The translations under genes were made by a program, and so were the position numbers. This document shows positions 1 through 54,106 of a DNA stretch of 54,106 nucleotides, one piece after another. Source of the stretch: Acidobacteriota bacterium (GTDB lineage: Bacteria; Acidobacteriota; Thermoanaerobaculia; Multivoradales; JAHEKO01); assembly GCA_029862975.1 (NCBI GenBank), contig JAOTWP010000010.1, positions 1-54,106 of the forward strand, read 5' to 3'. The stretch's first letter is position 1. Every line of letters begins with the position of its first letter. The notes below the pieces were generated by a model that saw nothing but the letters and a program-made list of their open reading frames with translations, had not been told where the DNA came from and made no database searches.

Positions 1-304
1 AGGCGGCGAGGATCGGGTAGGCGACGCTGTGGTCGCCGCCCAGGCAGATCAGCCGGCCGCCGTTCTCGAGCTGATCGTCCACCGCCCGCTCGATCTCGGC
101 GCGGCCGTCCTCGCCGCCCGTGAGGATGAGGTCGCCGAGGTCGGCGAAGCGGACTTCGGCGGCCAGGTCGAGGCCGGCCTCGGTGCCCCAGCCGCCGGCC
201 GCCGAATGGAGCGCGGCGCGGATCGCCGCCGGCCCCGCCGCCGCGCCGCGGGCGAAGCTCGCCGCCTCGTCCGTCGGCAGGCCGAGAAGGCAGACCAGGC
301 TCAG
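1..304 (-). CDS. agmatinase/arginase (ureohydrolase) family protein, N-terminal part
   Basis: The minus-strand reading contains LLGLPTDEAASF near its start and GGDHSVAYPI at the window edge. These are the N-terminal strand and the first metal-binding GGDHS motif of the agmatinase/arginase family, manganese enzymes that hydrolyse guanidino groups to urea. The remaining metal ligands (DAHxD and DxD) lie beyond the left edge, so substrate cannot be judged. No ATG, GTG or TTG occurs near the expected start. The best candidate is a CTG (302-304) about seven bases after a GGGAGA Shine-Dalgarno-like stretch. It overlaps the TGA of a 49-codon reading frame upstream. The family call is firm; the start is not. 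Confidence 0.8.
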   Translation of the reverse strand, partial: MSLVCLLGLPTDEAASFARGAAAGPAAIRAALHSAAGGWGTEAGLDLAAEVRFADLGDLILTGGEDGRAEIERAVDDQLENGGRLICLGGDHSVAYPILAA

Positions 305-450
305 CCGGTCTCTCCCGCGCCGCTCCCGCAGCCCTCGATCCGGTGGCTCACGACGAAGACGCCATCGTCCGGCTGATCGAACGCGATGACCGCCAGGGCC
401 GCCTGCGGCACCCGAGAGATCGCGATGACGAGGATGGCAGCAGCCTTCAT
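301..450 (-). CDS. possible 49-aa leader ORF overlapping the agmatinase start
   Basis: An ATG at 450 follows a strong GGGAGG sequence and opens a 49-codon frame whose hydrophobic start (MKAAAILVIAIS) resembles a short signal or membrane segment. Its TGA overlaps the apparent CTG start of the agmatinase gene by two bases, an arrangement that would allow translational coupling. It resembles no family I recognise. It could instead be the 5' end of the agmatinase gene put out of frame by a sequencing or real indel. The call rests only on the ribosome-binding site and the overlap. Confidence 0.3.
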   Translation of the reverse strand: MKAAAILVIAISRVPQAALAVIAFDQPDDGVFVVSHRIEGCGSGAGETG

Positions 451-520
451 GTCCGTTCCTCCCGTCTTTGCCGGCCGGGGGCGCCGCGGAGAAGCGACCC
501 GCGGCGGGCCGTCGGCCTTG

Positions 521-526
521 ATTGTA
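521..526 (-). promoter_or_regulatory. candidate -10 box for the leader/agmatinase transcript
   Basis: On the minus strand this reads TACAAT, one base from the consensus TATAAT, about 70 bases upstream of the ATG at 450. No convincing -35 box is present at the usual spacing. Confidence 0.3.
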
Positions 527-605
527 CGGCATGAGAGTCGGGCCGAGCCCGCCCGCCGCGACCGGCGATGGCCCGGTCGGGGGCTCGTGGTACTGCGAGA
601 GTCGC

Positions 606-874
606 AAAAGGACTTCGGGTAAGGAAAAGAGGGGCAGGTCCTCGCCTTGCCGCACCGGCCAGGTGACGCAACCTCCCTTCTACCCGATGTCCTTTCCTGA
701 ACCCGGTGACGCACGCGCCCTCCTACCCGAGGTCCCTTCCTGACCCCGGTGACGCACGCACCCTCTACCTGAGGTCCTTCCTGCATCGGGTAACGCACGC
801 ACCCTCTTACCCGATGTCTTTCCCTCGATCGGGTGACGCACGCACCCTCTTACCTGATGTCTTTTCCCGACTCT
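606..874. repeat. cluster of about 42-bp tandem repeats with TTACCYGATGTCTTTCC core
   Basis: Five imperfect units begin with GGTGACGCA or GGTAACGCA at about 662, 705, 748, 789 and 832, a period of 41-43 bases. Each contains a core like CTTACCCGATGTCTTTCC. The inverse core (AAAAGGACTTCGGGTAAGG, 606-624) stands once on the left, so the cluster can fold against it. The block fills the gap between the 3' end of the sulfatase operon and the agmatinase region. Related cores recur at 16995-17363 and inside the sulfatase-like gene. No open frame here looks coding. Confidence 0.75.
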
Positions 875-951
875 CGCACTACCCCGAGCGCCACGGAGAG
901 CGCAGCCAGAGGTTGGGCGTGGAGGTGCTTCCGAGCGGAGCTCGTATTCCC

Positions 952-3036
952 TCAGCCGTCCGCAAGCAGCGGCGCGAGGAGCGGGTCGGCCTGCGCTTCG
1001 GGCCGCAGGCCGGGCCGCGCCGCGAGCGCTTCGCCGAGGGCGCGGCGCGCCTCCTCGGCGCGGCCGGCGGCCGCCTCGACGCGGGCCAGCGCCAGGCGCG
1101 CTTCCGCGTACTCGGGCTCCGTGCGACTCGAGCGGGCCAGCCACGCTCGCGCTTCTTCGACCCGCTCGAGGCGGTAGAGGATCAGGCCCAGCGCTCCGGC
1201 ATGCCGGAACGCCGGCGCACCGGCCTGCGCCGCGGCCTCCTCGAGATGCCGGGCCGCGTCCGCGAGCCGGCCGGCGCCGAACTCGGCGAAGGCGAGCCGG
1301 CTCAGGCGGTCCGGAGAGCGCTCGAGCTCGGCCGCCCGGGTCAGGGCCGCGACCGCCCGCTCGACCTCGCCGCCGCGGCCCAGGGCGCCGCCCAGGTTCG
1401 ACCAGTGGCGGGCCACTCCCGGCTGGCGGCGGACGACCTCCATCCACTCCCCCGCCGCCGCCTGCCAGTCGCCGGCCTGGCCCAGGGCCTCGGCCAGCAG
1501 CGCCCGCGTCTCGACCTCGCCGGGGCCGCGCGCCAGCGCCCGCCGCAGGCGCTCGGCGGCGGCGGCGCTCTCCCCCAGCCGCAGCAGGGCGAGGCCGGAG
1601 CGCGACAGGGCGAAGGGGTTGTCCGGCTCCTCGGCGAGCGCCGCGTCGAGCTTGGCCAGGGCGCCCGCGAAGGCGCCCGCGTCCAGGAGCTCCTGGCCCT
1701 CGGTCAGCAGCCCACGCAGCGGTAAGCGGGCCTTGGGATCCGGCAGATCGGCCGGCGGCTCGCCCGGCGCGGCGCCGGCGCCGAGGTAGCCGAGCGCCCG
1801 CAGCTTGGCCAGCACCTCCGGATCGTCGACGCCCGAGCTCGCAACGGGCTCCCGGTCCAGGAACTGGCGCAGCATGCGGTGCATGGCCCGCCCCCGGGCG
1901 ACGTTGTCCGGGTAGACGTTGGTGGTCTCCATCGGGTCCTCGTCGAGCCGGTAGAGCTCGGGGACCGGCGCGGCGATCCACTTCCAGTCGCCGTGGCGCA
2001 CGCCGCGCAAAGGGGACCAGCCGTAGGAATGCCAGGGCTGAAAGGACTCCAGGTACGAAGGGGCGAGGGGCGGCTCGCCGCCTTCGAGGGTGGGACGCAA
2101 GCTGACTCCGTCGACGTCCAGAAGCGGCGGCAGCCCCGCGAGGTCGAGAATCGTGGGCGCCACGTCGACGAGGCCCGGGGCCCCCTCACCGCGGCCGGCC
2201 GCCACGATCCCCGGGTAGTGGAAGACGAGCGGCACCGCGATCGTGCTCTCGTACACGAAGTAGCCATGGCTCGCCTCGCCGTGCTCGCCCAGACTCTCGC
2301 CATGGTCGGCCGCGAAGACCGCGAGCCGCGGCGCCCCACCTGGAGTCTCTTCAGCCCTGCCCGCCGCTGCCGCTTCGAGTCCCGCGAGCAGCGTCCCGAT
2401 CGCGCGATCCACCACCGCCACCTCACCGTCGTACCCCCCGCGCGCCTCCTTACCTGGAGTCTTTTCCACCGGGTCGTACGGCAGGTGCGGATCGTAGAAA
2501 TGCACCCAGACGAACCAGGGACGTTGCGCCGTGCGCAGCCACCCGAGAGCCGCCGCCACGGTGTCCGGCGCCCGCCGCTCGAGCCACTGCCCCTCCCCCT
2601 CCGAGAGCGCGTCGTCGTAGTGCCCGAACCCCCGCGCCAGGCCGAAGGCACGGGAGAGCGGGTAGCCGCTGACGAAGGCCGCCGTCTCGTAGCCCGCCGC
2701 CGCGAAGGCCTCGGCCAGCAGGCGCGGCCCCGCTCCCAGCAGCTGGCCGTTGGCGCGCACCCCGTGGCGCGGCGGCACGAGCCCGGTGAGCAGGCTCGAG
2801 TGGGACGGCAGGGTCAGCGGCGACGGCGCGACGGCGCCGGCGAACGCGAAGCCCTCGCGCGCCAGCCGGTCGATGGCCGGCGTCGCGTCGCCGCCGGCGA
2901 CCCAGCCGAGGGCGTCCGGGCGCAGGGTGTCGACCGTGATCAGCAGGACGTCGGGGGCCGCGGCCGGGGGCGCGGCGGCGCCCGCCGGCAGCCCGCCGGC
3001 CAGGGCCAGGAGCAGGACTCCCCGCGCCGCCATCAT
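952..3036 (-). CDS. sulfatase-like hydrolase with C-terminal TPR repeats
   Basis: This is a secreted alkaline-phosphatase-superfamily enzyme of about 694 residues. Starting at the ATG at 3036 gives a signal peptide (MMAARGVLLLALAGG). The metal-binding DVLLITVDTLR follows directly, then PSPLTLPSHSSLLTG, the HDPHLPY-type loop (YDPHLPYDP) and ADHGESLGEHGE. From about residue 400 to the end there are TPR-like helical pairs. The usual CxPxR formylglycine motif of true sulfatases is absent. The nucleophile position reads as Thr or Ser, so the substrate could be a phosphate or sulfate ester. It is the last gene of a three-gene operon. An alternative ATG at 3102 overlaps the previous gene and would add 22 residues before the signal peptide. 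Confidence 0.88.
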   Translation of the reverse strand: MMAARGVLLLALAGGLPAGAAAPPAAAPDVLLITVDTLRPDALGWVAGGDATPAIDRLAREGFAFAGAVAPSPLTLPSHSSLLTGLVPPRHGVRANGQLLGAGPRLLAEAFAAAGYETAAFVSGYPLSRAFGLARGFGHYDDALSEGEGQWLERRAPDTVAAALGWLRTAQRPWFVWVHFYDPHLPYDPVEKTPGKEARGGYDGEVAVVDRAIGTLLAGLEAAAAGRAEETPGGAPRLAVFAADHGESLGEHGEASHGYFVYESTIAVPLVFHYPGIVAAGRGEGAPGLVDVAPTILDLAGLPPLLDVDGVSLRPTLEGGEPPLAPSYLESFQPWHSYGWSPLRGVRHGDWKWIAAPVPELYRLDEDPMETTNVYPDNVARGRAMHRMLRQFLDREPVASSGVDDPEVLAKLRALGYLGAGAAPGEPPADLPDPKARLPLRGLLTEGQELLDAGAFAGALAKLDAALAEEPDNPFALSRSGLALLRLGESAAAAERLRRALARGPGEVETRALLAEALGQAGDWQAAAGEWMEVVRRQPGVARHWSNLGGALGRGGEVERAVAALTRAAELERSPDRLSRLAFAEFGAGRLADAARHLEEAAAQAGAPAFRHAGALGLILYRLERVEEARAWLARSSRTEPEYAEARLALARVEAAAGRAEEARRALGEALAARPGLRPEAQADPLLAPLLADG

Positions 3037-3092
3037 CCCCGGGGCCGCCTCCCGCGGAGCCCGGGGACGAATCCGGGGAGATCGCTCGTTCT

Positions 3093-4886
3093 TCAGCGCC
3101 ATGCGATCGTGTGCTCCTCGTGGTCGCCGGGCGGCGGCACGTCGCGAGCCCGCACCGGCCGCCCGTCGACGACCAGCTCCGGCGCGGCGGCGTAGCGCGC
3201 CGCCTCGGCGGCCAGCAGCAGCCCGCCGGCCGCCAACGCGGCGAGCGTCAGGCGACGGCCGCCGGGCCGCCAGCGGGCGAGCAGCCGCTCGCCGGCGAGG
3301 GCGAGGGCCAGCGCCACGACCGGGATCGTCGTGGCGCCCTGGCGCGCGTAGCCGTAGAAGAGCACCGTGACCGCCAGCTTGCTGGCCAAGAAAAGCAGCC
3401 AGACGCGAGCCGGCGCGCGCTGCCAGGCGAGGACGAGCCCCCAGGCCACGACCGCGAGCATGAGCGCCCGCCAGGCCGCCGGCCAGCGGCCTTCGGGGGT
3501 CGCCAGGTCGACGGCGCGGCGCAGGCCGCCGCCGGCCAGCGGTGCGTTCCAGCCCGTCCAGCCGAGCGTCGCCCCGCGCCAGAAGATCGCCAGCTTGCGG
3601 CCGGCCAGCCGGAGCGCCGCGCCCGGATGCGAGCGGATCCACCGCCAGCCGACGGCGTAGCCCTCGTTGACGAGCCGCAGATGGCCCGGATACGTGAAGG
3701 CGAGATCGCGCGGCGGCAGCCCGGCGACGAGGGCGGCCGGCCAGGCGCCCCGGCCGCCGGCCAGGGGGGGAGGCGCGGCGAGGGGCGCCGGATCGAAGCC
3801 GCCGTGGGACCGCGAGTGGTTCGCCAGCGCGAAGTTCAGCCCGCCCGTCGAGACGACGAAGGGGCGCGCCGCGAGCGGCCTGGGGCAATAGCCGAAGGCC
3901 TCCGCGAGCAGCCCGAAGTCTTCCGCCCGTACGACGCGGCGCTGGCGATGGGCCACCGTCGCGGCCACGAAGTTGGCCGCCGGGCGGCGGAGGAACGCCG
4001 GCAGGGCGTCGCGGGCCGCCAGCGCTCCCGGCTCCCAGTCCAGGGAGGCCAGCGCGGCCTCCTGGGCCGCGAAAGCTCGCTCGCTGGCGGCGCCCGTGGC
4101 CGGCGGCCCCGTGTTGAAGTCGTGGAGGCGCCCCCAGATCGTCAGCTGCCAGGGGGCGAGAACTGCGGCGAAGGCCAGCCCGGCCACGGCGGCGGCGCGC
4201 GCCACCCGGCGGCGGCCGCTCCCCGCCCGCCAGCCCCACGCCAGCCATGCCAGGGCGAGAAAGAAGAACAGGGCGTGCTCCACGCGGATCAGGCAGGCCA
4301 GGGCGTTGAGCCCACCCCACGCGGCGACCGGCAGCAGCCGGTCCGCCCGGCGCGCAGCCTCGGTCAGCAGCAGGATGCACCCGACGACCACCAGGTAGGG
4401 GGTCTCGTTGTTGAGCGAGGTCGAGAGCATCAGGAGGCCGCTCGAGCCGGCGCAGACGAGGCCGGTGAGAATCCCCACCCGCGTGCCGCAGGCGCGCCGC
4501 GCCGCCAGGGCGAAGAGGACGACGGCGAGCGCCCCGAGCAGCGCCTGGCAGAAGCCGGCGACGGCCAGCCCGGGGCGGCTGCCGTCCCACACCGCCGCCA
4601 GCAGCCAGGCCATCCCCGGCGGCCGGATCGGCACCCCGAGCTCGAACGGCCGCCCGGCGGCCAGGGCCCGGGCGTAGTCGAGCCACATCCAGGCGTCGCC
4701 CTGGTAGCCGGCGGCGCCCGGCCACGCCGCGTCGGCCGTGGCGCGCCAGAAGAGGAGGCGCACGGCGAGGGCGAGGGCGAAGAGCGCCGCCCACCCTGCC
4801 CAGCGGTCGCCGGCGCCGCCCCGGCGCCGCCCGGCACCCCTGGCCCCGCCGCCCGCCCGACCCGCTCCCAGAGTCACTCGCGCCAT
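3093..4886 (-). CDS. GT39/ArnT-like polytopic membrane glycosyltransferase, putative
   Basis: This 597-residue protein carries many hydrophobic segments, among them WAALFALALAVRLLFW, ALLGALAVVLFALAA, and a cluster near the C-terminus. A GYQGDAWMWLDYARAL stretch follows the first membrane helix, where dolichyl-phosphate-mannose and ArnT-type transferases carry their acidic catalytic loop. Such enzymes use lipid-linked sugars at the outer face of the inner membrane. The start overlaps the upstream sulfatase gene by 13 bases and the stop lies close to the next one, so all three are probably co-translated. The fold assignment is fairly good; donor and acceptor are unknown. Confidence 0.7.
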   Translation of the reverse strand: MARVTLGAGRAGGGARGAGRRRGGAGDRWAGWAALFALALAVRLLFWRATADAAWPGAAGYQGDAWMWLDYARALAAGRPFELGVPIRPPGMAWLLAAVWDGSRPGLAVAGFCQALLGALAVVLFALAARRACGTRVGILTGLVCAGSSGLLMLSTSLNNETPYLVVVGCILLLTEAARRADRLLPVAAWGGLNALACLIRVEHALFFFLALAWLAWGWRAGSGRRRVARAAAVAGLAFAAVLAPWQLTIWGRLHDFNTGPPATGAASERAFAAQEAALASLDWEPGALAARDALPAFLRRPAANFVAATVAHRQRRVVRAEDFGLLAEAFGYCPRPLAARPFVVSTGGLNFALANHSRSHGGFDPAPLAAPPPLAGGRGAWPAALVAGLPPRDLAFTYPGHLRLVNEGYAVGWRWIRSHPGAALRLAGRKLAIFWRGATLGWTGWNAPLAGGGLRRAVDLATPEGRWPAAWRALMLAVVAWGLVLAWQRAPARVWLLFLASKLAVTVLFYGYARQGATTIPVVALALALAGERLLARWRPGGRRLTLAALAAGGLLLAAEAARYAAAPELVVDGRPVRARDVPPPGDHEEHTIAWR

Positions 4887-7027
4887 GGCTCCGGCGGCTC
4901 GTCGAGGTCCGCCGCCGGCTCCCTTCGCCCCCCGTAGGCGAGCAGCAGCCGGCGCGCCTCGACGCCGGCCGGCGAGCCGCCGCCGGCCCGCGCCGCCCGC
5001 TCGAGCATGGCGAGCGCTTCGTCCGTCCTCCCCAGGCGGGCGAGCAGCTGCCCCGTCCGCAACAGGGCGCTGGCGTCGCCCGGAGCGAGCTCGACCGCTC
5101 GCCCGAAACGCCGCGCGGCGAGCTCGAGGTCGCCCGCCCGCTCGGCGGCCTCGCCCCAGCTCCACCAGGCCGCCGCCAGCGTGGGCACCAGCCGCGTCGC
5201 CCGGGCGAGGTGGTCCTCGGCGGCGGCCCCGTCGCCCGCCGCGAGCGCGATCTGCCCCAGCCGGGTGGAGATCCCGGCGCTCACCGTGCCCGCCGCCAGC
5301 GCTTCCTCGAGCAGCGCGCGCTCGGCCGCGCCGTCGCCTCCCATGGCGGCGAGCTGGGCCAGGCCGAGCCAGGCGCCGGCCAGCCGCGGGTTCAAGTCGA
5401 GGGCCTGGCGAAAGGCCGCCGTGGCGCCCGCCGCGTCGCCGGCGGCGAGCCGGGCGTTGGCGAGCCGCAGGTGCAGGAAATCGAGGCGCGGGTTGATCTC
5501 GAGGGCTCTCTCGAGCAGCGCCACGCCGCGCGGCGCGTCGCCCGTGGCGAACCGGGCGTCCGCGGCCCGCATGAGAAAGGGGACGTTGGCCGGATTGCGC
5601 CGCACGAGATCGTCGAGGCGCGTCCGGGCCGCCCACAGGTCGCCGGCGCTCATCAGGGCCTTGGCCTCCTCGAACTCGGCAAGCATCCGGATGCCGTCCT
5701 TCGGGTCGATGTCGTCGGTGCTGCCGCCCGTGACCCCGGACAGGTAGCCGAGGGCGCGCAGCCGCGCGTCGAGCTCGGGGTCGTCCACCGGTCGCGCCGC
5801 GGGCGCGCTGCCGGGGTCCACGGCAAAGGCGGCGAGCGCCGCGCGCATCGCGGCCGCGCGTCGCGGCTCGGCGGCCGCGAGATTGCGGCTCTCGGCGGGG
5901 TCTGCGGCGAAGTCGTAGAGCTCGGGGCGCGGCGCCTGCACGTAGCGATGGCTGCCCACCGTCACCGCCAGCATGGAGCTCCAGCCGTAGGCCGTGGCCG
6001 GCAGCCAGGTCTCGCCGTAGACCGGGCGCTTCGCGTCCCCGGCCTCGCCGAAGAGCTCGCTCAGCGGCGGCCCGAGCCCGGCCGGCGGCGGCAGCCCCGC
6101 CAGGCCCAGCAGGGAGGGCGCGAGGTCCTTGGCGGCGACGGTGCGCTCGACCACCCGGCCGCCGGCGGCGCCCGGCCCGGCCACGATCAGCGGCACCTCG
6201 AGGGCGGCCCGGTAGAGCAGGATCCCGTGGGCCCGCTCGCCGTGCTCGCCGAGCATCTCGCCGTGGTCGCCCACCGCCGCCACGATCCGCCGCTCCGGGT
6301 CGCCCGGCAGCCCGGCCAGCAGCCGCCCGAGCTGCTCGTCGACGAAGGCGATCTCGGAAGCGTAGCGCCGCTGCGGCGGCGCGTCCGCGGGCAGACCGCC
6401 GCGGGCGACGTAGGGCGAATGCGGATCGTAGTAGTGCACCCAGAGGAAGTAGGGCCGCCCCGCCGCGAGCCCGGCGCTCCAGGCCAGAGCCGCCTCGGTG
6501 ACGGCGGCCGCGTCGCGCTCCGGGTAGCCGTACTCCCCCACCACCTCCGCCGTGAGCCGGTCGTCGTAGCGTGCGAAGCCGCGGTCGAGGCCGAAGCGAT
6601 GGTCGAGCACTCCCGAGGCGACGAAGGCGGCGGTCGCGTAGCCGGCTTCGGCAAAGGCCTCGGCGAGCGTCGGCAGCGACTCGGGGAGCGTGGCCATCCC
6701 GTTGTCGTGCAGCCCGTGGCGCGGCGGGTCGACGCCGGTCATCAGGCTGGCGTGGGCGGGAAGGGTCAGCGGCGAGGGCGTCAGGGCGCGGGCGAAGCGC
6801 GTGCCGCGCGCCGCCAGGGCGTCGAGGGTGGGGGTGCGGGCGGCGGCGGCGCCGTAGCAGCCGATGGAGTCGGCGCGGGTGGTGTCGAGGGTGACGAGCA
6901 CGACGTCGGGCGCCGGCGCCGCGCCGGCCGGCGGCAGGGCCGCGGCGGCGAGCCCTACGGCGGCGACCCACGACCGGAGCTTCGATCGCGAGCCGGGGCA
7001 AACCCTGGGCGGCGGCTGGCAGCGCAC
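4874..7027 (-). CDS. sulfatase-like hydrolase with C-terminal TPR repeats
   Basis: This is a paralogue of the gene at 952-3036, 717 residues from a GTG start. It shows a signal peptide (SWVAAVGLAAAALPPAGAA), DVVLVTLDTTRADSIGCYG, TPSPLTLPAHASLMTG, YYDPHSPY and GDHGEMLGEHGERAHG. A TPR-rich C-terminal half of more than 200 residues follows. As in the paralogue, the CxPxR sulfatase signature is replaced by LTLPAH, so the enzyme may be a phosphodiesterase or phosphatase rather than a formylglycine sulfatase. It is the first gene of the operon and runs divergently from the metallopeptidase gene. The GTG start is chosen because the signal peptide follows it; no strong ribosome-binding site is visible. 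Confidence 0.85.
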   Translation of the reverse strand: MRCQPPPRVCPGSRSKLRSWVAAVGLAAAALPPAGAAPAPDVVLVTLDTTRADSIGCYGAAAARTPTLDALAARGTRFARALTPSPLTLPAHASLMTGVDPPRHGLHDNGMATLPESLPTLAEAFAEAGYATAAFVASGVLDHRFGLDRGFARYDDRLTAEVVGEYGYPERDAAAVTEAALAWSAGLAAGRPYFLWVHYYDPHSPYVARGGLPADAPPQRRYASEIAFVDEQLGRLLAGLPGDPERRIVAAVGDHGEMLGEHGERAHGILLYRAALEVPLIVAGPGAAGGRVVERTVAAKDLAPSLLGLAGLPPPAGLGPPLSELFGEAGDAKRPVYGETWLPATAYGWSSMLAVTVGSHRYVQAPRPELYDFAADPAESRNLAAAEPRRAAAMRAALAAFAVDPGSAPAARPVDDPELDARLRALGYLSGVTGGSTDDIDPKDGIRMLAEFEEAKALMSAGDLWAARTRLDDLVRRNPANVPFLMRAADARFATGDAPRGVALLERALEINPRLDFLHLRLANARLAAGDAAGATAAFRQALDLNPRLAGAWLGLAQLAAMGGDGAAERALLEEALAAGTVSAGISTRLGQIALAAGDGAAAEDHLARATRLVPTLAAAWWSWGEAAERAGDLELAARRFGRAVELAPGDASALLRTGQLLARLGRTDEALAMLERAARAGGGSPAGVEARRLLLAYGGRREPAADLDEPPEPWRE

Positions 7028-7070
7028 ACGCGGATCATACCGGCCGGCCGTGGCCCCGGCGCGAGGGTGC

Positions 7071-7076
7071 TACACT
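7071..7076 (+). promoter_or_regulatory. candidate -10 box of the metallopeptidase gene
   Basis: TACACT within GGTGCTACACTGCGC lies about 85 bases upstream of the TTG start at 7159. It is a plausible extended -10 element. No clear -35 box is seen. Confidence 0.35.
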
Positions 7077-7158
7077 GCGCGCTCATCACCACGAACGGGA
7101 CGAGCCCCGAGACCTGCGGCTCGGCTCCCCGAACCCCTACCGCCGAGGAGGAACGACC

Positions 7159-10100
7159 TTGCGAATTCTCAGACCCTTCGCCCTCGCCCTCGCTTTCGGA
7201 CTGACGCTCACGACGGGGGCCTCCGCCCTCGTCTACGGGCCGGCCTCCGACATCGCGGGCTTTCGCGACCCGAGCATCAACATCGCCAACGCCTACCAGC
7301 CGCTCGCGGCGCTCGCCCCCGAAGACGCCGCGGCGCTGGCCGACGCCCTCGCCGCTCTCGGCGTGGCGCCCGGCAACGCCTTCGTCGACGTCCGCAGCAA
7401 CCGCTGGGGGACCCTCATGCCGGCCATGCCCCTCGTCCCGGGCGGCGGCGTCGGCAACGACCTCGACTGGGAGACCCTGGGAGCCGCGGCGCCGGCCAAC
7501 GCCAAGGAGCTCGAGCGCGCCGTCTGGAAGCGATTCGTCGAGTACCTGAGCGCCAACGCGGAGAGCCTGCGCGTCGACGTGGCCGACCTGCCCCAGGGCA
7601 AGGTGACGGTCCACGGCGCCGGCGACCTGATCCAGATCTGGGCGCCCCGCGTCCACGACGGCATCCAGGTGCGGGACAGCTCGCTCACCGCCGTCGTCAA
7701 CCGCGGCAACCTGATCCTCTTCGGCGCCATCAAGTGGGGCGACGTCGAGACTCCGGGCGACCCGGCCATCACGGCGGCGCAGGCCTTCGCGGCGCTGGCC
7801 GGCCGGATCGAGCAGCCCGTCGTCTTCCAGCGCAAGGCGGCCTACCTCGAGTACGTTCCGACCGCCGCCGGCGAGACGCTCGCCGACGTCGAGCCCGGCC
7901 GCGGCTACGGCCACGTCCTCGCCTGGGTGCTGTCGCCGAAGATCGAGGGCGACGCCGGGCGCTGGGAGGCGCTCGTCGACGCCCATACCGGCGACGTGCT
8001 CGCCCTCCAGGACTTGAACCAGTACGCCGGCGGCCCGGCGCAGCGCCGGGTGCAGGGCGGCGTCCTGCCGGTCAGCAACGACGGCGTGCCGCCGGACGGC
8101 GTCGAGCAGGCCGGCTGGCCGATGCCTTGGGCCGACCTCACGGTGCTGGGCAACACGGTGTTCGCCGACGTGGGCGGCAACCTGCCGTTCTGCAGCGGCG
8201 CCGTCATGAGCACCTCGCTCGACGGCCAGTTCATGCGGATGAACGACAACTGCGGCCCGATCTCCGACTCGACCGGCGCCGACATCCTCGACCTCGGAAC
8301 GAGCGCTGGCACCGACTGCACCGTGCCGCCGGGCGGCTCGCCGGGCAATACTCACGCCTCGCGCTCCGGCTTCCACGAGCTCAACCAGGTCAAGGCCCAG
8401 GCCCGCGGCCAGCTGCCCGGCAATCTCTGGCCGCAGGGGGTGCTGCAGGCCAACATGAACATCAACTCCACCTGCAACGCGTTCTGGGACGGCTCGACCG
8501 TCAACTTCTACCGCTCCGGCGGCGGCTGCGCCAACACCGGCGAGCTGGCCGGCGTCTACGACCACGAGTGGGGCCACGGCATGGACAACTTCGACGCCGT
8601 GCCGACGATCTCGAACCCGGGCGAGGGCATCGCCGACATCTACGCGGCGCTCCGCCTGAACGACTCCTGCATGGGCCGCAACTTCCTGCCCGGCAACTGC
8701 AGCGGCTACGGCGACCCTTGCACCCAGTGCTCCGGCGTGCGCGACATCGACTGGGCCAACCGGGCCTCGGGCCAGCCGCACGACATCACGAGCCCCTTCC
8801 CCGTCGGGATCGACGCCCTCTGCGGCTCCGGTGGCGGCACGCCCTGCGGCGGCCCGACCCACTGCGAGGGCGCCGTCTACGCCGAGGCCGTGTGGGACCT
8901 CTTCAACCGCGACCTGCCCACCGCCGGCGTCGACCACGTGACGGCCATCGAGATCGCCGCGCGGCTCACCTATCTGGGCGGCGGCATGGCCAACAACTGG
9001 TTCCAATGCGTGCCCAACTTCGGCGGCTGCAACGCCGACGGCGGCTACCTCAACTTCCTGGCGGCCGACGACGACGACGGCGACCTCGCCAACGGCACGC
9101 CGAACATGCAGGTCATCTTCGACGCCTTCGACCGCCACGAGATCGCCTGCAACGTGCCGACGGTCCAGAACGGCGGCTGCGCCGGCGGCCCGAGCACGGC
9201 GCCGGCGATCGCCGTCACGGCGCTCGACAAGGGGGCGCTCGTCGACATCCAGACCGTGCCGGCGGGAACGGTGAAGTACGACGTCTACCGCACCGACGGC
9301 GTCTTCGGCTGCGACCAGGGCAAGATCAAGGTCGGCTCGGTCGACGTCCCGGTGAACGCGACGGAGAGCAGCCTCCTCTTTGCCGACGAAGGCCTGCAGA
9401 ACGGGCGCGAGTACTGGTACACCGTCATCGCGGTGGGCTCGTCCGACGCCTGCCGGAGCCCGGCGGCGACCTGCACCGCCGTCACCCCGGTCCCGGGGCC
9501 CAACCTCAACGTCCGCGAGGAGACCGGCAGCTTCACCTTCAACACCGGCGACGGCGACGTCTTCCTCGACAACTGCGAGGAGTCGTCGCTCTCCTTCGAC
9601 GTCAGCAACATCGGCACGGGCACCCAGACCAACGTCCGGATCGTCAGCGTCGAGTTCCCGTCGCACCCGACGTCGCTGCTCACGGTGTCGCTGCCAGCCG
9701 TCATCGACAACAGCATGAACGCCTGCCAGAACGCCACCGGCAGCATCAGCTTCCAACCGCGGGACATGGCCAGCGACGACACCTTCGTCGTGGAGGTCGG
9801 CGTGACCAGCGACGAGCTCGGAGGCGTGGTCAAGACCGGAACGTTCAGCATCGGCTTCGTCGAGAGCGACCTGCAGTCGTTCGCCAGCAAGAACTTCGAC
9901 TTCGAGGCCGACGAGAACGGCTGGGTCGTCGACCAGGGCACGTTCGTGCGCACCGACGCGATCGGCGGCGCCAACGGCACGACCTGGTACGAGCAGTCGT
10001 CGGCCTTCCTCAACATGCAGTGCGACGTCATCCGGTCGCCGCTGATGGTCGTCGATCCGGCGTCGACGATGTCGCTCTACACCAACTTCGACATCGAGCC

Positions 10101-10527
10101 GATGTCCGCCGGGACGTGGTACGACCGCGCCAACATCGGCTTCCTCGACACCGGCGGCGCGCGGACGTTGCTGACCCCCGACGGCGGCCGGCTCTACAAC
10201 GCCGACTCGAGCGGCCCGGGCACCTACGGCGGCTGCAACGAGCCGGAGGAGGGCTGGGCCGACAGCATGCCGGTCTGGGACGACAGCACCTGGTCCGCCG
10301 CGGCCTTCGGCCAGGTGGCGCCGGCCGGTCTGGCGCAGCTCGAGGTGATCTACGGCACCGACCCGCTCGCCAACGGCGACGGCTTCCGGTTCGACGAGGT
10401 GACGGTCACCGACATCGACCTGCAGGTCGCCGACGGCCAGACGGACGTCTGCATGGCGCCGACGTTCATCTTCGCCGACGGCTTCGAGTCCGGCGACACC
10501 TCGGCCTGGAGCAACGCGGTGCCCTGA
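7159..10527 (+). CDS. secreted HEWGH zinc metallopeptidase (M36/M4-like) with DGFESGDTSAWS tail
   Basis: A TTG start after GAGGAGGAACGACC gives 1122 residues beginning with a signal peptide (LRPFALALAFGLTLTTGASA). Residues 1-300 resemble a propeptide. The zinc motif HEWGH is at 469-473, and EGIAD with Glu489 as likely third ligand is 16 residues further on, as in gluzincins such as fungalysin. Cys-rich loops follow, then a fibronectin-like segment near 680-780 and a beta-rich C-terminal region. The last residues are IFADGFESGDTSAWS followed by a short end, a tail shared with the FG-GAP-like protein at 31676-34018. The protein is probably exported or surface-attached. Its substrate is unknown. 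Confidence 0.85.
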   Translation: MRILRPFALALAFGLTLTTGASALVYGPASDIAGFRDPSINIANAYQPLAALAPEDAAALADALAALGVAPGNAFVDVRSNRWGTLMPAMPLVPGGGVGNDLDWETLGAAAPANAKELERAVWKRFVEYLSANAESLRVDVADLPQGKVTVHGAGDLIQIWAPRVHDGIQVRDSSLTAVVNRGNLILFGAIKWGDVETPGDPAITAAQAFAALAGRIEQPVVFQRKAAYLEYVPTAAGETLADVEPGRGYGHVLAWVLSPKIEGDAGRWEALVDAHTGDVLALQDLNQYAGGPAQRRVQGGVLPVSNDGVPPDGVEQAGWPMPWADLTVLGNTVFADVGGNLPFCSGAVMSTSLDGQFMRMNDNCGPISDSTGADILDLGTSAGTDCTVPPGGSPGNTHASRSGFHELNQVKAQARGQLPGNLWPQGVLQANMNINSTCNAFWDGSTVNFYRSGGGCANTGELAGVYDHEWGHGMDNFDAVPTISNPGEGIADIYAALRLNDSCMGRNFLPGNCSGYGDPCTQCSGVRDIDWANRASGQPHDITSPFPVGIDALCGSGGGTPCGGPTHCEGAVYAEAVWDLFNRDLPTAGVDHVTAIEIAARLTYLGGGMANNWFQCVPNFGGCNADGGYLNFLAADDDDGDLANGTPNMQVIFDAFDRHEIACNVPTVQNGGCAGGPSTAPAIAVTALDKGALVDIQTVPAGTVKYDVYRTDGVFGCDQGKIKVGSVDVPVNATESSLLFADEGLQNGREYWYTVIAVGSSDACRSPAATCTAVTPVPGPNLNVREETGSFTFNTGDGDVFLDNCEESSLSFDVSNIGTGTQTNVRIVSVEFPSHPTSLLTVSLPAVIDNSMNACQNATGSISFQPRDMASDDTFVVEVGVTSDELGGVVKTGTFSIGFVESDLQSFASKNFDFEADENGWVVDQGTFVRTDAIGGANGTTWYEQSSAFLNMQCDVIRSPLMVVDPASTMSLYTNFDIEPMSAGTWYDRANIGFLDTGGARTLLTPDGGRLYNADSSGPGTYGGCNEPEEGWADSMPVWDDSTWSAAAFGQVAPAGLAQLEVIYGTDPLANGDGFRFDEVTVTDIDLQVADGQTDVCMAPTFIFADGFESGDTSAWSNAVP

Positions 10528-10556
10528 GGAGGGCCGCTTCTCGCGCTTCTCACCCA

Positions 10557-10585
10557 GGCCCCCGGGGGATCCCCGGGGGCCTTTT
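10557..10585 (+). terminator. intrinsic terminator after the metallopeptidase
   Basis: GGCCCCCGGGG and CCCCGGGGGCC form a perfect 11-bp stem around a GAT loop, followed directly by TTTT. It begins 30 bases after the TGA. Confidence 0.85.
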
Positions 10586-10738
10586 CTCGTGGCCTGCCGG
10601 CGGCCGGGCACGAGACGGCGGCCCCCTCCCCGACGTCGCCGCGGGCTCCCACCCCTTCGGGGGGCCATCCGGCCACCTGACCACGGGTTGTGACTCCGGC
10701 GGCGCGAGGCGACACTTCCCGGAGGCCGGACCCGCGCC

Positions 10739-10960
10739 ATGAAGAACATCGGACATCTCCAGCGCATCCTGCGCGGCGTCGTGGCCGCAGCGCTTCTCGC
10801 CGGCGCCGCCCTCGGCGCGGCTCCCCAGCCCTGGGGCGTCGCCCTCGCCGTCCTCGGCATCGCCCTCCTCGCGACGGCCGTGACGGGCTGGTGCCCGATC
10901 TTCCCGCTCTTCGGCATCCGGCCGATGCCGCCGCGCAACAACGACCGCCCCCGCGCTTGA
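10739..10960 (+). CDS. DUF2892 (YgaP-like) small inner-membrane protein
   Basis: This 73-residue protein has the family layout: a short N-terminal MKNIGHLQRILRG, two membrane helices (VVAAALLAGAALGAA and WGVALAVLGIALLATAVTG), and the conserved GWCPIFPLFGI after the second helix. Length and order match DUF2892. Proteins of this family often sit next to rhodanese or sulfur-related genes, but no such gene is adjacent here. A GGAGG ribosome-binding site lies about 13 bases before the ATG. Confidence 0.85.
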   Translation: MKNIGHLQRILRGVVAAALLAGAALGAAPQPWGVALAVLGIALLATAVTGWCPIFPLFGIRPMPPRNNDRPRA

Positions 10961-11109
10961 GCGCGGCCCGCGACCGTCCCCCGCGCGATCGCCGCCGCCG
11001 GCCCGCGCGGCTGCCCACGCTGCGGCTGCGACGGGCGAGGCAGGCAGGCTAGGATAGGGCTCGGCTGGGGGCCGCCGGTCCGGCCCCGCGGAAGACAGGC
11101 CAGGCCCGC

Positions 11110-12543
11110 ATGCACTCGGATCCCCAGGATGTCACCGCTCCCGCCGCGCCGGGACAGATCTCCTTCGAGCGCCGGCTGAAGCGGCTGCGCTGGATCGCCG
11201 TCCTCGGCCCCGTGCTGCTGGCCGGATTCCTGGAGGTCGGGGCGCACGTGTTGTATCCAGCGCTCGCCGTCTGGCCGGGGCGCCTGGTCATGGTGGTCGT
11301 CATCGTCGTCGGCCTGTTCTTCTTCTTCGGCGCCCTGTTCGAGACCATCGAGCAGATGCAGCGGTCGCTCGCCCGGCGCAACACCGAGCTCCTGGCTCTC
11401 CATCGCGCCAGCCTCGACATCTACGGCGAGCTGTCTCTCGACGTCATCCTGCGCAAGGTCGTGGAGCAGACGCGCAGCCTGCTCAAGGCCCGCTACGGCG
11501 CCGTTTCGGTGATGGCGGCTGAGGGCGGGATCGAGCAGTTCGTGACCGCGGGCATCGACGACGAGCTCCGGGAGCGCATCGGCGCGCCGCCCTCCGGAGC
11601 CGGCCTCCTGGGGGTGGCGCTGCGCGAGGGCGAGAGCCTGCGGCTGGCGGACCTGACGCGGCATCCAGGGGCGGCCGGCTTCCCCGCCCATCATCCGCCG
11701 ATGCGCTCGCTGCTCGCGGTGCCGATCACCTGCAAGGGCTCGTTCCGCGGCAACCTGTACCTGGCGGAGAAGGAAGCGGGCGGCGAGTTCACCGACGACG
11801 ACCAGGCGACCCTCACCCGTTTCGCCCAGCAGGTCGCGATCGCCATCGACAACGCGGACCTGCACCGGCAGCTGCGGTCGCTGGCAATCACCGAGGAGCG
11901 GGCGCGGATCGCCCGCGAGATGCACGACGGCATGGCGCAGATCCTCGCCTACGTCAACACCAAGGCCCAGGCCGTCAGGGAGCACCTGCGACGCGACCGG
12001 CCGCTCCCCGCGGCGGAGCACCTCGAGCAGCTCGCCGAGGCCGCGCGCTCCGCCTACGAGGAAACGCGCGAAGGCATTCTCGCCCTGCGCACCATTCCGG
12101 AACGCGGCGAGACCCTGGCCGCGGCGCTGCGCCGCTTCACGCGCGAGTGGAGCGCCCGGAGCAACATCAGGGTCGAAGTCCAGGCGGACGACGAGCTCGA
12201 CCTCGACGGGTCCGTGGAGCTGCAGCTGCTGCGCATCGTCCAGGAGGCGCTGGCCAACGCCCGCAAGCACTCCGGCGCCCGCCACGCCGGCGTCAGCCTG
12301 ACGTGTGGCTCCGGCCGGGTCGTCGCCGCCGTCAGCGACGATGGCAAGGGCTTCGACCCCGAGCAGCTCGGCCCCCGCGCCCGGCCGCGTTTCGGGCTGT
12401 CCATCATGCGCGAGCGAGCCGAGAGCGTCGGCGGCACGATCTCGATAGAGTCGCAGCCCGGAAATGGAACTCGGATCACCGTCGAGGTGCCCGTGGCCCT
12501 GAGCGGGGCAGGCCGGGGGTTCCCGGCTGATACCCTGCCGTAG
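11110..12543 (+). CDS. membrane GAF-domain sensor histidine kinase (HisKA_3 type)
   Basis: This 477-residue sensor has two N-terminal membrane helices (about residues 28-48 and 57-76), a coiled linker, a GAF domain at about 100-245, and the HisKA_3 phosphoacceptor REMHDGMAQ with His272. An HATPase domain follows with the N-box NARKHSG and G-boxes DDGKGFD and GNGTRI. This is the NarX/LiaS-like architecture. The response-regulator gene begins 67 bases downstream, so the two form one two-component system. The signal sensed by the GAF domain is not evident. Confidence 0.92.
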   Translation: MHSDPQDVTAPAAPGQISFERRLKRLRWIAVLGPVLLAGFLEVGAHVLYPALAVWPGRLVMVVVIVVGLFFFFGALFETIEQMQRSLARRNTELLALHRASLDIYGELSLDVILRKVVEQTRSLLKARYGAVSVMAAEGGIEQFVTAGIDDELRERIGAPPSGAGLLGVALREGESLRLADLTRHPGAAGFPAHHPPMRSLLAVPITCKGSFRGNLYLAEKEAGGEFTDDDQATLTRFAQQVAIAIDNADLHRQLRSLAITEERARIAREMHDGMAQILAYVNTKAQAVREHLRRDRPLPAAEHLEQLAEAARSAYEETREGILALRTIPERGETLAAALRRFTREWSARSNIRVEVQADDELDLDGSVELQLLRIVQEALANARKHSGARHAGVSLTCGSGRVVAAVSDDGKGFDPEQLGPRARPRFGLSIMRERAESVGGTISIESQPGNGTRITVEVPVALSGAGRGFPADTLP

Positions 12544-12610
12544 GAGCGGCACCGGCGAGGACGACCCAAAGACGACCGCTCGGACGGAGCGGACAGCAGG
12601 AGGAGCCAGC

Positions 12611-13273
12611 ATGCGTATTCTGATAGCCGACGACCACACCCTGTTTCGCGACAGCCTCCGCAGCCTGCTCGAGGCGCGGGACCAGGAGGTCGTCGGCGAG
12701 GCCGACAACGGCGCGGCGGCCATCAAGCTGGCCTGGGATCTGAAGCCCGACCTCGTCCTCATGGACCTGCTCATGCCGGAGATGGACGGCCTCGAAGCGA
12801 CCAAGCGCCTCGTCGCAGAGCTGCCGGAGGTCAAGGTGGTGATCCTCACCGCGTCCGAGGAGGACGCGCACCTCTTCGAGGCCATCAAGTCGGGCGCCAA
12901 GGGCTACCTGACCAAGAACCTGGAGTCGGACCAGTTCTTCACCCTGCTCGACGGCGTCGGCCGCGGCGAGCCGGCCCTGAGCGCCGTGCTCGCCCGCAAG
13001 CTGCTCGAGGAGTTCGCGCGCCCGAGGGCCGCCAAGGACTTCGATCCCGACGCTCTGACCGGCCGCGAGCAGGACGTGCTCGAGCTCATGGTGGAAGGCA
13101 CCACGTCCAACCGCGAGCTCGCCGAGTCGCTCGGGGTCACGGAGAACACGGTGAAGTTCCACGTCCGCAACATCCTCGACAAGCTGCACCTGCACAACCG
13201 CGCCCAGGTCGTGGGCTACGCCCTGCGCCACCACATGGTCGAGCCCGGGGATGACAGCGAGCCGTCCGCCTGA
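12611..13273 (+). CDS. NarL/FixJ-family response regulator
   Basis: The protein has 220 residues. Its receiver domain has the acidic pair in IADDHTLF, the phosphoacceptor Asp52 in LMDLLMPEMDG, Thr in ILTASEED and Lys in GYLTKN. The C-terminal LuxR-type helix-turn-helix contains LTGREQDVLELMVEG, SNRELAESLGVTENTVKFH and NILDKLHLHNR. It is the cognate partner of the upstream histidine kinase. Target promoters are unknown. An AGGAGGAGCC ribosome-binding site precedes the ATG. Confidence 0.95.
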   Translation: MRILIADDHTLFRDSLRSLLEARDQEVVGEADNGAAAIKLAWDLKPDLVLMDLLMPEMDGLEATKRLVAELPEVKVVILTASEEDAHLFEAIKSGAKGYLTKNLESDQFFTLLDGVGRGEPALSAVLARKLLEEFARPRAAKDFDPDALTGREQDVLELMVEGTTSNRELAESLGVTENTVKFHVRNILDKLHLHNRAQVVGYALRHHMVEPGDDSEPSA

Positions 13274-13397
13274 GCCCGCGGGGTCCTGCCGGACCCGCCG
13301 CCCCCGCGCGAGCGGGCGGCCCGGTGGGGAGACGGCCCCTCGAATCGCAAGGGCGGAATTGCCGCGGTAGACTTCCCGCCGGCGGGGCGAGGAGGCC

Positions 13398-14285
13398 TTG
13401 AAGAAGCTACGGGAGGGACGCCGTTGCCGCAACTGCGGCCGGCCCGCCGGGCCGCGGTACTGCGGGTTCTGCGGGCAGGCGCTGGACGATCGCCAGGGCC
13501 CGTTCTGGCCGCTGCTCAAGGAGCTCTTCGCGGAGTGGCTGTCGCTCGACGGCCGGCTCGTGCGGTCGCTACGGGCGCTCCTCGCTCCCGGACGCCTGAC
13601 GCAGCTGTGGGCGGGCGGCAAGCGGGCGCCCTACCTGCCGCCCTTCCGCCTCTACCTGCTGGCGAGCCTCGCGGTCTTCTCGACCGCCCTGGCGCTCGAT
13701 ACCCTCGACGCCCGCGACTACGACGTCTACTTCGGCGACGAGCTGGTCAGCCCGCAGACCTCCGGCGCCCACCGCGGGACCCTCCAGCTCCTCGACACCA
13801 AGACCGCGCTCGGCCGCTGGACCGCCCGCCGCTACAGCGACCGGGTCGCCCGGCTGCGGGCACTGCCGCCGCAGGAGATGGTCGACACGGTCTTTTCGAT
13901 GATGCTCAAGTCGGCGCCGCCGGCCCTCATCGCGGCGTTTCCCTTCCTCGCGCTCGCCCTCAAGCTGCTCCACTGGCGCCGCAAGGTCCTCTACGTGGAG
14001 CACCTCGTGTTCGCGCTCCACCTGCAGAGCGCCCTGTTCTTCGCCCTCGCCGCGACCTGGCTCGTGGCGCGGCTCCTGTCTCTCGGACTCACCTCCAGCC
14101 TCTTCGCCTATCTCGCCGTGTGGCTCGCGATCATGACCGTCTACCAGGCGCTGGCCCTGCGGCGCTTCTACCGCCAGTCCTGGTGGTGGACGGCAGCCAA
14201 GGTCGTCCTGGTCAGCGCGGCCTACTTGCAGATCCTGAGCTACGTGCTGGGAGTCGGCATGCTCCTTGCCCTCTGGAAGGTCTAG
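13398..14285 (+). CDS. DUF3667 membrane protein with N-terminal zinc ribbon
   Basis: A TTG start after GAGGAGGCC opens a 295-residue protein with two CxxC pairs (CRNCGRP and CGFCGQ) forming a zinc ribbon. An LxxLF-type stretch follows (WPLLKELFAEW), then GRLVRSLRALLAPG and four to five membrane helices. This order is characteristic of DUF3667. The family is common in Bacteroidota, Acidobacteriota and proteobacteria and has no assigned function. Confidence 0.85.
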   Translation: MKKLREGRRCRNCGRPAGPRYCGFCGQALDDRQGPFWPLLKELFAEWLSLDGRLVRSLRALLAPGRLTQLWAGGKRAPYLPPFRLYLLASLAVFSTALALDTLDARDYDVYFGDELVSPQTSGAHRGTLQLLDTKTALGRWTARRYSDRVARLRALPPQEMVDTVFSMMLKSAPPALIAAFPFLALALKLLHWRRKVLYVEHLVFALHLQSALFFALAATWLVARLLSLGLTSSLFAYLAVWLAIMTVYQALALRRFYRQSWWWTAAKVVLVSAAYLQILSYVLGVGMLLALWKV

Positions 14286-14418
14286 GAGTGACGGCCGCGA
14301 GCGACGGAGTCGTCAGGAACAAGCGCAGCAGCCGAGGATCCCGTGGGAGGCGCCGAGGCCCTCGAAGCCGTCTTGGGGTATCCTGTAGCCGAATCGACCT
14401 CGAGAGGCGGCTTCACCG

Positions 14419-14775
14419 ATGCTCCCCACCGTGCAGCAGAGAACCAATGAGCGTACCGAGGACTCGGCCCTGCTCGAGCTGACCGAGACGGCCTCCGGCG
14501 AGCTGGAGCGCGGGATCGACCCGCGGCTCCACCGGATGACGTTCTGGGACAGCAACGCGGTCACGCTGCGCCGGCTGGCCGACAACGGGCGCGCCCTGCG
14601 GGTCGGCAGCACCTACCGGCTGTCCGACTCCGCGATCGACGAGCTGAAGCGGTCGATGGCGGCCGGCAGGATCACGCGCTACCCGCGGCGGTCGGGGAGG
14701 CGCGCGCCGGAGACCCCGCTGCCGCCGCCGCGGCTCCCGGCCGTGGCTCCGGCGCCGGACTCCGGCGAGCCCTGA
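14419..14775 (+). CDS. hypothetical protein, 118 aa
   Basis: I do not recognise this protein. It has a charged N-terminal half with FWDSNAVTLRRLADNGRALRV, which could be a small helical DNA- or protein-binding segment, and a proline-rich tail. The only support is codon-typical composition, position, and lack of a competing gene in the gap. No good ribosome-binding site is visible. Confidence 0.5.
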   Translation: MLPTVQQRTNERTEDSALLELTETASGELERGIDPRLHRMTFWDSNAVTLRRLADNGRALRVGSTYRLSDSAIDELKRSMAAGRITRYPRRSGRRAPETPLPPPRLPAVAPAPDSGEP

Positions 14776-14829
14776 TCGCGGGCAAGCCCCGACCCGCGGC
14801 CCGGCAAGCCGCGCCCTCGTGCGGCCGGC

Positions 14830-16200
14830 TCAGAAGGCGGGGTCGTCGGCCAGCAGCCCGAGCGGCACGACCCCGTCCGGCGCTTCGAGCTCGAGGTCGA
14901 GCAGCCGCGCCACCAGGGGCGCCAGGTCCTCGAGACCGATCTCGTGGACGCCACGCCCGGCGCGGAGCCCCGCTCCCCAGCCCACGAACCCGGTGTAGAT
15001 CTCCGGGAACTCGAACAGATGGCCGTGGGTGGCGCCGCTCGCCGGTCGGAGGGCCGGGCCCTCGGGCGCGGCCTGGAAATCCGCCCCGGGGTTGGCCACC
15101 AGCGCGAAGGCGGCCTCGGGGGCCGCCGCCAGCCGATCGAGAGCCGCGCGGTCGAGCAGCTGGAAGAGCTTGCGCTCCCCGCGCGGCCGCGCTTCGACCA
15201 CGGCCCGCGCGGCCGCCGCGGCCGCCTGGTCGCCGGGATCCGCGAGATGCAGGAACGCCGCCGCCCCGGACGTGTGGAAGGTCGCGCGCCACGCGCCGCG
15301 GTCGGGGACGGCCGCCATCAGGCCGGCCTCGACGAGCCAGACGTTGGGCCGGATCTCGATCTGGCGCTCGACGTGGCCGTGGTCGCCGGCGACGAGGAAC
15401 GCCGTGCGCTCGAGGATGCCGGCGCGCTCGGCGGCCTCGACCATCTGCGAGATGGCGCGGTCGGCCGCCGCCACGGCCCGGCGCACGAGATCCCCGGAGC
15501 GCCCCGTCTCGTGCTGGAACTCGTCGGCCTCGATGAGGTGCACGGTCGTGAAGGCGGGCCGATAGGTCTCGAGCAGATAGGCCGCGAGGTCCCCGGCGCG
15601 GTCGTCGCGAGTCAGGTGGTCGATCAGGAAGTTGCGGCTCGTGAGTCGCCCGGAAGCCTCCCGCTCGAGCTCCTCCCACAGACCCGCCGGACGCGACAGC
15701 TCCCGCATCCGCTCGATCGTCCCGACGCCCGGCTCGATCGACCAGACCTCCGGGAGGTTCCAGTCGACGGGCGCCCCGACGCTCACCGGCCAGCCTACGT
15801 TGGCCGCGGTCAAACCCGCCTGCCGCACCGCGTCCCACAGGGTCGGCACCCGGATGCCGGCGCTCTCCCAATACCACCGCCCGGTCACGCCGCCGGGCTC
15901 GAACGGACTGTTGTAGAAGACGCCGTGCCGGGCGGGAAGCGCGCCGGTCAGGATCGTCGTGTGCGACGGATAGGTCACGGACGGGAAGACCCCGCGGACC
16001 CGCTCGGCGTGGACGCCCTGGCGGCGCATCTGCTGCATCATCGGCGCCGGCCAGCTCTCGTCGCGGTAGAACTCCGGCCGCAGGCCGTCGACGGAGACGA
16101 GCACGACGTGATCCGCGAGCCGCTCGGCGGCGAGCGGCCCGCAGGCGAGCGCCAGCGCCAGAGCGCCGGCCGCGCGGCGGGATGCCGAGTGTGATGTCAT
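14830..16200 (-). CDS. secreted alkaline-phosphatase-family (NPP-like) phosphodiesterase
   Basis: This is a 456-residue exported enzyme. It shows a signal peptide, then VVLVSVDGLRPEFY with the metal Asp, VFPSVTYPSHTTILTG carrying the NPP-type threonine nucleophile, HLIEADEFQHETG, and VAGDHGHVE with the second metal cluster. These are the ordered signatures of type I phosphodiesterase/nucleotide pyrophosphatase proteins. It differs from the two sulfatase-like proteins upstream in lacking TPR repeats. It runs divergently from the gene at 16398. Confidence 0.9.
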   Translation of the reverse strand: MTSHSASRRAAGALALALACGPLAAERLADHVVLVSVDGLRPEFYRDESWPAPMMQQMRRQGVHAERVRGVFPSVTYPSHTTILTGALPARHGVFYNSPFEPGGVTGRWYWESAGIRVPTLWDAVRQAGLTAANVGWPVSVGAPVDWNLPEVWSIEPGVGTIERMRELSRPAGLWEELEREASGRLTSRNFLIDHLTRDDRAGDLAAYLLETYRPAFTTVHLIEADEFQHETGRSGDLVRRAVAAADRAISQMVEAAERAGILERTAFLVAGDHGHVERQIEIRPNVWLVEAGLMAAVPDRGAWRATFHTSGAAAFLHLADPGDQAAAAAARAVVEARPRGERKLFQLLDRAALDRLAAAPEAAFALVANPGADFQAAPEGPALRPASGATHGHLFEFPEIYTGFVGWGAGLRAGRGVHEIGLEDLAPLVARLLDLELEAPDGVVPLGLLADDPAF

Positions 16201-16397
16201 CTCGCGGGTGACGCGGGCTCGCTTCCGGCGCGCCCGACGGCCCGCAGCTTATCCTGCCCGCGCCCCGGGCGGCTCGGACGCTCTCGGGCGCGCTCGGGCG
16301 CGCTCGGACGCGGTATGATCGCCCGGTCTTCCCGCACCGCAGCCAACCCGCCCGAGCCTCCGAGCCGGAGGCCTCGGCGAGAAGAGGAGGTCGGACC

Positions 16398-16952
16398 ATG
16401 GTCCCCATCACGGCGCTCTGGATGCCCATCGCAGTCTCGGCGGTGCTCGTCTTCGCCGCCAGCTCGCTCGCCCACATGGTCCTGCCCTACCACCGCGGCG
16501 ACTACGACAAGCTGCCGGACGAGGACGGCCTGCTCGAAGCCCTGCGCGCCCAGAAGGCGGGCGCCGGCAACTACGTCGCGCCCCACTGCGTCACGCCGGA
16601 GGAGCGCAGCTCGCGAGAGGTCAAGGCCAAGCTCGCGCGCGGCCCGCTCGCCTTCGTCACGGTGATCCCCAGCCTGGCGATCGGCAAGCAGCTGGTCAGC
16701 TGGTTCGTCTACTGCCTCGTCGTCGGCGTCTTCGTCGCCTACCTGACGGGCCGCACGGCGGCGCCGGGCACCGACTACCTGGCCGTCTTCCGGCTCGCCG
16801 GAACGACGGCGTTCCTCGCCTACGCCGGCGGCACGGCCTCCGAGTCGATCTGGATGGGACGCAAGTGGTCGACGACCGCGAAGAACGTCCTCGACAGCCT
16901 CGCCTACGCCCTGCTCACCGCGGGCGCCTTCGGCTGGCTCTGGCCGAGCTGA
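16398..16952 (+). CDS. conserved four-helix membrane protein
   Basis: The protein has 184 residues and an N-terminal helix (ALWMPIAVSAVLVFAASSLAHMVL). A conserved-looking HRGDYDKLPDEDGLLEALRAQ segment comes next, followed by three more helices. The pattern of one helix, a soluble DYxKLPDE loop and three helices recurs in uncharacterised membrane proteins, but I know no function for it. A GAGGAGG ribosome-binding site precedes the ATG, and a TATGAT -10-like element is at 16314. Confidence 0.75.
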   Translation: MVPITALWMPIAVSAVLVFAASSLAHMVLPYHRGDYDKLPDEDGLLEALRAQKAGAGNYVAPHCVTPEERSSREVKAKLARGPLAFVTVIPSLAIGKQLVSWFVYCLVVGVFVAYLTGRTAAPGTDYLAVFRLAGTTAFLAYAGGTASESIWMGRKWSTTAKNVLDSLAYALLTAGAFGWLWPS

Positions 16953-16994
16953 GGCGTCCGCGAGTCGAGGCGCCCGAATCGAGCTTCCGGATCG

Positions 16995-17363
16995 AAAGAC
17001 TCCAGGTAAGAGAACTCATCACGGCGATCTCCGCCCAGCGCCACCGCCCCAGCCGCCGCCGGCTTCCCTTTCTTACCTGAAATCTCTTCGCGAAGGCCAC
17101 TCTCGCGCTGACCGGCCGGTCTTGCGCACAAAGACTCCAGGTAGGAGAGCTCACTCCGGAGACCTCCACCCAGCGCCAGCGCCACTGCGCCCGCCGCCCG
17201 CCGCTTCCCTGTCTTTACCTGAAATCTTTGCGGGAAGACCAGTCTCGAGCTGACCGGCCGGCTTGTGCGAAAGAGCTCCAGGTAAGAGAACTCACTCCGG
17301 CGGCCTCCACACGGCGCCGCGCCCGCTGCCGTCGGGCTCCCTTTCTTACCTGGAGTCCTTTCG
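16995..17363. repeat. three tandem about 138-bp hairpin units with CTCCAGGTAAGAG / TCTTACCTG ends
   Basis: Unit starts are AAAGACTCCAGGTAAGAG at 16995, AAAGACTCCAGGTAGGAG at 17131 and AAGAGCTCCAGGTAAGAG at 17270. Each is followed by ACTCA-type sequence, a GC-rich middle, and the inverted end TTACCTGAAATCTCTT (17074), TTACCTGAAATCTTTG (17215) or TTACCTGGAGTCCTTT (17346). Linkers between units share GCTGACCGGCCGG. Each unit can fold into a long hairpin. The block fills the gap between converging genes at 16952 and 17421. Confidence 0.85.
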
Positions 17364-17420
17364 GGGAGCACCAGCTCGAGAGAGCGGTCGACCGGTACCG
17401 GGGTCGGCACCGGCGACGCT

Positions 17421-18914
17421 CTACGGCAGGCGCAGGCCCTTGGGAACGAGCACCCTTTCCGCGAGCTCGAAGAAGCCCTGGGCGGCGAGGGCCAGGAGGG
17501 CGGCGGGGATGGCGCCTTCGAGGATCAGCCCGAGGTCGTCGAGGCGGATGCCGGTGAGGATCGGCTGGCCGTAGCCGCCGGCGCCGATCAGCGCGCCGAG
17601 GGTCGCCGTGCCGATGTTGATGACGGCCGAGGTCTTGATGCCCGCCAGGATCGAGCGCGAGGCCAGCGGCAGCTCGACCCAGCGCAGCCGCGCCGTGGGT
17701 GGCAGCCCGAGGGCCGCGGCCGACTCGGCGAGCTCCGGCGGAATGTCCCGCAGACCGGTGTAGGTGTTGCGCACGATGGGCAGCAGGCTGTAGAGGAAGA
17801 GCGCGGCCAGCGCGGGCGGCGCGCCGATGCCGAAGAGGGGGATCATGAAGACCAGGAGGGCCAGCGAGGGGATCGTCTGGAGGATGCCCACCGCGCCGAG
17901 GAGCAGCTGGCCGAGGCGGGGCCTTCTCGCCGCCAGCACGCCGCAGGGGATCGCCAGCAGCACGGCCGCCACGAGCGAGATCGCCACCAGCGTCAGGTGC
18001 TCGCGGGTGCTCCGCAGGAGCCGGCCGGCTCGGCTCTCGTCCTCGACCGCGGCGCTGATCCCGAAGGCCTCGGCGAGGAAGTCGGCCGCCACCCGGCTCT
18101 CGGCCACCCGCTCGAGCTTGGCGCGGGCGTTCATCGCCACCATCGCCCGGTCGTCGATCGCCCCCTCCAGCCGGCGCAGGGCCGCGGCGGCCGCGGCGGG
18201 CAGCTGGCGGCGGTAGAGGATCAGCGGGTGGTAGTCCGGGAAGTGCCCGCGGTCGTCCGCGAGGACTCGCAGGCCGTAGAGGGCGATCTCGGCGTCGGTC
18301 GAGTAGAGGTCGGTGGCGCGGATGGCTCCCGAGGCCAGCGCCGGGTAGGCGAGGTCGTGGTCGAGGCCGCGCACCTCGCGCTGGGGCAGGCCGTAGCGCG
18401 CACGGAGGCTTGGCCAGCCGTCGCCGCGGTCGAGGAACTCGTTGTTGAAGCCGAAGACGAGGTCGGGATGGGCGGCGAGATCCGAGATCGTGCGGATGCC
18501 CAGGGAAGCCGCGAAGTCCTCGGCCATGCCGATGGCGTAGGTGTTGTTGAAGCCCAGGGAGCGGGTGGCGAGGACGCCGACCTCGCCCAGGGCCGCGGTC
18601 AGCGCGCCGGCGGTCAGCTCGCGGCCCGCGAAGATCTCCTCGTGGAGGGTGCCCGTGTACTCGACGTAGAGGTCGATCTCGCCCGCCAGCAGCGCGTTCC
18701 ACAGCAGCCGGGTGCCGCCCAGCTCCCGGAGGTGGCGGACGGCGAAGCCACGATCGCGCAGCAGCTGGGCCGCCATCTCTCCGAGCACCACCGACTCGGT
18801 GAACTTCTTCGACCCGACCCGGATCTCCCCGCGCTCCTGCCCGCCCGCCGGCGCCGCCGCACAGGCCACGAGCAGTCCTGCGGCCAGCATCGCGGCGTGA
18901 CCGTGGCGCGCCAT
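17421..18914 (-). CDS. osmoprotectant-type ABC transporter: substrate-binding domain fused to permease
   Basis: This protein of about 497 residues begins with a signal peptide. An OpuCC/ProX-like binding domain follows (IRVGSKKFTESVVLGEM, VEYTGTLHEE, FGFNNEFLDR, about residues 28-290). A permease domain with five to six helices comes last, carrying the binding-protein-dependent signature LGLPPTARLRWVELPLA at about 405-425. The family takes up glycine betaine, choline or related compatible solutes. The common fused form has the permease first; here the binding domain is first. The ATG overlaps the stop of the ATPase gene as TGATG, so the pair is translationally coupled. Confidence 0.9.
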   Translation of the reverse strand: MARHGHAAMLAAGLLVACAAAPAGGQERGEIRVGSKKFTESVVLGEMAAQLLRDRGFAVRHLRELGGTRLLWNALLAGEIDLYVEYTGTLHEEIFAGRELTAGALTAALGEVGVLATRSLGFNNTYAIGMAEDFAASLGIRTISDLAAHPDLVFGFNNEFLDRGDGWPSLRARYGLPQREVRGLDHDLAYPALASGAIRATDLYSTDAEIALYGLRVLADDRGHFPDYHPLILYRRQLPAAAAAALRRLEGAIDDRAMVAMNARAKLERVAESRVAADFLAEAFGISAAVEDESRAGRLLRSTREHLTLVAISLVAAVLLAIPCGVLAARRPRLGQLLLGAVGILQTIPSLALLVFMIPLFGIGAPPALAALFLYSLLPIVRNTYTGLRDIPPELAESAAALGLPPTARLRWVELPLASRSILAGIKTSAVINIGTATLGALIGAGGYGQPILTGIRLDDLGLILEGAIPAALLALAAQGFFELAERVLVPKGLRLP

Positions 18915-19648
18915 CACCCCTCCTCGGCGTGGCGCTGGGCCTGGATGAACCGGCGGACGAAGTCGTCCGCCGGGCTCTCGAGCAGCTCGCGATAGGAGCC
19001 CTGCTGCACGACGCGGCCGCGGTCGAGCAGCACCATCCGCCGACTGAAGTAGCTCGCCTCGGCCAGGTCGTGGGTCACCAGCACGACCGTCTTGGCGAGG
19101 CGGCGGAAGATCTCCCGCAGGTCGCGCTGCAGATCGGCGCGGATCATCGGGTCGAGGGCGCCGAGAGGCTCGTCGAGCAGCAGGACGTCGGGATCGAGCA
19201 TCAGGGCCCGCATCAGGCTGACCCGCTGCCGCTGGCCGCCGGAGAGCTCGAGCGGATAGCGCCCCAGGACCTCCCGTGGCAGGTGGGTGAGCTCCGCCAG
19301 CTCGTCGATCCGGCGCTCGATCCAGGGTCGCTCGCGCCCCAGGTGACGGGCCTGGAGCGCGGCGTTGGCCCGCGCCGTGAGGTGCGGAAAGAGGCCGCCG
19401 GACTGGATGACGTAGCCCATCCGCCGGCGCAGCAGCGAGAGCTTGGCGCGCTCCAGGACCTCGCCGCCGAACGCGACCGTTCCCTCGTCGGGCGCGATGA
19501 GGCCGATCATCAGCCGCAGCAGGGTCGACTTGCCGCAGCCGCTGGGCCCGATGAGCACCACGGTCTCCCCCGCCGTCACCTCGAGATCGACGCCGCGGAG
19601 AGCCGCGGTGCCCTCGAAACGCTTCGCAACGCGCCGCAGGCTCAACAT
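18914..19648 (-). CDS. osmoprotectant ABC transporter ATP-binding protein
   Basis: This is a 244-residue ABC ATPase. Walker A GPSGCGKST is at 34-42, the Q-loop in YVIQSGGLFPHL, the signature LSGGQRQR at 136-143, Walker B VLLLDEPLGALDP at about 156, and the H-loop VTHDLAEA. The sequence resembles OpuCA/ProV but stops after the ATPase core, so the C-terminal CBS domains of the classical proteins are missing. It lies upstream of, and overlaps, the fused binding/permease gene. The start is placed at the ATG at 19648, where homology begins. An in-frame upstream start at 19717 would add a non-conserved extension. Confidence 0.92.
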   Translation of the reverse strand: MLSLRRVAKRFEGTAALRGVDLEVTAGETVVLIGPSGCGKSTLLRLMIGLIAPDEGTVAFGGEVLERAKLSLLRRRMGYVIQSGGLFPHLTARANAALQARHLGRERPWIERRIDELAELTHLPREVLGRYPLELSGGQRQRVSLMRALMLDPDVLLLDEPLGALDPMIRADLQRDLREIFRRLAKTVVLVTHDLAEASYFSRRMVLLDRGRVVQQGSYRELLESPADDFVRRFIQAQRHAEEG

Positions 19649-19737
19649 CCGGTGTCCACTCTCCGGGTCTGGGTCGTCACCCCGCTCCTGATCCGCTCGG
19701 CGACCTGCGCCGCCCATCGGGCAAGGTCGCCTGATCC

Positions 19738-19755
19738 TATCGAGCTAGCTCGATA
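19738..19755. promoter_or_regulatory. 18-bp perfect palindrome, candidate operator
   Basis: TATCGAGCTAGCTCGATA is perfectly self-complementary. It is flanked by a direct repeat, GGTCGCCTGATCCT on the left and GGTCGCCGATCCT on the right. It sits in the divergent promoter region, 90 bases upstream of the ABC ATPase start and about 200 upstream of the diguanylate cyclase start. No regulator gene is adjacent. Confidence 0.6.
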
Positions 19756-19950
19756 CGGTCGCCGATCCTGCATTGCCAGCCGGAAGTGGACCTCGGATCG
19801 TGCCTCGCGGGAGGCCTCCTCCCGCCTTCGCCTCCGGGTGCCGACACGGCGATCTGAACCGAGTCCGGCGAGAATGGGATACGACGCAAGCACCGTGGCC
19901 AAGGTACCGCGGGCGTGCATCCCGAAGTCACTGAGTGCAGGCGAGTTAGA

Positions 19951-21618
19951 ATGCAAGTTGCCGTGAGTCGCGAAACTGAAGAGAAGACCGTCGAGAAGCT
20001 GAAGGCGCTGCGAGAGGCCTACTCCGAGCAGCTCCCGTTCAGGGTCCAGCAGATCGAGGCGCTGGCGCTCGACGTCAGACGCGAAGGGGCCAGCCAGCAG
20101 TCACTGCGGTCGCTGAAGCTGGCGATCCGCAGCCTCGCCGGGTCGAGCAAGGCCCTCGGCCTGCTGGGATTCACCGACGCCGCGCGGGATTTCGAGCTCT
20201 TCCTTGCCTCTCACGTTTCCGACTCCCATCTCGACTCGACCGAGATCGAGGAGCTGCTGGCCAGTCACGTCTGGACGCTGAAGAAAGCGTGTATGGAGAT
20301 CACGCGGCGCGAGCTGACGGACACGGCTGACCCGAGAGGCGACGACTTGGGTCCTCAGCGAGCGAGTCGCGTCCTCTATTTCCTCAGCGCCAACGACGCG
20401 GTCGCCAGGGACCTGAGCTTCGAAGTGAGCTGCTTCGGCTTTGCGCTGCGTCGCTTCCAAGAGCCGGCGAAGCTGCACCGGGCCTTGGAGCAGGCAGTCC
20501 CGGCCGCTGTGATGATCGATGCTCAGCCGTTCGCCTGGGGGCTCGAAGAGGTTCGGAGGATCGACGAGCTCCGACGGCGGTGGGAGCTCTCCCCTGCTCT
20601 TCTGTTGCTCTCCTCGCGCAGCGATCTGGAGTCGAGGATCGAGGCCGTGCGCGCGGGCGGCGACGGCTACTACGTGCATCCTCTCGAGACCAGGAAGCTC
20701 ATCGAGCGTCTGGATCGCTCGGCCCGGCATTCGGGCTCCGATCCCTACAGGGTCCTCATCGTCCATGGCGAGTATGGCAGCGGTCTCGGCCACGCGCTGA
20801 CCTTGCAGCGGGCTGGCATGTCCACGGTGATGGTCGGAGAGCCGGCCGAAGTGTGGAAGGAGCTCGTCGAGTTCAGACCGGAGGCCATCCTCATCGACTT
20901 GACCCCGAGAGAAGCGGGTGGTGACCTGATCGGTGCCGTGATTCGTCAGCAAGACGCCTATGTCAACATTCCGATTGTCTTCCTCTCGACGGATACGAGC
21001 CTCGAAGCCCAGCTCAGAGCGCTCCATGCGGAGGCCGACGATCTTCTGCTCGAGCCCGTGGACGAGAACTACCTCGTCTCGACGCTCAGCCACCACGTGC
21101 AGCGAGCCCGCGCCTTGAAGGGTTTCGTCGCGACAGATGGCCTGACCGGCCTTCTGACCCACTCCGAGTTCGTGAGACGAATGGAAGTCGAGGTCGATCG
21201 GGCGCTGAGGACCTCGGGCAATCTGTCGTACGCCATCCTCGACATAGACCACCTCAACTCCATCAACGAGACCTTCGGCCATCTGAGTGGCGACTCCGTC
21301 TTGACCAACCTCGCCCGCCTGCTCGTTCGCCGCTTGCGGCGGGCGGATCTCGTGGGTCGATGGGGCGGGGACGAGCTGGTCGTGGTGATGCCCGAAACTG
21401 ACGGCTCGAGCGCCCTGCGCGTTCTGGGCCACGTACGAGAGATGTTCGCCGGCATCCAGCATCGCTCGGCAGACGAGGAGTTCTCGCCTACCTTCAGTTG
21501 CGGTCTGGTGGCACTCGACCAGGCGAGCACGGCCGAGAGTCTTCACAAAGCAGCCCGTAGGATGCTCGCGGCGGCCCGAGTCCAGGGCCGCAACCGAGTC
21601 GTCCTCGGAACCGGCTGA
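19951..21618 (+). CDS. diguanylate cyclase with Hpt-like and two receiver-like domains
   Basis: The protein has 555 residues. Positions 1-110 form a helical Hpt-like segment (LKLAIRSLAGSSKALGLLGF), though the usual HxLKG histidine is not evident. Two receiver-like domains follow, with Asp in VMIDAQPF and in ILIDLTPRE. The C-terminal GGDEF domain has RWGGDELVVVMPE (GGDEL at 472-476). An RRAD inhibitory site lies five residues before it, so both the catalytic loop and the I-site look intact. The product would be c-di-GMP. The ATG at 19951 is chosen over GTG alternatives at 19915 and 19963. Confidence 0.88.
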   Translation: MQVAVSRETEEKTVEKLKALREAYSEQLPFRVQQIEALALDVRREGASQQSLRSLKLAIRSLAGSSKALGLLGFTDAARDFELFLASHVSDSHLDSTEIEELLASHVWTLKKACMEITRRELTDTADPRGDDLGPQRASRVLYFLSANDAVARDLSFEVSCFGFALRRFQEPAKLHRALEQAVPAAVMIDAQPFAWGLEEVRRIDELRRRWELSPALLLLSSRSDLESRIEAVRAGGDGYYVHPLETRKLIERLDRSARHSGSDPYRVLIVHGEYGSGLGHALTLQRAGMSTVMVGEPAEVWKELVEFRPEAILIDLTPREAGGDLIGAVIRQQDAYVNIPIVFLSTDTSLEAQLRALHAEADDLLLEPVDENYLVSTLSHHVQRARALKGFVATDGLTGLLTHSEFVRRMEVEVDRALRTSGNLSYAILDIDHLNSINETFGHLSGDSVLTNLARLLVRRLRRADLVGRWGGDELVVVMPETDGSSALRVLGHVREMFAGIQHRSADEEFSPTFSCGLVALDQASTAESLHKAARRMLAAARVQGRNRVVLGTG

Positions 21619-21652
21619 CCCCCGACGGGCTCCTGACCCATCGTCTCGAAGA

Positions 21653-22891
21653 TCAGTCGGGTCCGGGTGCCCGAGGAGACCTCGGGTCGGAGGACCCGAG
21701 GATCGCGTCTTCGAAGTTGGCCAGGAGATCGCTTGCCGCGGTAACGTCGGCCCGCCCCACCAGACCCATGAAGATGAGCAGCAACCGCGGCTGACCCCGC
21801 ATCACTCGCACGAGCTGGAATTGCCTTGGGCCTAGCAGCTTGAGCTGGCAGACCGACTCTCGAAGGTCCGGGTCTCCGATCTTTCGCATCCCCTCCCTAA
21901 CGGATCGGGCGGCGTCGGCAGCAATCTCGGCGAAGTAGCGGTTGCGACCGCGGCAGACGTGAGCCAAGCTGCGACCCGTCTCGAACTCGAGAATGCCCGC
22001 CCCGAGGGTCCCCTCGAGTCGCATGAAGGCTCTGAGACCTTTCGCCGCAGTTGCCGCTTCGACGTGCAGGGGGACTGCGGCGAAGGTCCTGAAAGCACCC
22101 ATCAGCCCGCCTGGACCGAGCTCCTGATCCGAGTCTGCGCGACCTGGACGACCCGAGGCGGTCGGTGCGAGCGAATCTGGCAGATCACCGGAGGGGGCCC
22201 GCGCCTTCGAGACGGCCGCCGAGATTCTCATGTCTTGCTCGAGAGCCGCCTCGAGCAGCAGCGACGGCAGCCGCTCGTCGATGAGCCTCGCGGCGTTCTC
22301 GCGCGGCTCCTCGACCTCGATTTCCGGGTCGACCCAGCTTAGTGTCTCGAAGAGCGCCGGCTTGCCTTCGATCCCATTCCAGGACGCGTTGATCAACTGT
22401 CCGTTGCTCATGTCCACGCGCCCCTCGTGTCCCGGAACCTTGACCCTCAGGCAGCAGGTACGCCTCTCGGCGCTGAGCAGCTGCAAGAATCCCGGCAGAC
22501 TCAAGCCGGTAAGACGGCCCTTCGCAGGTCGAGCGAGGATGCTGCGCACGACGCCGATCAGATCGTCGGCCGCCACCGGCTTGCTCAAGTACCGTGACAC
22601 TCCTGCCGCACAGAGCGCCTGACTCGCCCTTCCCAGCCGGGTCTCGCCCATCGCCACGATCTCGATCTCGGGATACTCGGCGAGGACGAAGTTCAGAAGC
22701 TCGAAGCCGTCCATCACGGGCATGACGAGCTGGGTGACCAGAATGTCCACCGGATCGGACGCCAGAAGCCGAGCCGCCTGCTCGCCATCGCGAGCAGACA
22801 GAACTCTCAACTCGTCGGACATTCCCGACACTGCGCTGACAAGGGAGTGTCGCGTGTGCCTGTCGCTCTCGACGAGAAGGAGGGTCTTCAC
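21653..22891 (-). CDS. pseudo-receiver protein with DUF4388 (PATAN-like) domain
   Basis: From a GTG at 22891 this is 412 residues. An N-terminal receiver fold (KTLLLVESD, then DILVTQLVMPVMDG) has Gln54 where the phosphoacceptor Asp belongs, so classic phosphorylation is unlikely. A DUF4388-type domain follows (LTGLSLPGFLQLLSAERRTC, GRVDMSNGQLINA), then a second domain near 250-400 whose fold I do not recognise. DUF4388/PATAN proteins often partner with gliding or pilus systems, consistent with the PilT-like genes downstream. The start is preceded by four 15-bp repeats that each carry GAGGAACC. Confidence 0.8.
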   Translation of the reverse strand: MKTLLLVESDRHTRHSLVSAVSGMSDELRVLSARDGEQAARLLASDPVDILVTQLVMPVMDGFELLNFVLAEYPEIEIVAMGETRLGRASQALCAAGVSRYLSKPVAADDLIGVVRSILARPAKGRLTGLSLPGFLQLLSAERRTCCLRVKVPGHEGRVDMSNGQLINASWNGIEGKPALFETLSWVDPEIEVEEPRENAARLIDERLPSLLLEAALEQDMRISAAVSKARAPSGDLPDSLAPTASGRPGRADSDQELGPGGLMGAFRTFAAVPLHVEAATAAKGLRAFMRLEGTLGAGILEFETGRSLAHVCRGRNRYFAEIAADAARSVREGMRKIGDPDLRESVCQLKLLGPRQFQLVRVMRGQPRLLLIFMGLVGRADVTAASDLLANFEDAILGSSDPRSPRAPGPD

Positions 22892-22893
22892 TC

Positions 22894-22953
22894 GGTTCCT
22901 CTGAACTGGGTTCCTCTCGCCTGGGTTCCTCTGGCCTGGGTTCCCCTGGACTG
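22894..22953 (-). repeat. four 15-bp tandem repeats carrying Shine-Dalgarno-like GAGGAA
   Basis: On the minus strand, units of the type GAGGAACCCAGGCGA occur with a period of exactly 15 bases, with cores at 22939, 22924, 22909 and 22894. The last unit abuts the GTG start of the DUF4388 protein. Each unit offers a potential ribosome-binding core. The period is a multiple of three, so the upstream frame stays open. Confidence 0.8.
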
Positions 22954-23205
22954 GCCTTTCTCTCGTCCGGCGCGTCGCGCCAGGGCCGAATACGAGAAAT
23001 TCTAGCGGTAATCGGGTCGGCGCTCTCGACTCGAGCGAGATCGGCCCGAGATCGGAGGGAGACCGGGACGCAGCTTTCGGCGCTTCGGCGACGGTCGAGG
23101 CCGGAAACCGCGTAGGCCAGGACACCGGACCTCGGGCATCTGGCGGCCGGGGTCGGCGAACGATACGATCCCCTGTCGCGCGGTGAAGCACCGCCGGAGA
23201 AGAGT

Positions 23206-24540
23206 GTGGTGGAACCCTCGGACGCAGACCGACAGCAAGAGCGGAGAGCGCATGGTGATGCGCTCTTCGGCCGGCTGGCTGTGCAGGAGGGACTGGTCAC
23301 CGAGGATCAGCTGTCCGAGGCCACGTCGCTGCAGAGCCGCGAGGACGGGCGGCGCCGGCTGGGTGACATCTTCATCGACCTGGGCTGGTTGTCGGAGGAC
23401 CAGGCCGTCCTGCTGGCGGCGCGGCAACGGGAGGAGGCGGCGAGGACGGCGGACGTCGACGCCTCCGCCCCGAGAGCGCGGCTCGAGCTCTCGCCACAGG
23501 CCTCGGCGGGCGAGATTCTCATGACCGCCGTCGACGTGGGCGCCAGTGACATCCACGTGCAGAGCGCGGCCCCGCTGAGGTTCCGCATCCACGGCGAGCT
23601 GGAAGTCGTGTCGTCCGCGCTGACGCCGGCCAGGGCGGAAGAGCTGGCCGTGTCGCTGCTGCCACCGGGCCATCGCGAGCTGCTGGCTGCCGAAGGACAG
23701 GTGGACTTCGCGTTCAGCGTGCCCGGGCTGGCGCGCTTCCGGGGCAATGCCTACAGACATCGGCGGGGGACCGGCATCGTGCTGCGCCTGATCGGCGGTC
23801 GAGCACCGACCCTCACCGAGCTCGGATTACCGCTCGCGCTGGCGCGCTTCACCAACTACCAGCAGGGCCTCGTCCTGGTGACGGGACCCTCGGGATGCGG
23901 CAAGACCTCGACGATGGCGGCGCTGCTCGACCTCATCAATCAGGAGCGCCGTGAGCATCTGGTCACGGCGGAGCAGCCGATCGAGTACCTGTTCCCGTCT
24001 CGGCTCTGCGTCGTCAATCAGCGCCAGGTCGGCAAGCACAGCCGGAGCTTTGCCCAGGTCCTGCGGGCGGCGCTGCGCCAGGACCCCGACGTCATCGCGC
24101 TGGGCGACCTCCTCGACCACGAGACGATCTCCCTGGCGTTGACGGCGGCGGAGACCGGCCATCTGGTGCTCGGGACCCTTCACACCTCCGGCGCCATCCG
24201 CACCATCGACCGGATCATCGGCGCGTTCCCGCCCGCCGAGCAAGACCAGATCCGCGTCATGCTGTCCGAGTCGCTGCGCGCAGTCATCTCTCAGCGCCTC
24301 GTCCGCAGGGCGGACGGGGCGGGACGGGTGGCGGCCCTGGAGATCCTGGTCGTGACGCGTGCGGTCTCCCACCTCATCCGCGAGAACAAGACCTTTCAGC
24401 TCGAGGGGCTGATGCAGACTGCGAAAGCCGACGGCATGGTGCTGCTGGAGGATTCGCTGCGCCAGCTCGTGAGCGACGGCGTCGTCTCGCAAGAAGCGGC
24501 CGAGCGCCACGGCCTCGGACGCGGCGACACGAAGGCCTGA
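23206..24540 (+). CDS. PilT-like ATPase with N-terminal GspE-type domain and altered catalytic motifs
   Basis: From a GTG start this is 444 residues. Residues 15-75 (LFGRLAVQEGLVTEDQLSEA, RRLGDIFIDLGWLSEDQ) match the N-terminal domain of GspE/PilB ATPases. The rest is PilT-like: Walker A GPSGCGKTS at about 227, His box LGTLHTSGA. Two catalytic positions differ from canonical PilT. The Asp box reads TAEQPIEY, with Gln for Asp, and Walker B reads DPDVIALGDLLD, with Asp301 for the catalytic Glu of GEMRD. It lies seven bases upstream of a canonical PilT gene, so it may act as a regulatory or weak-hydrolysis partner. Confidence 0.85.
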   Translation: MVEPSDADRQQERRAHGDALFGRLAVQEGLVTEDQLSEATSLQSREDGRRRLGDIFIDLGWLSEDQAVLLAARQREEAARTADVDASAPRARLELSPQASAGEILMTAVDVGASDIHVQSAAPLRFRIHGELEVVSSALTPARAEELAVSLLPPGHRELLAAEGQVDFAFSVPGLARFRGNAYRHRRGTGIVLRLIGGRAPTLTELGLPLALARFTNYQQGLVLVTGPSGCGKTSTMAALLDLINQERREHLVTAEQPIEYLFPSRLCVVNQRQVGKHSRSFAQVLRAALRQDPDVIALGDLLDHETISLALTAAETGHLVLGTLHTSGAIRTIDRIIGAFPPAEQDQIRVMLSESLRAVISQRLVRRADGAGRVAALEILVVTRAVSHLIRENKTFQLEGLMQTAKADGMVLLEDSLRQLVSDGVVSQEAAERHGLGRGDTKA

Positions 24541-24547
24541 GAGACCG

Positions 24548-25642
24548 ATGGCCCGCCTGCATCAGCTGTTTCGCAGCGTCTTCGAGCTCGGAGCCTCCGA
24601 CCTCCACCTCGCCTCGGGTCTCGAGCCCCGCATTCGGATCGCGGGTCTGCTGCAACCGGTCGAAGGGTGGGCGACGATGGCCAGCGGCGAGATGCGCGCG
24701 ATCCTGCGGGAGATCGTCTCCGCAGAGCAGTGGCGGCGCTTCGAGGAAACGGGAGATCTGGACTTCGCCTACAGCCTGGAGACCCTCGGGCGCTTCCGCG
24801 CCAACTACTTCGAGCAGGAGAACGGCGCCGCCGCCGTCTTCCGCCGGATCCCCGAGGAGATCCTGAGCCTCGAAGAGCTCGGCCTGCCGAAGGTGGTGGG
24901 CGACCTCGCCGATCTCGAATCAGGCCTTGTGCTCGTGACGGGGCCTACCGGGTCCGGCAAGTCGACCACCCTGGCGGCTCTCGTCGACCGCATGAACACG
25001 GAAAGCGCACGGCACATCCTGACCATCGAGGATCCGGTCGAGTTCATCCATCGCGAGAAGCGTTGCGCGATCTCGCAGCGCGAGGTGGGAATCGACACCG
25101 AGAGCTTCGGTGCCGCCCTCAAGGCGGGCATGCGCCAGGACGCCGATGTCATCCTGGTCGGCGAGATGCGCGATCTCGAGACCATCGGTCTGGCGGTCAG
25201 GGCCGCCGAGATGGGCGTTCTCGTGCTCGGGACCCTGCACACGAACAGCGCGGCGAAGACCATCGACCGGCTGATCGACGTGTTCCCCGCCGACGAGCAA
25301 TCCGCCATTCGCTCCAGCCTGTCCAGTTCCCTCGCCGCGGTCGTGGCGCAGATCCTGCTACCCACGCCGGACGGAAAGTCGCGCGTCGCGGCGTGCGAGA
25401 TCCTGTTGCGCACGCGAGGCCTGGGCAACGTGATCCGGGAGGCGAACACGCCGATGATCCGCTCGATTATCCAGGCAGGCCGCGCACGCGGCATGAGGTC
25501 GATGGACGACGCTTTGCTCGAGCTGGTGAGAGCCGGCACGATCACGGCTCGCGTCGCGCACCGCCGAGCCTTCGAGAAGAAGCTCTTCGAAGACCTCCTC
25601 CGCCGCGAGAGCGGCCAGAACGAAGCCGCCGAGATCAGGTAG
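24548..25642 (+). CDS. pilT: type IV pilus retraction ATPase PilT
   Basis: This is a 364-residue PilT-family ATPase with all expected motifs: ASDLHLASG near the start, Walker A GPTGSGKST at about 131-139, Asp box TIEDPVEFIH, Walker B DADVILVGEMRDLETI with catalytic Glu206, and His box GTLHTNSAAKTIDR. It powers pilus retraction from the cytoplasmic face of the inner membrane. It follows the degenerate PilT-like gene by seven bases and is followed by a receiver/DUF4388 gene. No pilin or platform genes are in view, so the family includes PilU-like alternatives. Confidence 0.9.
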   Translation: MARLHQLFRSVFELGASDLHLASGLEPRIRIAGLLQPVEGWATMASGEMRAILREIVSAEQWRRFEETGDLDFAYSLETLGRFRANYFEQENGAAAVFRRIPEEILSLEELGLPKVVGDLADLESGLVLVTGPTGSGKSTTLAALVDRMNTESARHILTIEDPVEFIHREKRCAISQREVGIDTESFGAALKAGMRQDADVILVGEMRDLETIGLAVRAAEMGVLVLGTLHTNSAAKTIDRLIDVFPADEQSAIRSSLSSSLAAVVAQILLPTPDGKSRVAACEILLRTRGLGNVIREANTPMIRSIIQAGRARGMRSMDDALLELVRAGTITARVAHRRAFEKKLFEDLLRRESGQNEAAEIR

Positions 25643-26081
25643 TCCAGCCGGCACCACCGAGAATCGCGTGGGTCCGGAGATTCGACTCGCCATCCAGGAA
25701 CTGGACGGGCAGAAACGGCACCTCGGGGCCGCGGCGCCCTGGACCCTCGTCCTTTCGCCACCTTCGCGGCGCACCCGAGTTGGCACCCATTCTGCAACGA
25801 CGCAGAACGACACGCGAGAAGGGACCCCGCCGACCTCGACGAACCCGGCGGCCCGCGCCATGCCAATGGATGCCATCAAGCTCACGCAGTCTCTCCGGCT
25901 CGGCGGCGGGGAGCCGCAGACCTCCGCGTCCGCGGATCGCGGCGCTGTGGCGACCGCCGCCGGGATCGGGCTCTCCGCCGGCGAGGGAACCTCCCTCGCA
26001 CAGCCGCGCCGGTCGTCCCGGGGCACGATCGAGAGCGTCGAGATGTCGCTCCGGCGGGCTCTCGGCTCGGGACCGCGCGGG

Positions 26082-26846
26082 ATGGCTGCGAGGAAGATCT
26101 TCCTCGTCGAGGACGACGAGGGCCTCCGCACCCTCGAAGAGAAGATCCTGAGCGGACTGCCCGAGGTCGTGGTGCAAGCGTTCGAGCGGGCCGAGACGGC
26201 TCTGGACGGCCTCGAGAGAACGAGGCCCTCCCTGCTGATCTCGGACCTCGGCCTGCCGGGAATGAGCGGCGTGGAGCTCATCGCCCGCGCCCGGTCGGCA
26301 TGCCCGCGAATCCCCGTCCTCGTAACTACCGGCAGCCAGCCGCTGTTCGACCGGCATCTGAGACGGCTGTCCTTCATCGAGATCTGGGAGAAGCCTTTTT
26401 CCCTCCAGGACCTCAGGGACCGGGTCCACGACGTGCTTGTGGCGGAAGCGGCCGCCGAGCCCGCCGCCGGGCCGCAGACCGCGCCTGCTCCCTTCACCCC
26501 ATTCAGCGTCATCGACTACCTGCAGATGGCGAGCATCGGCCAACGGGATCTCGTGCTTCAGGTGCGCCTGGGTGACTACCTCGCCGGCTACGTGGAGATC
26601 CTCGGCGGCGAGATCTGGAGCTGCCGGCTCGGCGAGCTGCGCAATCTCGAGGCCTTGCAGGTGATCCTGGAGCATCCCGATGCGCGCGTCCACTTCCAAC
26701 CCCTGACCCGGACACCGACGAAGCGCGAGATGACGAGCTCCACGCCCGCGATTCTGCTGGAGCTCGCCGCGGCGCACGACGACGGTCGCCTCACGACCCC
26801 AGACCTCGGACGGAAACCCCGCCCCTGGCGGCCTCCCGCGAGCTGA
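26082..26846 (+). CDS. response regulator with DUF4388-like output domain
   Basis: From the ATG at 26082 this is 254 residues with MAARKIFLVEDDEG, phosphoacceptor Asp55 in ISDLGLPGMSG, Thr in VLVTTGSQ and Lys in IWEKPFS. The C-terminal domain (FSVIDYLQMASIGQRDLVLQVR, GYVEILGGEIWSC) resembles the DUF4388 fold seen in the protein at 21653-22891. Together the two bracket the PilT-like genes. The frame stays open upstream to an ATG at 25860, but the added 74 residues are low-complexity and were left out. Confidence 0.78.
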   Translation: MAARKIFLVEDDEGLRTLEEKILSGLPEVVVQAFERAETALDGLERTRPSLLISDLGLPGMSGVELIARARSACPRIPVLVTTGSQPLFDRHLRRLSFIEIWEKPFSLQDLRDRVHDVLVAEAAAEPAAGPQTAPAPFTPFSVIDYLQMASIGQRDLVLQVRLGDYLAGYVEILGGEIWSCRLGELRNLEALQVILEHPDARVHFQPLTRTPTKREMTSSTPAILLELAAAHDDGRLTTPDLGRKPRPWRPPAS

Positions 26847-26902
26847 TGCCGCGAATTGAGGCGGGTATTCGGGTAACGCCTCGCGGGGTGGGGTTCGGGG
26901 GG

Positions 26903-29900
26903 TCAGCCTTTGGGGCTGACCAGATCCTCGTAGGGCGGGTAGCCGAGTAGCGGACTGAGGAAGACGTGGTAGTGGACGCGGAACTCCTCGTAGTTCCCGC
27001 CATCGGCAAAGCCCTCGGCGAGGAGGTGCATCGCTCCCTCGAAGTCACCGAGGTGGGCTTGAATGAGTCCCCGGAAGGTCTTTCTGACGCCGTAGATTGG
27101 AGTCCCGGGGGTCTGGTCGATCTCGGTAGCGATCCGCTCGGCCTCTCTGCGGTCACCACGCAGCGCCGCCAGACAGCCAAGCTGCCCGCGCAAGATGACG
27201 GACCGGGGGTGCTCGGCCACCAGATCCGCGAAGTGGGCATACGCCTCCTCGTGACGCCCGAGCAGCCAGAGAGTCCAGCCGAGAATCTGGTCGTCGGGAC
27301 AGACCTCTCCGGCCTGGCAGGTCGCGAGGGCACGCTCCGCGTAGTCTCGGGCAAGGTCGGGATGCCCGTGGGCGCGCAGCTGCAGTGCGCTCGACAGCAG
27401 GTACCAGGCGAGGTTCTCCTCCCACATCGGCGTGACGTCGGCGCGGCTGGCGGCGATCACGCTCTCGAGCTCGTCGATGCGCCCGAGCGCCGCAAGCGCC
27501 CGCACCTCCGCGTACCTGGGCTCGGTCGGCAGGTTGGGGAGAAGCTCGAGCGCGCGGCGGGCGAAGTCCGCTTCCTCCTCGTACCGCCTCAGCGAATGCA
27601 GCGCGTACCCACGGCTGATCACCAGTCGGTAGCGTTCGAACGGGCCTCGAACCTCTTCGATGGGCATCCGCTCGGTTGCCTCCAGCGCCTCGAGCGGCCG
27701 GTTGAGCCACAGGGCGGTATCGGAGACCTGCGCCGCGAGCCAGGGATCTTCAGGCGCCCAGGTCTCGGCACTACGCAGCTGCAGGAGGGCGTCGGCCCAT
27801 CGACCGCGGATCTGATTGAGGAAGGCGCTGGTCGCATGACGCTCGTAGGGCGTCAAGACCTCCCGCCTGCTGTCGAGCTCGAGCAGTAGCTCCTCGGCCG
27901 TCGCGCGACCGACCAGGTCTCGCGGCGCCCCGGCCAGGTAGAGGGCGGCCAGGGCGAGCTCCGGCTCCAGCTCGAGCGCCCGCTCGAGATGCTGCCGAGC
28001 TGGCTCGGCGTCGACCGCGGAGTCGACCGAGAGGCCCAGCCAGAGCTCCTGGTAGGCCGGGTAGCGAGGGATGAGCGAGAACAACGCCGGCATCCGATAC
28101 GGCATGTCGGCGACGATCGAGACCACGCTCATCACCCGGTCGCGGAGCTCGTCCAACATCGCCTCGGGTTGCTGAAGACCCGCCGGGCCGACGTCGACGC
28201 TGCGCACCAGCGCCCCGGTCGCCAGTTCGGTGACCTCGGCACCGGCGCCGAGCCCCTCAGCGGTCCGGTAGACGGCGCCACTCACCCTCAGCTTCGCCGC
28301 GATCCGCGGCGCGGTCTTCGCAAGAGTCCGCCTCACGGAGATCGGCAAGCCCGCGCTCCCGGCGTCCTTGCTCGGCGGCAGCAACACGACCCGCCCGGTC
28401 GACCCGAGTCCGGTGCCTACCATGTTGGCCGCCATCAGGGCGAGTCCGTCCAGATCCGCATCACCGGTGCGGTTCTCGAACGGACCGATCTCGACGCGCA
28501 GGGCGGTCGCCGCGACCGGAGCCTCGCTGTCCCTCGACCCGTCGCCCTGTCCCCCTCGAAGCAGCCGCATGGCGAAGAGCCCGGCCGTCGCCACCAGGAC
28601 CAGCGCAGCGAGAGGCGCCGCTCCCGGCCACCACCGCCGCCACCCTGCTCCCCTCCCACCGAGGTCAGGGGCCTCCGCGGGACTGGGATGGCGCCGCACT
28701 GGTGCCTCGGAGGGCAGCGGCCGTGGCGACCGCGCGGCTGCGGGCGGAATCGCCGTTCGAGATCCGCTCACGGACTCCCGTGCCGAGGTTGCGGCACCGG
28801 ACACGCGGACGAGCTCCAGCCTCAGGTCGCCCGCGTTCGCGAACCGGTCCTCGACTCCCCGGGCCAGAGCCTTGTGAATCACCCTCGCGAGCGCCTCGTT
28901 CACTCCGCGAGCCGTCAAGGGCTCGGGCTCGGAGTGGAGAATCGCGTAGAAGACGGCCTCCCGGTTCTCGGAACCGAACGGTGGCCGGCCGCTGAGCGCC
29001 TCGTAGAGCAGCGCCCCCAGCGACCAGACGTCCGAGGCCGGGCCGGCCTCCTCGCCGCGAAGCTGCTCGGGCGACATGTAGCCCGGGGTTCCGGGGGAGG
29101 AGCCCGCCTGGGTGAGTCGGGTCGAGCCGGCGAACTTCGCCAGCCCGAAATCGAGCAGCTTGATCTGACTCTGATCCGTCAGCAGGACGTTCCCCGGCTT
29201 GACGTCGCGGTGGACGATGCCGACCTCGTGCAGGGCGGCCAGGCCGGCGGCCACCTGGCGACCGATGTCGACGACGCGCTCGGGAGGCAGAGCGCCCCTC
29301 CTGCCCAGGGCCGAGCGCAGCGTCTCTCCCGGATAGAAAGGCATCACCAGATAGAGCCTGCCGTCGTCGGTCTCGCTGATCTCGTGCAGCGTGCAGAGAT
29401 TGGGGTGCTCGAGTGCGGCGGCGGTCTTCGCCTCGCGCAGGAAGCGGGCCTTGGCGAGCTCGTCGCGGCTCCACTCGGGCGGCAGGAACTTGAGCGCGAC
29501 GGTGCGTCCGAGAAGTGTGTCCTCGGCACGGAAGACGATGCCCATAGCGCCGCCCCCGACGCGCTCGAGCAAGCGGAAGCGGCCGGTGGCGCCGACGCCC
29601 TCGTCGAGCCACGAGACCTTGGCGGCCAGCCGGTAGCCGCGCTTGCGGTGAGTGTGGATCAGGCGCGGCCGCTTCGGATCGTCGCCGAAGGCGTGGCGTA
29701 GATCCCAGATCGCATGCGACAGCACCTCTTCGCCGACGAAGAGCTCGCCCCAAACCTCGTCGAGCAGCTCCTGGCGCGAGACAATCTCTCCCGCCCGCTT
29801 CGCCAGGGCGAACAGAACCGCCATCGAGCGACCCTCGACGCTCACGGTGCCGGTCGGTCCGGTCAGCTGATTGAGCTGCGCGTGGACCTCCCAGCCGTCG

Positions 29901-29920
29901 ATCTGGAAGTCGCGCACCAT
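26903..29920 (-). CDS. winged-helix/serine-threonine protein kinase/TPR receptor
   Basis: This is a 1005-residue protein with three modules. Residues 1-103 form an OmpR-type winged helix (EIVSRQELLDEVWG, RLIHTHRKRGYRL). Residues 115-375 are a protein kinase with glycine loop VGGGAMGIVF, Lys144, HRDVKPGN (Asp239) and DFG (Asp257). A single membrane helix sits near 450-475, followed by a TPR-rich C-terminal half outside the membrane. The combination suggests an extracellular or periplasmic sensor joined to a cytoplasmic kinase and DNA-binding domain. The ATG at 29920 has AAGAGG nine bases before it. An 8-bp inverted repeat, GGTCAGCC/GGCTGACC (26902-26921), covers the stop codon. Confidence 0.92.
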   Translation of the reverse strand: MVRDFQIDGWEVHAQLNQLTGPTGTVSVEGRSMAVLFALAKRAGEIVSRQELLDEVWGELFVGEEVLSHAIWDLRHAFGDDPKRPRLIHTHRKRGYRLAAKVSWLDEGVGATGRFRLLERVGGGAMGIVFRAEDTLLGRTVALKFLPPEWSRDELAKARFLREAKTAAALEHPNLCTLHEISETDDGRLYLVMPFYPGETLRSALGRRGALPPERVVDIGRQVAAGLAALHEVGIVHRDVKPGNVLLTDQSQIKLLDFGLAKFAGSTRLTQAGSSPGTPGYMSPEQLRGEEAGPASDVWSLGALLYEALSGRPPFGSENREAVFYAILHSEPEPLTARGVNEALARVIHKALARGVEDRFANAGDLRLELVRVSGAATSARESVSGSRTAIPPAAARSPRPLPSEAPVRRHPSPAEAPDLGGRGAGWRRWWPGAAPLAALVLVATAGLFAMRLLRGGQGDGSRDSEAPVAATALRVEIGPFENRTGDADLDGLALMAANMVGTGLGSTGRVVLLPPSKDAGSAGLPISVRRTLAKTAPRIAAKLRVSGAVYRTAEGLGAGAEVTELATGALVRSVDVGPAGLQQPEAMLDELRDRVMSVVSIVADMPYRMPALFSLIPRYPAYQELWLGLSVDSAVDAEPARQHLERALELEPELALAALYLAGAPRDLVGRATAEELLLELDSRREVLTPYERHATSAFLNQIRGRWADALLQLRSAETWAPEDPWLAAQVSDTALWLNRPLEALEATERMPIEEVRGPFERYRLVISRGYALHSLRRYEEEADFARRALELLPNLPTEPRYAEVRALAALGRIDELESVIAASRADVTPMWEENLAWYLLSSALQLRAHGHPDLARDYAERALATCQAGEVCPDDQILGWTLWLLGRHEEAYAHFADLVAEHPRSVILRGQLGCLAALRGDRREAERIATEIDQTPGTPIYGVRKTFRGLIQAHLGDFEGAMHLLAEGFADGGNYEEFRVHYHVFLSPLLGYPPYEDLVSPKG

Positions 29921-30214
29921 CGAGCCGCCTCTTCTCCGGCCAGATTCGGCAGAGCGCAAGCTCACCGCCTCCCCCCGGAATACGTAGAGGCCGGAGTTCC
30001 GCGAGCAAGCTAACCGACTCGCAGACCGGAGCACGACACCCGGCCGGGTAGGCGGGGCGCTCGGCTCCTCAGGTTGATCTCAACAACCTCTCAACCTACT
30101 CACAGGCTTCGGGAGCCGGCGAGGAGCTACGTTCGCGCCGAGGTCTCCAGATGAGACCCAAGAAGGAACGGAATGAAACGGACGATTGTCAACAGAATCA
30201 AGGAGAACCGAGTG

Positions 30215-30703
30215 ATGAAGAGAATCGTTTTCGTCGCCATGGCGGCGGTCCTGGCCGCCGGAGGAGCCGCCGTCCAGGCCGACTCGCTGGTCGAAGACGA
30301 CGGCTGTGACGTGATGAGGTTCGTCGAGCTCATTTCGTTCGAGCCGACGCCGATCGGTTTCAAGGGAAGCTGGCTCGTCGAGAGCGCCTTCACCGGCGAC
30401 ACCTACACCTACAGCTACGAGCACGCCGATCTGCCGGCGGTCTACGGCCCGACCGGCCTCACGGCCGACATCACGGCCTACGTGAGCTGGGAGCTCGAGG
30501 AGACGAGTGCAAAGGGGACCAACCGGACCGTGGTCTCCTGGAACTTCGAGCCCTCACCCTGGACGTTCACTTTCAACGGCGAGATCATTCGGGGAGCCCG
30601 CTTCCCGAAGGGCGGCATCGGCGGCAACGGCACCTACGACCCGGTTGCCGGCGAGGTGGCCTGGGACGAGGTCACCCTGGTGTTCTGCCAGAGTCACAAG
30701 TAG
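30215..30703 (+). CDS. secreted hypothetical protein, 162 aa
   Basis: An AAGGAG nine bases before the ATG and a textbook signal peptide (MKRIVFVAMAAVLAAGG, cleavage near AVQA-DS) support the start. The mature part is beta-rich, with a possible disulfide between the Cys near the N-terminus (DDGCDVM) and the one near the C-terminus (VFCQSHK). I recognise no family. Upstream, GTTGATCTCAAC near 30073 is a short inverted repeat that may be regulatory. Confidence 0.65.
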   Translation: MKRIVFVAMAAVLAAGGAAVQADSLVEDDGCDVMRFVELISFEPTPIGFKGSWLVESAFTGDTYTYSYEHADLPAVYGPTGLTADITAYVSWELEETSAKGTNRTVVSWNFEPSPWTFTFNGEIIRGARFPKGGIGGNGTYDPVAGEVAWDEVTLVFCQSHK

Positions 30704-30786
30704 CTCTTCCGCTCGACGCGCGAGCTCGAGCCCCGGCCACCCTCGGATCAGTCGGTCCGGGGGTGGCTTGACAACCGGGCGTCTCG

Positions 30787-30930
30787 TCACCCGAGGACTC
30801 GGACCAGCTCGGACTCGACGATCGCTCGATCGCGGGTCATGAGGGTCGCGCCCAGGATTCGGGTGGTGGCGACGCGTGGGGTGAATCAGTGCGCATCAGT
30901 GCAGTGGGTCTCGACGTCGAGCGCGCTGCG
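30787..30930 (-). pseudogene. VapC/PIN-domain C-terminal fragment
   Basis: The minus-strand frame ending at 30787 reads VATTRILGATLMTRDRAI, very close to the conserved IVATARxLGATLxTRD end of PIN-domain toxins, and continues to a natural stop. An in-frame TGA lies 14 codons upstream of VATTR (after CTDAH). No N-terminal PIN sequence or antitoxin is present, so this is a decayed remnant. Confidence 0.5.
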
Positions 30931-31013
30931 ACCCGGCGGCAGGCAACCTGTTGGCGGCGGGCACGTAGTACACGCATCACTCGCTCGCTTTCGCAGCACA
31001 CAAGGAGGTCGCC

Positions 31014-31370
31014 GTGGGTACATCGAAGGGACGGACAACCGCATCGTGGATCCTCGTAGTCCTGCTCGCAGCGCTATATCTGATGGCCGCCGTCGGCAAG
31101 TTGAGCGGCGCCGCCACAGCCATGTTCGAGGGCTGGGGATACCCGGCCTGGTTCGCGATCCTCATCGGCGTCGCCGAGCTTGCCGGTGCCATCGGGCTGC
31201 TCGTTCCCCGGACGACGCGGTACGCCGTGATCGGTCTCGCGCTGATCATGCTGGGCGCCGCGTACACCCACCTCAGCCACGGCGAGGGCCTGCAGGTCCT
31301 CCGACCGGTGATCTTCCTCGCCGGGCTCGGGGGAATCTGGCTGCTCAGGTCTCCCACTGCTCGCGGCTGA
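31014..31370 (+). CDS. DoxX-family membrane protein
   Basis: A GTG start after AAGGAGGTCGCC opens a 118-residue protein with four membrane helices. The first contains VLLAALYLMAAVGKLSG, the typical DoxX opening that ends in a conserved GKL. The helix after it carries LIGVAELAGAIGLLVP. DoxX proteins are small inner-membrane proteins linked to thiosulfate or redox metabolism in some organisms. No metabolic partner is adjacent here. Confidence 0.85.
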   Translation: MGTSKGRTTASWILVVLLAALYLMAAVGKLSGAATAMFEGWGYPAWFAILIGVAELAGAIGLLVPRTTRYAVIGLALIMLGAAYTHLSHGEGLQVLRPVIFLAGLGGIWLLRSPTARG

Positions 31371-31675
31371 GGAGCAAGAGTCCCCGTCCCCGAGTCGCCC
31401 GGGTCACGGGCAGACCTAATCCTGGTAGATCACCTCGAGCAAGACCTCCTGCCCGCAAGCCGTCTTACGGGAGGTGCGGGAGGTGCAGGAGGAGCCGGCG
31501 AGATGCCGACTCGGCGAACCAGCGGCGAAGCGGCAGCGCTCTCCAGCCACTCGCGCAAAGGGAGCCGGAGCTCATCCGGCCCAACCTTGCTCTTCCGGGC
31601 GCTCCGACTCCAAGGCGTCGCCAGCTGGTCGCGGTTCTTCTCGAAGGGCGCATCCCCCTCCAGCGGCCCGCGCAC
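31371..31675. other. gap with only a weak minus-strand ORF
   Basis: This 305-base stretch lies between the DoxX gene and the 3' end of the FG-GAP-like gene. A GTG directly after the stop of that gene opens an 81-codon minus-strand frame down to 31430. It ends in proline-rich triplet repeats (GGAGGTGC repeated near 31475) and lacks any recognisable motif. I see no convincing gene, RNA or terminator. Confidence 0.4.
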
Positions 31676-34018
31676 CTACGGCACGGTGGCGCTCCACGCC
31701 GAGGTGTCGCCGGACTCGAAGCCGTCGGCGAAGATGGGCGTCCCGGGGACCGCCGAGGTGGCGACCTCCGCCACGCCGACGCTGTTGCCGGCGAGCACGC
31801 GATCCCCGTTGCCTCGGAAGTCGCCCACCAGCAGGCTGTCGTGGCGGCCCGTGCCCGTGCCCAGGAAGATGGACGCGACGGGCTGCGCGTCGAGCGCCGG
31901 GTAGAACCCGAGCGTGCCGTCGCTCGAGAGGACGTAGAGCTCCTCGCCGCGGAAGATCCCGCGCTCGATCCCTTCGACCGGGCCCGGCAATGGGCCGCCG
32001 ACCACGGTTGCCGCGCCGGTCGACGGATCGATCGTCGCGAGCATTCCATCGTCGGTGCCGATGACGATCTCGAGATCTCCGAGACCATCGACGTCGGCGA
32101 GCTTCAAGGAGTTGACCGGGTGAGCGCTGGGCGCCAGCTCGATCGCGCCCGTCGCGCCGTCCAGCACCGCGACCCAGTCGCCGTCCGAAGCCACCACGAC
32201 CTCGGGGTCGAGGTCCCCGTCCACGTCGCCGACCTCGAGCATCGTCAGCTGGTACCAGGAGTTCCCGAGATCCGGGCTCCGCCAGAACAGGAGACCGGTC
32301 TCCGGATCCAGCGCATAGACGAAGACCCCGGGCGCCCCCGTGTGCTCCTTGATCGTGCCGGCCACCAGCTCGAGGTCCCCGCCGCCGTCGACGTCGGCAG
32401 CCAGGAGCGACCCGAACGAGAGACCGGACGGAATCGAGAAGCTCCACTCCTCCGCGTGCGTCAGGCCGTCGAAGCAGGCGATCCAGCCGGAGTAGGTGAC
32501 CCCCGTCGTCATGCAGATCTCGAGCTGCGGATCCGCGTCGGTGTCGAGGAGCTGCGCGCCCCAGACTCCGGTCCACTCCGAAGAGGTCGGCGGGGCGCTC
32601 ACGTGCTCGAGGGCGTGCGACAGGACGTCGAAGATGAGGTACCGCCCGTCGTCGTACCCGCTGTCGGACGAGAAGGTCGTGACGAGAAACTCGTCGTCGC
32701 CGTCGGCGTCGACGTCCCCGAAATCGAGCCCGAGAAGCGGCGCCACCAGATCGATGCTCTGCCACTCCTGCACATGGGTCACCGCGTCGGCGGCAAACAG
32801 GTAGTCAGGCCCGGTCGACGTGTAGCCGGCGCCCCAGAGCACTTCGCGTACGCCGTCTCCGTCGGCATCGCCGATCGCGATGTCGGTCGTACCGTGCTCG
32901 GGGTTGTCGACGGCCCACAGCTCGACCCCGTTCTGGTCGAGGACGTGCACGTCACCCCACTGCGCCTCGCCGTAGATCACTTCGGGCCGGGCGTCTCCCT
33001 CGACGTTCTCGACCCTGACCGCGGCCAGGTTGAAGACCGGCTCCTCCCACAGGAGCGCGTCTCCGAAGACGTCGTAGACGCGGACCCCTGTGGTCCAGGC
33101 GAAACCGCCGACGGCTTCGTCGTGGCCGTCGCCAGTGAGGTCGCCGAACCGGATGACGTGCCCGAGGCCGTCGCCGGTTCCCCAATCCGTCAGCCCGGTC
33201 GCGCCGTCCAGGACATACGCCGGTTGGCTCCCGTTCGTGATCCCGATCTCGAGCGCGGAATCGTCGTCGACCTGCCCGAGGTCCATGGCGACGCCGCCGA
33301 ACCCGAGGCGCACGAGCTCCTGGGCTCCCGTTGCGACGGCGTAGGTGTAGAGATCCAGATCGTCGCAGACCACGATCTCGGCGTCGCCATCCGCGTCGAC
33401 GTCGCCCGCTACCAGCGCGGTGGGCACGACGGCGACCGCGATCGACCCCTGCAGCTCGCGGGCGGCTCCGTCGTAGATCCACACCGTGGTGCCGGTGGCG
33501 ACGAGCACCTCGAGCGCCGGATCTCCGTCGACCTGGGCAACCGTGAGGGCCTCGATCGGCTCGTCCATGGGAACGTTGGTCCACACGCGCTCGTAGTTGG
33601 ACCCGTCCCACGCGAGCGCGTACCAGTAGGTATTCGCCCCGAACCCGCCGGGCGTGGCCGCGGCCACGAGCTCGAGCCCGCCTTGACCGTCCAGGTTCTC
33701 GAGGAACATCCCGGTGGCGCCGATGCCGACGCCCAGCGGCGGCCAGAACCAGGCCAGGTTGGCGCTCAGGTCGCCGGCGGCGCGAGCCGGCGGGGCCGGC
33801 CCGCGACCGGCGTCACCCGGCGCGGAGCTCGGAGCCTCGAATTCGCCGGCCGGGGAAGGGAAGCTCACCTCCAGGCCTGCGGCCGTCCGCACGACCCGGC
33901 CGGCGGCATCGTACTCCGCGCGCCCCTGGTGGTCGCCGCCACCTGCCCGCCGACCAGCCGCCGCCGAGCCAACCAGAAGAAAGCCGAGAACCACCACCAA
34001 CCAGAGCTGTCGGGACAT
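31676..34018 (-). CDS. secreted FG-GAP/VCBS-like beta-propeller protein with DGFESGDTSAWS tail
   Basis: The ATG at 34018 follows AAAAGGAGGTAGTCCCG. The protein has 780 residues with a signal peptide (LWLVVVLGFLLVGSAAA). Many repeats of the form VxVxDVDGDxxxEIVV follow, for example VAGDVDADGDAEIVV, IAIGDADGDGVREVL and LEVGDVDGDLDPEVV. These are calcium-binding FG-GAP/VCBS blades. The end is IFADGFESGDTSAWS plus a few residues, as in the metallopeptidase at 7159. It is probably a surface or extracellular protein with a structural or adhesive role; no enzymatic motif is seen. Confidence 0.88.
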   Translation of the reverse strand: MSRQLWLVVVLGFLLVGSAAAGRRAGGGDHQGRAEYDAAGRVVRTAAGLEVSFPSPAGEFEAPSSAPGDAGRGPAPPARAAGDLSANLAWFWPPLGVGIGATGMFLENLDGQGGLELVAAATPGGFGANTYWYALAWDGSNYERVWTNVPMDEPIEALTVAQVDGDPALEVLVATGTTVWIYDGAARELQGSIAVAVVPTALVAGDVDADGDAEIVVCDDLDLYTYAVATGAQELVRLGFGGVAMDLGQVDDDSALEIGITNGSQPAYVLDGATGLTDWGTGDGLGHVIRFGDLTGDGHDEAVGGFAWTTGVRVYDVFGDALLWEEPVFNLAAVRVENVEGDARPEVIYGEAQWGDVHVLDQNGVELWAVDNPEHGTTDIAIGDADGDGVREVLWGAGYTSTGPDYLFAADAVTHVQEWQSIDLVAPLLGLDFGDVDADGDDEFLVTTFSSDSGYDDGRYLIFDVLSHALEHVSAPPTSSEWTGVWGAQLLDTDADPQLEICMTTGVTYSGWIACFDGLTHAEEWSFSIPSGLSFGSLLAADVDGGGDLELVAGTIKEHTGAPGVFVYALDPETGLLFWRSPDLGNSWYQLTMLEVGDVDGDLDPEVVVASDGDWVAVLDGATGAIELAPSAHPVNSLKLADVDGLGDLEIVIGTDDGMLATIDPSTGAATVVGGPLPGPVEGIERGIFRGEELYVLSSDGTLGFYPALDAQPVASIFLGTGTGRHDSLLVGDFRGNGDRVLAGNSVGVAEVATSAVPGTPIFADGFESGDTSAWSATVP

Positions 34019-34266
34019 CGGGACTACCTCCTTTTCCTGGATCGAGTCTTCCCCAATAGAAAAGAAGAGCGCCCCCCCACGCCCGAGAACACTCGTACCG
34101 CTCTCGAGACTCGGACGCCAGCCTAGTGGCCGGCGCCGGCCGGCACACCACACGAGGGGGTGGGCTCGCGTCCAGTCCGGCCGGTCCGTGCAGTTCCAGC
34201 GGCCGCCGATCGTCGGTCGAGACGTCGATTACGACCTGCAGTTCGCGGACGACGCCGGCGTGGTCT

Positions 34267-34782
34267 TCATCGCCCGCGCCCACGAGGACCGGGAGCGAGT
34301 CCGGGTGCCCGCCGAGTCGCGGCCGGGACCCCGCGGACGAAGCCGATGTAGTCCGTGGCCGGCGGTCTCGCCCCGGCGGCGCGGAGTCGCGTGGCGATCT
34401 GCCCGCGATGGTAGGAGCCGTGGAGCACGACGTGCAGCAAGATGTCGTCGAGGCGCGTTCCGAACTCCTGACCGGCGCTGTTCGAATAGCGAACGTCCGC
34501 GCTCAAACGCTCGGCCGGCAGGGCAGCGAGGAACTTGCGATAGCGCTCGCCGGCGGTGCGCAGCATGCCCGCGCAGGCCTCGAGGTCTCCAGCCGGCCAG
34601 ACTGCGACGCTGGGGGCTACCTGCTCGATCCGGTCGAGCCACACCAGCTCCGCCCCGACGACGTGCGCCAGCAGCTCGGCCTCGGCCGACGCGCCGTCCC
34701 CCGCCTCGGCGACCGCCGCGAGGACCTCTCGATCGGCCCACCTCATGTGCTCGAACAGCTTCGCCAGATCGTCTTTCGTCAC
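34267..34782 (-). CDS. DinB-like four-helix metal-binding protein
   Basis: This 171-residue protein matches the DinB/DUF664 fold. It shows an N-terminal helix with MRWADREVL, a first metal His in LLAHVVGAE, and the paired histidines in VVLHGSYHRGQI. DinB-superfamily proteins are metal-dependent, and many are thiol transferases, but substrates vary. The C-terminus is rich in Arg, Pro and Gly and probably disordered. Confidence 0.85.
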   Translation of the reverse strand: MTKDDLAKLFEHMRWADREVLAAVAEAGDGASAEAELLAHVVGAELVWLDRIEQVAPSVAVWPAGDLEACAGMLRTAGERYRKFLAALPAERLSADVRYSNSAGQEFGTRLDDILLHVVLHGSYHRGQIATRLRAAGARPPATDYIGFVRGVPAATRRAPGLAPGPRGRGR

Positions 34783-35145
34783 GCCAGCCCGAAGCTACTC
34801 CAACCCCCGGCGTCCCTCAAGAGGAGTCGCGACGGGAATCGGGCGTTCCAGGGACTGTAACGGCGGGGGTTCCTCGCCCGCCCAAGCTAGTCAGGAGGTG
34901 CTCACAAGTGGTCGCTCGGTCGCGACCCCGAACCACCCGGCCCGCGCCCGGTATCGCTCCCCTCGGACGGGCTTGCTTCGATCCGAGAGGTGGAACACGC
35001 CGCTGCGCCCCACATGCGCGACAAGGGCAGGCCGTGACGTGGACCTTGAAGGTCCTCTTCCAGGCGCGCGCGCCTCCGCCGCGGCCGCCCGTCGATTCCG
35101 CAAGACCTCCAACACTCTGCGGGTCACCCGCAAAGGAGACCGACC
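34783..35145. other. 363-bp leader/gap with two small hairpins
   Basis: No gene is recognisable here. GGCGGG pairs with CCCGCC across nine bases at about 34862-34882. Directly before the next gene, TGCGGG and CCCGCA form a hairpin with a three-base loop at 35118-35132. It abuts the AAAGGAG ribosome-binding site of the gene at 35146 and could modulate its translation. Confidence 0.4.
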
Positions 35146-35664
35146 ATGGCAAAGAAGCCCGAAGACCCGATCAAGAAGCTGCAGACCAAGATCGCGGCGG
35201 AAAAGAAGAAGGCGGAGCGCAAGGACCTGCACTTCACCGGGCTGACCGAGGAACAGCTGAGGCGCAAGCTGGGCAAGGTCAACTCGCCGACGATCTACTT
35301 CCAGAGCTGGGCGGGGACGGTGGCGCCCGGCGGCACGGTGAGCTACAACATCGGGATCTACAACCCTGATCCGATCACCCGCATCTGGCTATTCGTCCAC
35401 CTCTTCGTCGGACCCGCCAACTTCGTCATCAACAACGGCCGGGCGCTGGCGACCGTGGATCCGCGCTTCCCGCGGCTGACGCAGCCGGACTTCGCCGGGC
35501 TGACGCTCGCCTCGGGCGCCACGGCGACCCTGAGCTTCAACGTCCAGGTGCCCGCCGGGATCGAGCCGAGCAACTACCTGGGCAACTCGTTCCTCTTCCA
35601 GGCCGACTGGCACGACAAGGGCGATTACTTCGATCGCAGCGTCTTCGTGTTCGAGGTCACCTAG
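35146..35664 (+). CDS. hypothetical beta-sandwich protein, 172 aa
   Basis: The ATG follows AAAGGAGACCGACC. The first 45 residues are strongly charged and helical ([18 protein letters not shown]). The rest is beta-rich, with a pattern like an immunoglobulin-type or CARDB-type sandwich: [18 protein letters not shown], then [16 protein letters not shown]. There is no signal peptide, so the protein is probably cytoplasmic. I do not recognise a specific family. Confidence 0.7.
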
Positions 35665-35724
35665 AGGCTGTCGCCTGTCCGGCAGTGAGCGGCGGAGCTG
35701 TCCGCATGGGCTTCGCCGCTCGTG

Positions 35725-35938
35725 GCCCAGAATCCCCCGCCGCACCCTCCCGCCCTTCGAGCAGCTCGTCGGCGATCTCGTCGGCGCCAGCTCGCGGCGC
35801 CTGGACGTCGAGCACCGCCTGGTGGACCAGACCCTCGACGAGGAGCGGGCCGTCAAGGTGCCGAGGGTCGCATCGGCACTCCTCGCGGCCTGTTTCGCAC
35901 GGCCTCGCGAGCGGGCGTTCCGCGCCTCGAGACGATAA
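35725..35938 (+). pseudogene. YoeB/RelE-type toxin remnant
   Basis: After a frame change near 35740-35752, the plus strand reads [19 protein letters not shown] followed by [17 protein letters not shown]. This is close to the conserved C-terminal half of Txe/YoeB/RelE toxins (PFExLxGDLxGxxSRRxxxxHRLVYxVLEEExVVKVL). Upstream AQNPPP in another frame fits the same protein, showing a small insertion. The usual RMWTHYE ending is lost, and no antitoxin is adjacent. Confidence 0.6.
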
Positions 35939-35975
35939 GGTGCGACCACGACGAATTCTCTCGAAAGGAGAGTCC

Positions 35976-36218
35976 GTGGCAATGGACCGGTGGGAAGACG
36001 AAGAAGACGACAGGCGCTACCAGGTCGTGGTGAACCACGAGGAGCAGTACTCGGTCTGGTTCGCGGATCGCGAGGTTCCGAAGGGCTGGAGGGCGGAGGG
36101 CTTCGAGGGCACGAAGACGGAATGCCTGGACTACATCGAGGAGGTCTGGACCGACATGCGTCCCTTGAGTCTGCGCAAGAAGATGGAAGAGATCGAGAGG
36201 GAAGAGGGGTCGGGGTAG
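35976..36218 (+). CDS. MbtH-like protein
   Basis: This 80-residue protein carries the MbtH core almost intact: [40 protein letters not shown] and LSLRKKM. MbtH proteins bind and activate adenylation domains of non-ribosomal peptide synthetases. No synthetase, carrier or tailoring gene is present in this window, so it is an orphan here. The GTG at 35976 is five bases after AAGGAG; an ATG at 35982 is equally in frame. The N-terminus has an extra acidic run (WEDEEDDR). Confidence 0.93.
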
Positions 36219-36310
36219 GCCGGTCGCCGCCTCCCCCGTTTCCCGGGCGAGCCGCCGTCCTCCAGCCCCGCGCCCCTCTCCCCCGCGGTGGAACCCGTCC
36301 TAGAGCGCAC

Positions 36311-37480
36311 TCATAGCGTACATTCCGCGCTCTCGTTGAACTCCTGAAGCAGCCCTGCCAGGGCAAGCGCCACCGCCCGGTCGGGGTTGGTGTTCTTGCC
36401 CTTGGCCTGGAGCGCGCCGCTGCCCACGGGGTAGACCAGAAGCAGAGCTTCGGCTGCCGCCAGGTCTCCCGCCGGCGCCCCGCTGTTGAGGGTCGCGGCG
36501 ATGAAGGCGTGCGCCAGGAGAATCGAGGCGTCGCCCTTCTTCGGCGCCAGGTGCAGGATCTCGAGATAGGTCGAGCCACCACCCCAGACGGGCACGTCTC
36601 CCGGCGAGAGATTGACCCAGTCTTCGGGGTGGTTCTTCCAGAAGCCCTTGGTGCAGGTCACGACCGCCCCGCCCCCGCATTCGCAGGTCAACGGCTCGAT
36701 CTCGATCACCGACGCGAAGCCCGGAGGGTTGAATTCCCGCGACCAGAGGGCCAGCTTCGGCAGGAAATTGACCGGATCGCACTCCAAGCCCTCGTCACGG
36801 GCGCCGCCCGGCGATGCAAAGCTGGCGATGAAGGTGCCGTCGCTCTTCTTGACCTGGACGATCTGGACCGCGCCGTTGCGGCCGAGGTACAGCAGATCGC
36901 CGACGCCCACCATGACGCCGCTGATCAAGCCCAGAGTGTTGCCGGCGGCGTCCGTCGGCGTGATCGCGTTGATGAAGGTGCCGTCTGTCTGGTAGTGCTC
37001 GATCGTCGTGCTGACGTCTCCGCTGATCCACAGGGAGTCGTCGGTCCCGTCGTAGGCGATGCCGTCACGGTAGGAGCCGACGCTGATGGTCTGGCTCGTG
37101 AAGCCGAAGCTGGCCTGGCCGGTGGTCGCGTTGATCTGGTAGACGTCCACCGGGTTGCTGCCGTGGACCTGTCCCCACAGGATCATCCGCGATTCGTCCC
37201 AGGCCATCTCGTCGATGTTCAGGCCGGCGCCGCTCGCCGCGTCCACGATCGAGATCGTGTTGAGCAGCAGCCCGTTCATGTCCATGACGTACAGATTGGT
37301 GTCTCCGTTCAGGGTGTAGTAGACGTTCCCGAGGCAGTCCACGGCGACGCTCACCCCGACGCCGGTCACCGGCAGGTTCACGTTCTGGATCAGCGTCCCG
37401 GGCTGGGCCGCGGCCTGAGAGGCCACGAGGGCCATGACCACGCAGGCCACCAAGACTGTTCGGTATCCGAGATCTCTCAT
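36311..37480 (-). CDS. secreted protein with beta-propeller-like N-terminus and CTKGFWKNH domain
   Basis: The ATG at 37480 follows AAGGAGAGTCG. The protein has 389 residues and a signal peptide (VLVACVVMALVASQAAA). Repeats of the type GNVYYTLNGDTNLYVMD and IAYDGTDDSLWISGD suggest an NHL/SMP-30-like propeller (about 30-255). The C-terminal 120 residues start with CECGGGAVVTCTKGFWKNH, a cysteine-containing module found at the end of various exported bacterial proteins. A probable c-di-GMP-I riboswitch lies 60 bases upstream. It is likely extracellular; function unknown. Confidence 0.8.
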   Translation of the reverse strand: MRDLGYRTVLVACVVMALVASQAAAQPGTLIQNVNLPVTGVGVSVAVDCLGNVYYTLNGDTNLYVMDMNGLLLNTISIVDAASGAGLNIDEMAWDESRMILWGQVHGSNPVDVYQINATTGQASFGFTSQTISVGSYRDGIAYDGTDDSLWISGDVSTTIEHYQTDGTFINAITPTDAAGNTLGLISGVMVGVGDLLYLGRNGAVQIVQVKKSDGTFIASFASPGGARDEGLECDPVNFLPKLALWSREFNPPGFASVIEIEPLTCECGGGAVVTCTKGFWKNHPEDWVNLSPGDVPVWGGGSTYLEILHLAPKKGDASILLAHAFIAATLNSGAPAGDLAAAEALLLVYPVGSGALQAKGKNTNPDRAVALALAGLLQEFNESAECTL

Positions 37481-37540
37481 CGACTCTCCTTCTCCTGGGC
37501 GCGGGCCGAATTCATTTTCGGCCTCCGAACTCTCCGGCGG

Positions 37541-37640
37541 CTCGGCGGTCTTGTCGGGTCGCGGCGGGAGGGCGTCACGACCAGCGAGGACCCGTGGCTT
37601 TGCGGCGCTGGGTTTCCCCAGGTGTGCCCTTCTCGAGAGC
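37541..37640 (-). ncRNA. probable c-di-GMP-I (GEMM-I) riboswitch
   Basis: On the minus strand the order is GGGCACACC, TGGG-GAAA-CCCA hairpin, then CGCCGCAAAGCCACGGGTCC, followed about 30 bases later by GACCCG, which pairs with CGGGTC, and ACAAGACCGCCGAG. This matches the GEMM-I plan GGGCAAACC, GAAA-capped P2, GACGCAAAGCC, P3, and a GGGUUACCGA-like 3' strand. Deviations are GGCACACC for GGCAAACC and a shortened 3' strand. The element ends about 60 bases before the secreted-protein gene at 36311-37480. The rest of the 37481-37949 gap shows only the promoter at 37808. Confidence 0.65.
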
Positions 37641-37807
37641 CTATCGTTTACCTCGCGAGACCGGCCTCGGCAATACCCCAGCGGGTAGGGTCCCGAGCAG
37701 GCTGATTCTGGGAGCTCTCCGCTGTCTCTGGAAGGGAACGCGTGGGACAGGGAATTCTGGCGAAGTCCGCTCTGGGATGCAGCGCCTCGAGCCTCCTTCC
37801 TGCCGTC

Positions 37808-37813
37808 TATAAT
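37808..37813 (+). promoter_or_regulatory. consensus -10 box TATAAT upstream of the serine hydrolase
   Basis: A perfect TATAAT is unusual in this GC-rich sequence. It lies about 140 bases upstream of the GTG at 37950. The -35 region at normal spacing is poor, so an activator may be needed. Confidence 0.45.
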
Positions 37814-37949
37814 CGACGCCTGAGGCTCGACGACGAGCGCGTCGGCGTCGACGTTCACGAGTTGGAGTCCCGAGCCGTCACCAGGTGGGGCTCGACCGCG
37901 AGGCGGCGCTGGCCGCGCCGAGGTTCGCCGGGCTCCGGAGGCCGATGAC

Positions 37950-39437
37950 GTGACAGTGCCGACGACCCGCTCGAGCGTCCACCGGACCCTGGTCTGCCTC
38001 GCCGTGGGCGGCGTTCTCGCGGGCGGCCGCGTGCTGGGGAGCCAGGAGCCACCGACCCCGCCCCAGGCGACGGCGGAGCCGGTCGCGGCGCGGATCGCCC
38101 GCGTCGAGTCCGGGCTGCTGCCGCCGATCCTGCTGCGGGGCACCGAGCCCGAGCGGATGTCGCTCGCCGAGCGCATGGCCCACTACGGCGCCAAGGGACT
38201 GAGCGTCGCGGTCATCGACGAGTTCGAGCTCGCCTGGGCCCGAGGATACGGCGTCGTCCGAGCCGGATCGAAGGAGCCGGTGACCCCGGAGACCCTCTTC
38301 CAGGCGGGATCGATCAGCAAGCCCGTGGCGGCCCTGGTCGCGCTGCGGCTGGTGGCGGCCGGACGCCTGGCTCTCGACGATCCCGTCAACGACCACCTCG
38401 CCGCGTGGAAGCTCCCGGACTCCGCGGCCGCAGGCTCGGAGCCGGTGCGCGTGCGACACCTGCTCACGCACAGCGCCGGGCTGGCTCCGTTCGCCTTCCC
38501 CGCCGTCCCTCTGCAGGATCCCCGTCCCTCGCTGGCCGAGCTCCTCGGCGGTCGCGACACGCCCGGAGTGACGCGGATCGAGCCCCCGGGGCGCCGCTTC
38601 CGCTACTCCAACCCGGCGTTCGGCGTGCTGCAGCAGCTTCTCACCGACGTCGACGGCCGGCCGTTCGCCCGGCTGGCGCGTGAGGAGGTATTCGACCCGC
38701 TGGGAATGGCGAGCAGCAGCTTCGAGGCCGTGCTGCCGGCCGCGATGCTCGCCCAGGCCTCCCACGGGCACGACGGCGAGGGCGAGCCCCTCCCGGGCAA
38801 GGGGCTCGTCGTTCCGGCGGCCGTCGGCGGCCTCTGGACCACGCCGACGGACCTGTGCCGCTTCCTCCTGGCGGTCTTCGAGGCCAGCCGGACCGACGGC
38901 GGGTTCCTGCCGAGGACCCTGGCCGCCGGCATGGTCACGCGCCAGCTCGAGAACCGCGGCCTGGGCACCGAGATCTTCGCCGAGGGCGCGGCGCGCCGGA
39001 CCTCCCACGGCGGCGGCCTGCCGGGCTTCGTCGCCTTCATGGTGGGCTACCCGGAGCTCGGCCGGGGAGCCGTCGTGATGGTCAACTCCCCCGGCTGGGA
39101 CCTGATGCACGAGGTCTTGAGGGCGGTGGCCTGGGAGTACGCCTGGCCCGGCTACGTCGTCGAGCACGAGGTCGTGCCCATGGCGGCCGGCGACTTCGCC
39201 CGCTTCGTCGGACGCTACGAGTTCGAGGTCCGCCCCGAGGTCCAGCCGGAGATCACGACCGCGTCCGGCCGCTTCTTCTACGGCCGATGGGAGATGCTCC
39301 CGGTCTCGGACCGGATGTTCGTCATCCCCGACCTCGGCGACGAGATCGAGTTCGTCCTCGGCGACGGGGAGCGTGCCACGGCATTCCTCTACGGCCAGGC
39401 CGGCACCCGGAAGATCCGGGCCCGGAGGGTCGACTGA
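37950..39437 (+). CDS. beta-lactamase-fold serine hydrolase (class C/PBP4* family)
   Basis: This 495-residue exported enzyme has an N-terminal signal segment. The catalytic SxxK motif is SISK (Ser121, Lys124) in LFQAGSISKPVAAL. YSN (Tyr219, Asn221) is in FRYSNPAFGVLQQLL, and the third motif is HGGG. These place it in the serine beta-lactamase/D-aminopeptidase/esterase EstB family. An extra C-terminal beta domain (VGRYEFEVRPEVQ, FVLGDGERATAFLY) is common in peptidases of this group. Actual substrate (peptide, ester or lactam) cannot be read from sequence. The GTG start follows CGGAGG. Confidence 0.88.
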   Translation: MTVPTTRSSVHRTLVCLAVGGVLAGGRVLGSQEPPTPPQATAEPVAARIARVESGLLPPILLRGTEPERMSLAERMAHYGAKGLSVAVIDEFELAWARGYGVVRAGSKEPVTPETLFQAGSISKPVAALVALRLVAAGRLALDDPVNDHLAAWKLPDSAAAGSEPVRVRHLLTHSAGLAPFAFPAVPLQDPRPSLAELLGGRDTPGVTRIEPPGRRFRYSNPAFGVLQQLLTDVDGRPFARLAREEVFDPLGMASSSFEAVLPAAMLAQASHGHDGEGEPLPGKGLVVPAAVGGLWTTPTDLCRFLLAVFEASRTDGGFLPRTLAAGMVTRQLENRGLGTEIFAEGAARRTSHGGGLPGFVAFMVGYPELGRGAVVMVNSPGWDLMHEVLRAVAWEYAWPGYVVEHEVVPMAAGDFARFVGRYEFEVRPEVQPEITTASGRFFYGRWEMLPVSDRMFVIPDLGDEIEFVLGDGERATAFLYGQAGTRKIRARRVD

Positions 39438-39502
39438 TCGATCGCCGGCGCAGGATTCGGATAGTGTCCTCGGCGGGGGTCCTCGGCGGAGAGGGAACGG
39501 CC

Positions 39503-40261
39503 ATGCAGTGGAGATCGTTGACCGTGCTGTGTCTCGTCGCCGCCGCTGCCGCGAACGTGGCCGCGGTCGCCATCCGTGCCCAGGGTCCCGAGCGCCCCCG
39601 GGCGTGCGCGGACTGCGCACCTCCTCGAGGGGCGGCCGTGCTGCCGCCCGTGGGCCGCGGCGGCATGAAGGCCCGGTCGGTCGGAGAAGCGCTCTCGACG
39701 TTGCGCTTCGACGACGGCACCTGCGAGAGCGGCCTGGGCGTGGCATCGATTCACACCGCCTTCGTCGAGTTCGACGTCCCGCCCCAGTGCGCGACGGGCG
39801 GGCTCGACGTCGTCCGGCTCACGGCGCGAGTGAACACCGGCACCGCGAGCGCGTTCGCCTTCGGCCAGGGCGGCCCCACTCCCCCGGGCACCACGGAGAT
39901 CTCCACGGCGCCGATGCCGGCGATCCTCGGTCTCGGACCCTGTCCGGCCACCGGCTTCGCGCAGCGCGCGATCGGACCGTCGGCCGCGGTCATCACCGGA
40001 ACGAGCAACTTCTTCGCCGGCGTTCAGTACGGGAACGCCGGCGGCTTCATCGGCCGCGACACCGACAGCCCGCCCGCGATGCGCCAGTGGCTCAACTGCC
40101 CTACCTGCGGGATGAGCCAGTACTCGCCCACCGACCTCACCAACATGGGCCTGGCCGGCAACTTCATGATCCGGGTGACCGTCGAGGATCAGAACTGCGT
40201 CCCGGTCGAGCTCATCGGGTTCGACGTCGACCCGCGCGCCGAGGTGCCACCCGCGGGCTGA
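39503..40261 (+). CDS. secreted hypothetical protein, 252 aa
   Basis: The signal peptide is MQWRSLTVLCLVAAAAANVAA, preceded by a GGCGGAGAGGGAA ribosome-binding region. The mature part has two Cys pairs (CADC and CPTC) and further single Cys. Repeated SPT/TGT-type loops suggest an extracellular beta-rich fold stabilised by disulfides. I recognise no family. It follows the serine hydrolase by 65 bases and could be co-transcribed. Confidence 0.65.
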   Translation: MQWRSLTVLCLVAAAAANVAAVAIRAQGPERPRACADCAPPRGAAVLPPVGRGGMKARSVGEALSTLRFDDGTCESGLGVASIHTAFVEFDVPPQCATGGLDVVRLTARVNTGTASAFAFGQGGPTPPGTTEISTAPMPAILGLGPCPATGFAQRAIGPSAAVITGTSNFFAGVQYGNAGGFIGRDTDSPPAMRQWLNCPTCGMSQYSPTDLTNMGLAGNFMIRVTVEDQNCVPVELIGFDVDPRAEVPPAG

Positions 40262-40299
40262 GGGCGCGCAGGTGCGAGTCGGGCAGCCGAGATCGGCCC

Positions 40300-40425
40300 G
40301 CGGGCGGCCCGGGCAGCTCCTCGGCGATCTCGCCGGCTCCTGCTCCCGGCGCCTCGACGTCTGGCACCGCCCGAGGTGCCGATTCCCAGTCGGGGACAAG
40401 GTCGTCGAGGTCTGCGGACGTGGAC
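40300..40425 (+). pseudogene. second YoeB/RelE-type toxin remnant, more degraded
   Basis: The plus strand reads GQLLGDLAGSCSRRLDVWHR and then, after corrupted sequence, GDKVVEVCGR, matching LxGDLxGxxSRRxDVxHR and the EExVVKV segment of RelE/YoeB toxins. The 60 bases from 40313 are 85% identical (51 of 60, counted by eye) to those at 35760. It lies just downstream of the brnTA module on the opposite strand. Confidence 0.5.
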
Positions 40426-40428
40426 TCG

Positions 40429-40701
40429 CTAGGAGCGAGAGGTTGGACCACCGACCGATTCGCGCTCTTCCCGCAGGATCCGCCGCAGTGTGTCCTCGAG
40501 CGGTTCCCCGGCCGATCGTACGTACTCGCGCAGAGCCGCGTTGATGAGAGTCTGGTAGCTCCCGCCGCCAGCCCGATGAACCTGATCCTTGAACCACGCG
40601 ACCACGTCCTCGTCCAGCCGGATCGTGATGCGGATCTTGCCCTTCGGAACCGCCACGACCGAACCTCGCTTGGCCTCTCCAAAGTCGTATTCCTTGCGCA
40701 T
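40429..40701 (-). CDS. brnA: BrnA-family antitoxin
   Basis: This is a 90-residue ribbon-helix-helix-type antitoxin. It has IRITIRLDEDVVAWFKDQ and GGGSYQTLINAALREYV, the BrnA strand-helix-helix pattern, and a charged C-terminus. It starts with an ATG that overlaps the toxin stop (TGATG), the usual brnT-brnA order. BrnA binds and neutralises BrnT and represses the operon. A palindrome at 40978-40991 is a suitable operator. Confidence 0.9.
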   Translation of the reverse strand: MRKEYDFGEAKRGSVVAVPKGKIRITIRLDEDVVAWFKDQVHRAGGGSYQTLINAALREYVRSAGEPLEDTLRRILREERESVGGPTSRS

Positions 40702-40967
40702 CAACCTGCCTCGTAGCGTCGCCGTTCGCCGCCTGTCGCCTCCCGCGCGGAGATGATGCGAATGCGTTCGGCGCGCCAAGCGTAGACGACGGCGAGCAAC
40801 CGCCCGAGCGCATCAGTTCCCATCGTGACGAATCGCTGCTCCCCCTCCGCGCTCGGATCCCTCATGGTGAGAGCCAGCTCGTCCTCGAGAGCGACGACGG
40901 CGTCTGCAAAGTCGACTCCGTGCTTCCTCAGGTTTCGCTGCGCCTTTGCTGGATCCCACTCATACAC
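40701..40967 (-). CDS. brnT: BrnT-family ribonuclease toxin
   Basis: The protein has 88 residues from a GTG start (VYEWDPAKAQRNLRKHGVDF), the signature BrnT opening. It ends in IRIISAREATGGERRRYE, the conserved RxISARxAxxxERxxYE tail. BrnT is a RelE-like ribonuclease. All conserved parts appear intact, unlike the other toxin fragments of the window. The start is 11 bases from the palindromic operator, so transcription and repression are tightly linked. Confidence 0.92.
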   Translation of the reverse strand: MYEWDPAKAQRNLRKHGVDFADAVVALEDELALTMRDPSAEGEQRFVTMGTDALGRLLAVVYAWRAERIRIISAREATGGERRRYEAG

Positions 40968-40977
40968 GGCGATGGTA

Positions 40978-40991
40978 TGTACAAGCGTACA
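40978..40991. promoter_or_regulatory. brnTA operator palindrome
   Basis: TGTACAAGCGTACA contains perfect 5-base arms (TGTAC/GTACA) around AAGC and lies directly upstream of brnT. It overlaps the expected promoter, as needed for BrnA autorepression. Confidence 0.55.
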
Positions 40992-41174
40992 GACCGTCAA
41001 GTCCGGCGCCCTTGCCAGGGCCGAGGCCGCAACCGGAGACGGCAACGGTTCGCCGGGGCAGGTGGCTGATCTTGTGGCCCATGCCCGAGAAGACGAGAAG
41101 CGGGCCGGCGATCTTGCAGGGGTCGGGTTACTGACGCCGCCGTAGCAACGCGGCTCCAGCCTCCGAGTCGAGCC

Positions 41175-41945
41175 TTACTCGACGCCCGCGACCCGCAGCC
41201 GAAACCTGGGCTCGGTTTCCGTCACGCTCGGCTCGGACGCGTCGGCCAGCGCCCAACCCAGGGTTTCGGTCCCGCCCTGGCCGAACGCCGTTCCGCGGAT
41301 TCTCATGACGCGGACCGCGACCCGCCCCGTCGCCTCGTTCAGCACCACCGGCAGGAAGAGAAACCGTTCGGGGTCCTCGAGCCGCCCGAAGCCGAGCATT
41401 CCTCCCTCGACGCCCGCGAGCACGGCCCGCCCCACCCCCGGCTGCTCCACCTCCAGGCGCACCGTGCGATCGGAGATCTCGAGCCGATCGACGGAGGGGT
41501 CGAGGGCGCGGATTGCCGGCAACACCTCGCCGGCCCAGTAGCGGACATAGGTCGACAGATCGCTTGCCCAGGTGAAGCGGTCCTTGTGGCGAAAGGCCAG
41601 GCACGCCGGATTCGTGGCCGGCAGGACGCGATCGACGACCCCCCAAAGCGGACCGTCCGGCGCGGCCGCGGCAGCCCATCGACCCTGGCCGTCCACCTCG
41701 ACGCTCATCGCCCCCGATTCCACGAGCCCCACGCGCCGCGCATCCGGGAACTCGGTGCCCGAGACCACGAGCACCTCGCCGCTCGCATAGACCCGCGCCA
41801 CGTACCGCCCCTCGAGACCGCCACACGGGCTGCCGGCATCCGTTGCTATGGATAGGATCGGGCGCTGTGCGGCAGCGAGCGCGGCGAGCGGAAGGCACCA
41901 GACGGTGGCGGCCAGTTGCCGGAGGCGGCGTCGGCGCTCTCGCAT
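41175..41945 (-). CDS. exported hypothetical protein, 256 aa
   Basis: This protein has an arginine-rich start and a hydrophobic signal (LAATVWCLPLAALAAAQ). A beta-rich mature region follows, with GLEGRYVARVYASGEVLVV and YVRYWAGEVLPAIRAL. It resembles no family I can name. It is transcribed divergently from the lipoprotein at 42115. The 130 bases downstream, toward brnT, contain nothing recognisable. Confidence 0.6.
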   Translation of the reverse strand: MRERRRRLRQLAATVWCLPLAALAAAQRPILSIATDAGSPCGGLEGRYVARVYASGEVLVVSGTEFPDARRVGLVESGAMSVEVDGQGRWAAAAAPDGPLWGVVDRVLPATNPACLAFRHKDRFTWASDLSTYVRYWAGEVLPAIRALDPSVDRLEISDRTVRLEVEQPGVGRAVLAGVEGGMLGFGRLEDPERFLFLPVVLNEATGRVAVRVMRIRGTAFGQGGTETLGWALADASEPSVTETEPRFRLRVAGVE

Positions 41946-42114
41946 GAAGTCGAGCCTAAGGGATCCAGAGCCGCGGAGGCTATGGAGGCTGCCCGCCCCT
42001 GCCCCAGGCACTGAACAGTCGCCGGCAACTCCAAGGACCGGGCCGGCGCCGCCTTGTCCCGCCGTCGGCGGTCGGCTATCCTGCTGGTCTCGACGCTCGA
42101 CGAAGGAGGCACTC

Positions 42115-42846
42115 ATGGGGGCCGGACGATTCTACCTGGGAACGGCGGTAGCGCTCATCTGCGTGGTCGGAGCTCCGGGCTGCGCCAAGAAGGACGAGGC
42201 GCCGACCGTGGACGAGGCGCAGGTCGCGGAGCAGACACGAATCGAGCAGGAGGAGTCTCGGCGCCAGGAGCAGGCGGCGGCGCTCGCGGAGCGCGCGGCG
42301 TCGCTGCGCGCCGCGATCGGGGGCGCTCTCGGCCAGGCCGAAGGAGGTGAGAGCGGGCTGCCCGCCAAGCTCGACGAGGCGCGCGGCGAAGCGCGCGCGC
42401 GGCTGGCCGAGGCGGAGAGCGCGCTCGCGCAGCTGGGGGACGCGAGCGGCGATGCCTGGGAGGCAGCCCGGGCCAGGGTCGACGACGCCTTGAGCCGGCT
42501 CGACTCCGCCTGGCAGCAGGCGTCCACGGCGCTCTCCGACTGGGAGCGCCGGGAGGCCGAAGCGCTGGCCGCCAGCGTCGAGGGACCGGCGCGCTACGAC
42601 CCGGCGCTGGGGCTCATCCGCGGACTCGACGGGAACCTGTATCCGACCTACCGGCCGGCCACCGTCCGGCGGATCCAGGAGAGGCTGCGGCGCGCCGGGC
42701 TCTACGCGGGCCCCGTGCACGGCCACCTCGACCAGGGCACGATGGACGCCGTCGCTCAGTTCCAGAAGGCCGAAGGTCTCGCGGCGAGCGGCGTGCCGTC
42801 GCCGCGAACGCGGCACTACCTCTTCGAGCACCCGCACCTCGACTGA
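42115..42846 (+). CDS. lipoprotein with coiled coil and C-terminal peptidoglycan-binding domain
   Basis: The protein has 243 residues, with GAAGGAGGC seven bases before the ATG. The lipobox is in VVGAPGC. An alanine/glutamate-rich coiled coil runs from about 30 to 155. The C-terminal 60 residues (VRRIQERLRRAGLYAGPVHG, GTMDAVAQFQKAEGL) are a PG_binding_1 domain. It is therefore probably anchored in a membrane by lipid and touches peptidoglycan, linking envelope layers. Confidence 0.85.
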   Translation: MGAGRFYLGTAVALICVVGAPGCAKKDEAPTVDEAQVAEQTRIEQEESRRQEQAAALAERAASLRAAIGGALGQAEGGESGLPAKLDEARGEARARLAEAESALAQLGDASGDAWEAARARVDDALSRLDSAWQQASTALSDWERREAEALAASVEGPARYDPALGLIRGLDGNLYPTYRPATVRRIQERLRRAGLYAGPVHGHLDQGTMDAVAQFQKAEGLAASGVPSPRTRHYLFEHPHLD

Positions 42847-42868
42847 GGCGCGCACGGCGGCTCGATCC

Positions 42869-43999
42869 CTAGCGTTCTCGCGACTCTGCTTCCCCTCGTC
42901 CCGGGCGCTCTGCCTCGCCGGGCAGCGTCGACCCCGGGACCGGCGCGCTCGACCCGTCGCCCGCGCCGTCGGTTCCCGAGACCGTGCCTTGCATGAGCTC
43001 GATGTGCCGGGTGAAGTCGTCCGGCAACGTCCCGGGGGGGCGCGAGTAGGCGAAGAGGAACGCCTGCCTGTCGAAGACCGTCCAGTCCGGCGCCGGCGGG
43101 ACAGAATTGCTGGTGCACTTGCCGTTCATCAAGGACTCCACGGTCGGCCCGAAGTCTGCGCACGGGTGCCACGCTCCGGCACCGTGGCCGATTGCGTGAC
43201 GGATGGCCTGGGGATCGTCGCGAATCCGAACGAGGGCCCAGGCGACCGTCGCCTGGATTCCGGAGTCGCGGTCGATACAGATCCTGGCCTCGTCAATCTG
43301 TCCCTGGCCGACGAAGATCTTGCCGTTCGCGGCCGTCCCGGTGTAGTGACAGTGCAGGTCCAGGGCCTCGCGCTCGGCGGCGGTGGGCGGCCGGGCCTCG
43401 ACGCTGGCGACGAAGCGGGATCGGGTCATGATCGCAAGCTCGAGCATGGCGGTCACGACGTCGTCGTAGCTGATGTTCGGCGAGACCACGACGATGTGCG
43501 CCGGTTCGACCCAGCGCCCGATCCCTCCGGTGGACCACTGGAACATCTTCCAGAACGGATGCGTGGGGAAGTCGGGGTCGTTCACCAGGTCGATCCCCTC
43601 GAAGGTGTTCGTGCCCGCGCGAATCGCCCATCGCATCTCGCGGGTGAGGTGATTGGGACCGGAGACGGTCACCCAGGCGTTTCCCACCGGAACGTCTTCG
43701 ATACGGAAGGTGTTGGCCGCGCTGACCTCACCCGTGGGACGGGGCGACAGGAACCCGATGTCGTCCACCCGCTCGACCTCGACCTTGCTCCCCGAGAAGT
43801 CGGTGCTGAACTGAGGCAGACCGGAGGACGCGGTGAACAGGCCGACGAGGGAGCCCTCGACGACGGCCAGCGCCGGAGGCGCCGGCGGAGGCGGCGGAGG
43901 CGCGGGCGGTGCGGTCGGGGACTCGCCGCCGCCGTTGCCGCGGCACCCGCCGACCAGAAGGGGCATCAACAGGACCCACGTGAGAGTACGTCGGCTCAT
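42869..43999 (-). CDS. lipoprotein with degenerate matrixin-like motif
   Basis: The protein has 376 residues and a lipobox LLVGGC. A proline-rich linker and a carboxypeptidase-regulatory-like beta domain follow (about 50-150). A C-terminal region contains RHAIGHGAGAWHPCAD. This resembles the HExxHxxGxxH zinc site of matrixin/metzincin peptidases but has Ala in place of the catalytic Glu. DSLMNG-like SLMNGKCTS mimics the Met-turn. It may be an inactive binding protein. The C-terminus is charged and disordered. Confidence 0.65.
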   Translation of the reverse strand: MSRRTLTWVLLMPLLVGGCRGNGGGESPTAPPAPPPPPPAPPALAVVEGSLVGLFTASSGLPQFSTDFSGSKVEVERVDDIGFLSPRPTGEVSAANTFRIEDVPVGNAWVTVSGPNHLTREMRWAIRAGTNTFEGIDLVNDPDFPTHPFWKMFQWSTGGIGRWVEPAHIVVVSPNISYDDVVTAMLELAIMTRSRFVASVEARPPTAAEREALDLHCHYTGTAANGKIFVGQGQIDEARICIDRDSGIQATVAWALVRIRDDPQAIRHAIGHGAGAWHPCADFGPTVESLMNGKCTSNSVPPAPDWTVFDRQAFLFAYSRPPGTLPDDFTRHIELMQGTVSGTDGAGDGSSAPVPGSTLPGEAERPGRGEAESRER

Positions 44000-44054
44000 C
44001 GCCGGGCTCGCGGTTGCGTGCATCAGCCTAGCACGCTGAGCGTGGCTTCCCCTT

Positions 44055-45278
44055 CTAGCCGCGCAATAGCCGCCCCACGCGGGCGACGCCGTCGAGCGCG
44101 CGTTCCAGCGGTTCCGCGGCGTAGCACAGGCGCAGGAAACCCGGCTCGCCGGTACGGCAGGCCGCCCCGGGGGTGAGGTTGACGTTCGCCTCGTCCAGAA
44201 TCCCTTTCCACAGCGCGTGCTCGGCGTCCCAGGTCCGTTCGCTCATGTGCTCGCGCAGATCGCACACTACGAAGATCCCGGCTTCGGCTGGCACATGCGG
44301 GATCCCTGCGTCGGCGAGCGCCTCCGAAACGAGCCGGTAGGTCGAACCGAGTCGGCGCCGCAGTTCGGCGCAGAAGCGATCCACCCACGCGTCGTCCGCG
44401 ATCATCCGGCCGAGCAGCCACTGCGTGTGCCCGGACACGGCGCCCCAGTAGGCCAGGCCGTCTACCGTGCGGATCAGCGCTTCGTTCTCGCTCACGACGA
44501 GTCCGCACCGGAGCCCGCTGGCGCCGAAGTCCTTGCTGAACGCCCACACGACGTGGACCCGGTCGCCGAGCCGGGGGCGCAGCGACGCCACGCTGGTAAA
44601 CGGCGTCGCGCCGAACACCGACAGCGCGTAGATCTCGTCGCACACGACGTGGATCCCGCGCGCTTCCGCCCAATCGAGGACGGCCGTGATCTCCGCTGCC
44701 GTAGCGACCTTGCCGAGCGGGTTGTCCGGGTTCGTGAACAGCAACGCCCGCACCGGCTGCGTGCTGCCGGCGAGCGCCGCGTCGAGCCGTTCGGTCGTCA
44801 GCCGGAAGCCATCCTCGCACCCGCGGTGCACCGGCACGATGTTCAACTCGTTCCGCGTCTCGAGGTCCGCCCAGAAGCCGGCGTAGCTCGGCGTCGGCAC
44901 GAGCACGGCGTCGCCTGGATCCGCGAGCGCGTAGAACAAGTCCTCGAGCACCGTGCCCGCTCCGGCCAGCACGGCGATCTGCTCCGCGGCGAAGCGCCGG
45001 CCGAGAAACCGCTGCGCCATGAACCTCGCCAGCTGTTCGCGGAACTCCTGCGCGCCGACCATCGCGTCGTAGCCGAGCACTCGTGCGGGTGGGTCGCCCT
45101 CCGCCGCCAGCCGTGGCAGGACGAGGTCGGTCAGCAAGTTGTTCTCGGCGATGCACAGTGCCACGTAGTCCGCCGCACCGGACCGCGCGAAGTGCTCGAC
45201 GATGTACTCCGCGAAAGGCGGCTTGCCCGCCAGCCGCGCGCCACGGCGCGACAAGCCAGCGGTCGATTCGCATCCCAT
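44055..45278 (-). CDS. PLP-dependent aminotransferase class I/II, ACC-synthase-like
   Basis: This 407-residue fold-type I enzyme shows CIAENNLL near the N-terminus, GYDAMVGAQEFREQLARFM, PTPSYAGFW, the substrate/PLP motif NPDNPLG, CDEIYALSVF, and the Schiff-base Lys249 in AFSKDFGASGLRCG. AENxL and SKDFG are features shared with 1-aminocyclopropane-1-carboxylate synthase-like enzymes, but many bacterial members are ordinary aminotransferases or C-S lyases. No pathway neighbours help decide. The ATG start is followed by typical N-terminal sequence. Confidence 0.88.
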   Translation of the reverse strand: MGCESTAGLSRRGARLAGKPPFAEYIVEHFARSGAADYVALCIAENNLLTDLVLPRLAAEGDPPARVLGYDAMVGAQEFREQLARFMAQRFLGRRFAAEQIAVLAGAGTVLEDLFYALADPGDAVLVPTPSYAGFWADLETRNELNIVPVHRGCEDGFRLTTERLDAALAGSTQPVRALLFTNPDNPLGKVATAAEITAVLDWAEARGIHVVCDEIYALSVFGATPFTSVASLRPRLGDRVHVVWAFSKDFGASGLRCGLVVSENEALIRTVDGLAYWGAVSGHTQWLLGRMIADDAWVDRFCAELRRRLGSTYRLVSEALADAGIPHVPAEAGIFVVCDLREHMSERTWDAEHALWKGILDEANVNLTPGAACRTGEPGFLRLCYAAEPLERALDGVARVGRLLRG

Positions 45279-45374
45279 GCCCGAACTCTAGCAACAAGCA
45301 CCGGGGGGGCTGGCCGAGGTCCGAGGTCCAGCACGATAGCTTGTTGGCTCTGGACGGCTCGATTCGGCCAGAGG

Positions 45375-45380
45375 TACAAT
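45375..45380 (+). promoter_or_regulatory. candidate -10 box upstream of the LprI-like gene
   Basis: TACAAT lies 20 bases before the GTG at 45401, implying a very short 5' leader. The local A/T richness stands out in this GC-rich region. The -35 box is weak. Confidence 0.35.
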
Positions 45381-45400
45381 TCCCTATCAAACCTCTCAAC

Positions 45401-46495
45401 GTGCTACTGCCTGTTTTGGTGCTGGTCGCGACCGGCATCAGCCACGGAGCCGAGTCCGAGTTCCTCGGTCCGAATCGGGAGCGTCTCACTGTCTGGTCCC
45501 GGGACGGATCGGACCTGACGTGTGAATTGAGGACCGAGGCCGGGACCTTCCATGCCGACACCCGGCTCGCGGACGGGGTCCATCGCGGCCCGCTGACGGC
45601 CCGTAGGGAGGACAGTGAAGAGACTCCGGTCGTCGGCGAGCTGTTTCTGCGGATCGTCGCAGGCGACGCGGGCGAGGCGATCGTGATCCTCGCCGGGAGG
45701 GGGACCGACCCGGTGGCGCCGGATCCCAGCGGGACCTATCGGCGACTCGATCGCGGGGCACGGCTGCAGCTCGCCCGGGAACGCCACGGTGAGGCGGACG
45801 CGGCGTTGAATGCCGCCTACCGACGGGTGATGGACCTGCTGCCCGAGGGAGGAAGGGCGGATCTTCGCCAGCGCCAGTGGGACTGGATCGAGTACCGGGA
45901 CTCGATCGCCGCGCTTCAGGCCGAGCTCGACGAAGAGGCGAACGGCGATCCGGGCACCAGCGCCCGGTACTGGGAGTCCCTCGCCGAATTGACTGAGGCC
46001 CGGACGGGGTTCCTGGAGACCTATGGCCGGGGCAACCCCAAGGGGCGAATCGACGGCCTCTGGGTGGATGAGGCCGGCGGACGGATGGTGTTGAGCCTCG
46101 CCACCGGACCGGCGGGGGATGCCGGTCTGCGGTTCGACATCAGCGTCGCCCGCGGCCCGAGCAATCATCCGGGCGAGATCCAGGGATTCGCGCCGTTTGC
46201 CGACCCGGAGCGGCGCCTGGCGGTCTTCCTCGATACCGATCCGGAGGCCGCCGTCGACGGCAAGGCCGCCCGCATCGAGTTTCTCTTCGACGGCGAGAGA
46301 ATGGAGGTGAGAGCGGAGAACACCGACTATTACCACGGTGCCCGAGCCTATTTCGACGGCACCTTTTTCCGCGAGGGACCGCTGAACGGCGAGTCGTCGC
46401 CCGGCCGCGCGAAGGACCCGAACCTGAATAGCGCCCGAGGCGATCCAGCACCGGACCGTCCGGCTGGCAGGACCGACACAAGGAGGAAGGCATGA
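45401..46495 (+). CDS. secreted protein with LprI/DUF1311-type lysozyme-inhibitor-like domain
   Basis: A GTG start gives a signal peptide (MLLPVLVLVATGISHG). Residues about 125-205 match the DUF1311/LprI core: EADAALNAAYRRVMDLL, then LRQRQWDWIEYRD. The C-terminal half is a beta-rich domain with RIDGLWVDEAG and VDGKAARIEFLFDGER. LprI proteins inhibit lysozyme in the envelope. The stop overlaps the start of the downstream lysozyme gene as ATGA, so inhibitor-like protein and lysozyme are co-translated. The total of 364 residues is much longer than a simple LprI protein. Confidence 0.78.
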   Translation: MLLPVLVLVATGISHGAESEFLGPNRERLTVWSRDGSDLTCELRTEAGTFHADTRLADGVHRGPLTARREDSEETPVVGELFLRIVAGDAGEAIVILAGRGTDPVAPDPSGTYRRLDRGARLQLARERHGEADAALNAAYRRVMDLLPEGGRADLRQRQWDWIEYRDSIAALQAELDEEANGDPGTSARYWESLAELTEARTGFLETYGRGNPKGRIDGLWVDEAGGRMVLSLATGPAGDAGLRFDISVARGPSNHPGEIQGFAPFADPERRLAVFLDTDPEAAVDGKAARIEFLFDGERMEVRAENTDYYHGARAYFDGTFFREGPLNGESSPGRAKDPNLNSARGDPAPDRPAGRTDTRRKA

Positions 46496-47301
46496 ACCAG
46501 AAGGAACGAATCGCGCGGATTCAGAAGGCGTTGGGCGTGACTGCCGACGGGGTCATCGGGCCGGCGACCTTGACCGCGGCGGAGCTGAGGCTCGGCTTCT
46601 CCATGGTCAAGGAGTCAGGCACAGGGACGCTGAAGCGAACCAGGGACGCCCTGCACTCCATGACCCCCTCGACGAAGGCGGTCGAGATGATCGTCGCGTT
46701 CGAGGTGGTTGGCGAGAGCTACTACACGCGGAGGCTCGCCAAGCCGACCTGGCCGGGAGGAAGGAGCGGCGTGACGATCGGCATCGGCTATGACATCGGC
46801 TACAACTCCGCCAGTCAGATCGAAGCGGACTGGGGCGGCCGGATTCCGGATGCCTATGTCCAGGATCTGAAGGGCGTCGCCGGTTTGAAAGGCAGCCCGG
46901 CGCGGGATGCCGCCAAGCGGCTGGCGGACGTGGGTCTGAAGGTTCCCTTCGACGTGGCCAGGTCCGTGTTCCACGAGAAGACGCTCAGCCGCTATGCGAA
47001 AACGACCCTCAAGGCGTACCCCGGCGTCGACAAGCTGCCCGCGGATGCGCAGGGCGGGATGCTGTCGCTGGTCTACAACCGGGGGGCCAGCAAGAGCGGC
47101 GCGAGCCGCAAGGAAATGGCGGACCTGGCCCCGGCCATCGAGGCCGGCAACCTGGAGACGATGGCCGATCTGGTCCGCCGGATGAAGCGGCTGTGGGTCG
47201 GCAAGAACCTCGATGGCCTGCTCAAGCGGCGTGACGCCGAAGCCGACCTGATCGAGAACGCCAGGCACGACTACGCACCGGGCGACTACCTCGTGGTTTG
47301 A
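46492..47301 (+). CDS. GH24-type lysozyme with N-terminal peptidoglycan-binding segment
   Basis: The protein has 269 residues. Residues 5-30 (IARIQKALGVTADGVIGPAT) resemble a short peptidoglycan-binding motif. The catalytic part has the candidate Glu71 in IVAFEVVGESYY, GVTIGIGYDIGY with Asp101, GGMLSLVYNRG, and the family end LLKRRDAEADLIE. These match the T4-lysozyme/pesticin group that cleaves glycan strands. No signal peptide is present, so export would need lysis, a phage-like device or a secretion system. AAGGAGGAAGGC precedes the ATG, which overlaps the upstream stop. Confidence 0.85.
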   Translation: MNQKERIARIQKALGVTADGVIGPATLTAAELRLGFSMVKESGTGTLKRTRDALHSMTPSTKAVEMIVAFEVVGESYYTRRLAKPTWPGGRSGVTIGIGYDIGYNSASQIEADWGGRIPDAYVQDLKGVAGLKGSPARDAAKRLADVGLKVPFDVARSVFHEKTLSRYAKTTLKAYPGVDKLPADAQGGMLSLVYNRGASKSGASRKEMADLAPAIEAGNLETMADLVRRMKRLWVGKNLDGLLKRRDAEADLIENARHDYAPGDYLVV

Positions 47302-47411
47302 TCGGCCGCGCCGCCTGGCAGAAGGACCACGAGGCCTGGTCCCAGCGCTCGCTGGCAGCTCGCAGTATTCGTGCCTCATTGGGGGGGTGCCTCACACGGA
47401 GGTGGGCCGCT

Positions 47412-47786
47412 TCACCGGGTGGTGACGCCACGCCGCCGCTTGCCCGGCAGCGATGCCAGGATCGCAAAGGACAGGGAGGCGAACGCCAGACTCGCCGCAC
47501 CGCCGATTCCGAGCCACAGTCCCGAACCCTCAGCCAGAGGGATACCCACTTTCCACAGGATGACCACAGAGACCAGCCCGGCGACGATCCAGTAGGGTCC
47601 CATGATGCGGCGCACTCGCCGCGCATGCCCGTACTGCTCGCGATCGTTCTCGATGGCTCGCGCCAGCCGGCGGTCGGATCCCCGGTGGAAGGTGGGCGGC
47701 GGTGTCGAGCTCAGCAGCTCGCGCAAGGCGCGGTCGGTCTGCTCGTCCGCAGCGCGAGCGGAGGCGAATGGGCTCAGACTCTTCAT
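47412..47786 (-). CDS. small membrane protein downstream of the ECF sigma factor
   Basis: The protein has 124 residues. A soluble, charged N-terminal half (residues 1-60) is followed by two membrane helices (PYWIVAGLVSVVILWKVG and GIGGAASLAFASLSFAILAS) and a basic tail. It overlaps the sigma-factor stop by four bases (ATGA). Position and topology fit a membrane anti-sigma or accessory protein, but no zinc-binding anti-sigma motif is present. Confidence 0.7.
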   Translation of the reverse strand: MKSLSPFASARAADEQTDRALRELLSSTPPPTFHRGSDRRLARAIENDREQYGHARRVRRIMGPYWIVAGLVSVVILWKVGIPLAEGSGLWLGIGGAASLAFASLSFAILASLPGKRRRGVTTR

Positions 47787-48376
47787 GGCAGGGTCTCCAG
47801 AAAGGCGCCGAGTCGCTTGCGGCCTCGGTGGAGCCGGGCCTTGATGGTGCCGGGACGGCTGCCCTTGAGCTCGGCGATCGACTCGATCGACTCGCCGAGC
47901 CAGTAGTGCAGGTAGATGGTCGAGCGCAGCGGCTCCCTCAAGGCCTCGACGGCGGCGTATAGCGCCAGCCGTCGCTGGCGGACAACGGCGTCATCGAGAC
48001 CGTCGCCGGTCGCGGTGGCGATTCCCGCCAGCACCCCGTCGTGGGTGTGCGGATGGCGGTAGCGCGCCCGCCGGCGCAGCTCGAGCGCCCGCCGCTGCGC
48101 GATGCGGTAGAGCCAGGTGGAGAAGGAGCTCTCCGAGCGGAAGGTGCCGAGCTTGCGGTGGACCTGGACGAACACCTCTTGGGTGACGTCCTCTGCCTCC
48201 ATGCCGGCGCCGGGCCCGAGGATGGAGGCGGCGAGGCGGAGCACGCGGTCGCGATAGCGCACGACGAGGGCGCTGAAGCACTCGTCGTCGCTGTCCTCGA
48301 GGTAGCCGCGGATCAGATCGCTATCGTCGCGCGATGCCAGCTTCACCGAGAGAATTCCTGTCACGGCCGGGCTCAA
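47783..48376 (-). CDS. ECF-type RNA polymerase sigma factor
   Basis: This protein of about 197 residues has region 2 (FSALVVRYRDRVLRLAASIL, AEDVTQEVFVQVHRKL, SSFSTWLYRIAQRRALE) and region 4 (LREPLRSTIYLHYWLGES, IAELKGSRPGTIKARLHRGR). A TTG at 48376 preceded by TAGGAG is taken as start; GTG codons at 48364 and 48346 are in frame alternatives. It forms an operon with membrane proteins on both sides (48390-48812 upstream and 47412-47786 downstream). Confidence 0.93.
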   Translation of the reverse strand: MSPAVTGILSVKLASRDDSDLIRGYLEDSDDECFSALVVRYRDRVLRLAASILGPGAGMEAEDVTQEVFVQVHRKLGTFRSESSFSTWLYRIAQRRALELRRRARYRHPHTHDGVLAGIATATGDGLDDAVVRQRRLALYAAVEALREPLRSTIYLHYWLGESIESIAELKGSRPGTIKARLHRGRKRLGAFLETLP

Positions 48377-48389
48377 GTCGAACGGGCTC

Positions 48390-48812
48390 CTAGTTGTCGG
48401 TTCGCTGCTTCTTGAGGATCTTCGTGCTGAGAATCCAGAAGAGGAAGAGACCGAAGCCGGTCATTATGGGGATCAGCCCCAGCGACCACAGCTTTTGCAT
48501 CTCGGGGTCCTCCACGATGATAAACGCCACCAGCAGGCCGACGCCGCCGAACGTCATCAGGCACGCCAGTCCGAGAGCGGTGAGCTGGAACCAGTTGACG
48601 TAGGTGGCTGGGTCCTTCCACTGATCTGCGACGTTCGACATCTCTTCGTCTCCTTCAGGGTCGTTTCCCGGTTCGAGCTGCAGCCCCTTCTCGAGAGTGG
48701 CCAGCCGCTCGCGATGGCGCATCTGCCGCAGTCGGAAGTTCTGCTGCCTGACGACGAGCCAGGCGCCTACGGCGAGGGCAATGAGCGAAAACAGCAGCAG
48801 TTCGGAAGTCAT
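48390..48812 (-). CDS. DUF6249-like small membrane protein
   Basis: The protein has 140 residues with three membrane helices: one at the N-terminus (LLLFSLIALAVGAWLVV) and two in the C-terminal half (LTALGLACLMTFGGVGLLVAF and GLIPIMTGFGLFLFWIL). Between them lies a charged stretch, RQMRHRERLATLEKGL, typical of DUF6249 proteins often found beside ECF sigma factors. The ATG follows GGAGGAGATC. It is the first gene of the sigma operon. Confidence 0.7.
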   Translation of the reverse strand: MTSELLLFSLIALAVGAWLVVRQQNFRLRQMRHRERLATLEKGLQLEPGNDPEGDEEMSNVADQWKDPATYVNWFQLTALGLACLMTFGGVGLLVAFIIVEDPEMQKLWSLGLIPIMTGFGLFLFWILSTKILKKQRTDN

Positions 48813-49224
48813 GATCTCCTCCACAGACACCCTTTGGATGGTCTCATCCGAGGAAAGGTTGCAGCCCGACGAGCACCTATGACGACTGGCACCTCGATCG
48901 CGATCGCGGCCTGGGTGGCCGTGGTGGCGACCGGGTCCCCCGGCCCCCTCCGGTAGTACCTGACTTCGGGGGGCCCCACGAGCGGACGGTGAAGGTGCTG
49001 CGCATGTGGACCCACCACGAGCGACTCGCGAGGAGCGATGCACCCGAGCATCACGCCTGACACCCACCTACTCCTCGCCGCGCCGACCGGTTCTCGTCTC
49101 TCTTGAGGTGCCTCTTGAGGTGCCATGCGATTACCCGTTGGCGGTAGATTAGAAGGACTCGGAGCGGCGGAGCGATTGCCCGGGCGCTCGGTCGTCAGGC
49201 GCGGAAAGGCGCAAAGGAGACGTG
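48813..49224. other. divergent gap with 12-bp tandem repeat
   Basis: This 412-base gap separates divergent genes. CTCTTGAGGTGC occurs twice in direct succession at 49100-49123, about 100 bases upstream of the thioesterase gene. GGTAGATTAG near 49143 could serve as a -10 region. No gene or RNA is recognised. Confidence 0.4.
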
Positions 49225-49647
49225 ATGAAGCTCCACGAGTTGCCCCGTGAGGAACTGGAGCGGGTATTCAACGCCGCCCCCTTCGTTGCAGACCTCGGCA
49301 TCCGCCTGGTCGCCGTCGGTCCGGGGCTCTGCGAAACGGAGCTTGACGTGGAAGCCCGGCATCTTCAACAGGACGGCTTCGTCCACGCCGGCGTTCAGGC
49401 AACGATGGCGGATCATACCGCCGGCGGGGCCGCTGCAACACTGGTCGAGCTGGGTCAAATGGTCGTCACGGCAGAGTTCAAGATCAACCTTCTTCGAGCC
49501 GCCAGAGGAGAGCGACTCAGGTGCCGGTCCAGGGTCCTCAAAGCAGGATCTCGGCTCATGGTCGTGGAGTCCGAGGTCTTTTGCGAGGGGGAGGCGCGCC
49601 CCAAGCTCGTGTCCAAGACAACGGCGTCGATCGCCGTTGGGGTGTGA
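49225..49647 (+). CDS. PaaI-like hotdog-fold thioesterase
   Basis: The protein has 140 residues. The hotdog motif is ARHLQQDGFVHAGVQATMADHTAGGAA, equivalent to the HxNxxGxxHGGxxxxLxDxA pattern of PaaI/ComA thioesterases, and VTAEFKINLLRAARGERL follows. Such enzymes hydrolyse acyl-CoA thioesters in the cytoplasm; the acyl group is not predictable. The start is the ATG in the sequence AAAGGAGACGTGATG. Confidence 0.88.
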   Translation: MKLHELPREELERVFNAAPFVADLGIRLVAVGPGLCETELDVEARHLQQDGFVHAGVQATMADHTAGGAAATLVELGQMVVTAEFKINLLRAARGERLRCRSRVLKAGSRLMVVESEVFCEGEARPKLVSKTTASIAVGV

Positions 49648-49673
49648 GGGTGCCAGGCCTGTGGAGTTGCCCG

Positions 49674-49697
49674 GCCTATGCATAGCTCCGCATAGGC
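49674..49697. terminator. inverted repeat after the thioesterase, possible terminator
   Basis: GCCTATGC and GCATAGGC form a perfect 8-bp stem around ATAGCTCC, 27 bases after the stop codon. No T-run follows, so this may be a factor-dependent terminator or a protein-binding site. Confidence 0.35.
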
Positions 49698-49780
49698 TGG
49701 GGAGCTCCATTCAGAGCGCATCATTGGGGAACCCGTAACGGCCGCTCGCTGCGAAGGGCCTGTACCAGAGAGGGGAACCC

Positions 49781-49806
49781 GCATCGATGACCAGCATCGA
49801 TGACCA
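49781..49806. repeat. 13-bp tandem duplication GCATCGATGACCA
   Basis: GCATCGATGACCA occurs twice in direct succession about 50 bases upstream of the small gene at 49853. It could be replication slippage or paired binding sites. Confidence 0.6.
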
Positions 49807-49852
49807 GGGGCCCCGCACCGACCATCTTCACTCAGCAGAAAGGAGAGTCACG

Positions 49853-50107
49853 ATGCCGCACTATGCGCAAGGAACCACGGGTTGGACGAAGCTGGACGCC
49901 TATCAGGCTCTGTGGGATCCGAAGATCAGTCTCGGGAAGTTCTACTTCACGACCTTCCAGGGGAACCGCCTGGAGACGCCCTACATGGATGCCTCCAACT
50001 TCGCGCGGGTGGTCGACATCCTGCGCAACGAAGAGCCGGTTTACGGCAACGCCAGCACGGGTTCGGTCACTACCGCGACCGAAGACATCGGAGAAGAGGA
50101 GTCCTGA
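49853..50107 (+). CDS. small hypothetical protein, 84 aa
   Basis: A GAAAGGAGAGTCACG ribosome-binding region precedes the ATG. The sequence has aromatic-rich FYFTTFQGNRLETPYMD and an acidic Ser/Thr-rich tail ending in EDIGEEES. I do not recognise it. Clear translation signals and low similarity to the repeats around it support a real gene. Confidence 0.6.
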   Translation: MPHYAQGTTGWTKLDAYQALWDPKISLGKFYFTTFQGNRLETPYMDASNFARVVDILRNEEPVYGNASTGSVTTATEDIGEEES

Positions 50108-50388
50108 GCTCGGCGCCGCCGGGCTTGCGGTCCCGGCAGTAGCCGGCGCCCACGACCTCGTGGCTGCGACGGGGTGGCACCCTCTTCTCGAGGAGGGTGC
50201 CCTGGGCCGCTCACGCAGCGAGACCAGAACGCCCGGCTCGCGACGTGCCTCACGACTCGGTCGTTTGCCCGACGGACGATGGGCCTGGGCATTCTCGCCA
50301 GGGCGCCCGCCGCGTCAGCCGCCGACGCGACGACCGCTTCCTCCACAGCCCGCCAGCCAGGAGCGCAGCGACGGACGAAAGGGGGACG

Positions 50389-50465
50389 AAAGGGGGACAG
50401 GTTCAAATCGCGACTTCCGATCCGCCGCGCCGCGTGTGACATAGGATTTGAACCTGTCCCCCTTT
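50389..50465. repeat. palindromic dispersed repeat, copy 1
   Basis: The arms AAAGGGGGACAGGTTCAAAT and ATTTGAACCTGTCCCCCTTT are perfectly inverted across about 37 bases that include GCGACTT and GTGTGACATAGG. The middle differs from copies 2-4, which share GCGACTTCTGGTCGC, itself a small hairpin. A partial direct copy of the left edge (AAAGGGGGACG) sits just before it. The 281 bases upstream of this element hold no recognisable gene. Confidence 0.9.
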
Positions 50466-50503
50466 CTCGAGGGTTCACGGGACACTGACTGGGGCGGGTA
50501 CCC

Positions 50504-50878
50504 GTGCATCGAGGCCGACGATCAGAGCGCGAGGGCGAATCGAGAATCCTGGAGCTCTTGAAACAGGCCCTCGGCACGGGCAAGACCGGCATGAGCTACC
50601 GCAGAGCGGGACGGATCCTCGCGGCCATCCTCCTCGTCGGCCTGTTCGCCGTGCCGTTCGCGGGCCAGATATCCCTGTTGGTGGCGACGATCGTCGCGGC
50701 ATCCGTGCAGCTCGTCTGGCTCCTGATCGACGGCGCCAAGGAGGTCGCGCCTCCGCTTCGCAGACGTTCGTGGCGCGTCGTGGGGATCATCGTCCTCGAG
50801 TACTCTGCGTTCCTCTTCATAGTCGCCGCGGCCCTCGTGTACTTCATCAGAGCTCTACCAAGCTTCATCGGCGACTGA
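50504..50878 (+). CDS. hypothetical membrane protein, 124 aa
   Basis: From a GTG start, the protein has three hydrophobic segments (RILAAILLVGLFAVPFA, LLVATIVAASVQLVWLLI, VVGIIVLEYSAFLFIVAAAL) after a charged N-terminus. No family is recognised. It lies between copies 1 and 2 of the palindromic repeat. The ribosome-binding site is weak (GGGCGGGTACCC). Confidence 0.5.
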   Translation: MHRGRRSEREGESRILELLKQALGTGKTGMSYRRAGRILAAILLVGLFAVPFAGQISLLVATIVAASVQLVWLLIDGAKEVAPPLRRRSWRVVGIIVLEYSAFLFIVAAALVYFIRALPSFIGD

Positions 50879-50916
50879 CAGACCTCTCGGGAGCTCCTTC
50901 GGCGGATGCTTCGGCG

Positions 50917-50994
50917 AAAGGGGGACGGGTTCAAATCGCGACTTCTGGTCGCCCACCACGTGTGACACAGGATTTGAACCTGTCCCTCTTTTCC
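50917..50994. repeat. palindromic dispersed repeat, copy 2
   Basis: AAAGGGGGACGGGTTCAAAT and ATTTGAACCTGTCCCTCTTT are inverted, with one mismatch at GGACGGG and slightly different outer ends. The middle has GCGACTTCTGGTCGC and CACGTGTGACA. It ends directly at the left border of a truncated alpha/beta hydrolase. Confidence 0.9.
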
Positions 50995-51000
50995 GCCTCT

Positions 51001-51323
51001 TTTCCGTGGGGGCTCAGCCAGGGAGGCTGGCTCGCGCCACTCGTCGCCGAGCGCTGGCCTGCGCTGGCGTTCGTCGTTCTGCACGCCGCCCCGGCGACCA
51101 GCGTCTACCAGCAGGGGATCGACAACCTCGAAGGCGAGCTGCGCGCCGAAGGCCTCGAGGGGGCCGACGTCGAGGGCGCCCGCGACGTCATGCGTCGCAG
51201 CCTCGACTACGACCTCGACCCGAGCGACGCGCGCTGGGAGGACTATCTCGACGCGCACGCCGCGGCCACCGCGAGGGGCCTGGCCTGGGTACCGCCGATC
51301 GAGCCGCGCGACAGCGGAACGGA
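51001..51323 (+). pseudogene. alpha/beta hydrolase remnant between two repeat copies
   Basis: The open stretch starts at the nucleophile elbow (GLSQGGWLAPLVAER) and continues LAFVVLHAAPATSVYQQ, a pattern seen in alpha/beta hydrolases such as dienelactone or dipeptidyl-peptidase-like enzymes. It then runs in frame to the left end of repeat copy 3. Everything before GxSxGG and everything after about residue 105 (Asp and His of the triad) is missing, replaced by the repeats. This is best read as an internal gene fragment. Confidence 0.65.
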
Positions 51324-51451
51324 AAGAGGGACAGGTTCAAATCGCGACTTCTGGTCGCCCACCACGTGTGACATTGGATTTGAACCTGTCCCTCCATTCC
51401 TGTCCCTCTTTTCCACGTGTGACATAGGATTTGAACCTGTCCCTCTTTTCC
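51321..51451. repeat. palindromic dispersed repeat, copy 3, with duplicated right arm
   Basis: One full copy (GGGACAGGTTCAAAT to ATTTGAACCTGTCCC, ending near 51394) is followed by CATTCCTGTCCCTCTTTTCC. A second right half then begins ACGTGTGACATAGGATTTGA and ends at 51451. The right arm is therefore present twice, as expected from slippage or nested insertion. Confidence 0.9.
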
Positions 51452-51537
51452 TGTCGTCGAATGCGCTGAGTGCCATCGAGGGCTCCATGGGGCTGCGCGC
51501 TCACGAGCCTGCAACCGCAAGAGTTCTCTTCCGCATG

Positions 51538-51690
51538 CTACTCGTAGTGAGTCCCCAGGCGAAGCACCTTCACGACACGCTCCTCCTCGAGGACTTGATA
51601 GACGAATCAGCGCCGGACGTTGATCCGCCTCTTCAGTCCAGCTGCAGTGGTCTGGCTCTCCTCGCCACTCCGGCTTCAGCCACCCCTTCC
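51538..51690 (-). pseudogene. RelE-type toxin remnant with internal stop
   Basis: The minus strand ends FVYQVLEEERVVKVLRLGTHYE-stop (written here in two parts: FVYQVLEEERVV and KVLRLGTHYE), the hallmark C-terminus of RelE/YoeB toxins. Directly before it RRINVRR is followed by TGA where an Arg codon is expected. Further upstream the match (PEWRGEPDHCS) continues in another frame. The gene is inactivated by a stop and a frameshift and lies convergent with the hicB-like gene start. Confidence 0.6.
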
Positions 51691-51739
51691 GCCTGCGGGA
51701 ACCGCCACGGAGCAGCGTAAAATGACGCCGGAGGCAACG

Positions 51740-51922
51740 ATGCGCAGATCATTCACGCTGACCTACTGGCGCGACGACGACTGGTACGTGGGTCGCCTCG
51801 AAGAGGTTCCCGGGGTGTTCAGCCAGGGCGAGACACTCGAGGAGCTCGAGGAGAACATCCGCGACGCCTACGAGCTGGTGCGATCCGAGACGCCGCCACT
51901 GCTGGTTCCCCAGAGAACGTAG
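51740..51922 (+). CDS. HicB-family antitoxin-like protein, solitary
   Basis: This 60-residue protein has the HicB partial RNase-H fold: FTLTYWRDDDWYVGRLEEVPG, then VFSQGETLEELEENIRDAYEL. CCGGAGGCAACG precedes the ATG. An in-frame ATG at 51722 would add six residues. No HicA toxin is found on either side, and the C-terminal DNA-binding extension of longer HicB proteins is absent. It may be an orphan antitoxin or a member of the free-standing HicB-like family. Confidence 0.82.
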   Translation: MRRSFTLTYWRDDDWYVGRLEEVPGVFSQGETLEELEENIRDAYELVRSETPPLLVPQRT

Positions 51923-52079
51923 CGATCCAAGAAAGCCTCTGCCGACTGATCCGCAGACAGCTCGGCTTCGACGAGTAGGGCCGTGCGTCGGCGACCGGCG
52001 AACGAACTCCGGTACCCGGCCGGGCAGAAATCGATTCGGAGCGGCGTCGGCCAAAGCCGGTGCCGCGACTGACGGTTCG

Positions 52080-52126
52080 TACACGGCCCACCGTGGCGAG
52101 CGGAGCGAGTCATGGTGGGCCGTGTA
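52080..52126. repeat. 13-bp inverted repeat joining the tRNA fragment to a second partial copy
   Basis: TACACGGCCCACC (52080-52092) and GGTGGGCCGTGTA (52114-52126) are perfectly inverted. The right arm is the acceptor end of the tRNA-Lys fragment. The left arm, preceded by GGTTCG, looks like a second, shortened plus-strand copy of the same tRNA 3' end. Confidence 0.8.
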
Positions 52127-52159
52127 GGAATCGAACCTACGACCATCAGATTAAGAGTC
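52113..52159 (-). tRNA. truncated tRNA-Lys(CTT), 3' half (attachment-site remnant)
   Basis: On the minus strand the sequence runs from the anticodon loop CTCTTAA (anticodon CTT) through TCTGATGGTC, the T-arm GTAGGTTCGATTCCTAC, and acceptor ACGGCCCACCA with encoded CCA. The D-arm and 5' acceptor strand are missing. Sequence left of the anticodon loop (CCTAGGCCCGA) no longer matches the anticodon stem. Loss of exactly the 5' half at the anticodon is the pattern left by tyrosine-recombinase integration. The tRNA itself cannot function. Confidence 0.88.
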
Positions 52160-52179
52160 GGGCCTAGGTCAATCCTGGG

Positions 52180-52286
52180 CAGTGCTCCTCAGTGCTCCGC
52201 TGCAAGCACTGGCAGGGGTCTGGCTACGGTTGAGTCCGACGGGTTCAGGCGAGGATTGACGAGCAATGCACCCTAAATTGCACCCT
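52180..52286. repeat. short direct-repeat pairs beside the tRNA fragment
   Basis: CAGTGCTC occurs at 52180 and 52190, and TGCACCCT at 52267 and 52279 (separated by AAAT). GGATTGAC also recurs near 52165 in reverse context and at 52252. Paired short sites next to an att core resemble integrase arm-binding sites. No integrase gene is in view. Confidence 0.45.
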
Positions 52287-52337
52287 CGCCGGCTGGCGCG
52301 AGCGGCGTGACGAAGAGCATAAACCCGCGCAGACGCC

Positions 52338-52349
52338 CATACCGGTATG
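52338..52349. promoter_or_regulatory. palindrome at the TIR gene promoter
   Basis: CATACCGGTATG is a perfect 12-bp palindrome 24 bases upstream of the ATG at 52373. It overlaps a TATGCT -10-like element and could be an operator. Confidence 0.45.
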
Positions 52350-52372
52350 CTAGTCTCACAAAGGGGCCATGG

Positions 52373-53728
52373 ATGACAACCGACATCTTTATTTGCTGGT
52401 CGGGCGATCGTAGCAAGGCGATCGCCAAGGCTTTCTCCGAGAAGCTGGGCGAGGCCACCGGCGCCGAGACCTTCTACTCGCCCGAGATCGAGCCGGGAAG
52501 GCTTTGGTTTCCGCAAGTAAGAGAGAAGCTCGCGGCAGCGCGGGCCGGAATCCTTTGCATTACGATGGAGAACGTCGGCTCTCCGTGGCTGCACTACGAG
52601 GCGGGTTTTCTCTCGTCCGGGCTGGTGGCCGGCGAGGGACGCCCGAGGGACCCGGAGGGAGTGATCTTTCCCTACCTCTTCAAGGTCAGCCCGGAGGCCA
52701 TCCAGGGAGGGCCGCTCGCGGCTTTCCAGGCGGTCGAGGCGACCCCGGAGGGTACGAGGCGGCTGATCGAGACGCTCCGAAGGCTCTTCGGAAGCGCCGG
52801 CGAGTACGACTTCACGGAGTGGTGGAAGAACTTCGAGCAGCGCCTTGAAGACTTCCAGCCGAGCCCGATCCAGGGGATCTTCGACATCGCTAGGGTCTTC
52901 GACCGCAAGACCTTCAACGAGCCCGTCTACCTCTGTTCGGACCAGTCGTGGCGCGCCCGCTACGACGGCGCGCGGGAGACCCAGGCGGCGCTTCGCCGGT
53001 ACGTGGACGTCATCGAGACGGCCTGCGCCGGTGCCACGATGGATCTCTACCGGCTCCTGCTCGCGGCGGTTGATGCCTACGCGATGGATCTCTCGGCGAC
53101 CCTACTACCCGACCAGCGCTTCTCTCGCGACGAGACCGACGGCCGGGTGCTGATCGAGCCGATGGGGGCCGGGGCGTCGTGCGAGGGCCGCCGCCTACGG
53201 GTCAAGGAGTTGGTCGCACAGCTGGTGGATCCCGCCCAGCAGCCCCGACTCCCGGCGTCGGTCCGCTTCTCCCAGCTCGAGACCTTCGCGGAGAAGAAGA
53301 ACCTCATCCACCGCACCGAGTCCGACCTTCCCGAGTACTCGAACCAGGACGAGCTGGACCGGCTGGGCCGTAGCGACTGGGATTTCGATCGCATCGTGTG
53401 GGCGCTGATCCAGGAGCGAGCGATCAAGGAGAAACGCGAGGGTCCCGACCTCGAGCGAGCCACAGACCAGGTGCGGCTCGAGCTTGAGAAGGTCAGGGCC
53501 AGGCCTTGCGGGGTCTCGATGATGCCGCTCCACTACGGGATGGGCCCACTGCGGGCGCTGTTGAAGGACGGCGAGGGGCCGCTCGACGACGCCGGCCTGG
53601 AGGCCGTAGGCGAGGTTCTCGACCAGCTATTGGAGTATTTCGATCACTGCAAAGAGGGCGGACGCGTGGCGAGTGACGCCGACGAGATCCGCCGGCTGGT
53701 TGACAGCCGAAAGAGCACCGACCTCTAG
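52373..53728 (+). CDS. TIR-domain protein, candidate anti-phage effector
   Basis: The protein has 451 residues. Residues 3 to about 135 are a TIR domain: DIFICWSGDRSKAIAKAF, PEIEPGRLWFPQVREKL, GILCITMENVGSPW and LHYEAGFLS. The putative NADase Glu76 lies in the last motif. The C-terminal 300 residues are soluble and helical, with no membrane segment and no family I recognise; they may sense the trigger. It stands alone behind the tRNA remnant, with no Thoeris-like partner visible. A/T content near its start is higher than in neighbouring genes. Confidence 0.85.
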   Translation: MTTDIFICWSGDRSKAIAKAFSEKLGEATGAETFYSPEIEPGRLWFPQVREKLAAARAGILCITMENVGSPWLHYEAGFLSSGLVAGEGRPRDPEGVIFPYLFKVSPEAIQGGPLAAFQAVEATPEGTRRLIETLRRLFGSAGEYDFTEWWKNFEQRLEDFQPSPIQGIFDIARVFDRKTFNEPVYLCSDQSWRARYDGARETQAALRRYVDVIETACAGATMDLYRLLLAAVDAYAMDLSATLLPDQRFSRDETDGRVLIEPMGAGASCEGRRLRVKELVAQLVDPAQQPRLPASVRFSQLETFAEKKNLIHRTESDLPEYSNQDELDRLGRSDWDFDRIVWALIQERAIKEKREGPDLERATDQVRLELEKVRARPCGVSMMPLHYGMGPLRALLKDGEGPLDDAGLEAVGEVLDQLLEYFDHCKEGGRVASDADEIRRLVDSRKSTDL

Positions 53729-53964
53729 GTCCGGAGCAGCGTTAGGGATCGGGACACAGCCTCGGTTCGGATCCCGAAGGCTGATCGGGCTTCCGATAAG
53801 CGCGGCTTACCGATCTTCCTGCCTGTCGCCTTCCGCCAGTAAGCCGGACACTACTCCCCCACCTCTATCCGCCCCGGTCAGCGCTCACGGTCATCCACGC
53901 CGGAAGGGTGGCGACATCCTGTTCCAATCCTCGAGCTGTTGGGACACCGCGCGTCCGCCCGCCG
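53729..53964. other. gap after the TIR gene
   Basis: These 236 bases contain no gene, tRNA or strong terminator that I can see. They separate the TIR gene from repeat copy 4. Confidence 0.5.
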
Positions 53965-54071
53965 GGAAAGAGGGAGAAAGAGGGGAAAGAGGGACAGGTT
54001 CAAATCGCGACTTCTGGTCGCCCACCAAGTGTGACATAGGATTTGAACCTGTCCCTCTTTTCCCTCTTTTC
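53965..54071. repeat. palindromic dispersed repeat, copy 4
   Basis: GGGACAGGTTCAAAT and ATTTGAACCTGTCCC are inverted as in the other copies, with middle GCGACTTCTGGTCGC and CAAGTGTGACATAGG. The left edge is expanded by AAAGAGGGAG-like repeats and the right edge by a second CCCTCTTTTC. It abuts a hicB-like fragment. Confidence 0.9.
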
Positions 54072-54073
54072 TT

Positions 54074-54106
54074 GCCAGGGCGAGACGCTCGAGGAGCTCG
54101 AGGAGA
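54074..54106 (+). pseudogene. hicB-like fragment at the window edge
   Basis: The last 33 bases match the hicB gene at about 51821-51853 with one mismatch (GCCAGGGCGAGAC, then CTCGAGGAGCTCGAGGAGA), encoding QGETLEELEE. Sequence 5' of this point is the repeat, so the N-terminal half is missing. The window ends before the 3' part can be judged. Confidence 0.5.

Follow-up and report, generated by a model that had tools for sequence, protein, structure and literature searches.

The c-di-GMP-I (GEMM-I) riboswitches, represented in Rfam by model RF01051, carry a set of highly conserved residues, G20, C22, A23, A25, G42, C44, G45, A47–A49 and C92, among which positions 24 and 43 are absent (PMC3764141). 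A GNRA loop on P2 together with an 11-nt receptor in P3 is typical of the class, although it is not demanded by the Rfam cut-off, and in the RF01051 consensus the GAAA receptor appears as CUAAg...uAuG adjoining the C59–G79 pair. In the related aptamer Cd1, ligand binding needs docking of the loop (PMC9262584). Class I elements can work as positive switches, as is the case for Vc1 of gbpA (PMC4744006).

An earlier note had placed a GEMM-I-like element at positions 37541–37640 of the Acidobacteriota contig analysed here (the window, a stretch of 54,106 nucleotides). We compared the whole 54-kb window with all Rfam families by using cmscan, the kind of covariance-model search that the note had proposed. 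Nucleotides 37533–37638 of the minus strand match RF01051 across the full model (positions 1–87), reaching 45.1 bits (gathering score 35) with an E value of 1.1e-5, and no other Rfam family exceeds its cut-off anywhere in the window. The motifs that had been read from the minus strand are present, namely GGGCACACC (37629–37621), a GAAA-capped stem corresponding to P2 (37622–37607) and GCAAAGCCACGGGTCC (from 37603). The element was therefore located correctly, but its 3′ end was set too early: the aptamer runs past 37541 to 37533, or to 37528 when a family-specific model (R1) is used. Single-sequence folding of this copy is no better than that of shuffled sequences (z = +0.79). A ‘skipping-rope’ match just 3′ of the aptamer (17.3 bits, cut-off 36.7) was dismissed as chance.

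P1 is formed by the 5′ strand UCUCG (37634–37638) and a 3′ strand (37531–37536) with one bulged base, equivalent to Vc2 position 95, both placed by alignment and pair counts. The P2 hairpin (37602–37627) carries its GAAA loop at 37616–37613 and a 3 × 3 internal loop, ACA/GCC (37625–37623 and 37606–37604), that holds the A24C and A43C changes. P3, placed by alignment to the Rfam model and pair counts, comprises a 5′ strand (37589–37599) and a 3′ strand (37539–37550) with a CG bulge in which G83 is kept. Two pairs are weakened in this copy, with C–C at the base of the P2 stem and A–C in place of A49–U90 in P3. The P3 strands are joined by a 38-nt extension (37551–37588) that runs from CUCGC (37588–37584) to ACAA (37554–37551). 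The earlier note had assigned the closing of P3 to a distal GACCCG and had described the 3′ strand as short. However, GACCCG (37560–37555) falls inside the extension, and the P3 3′ strand of the model, GACCGCCGAGC (37550–37540), is complete, because the model pairs GGGUC with GAC (37550–37548) and the remainder of P3 with CCGAGC.

Seven RF01051 matches occur in the window genome (4.49 Mb, 309 contigs). Matches are also found in 29 of the 59 relatives searched, with strong expansion in the same family and up to 18 copies in one genome. We aligned 64 aptamers from the Thermoanaerobaculia family to which the window belongs, using an Rfam-derived structure of 23 pairs, and 90.5% of cells in this alignment pair. 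Two-sided changes are seen at 13 of the 23 pairs and in 103 cells, compared with 8.9 pairs and 45.4 cells (s.d. 4.6) in shuffled alignments. None of 500 shuffles reaches the observed 103 cells, and the signal is lost when pairing partners are slid by 1–3 columns. Covariation among the 64 relatives supports P1, P2 and P3 and, together with the RF01051 score, bears out the proposed class: the window element is a genuine c-di-GMP-I (GEMM-I) riboswitch, a known class.

Several other copies deserve description in their own right. An eighth, degenerate copy in the window genome (L182, about 623–714 (+), equivalent to G000:C297:18922–19013) is found with 45 bits by the family model only, and retains the promoter box upstream and an exported-protein gene downstream. 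Another copy in the same genome (L007:1501–1608 (+)) exceeds the RF01051 cut-off with its pocket-adjacent G21–C46 pair swapped to C21–G46, which possibly reflects drift or a different ligand preference. In paralogues from relatives, position 20 is A (L057:2001–2113 (-), L062:4806–4916 (+) and L063:2001–2116 (-)) or C (L094:2001–2110 (-)). These likewise stand before exported-protein genes and, judged by this base, could be cGAMP switches inside the same regulon.

The ligand pocket of the window copy is canonical. In Vc2 numbering it carries G20, G21–C46, C22–G45, A23, C24, A25, G42, C43, C44, A47–A49 and C92, and the C59–G79 pair and G83 are also kept. By alignment to Vc2, the specificity residue G20 lies at 37628, A47, which intercalates between the ligand bases, at 37601, and C92, which pairs with a ligand guanine, at 37537; A47 and C92 are invariant in all 64 aligned relatives. 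Because these three contact bases are canonical, the ligand is most likely c-di-GMP rather than cGAMP or a new compound.

The A-to-C change that had attracted attention in the earlier note corresponds to Vc2 position 24. Across the 64 relatives, positions 24 and 43 are both purines in 15 sequences, both pyrimidines in 43 and mixed in 6 (Fisher p ~3e-9). The purine–purine or pyrimidine–pyrimidine rule is thus followed in 58 of 64 sequences, and in 32 of 32 after thinning to <75% identity. Moreover, this pair ranks sixth among all column pairs by corrected mutual information, amid Watson–Crick pairs. Positions 24 and 43 therefore change together across the internal loop of P2, and the A-to-C change is half of a compensated non-canonical pair. 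As read from these sequence comparisons, A24C is a compensated structural swap, not the mark of a ligand variant.

A second departure from the consensus concerns the tetraloop receptor. The window copy has a GAAA loop on P2, but presents CUCGC...ACAA where the GAAA/11-nt receptor is expected. The canonical CUAAG/UAUG motif occurs in none of the 64 aligned relatives. Instead, the 5′ side of the receptor is exactly CUCGC in 36 of 64, with CAA on the 3′ side in most copies, and a smaller group carries CGNGA with UCCA. The P2 loops of the same relatives are GAAA (21), AAAA (17) or others such as CAAA, UAAA and GAGA. Given that docking is needed in Cd1, a replacement loop–receptor contact is plausible in the family of the window copy on structural analogy. 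A few genomes that carry the labels Gammaproteobacteria, Gemmatimonadales and Planctomycetota also show the CUCGC arrangement. Two loci labelled Gammaproteobacteria (L130:6767–6880 (-) and L132:3807–3919 (+)) share a near-identical P3 extension and receptor motif (CUCGCUUCCUCCG...CGAAGGACCCAA), a sequence likeness that suggests either that the element was transferred or that the subgroup is wider.

The gene downstream (36311–37480, minus strand) begins 52 nt beyond the Rfam match and encodes a 389-aa product with a signal-peptide-like N-terminus, which agrees with the exported protein previously proposed; no protein family is matched over cut-off. Only about the last 115 residues recur in relatives, where no full-length relative was found. 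This C-terminal domain (CTKGFWKNHPEDW..., 36311–36660, minus strand) is found in proteins of the order that show no relationship outside it, and matches no Pfam family over cut-off. The comparison of leaders in related genomes suggested by the earlier note thus succeeds for the paired elements, which covary, but no orthologue of the regulated gene that shares this leader was found, the C-terminal domain alone recurring.

All seven RF01051 copies of the window genome stand before exported-protein genes. The genes behind the other six encode an FG-GAP repeat protein, a DUF7450 protein, a di-haem cytochrome c peroxidase and three family-less exported proteins. Of 60 well-called genes downstream of riboswitches in the family, 49 look exported, and the figure for control ORFs is 37 of 84. 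The test is biased: start-codon choice favoured hydrophobic N-termini, and some riboswitch genes are present among the control loci. The previously noted diguanylate cyclase is also encoded in the window; its GGDEF domain (21130–21597) has GGDEL, preceded by five residues by an RxxD motif, and a canonical GHxxGD. The genome contains 18 GGDEF matches.

A promoter box, CTACCCGCTGGGGTATTGC (37670–37688, minus strand), lies about 50 nt upstream of the aptamer and recurs family-wide. Its CCYN4GGGT core starts 51 to 47 nt upstream of the aptamer at 47 of 90 loci, against roughly 0.08 expected, and the full box approximates CCACCCGnnCGGGTGGYGC, with a −10-like TAANNT closer to the aptamer. In the window copy this second element is a weak TAAACG (37645–37650, minus strand), 17 nt after TTGCCG, which a sigma-70 scan did not find. 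The placement of the two elements would put the start of transcription at the first base of the aptamer or in its immediate vicinity. A scan of the window genome allowing up to two mismatches gave 21 matches to the box, against 27 in the control, a total at chance level; two matches are exact, one of them in a riboswitch leader, and some two-mismatch matches stand before ordinary genes. Since the box also precedes genes that lack a riboswitch, it is not exclusive to riboswitches and probably serves more widely as a promoter or regulator element; from its location, a class II activator site or an extended −35 element would fit. The palindrome CCACCCGnnCGGGTGG is also found at L144:1501, L153:1501 and L138:1501, and roughly one riboswitch in two has it upstream at a constant spacing.

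No intrinsic terminator was detected in the window leader by a terminator scan, and U-runs occur in 6 of 82 short family leaders. These results argue against intrinsic termination and make translational control most likely; control of transcription or of mRNA stability is rather improbable. Between the aptamer and the Shine–Dalgarno region, a hairpin (GGCCGAA-AAUGAA-UUCGGCC, 37504–37523, minus strand) is favoured over shuffles at p = 0.035. We considered a universal post-aptamer hairpin and rejected it, as p < 0.05 is reached at just 12 of 57 loci. The Shine–Dalgarno region, AAGGAGAGT (37483–37491, minus strand), contains GGAGAGT, a repeat of the P1 3′ side (37535–37529), so that CUCUC of the P1 5′ strand can pair with either copy, at 37535–37529 or at 37489–37483.

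Folding of 57 family leaders gave a mean Shine–Dalgarno accessibility of 0.33 unconstrained and 0.53 with the aptamer forced, with an increase in 35 leaders and a decrease in 5; the window copy rises just from 0.46 to 0.57. Co-adaptation with the Shine–Dalgarno sequence of the same leader was found neither for the P3 extension (p = 0.15) nor for the P1 5′ strand (p = 0.46). An anti-Shine–Dalgarno role for the P3 extension was likewise rejected: CCUCC is twofold enriched there (24 versus 12.2), but co-adaptation is lacking, as stated, and a reversed control target scores equally.

We consider it likely that this c-di-GMP-I riboswitch responds to c-di-GMP and regulates the exported-protein gene, probably at translation initiation. 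Transcription would proceed from the conserved promoter, starting at or beside the aptamer; c-di-GMP binding would stabilize P1–P3, and the stabilized helices would hold CUCUC of the P1 5′ strand off the GGAGAG of the Shine–Dalgarno region and turn translation on. Because the co-adaptation tests are negative despite the accessibility trend, an ON switch is favoured only slightly. The same aptamer and ligand might instead form an OFF switch, in which the bound fold, with P1 beside the hairpin and the Shine–Dalgarno region, blocks the ribosome, or translation needs the alternative fold. Such switches are known in the class, as with Cd1 (PMC4744006), and many family leaders have a very short distance between aptamer and start codon. 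The prediction that the Shine–Dalgarno region is less paired once the aptamer has formed, in most leaders, makes this polarity the less probable one, although it deserves serious weight.

The earlier note had also raised a variant subclass with changed ligand preference, in which the RNA would recognize cGAMP or another dinucleotide. Departures of the internal loop and receptor from the consensus could be read in this way, as could the A or C at position 20 in some relatives' paralogues. We nonetheless judge this suggestion very improbable: the window copy has G20, A47 and C92, position 24 lies outside the conserved and contacting residues (PMC3764141) and varies with position 43 rather than with the pocket, and the GGDEF protein of the window retains the canonical aspartate of GHxxGD. 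It is scarcely more credible that this copy is decaying and no longer binds its ligand well. Its 45 bits are low among its siblings, it has two mismatched pairs and a weak −10 element, and the same genome holds a clearly degenerate copy (G000:C297), yet all key residues are kept, P1 and P3 are intact, and the promoter box, Shine–Dalgarno sequence and signal-peptide gene are all in place.

Taken alone, control of this gene by a c-di-GMP-sensing riboswitch is ordinary, adding one more GEMM-I switch before a secreted protein. The copies may, at roughly even odds in our judgement, represent a structural subgroup of GEMM-I that has not been described before and that has expanded within a single Thermoanaerobaculia family. 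In this subgroup an NAAA loop and a CUCGC...CCAA receptor would replace the GAAA/11-nt contact, the P2 internal loop would alternate between A–A and C–C or C–U, and the switches, with a shared palindromic promoter element, would make up a large c-di-GMP regulon of exported proteins. In a search of papers available without subscription we found none joining Thermoanaerobaculia with a riboswitch; the one paper that names both the c-di-GMP riboswitch and Acidobacteria is a general RNA-motif survey. The class itself is known; judging by the sources searched, the structural variant shared across the family and the extent of the expansion seem not to have been described before. If the subgroup holds, a common riboswitch tolerates replacement of its main tertiary contact, the family offers a natural, testable set of alternative loop–receptor pairs, and direct c-di-GMP control is predicted for many exported proteins in a little-studied lineage of Acidobacteriota.

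Among known systems, the cGAMP riboswitch (GEMM-Ib) of Geobacter has the same fold as the window copy, but is marked by a change at position 20 (PMC9481103, PMC9262584), to A where the window copy has G. The c-di-GMP-I-GGC model (RF03167) belongs to the same clan, and in a narrower scan the window copy scores 47.2 bits against it. Membership was rejected because this score is below the cut-off of 59 bits and because A47 of the window copy corresponds to G in the model consensus. The sibling L001 and several order-level copies exceed that cut-off. Vc2 and Vc1 of Vibrio cholerae (RF01051) share with the window copy the three-helix fold, the ligand-contact bases, the GAAA-capped P2 and the exported-protein gene downstream. 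The window copy differs from them in having C/C instead of A/A at positions 24/43, CUCGC...ACAA instead of CUAAG...UAUG in the receptor region, and a 38-nt P3 extension.
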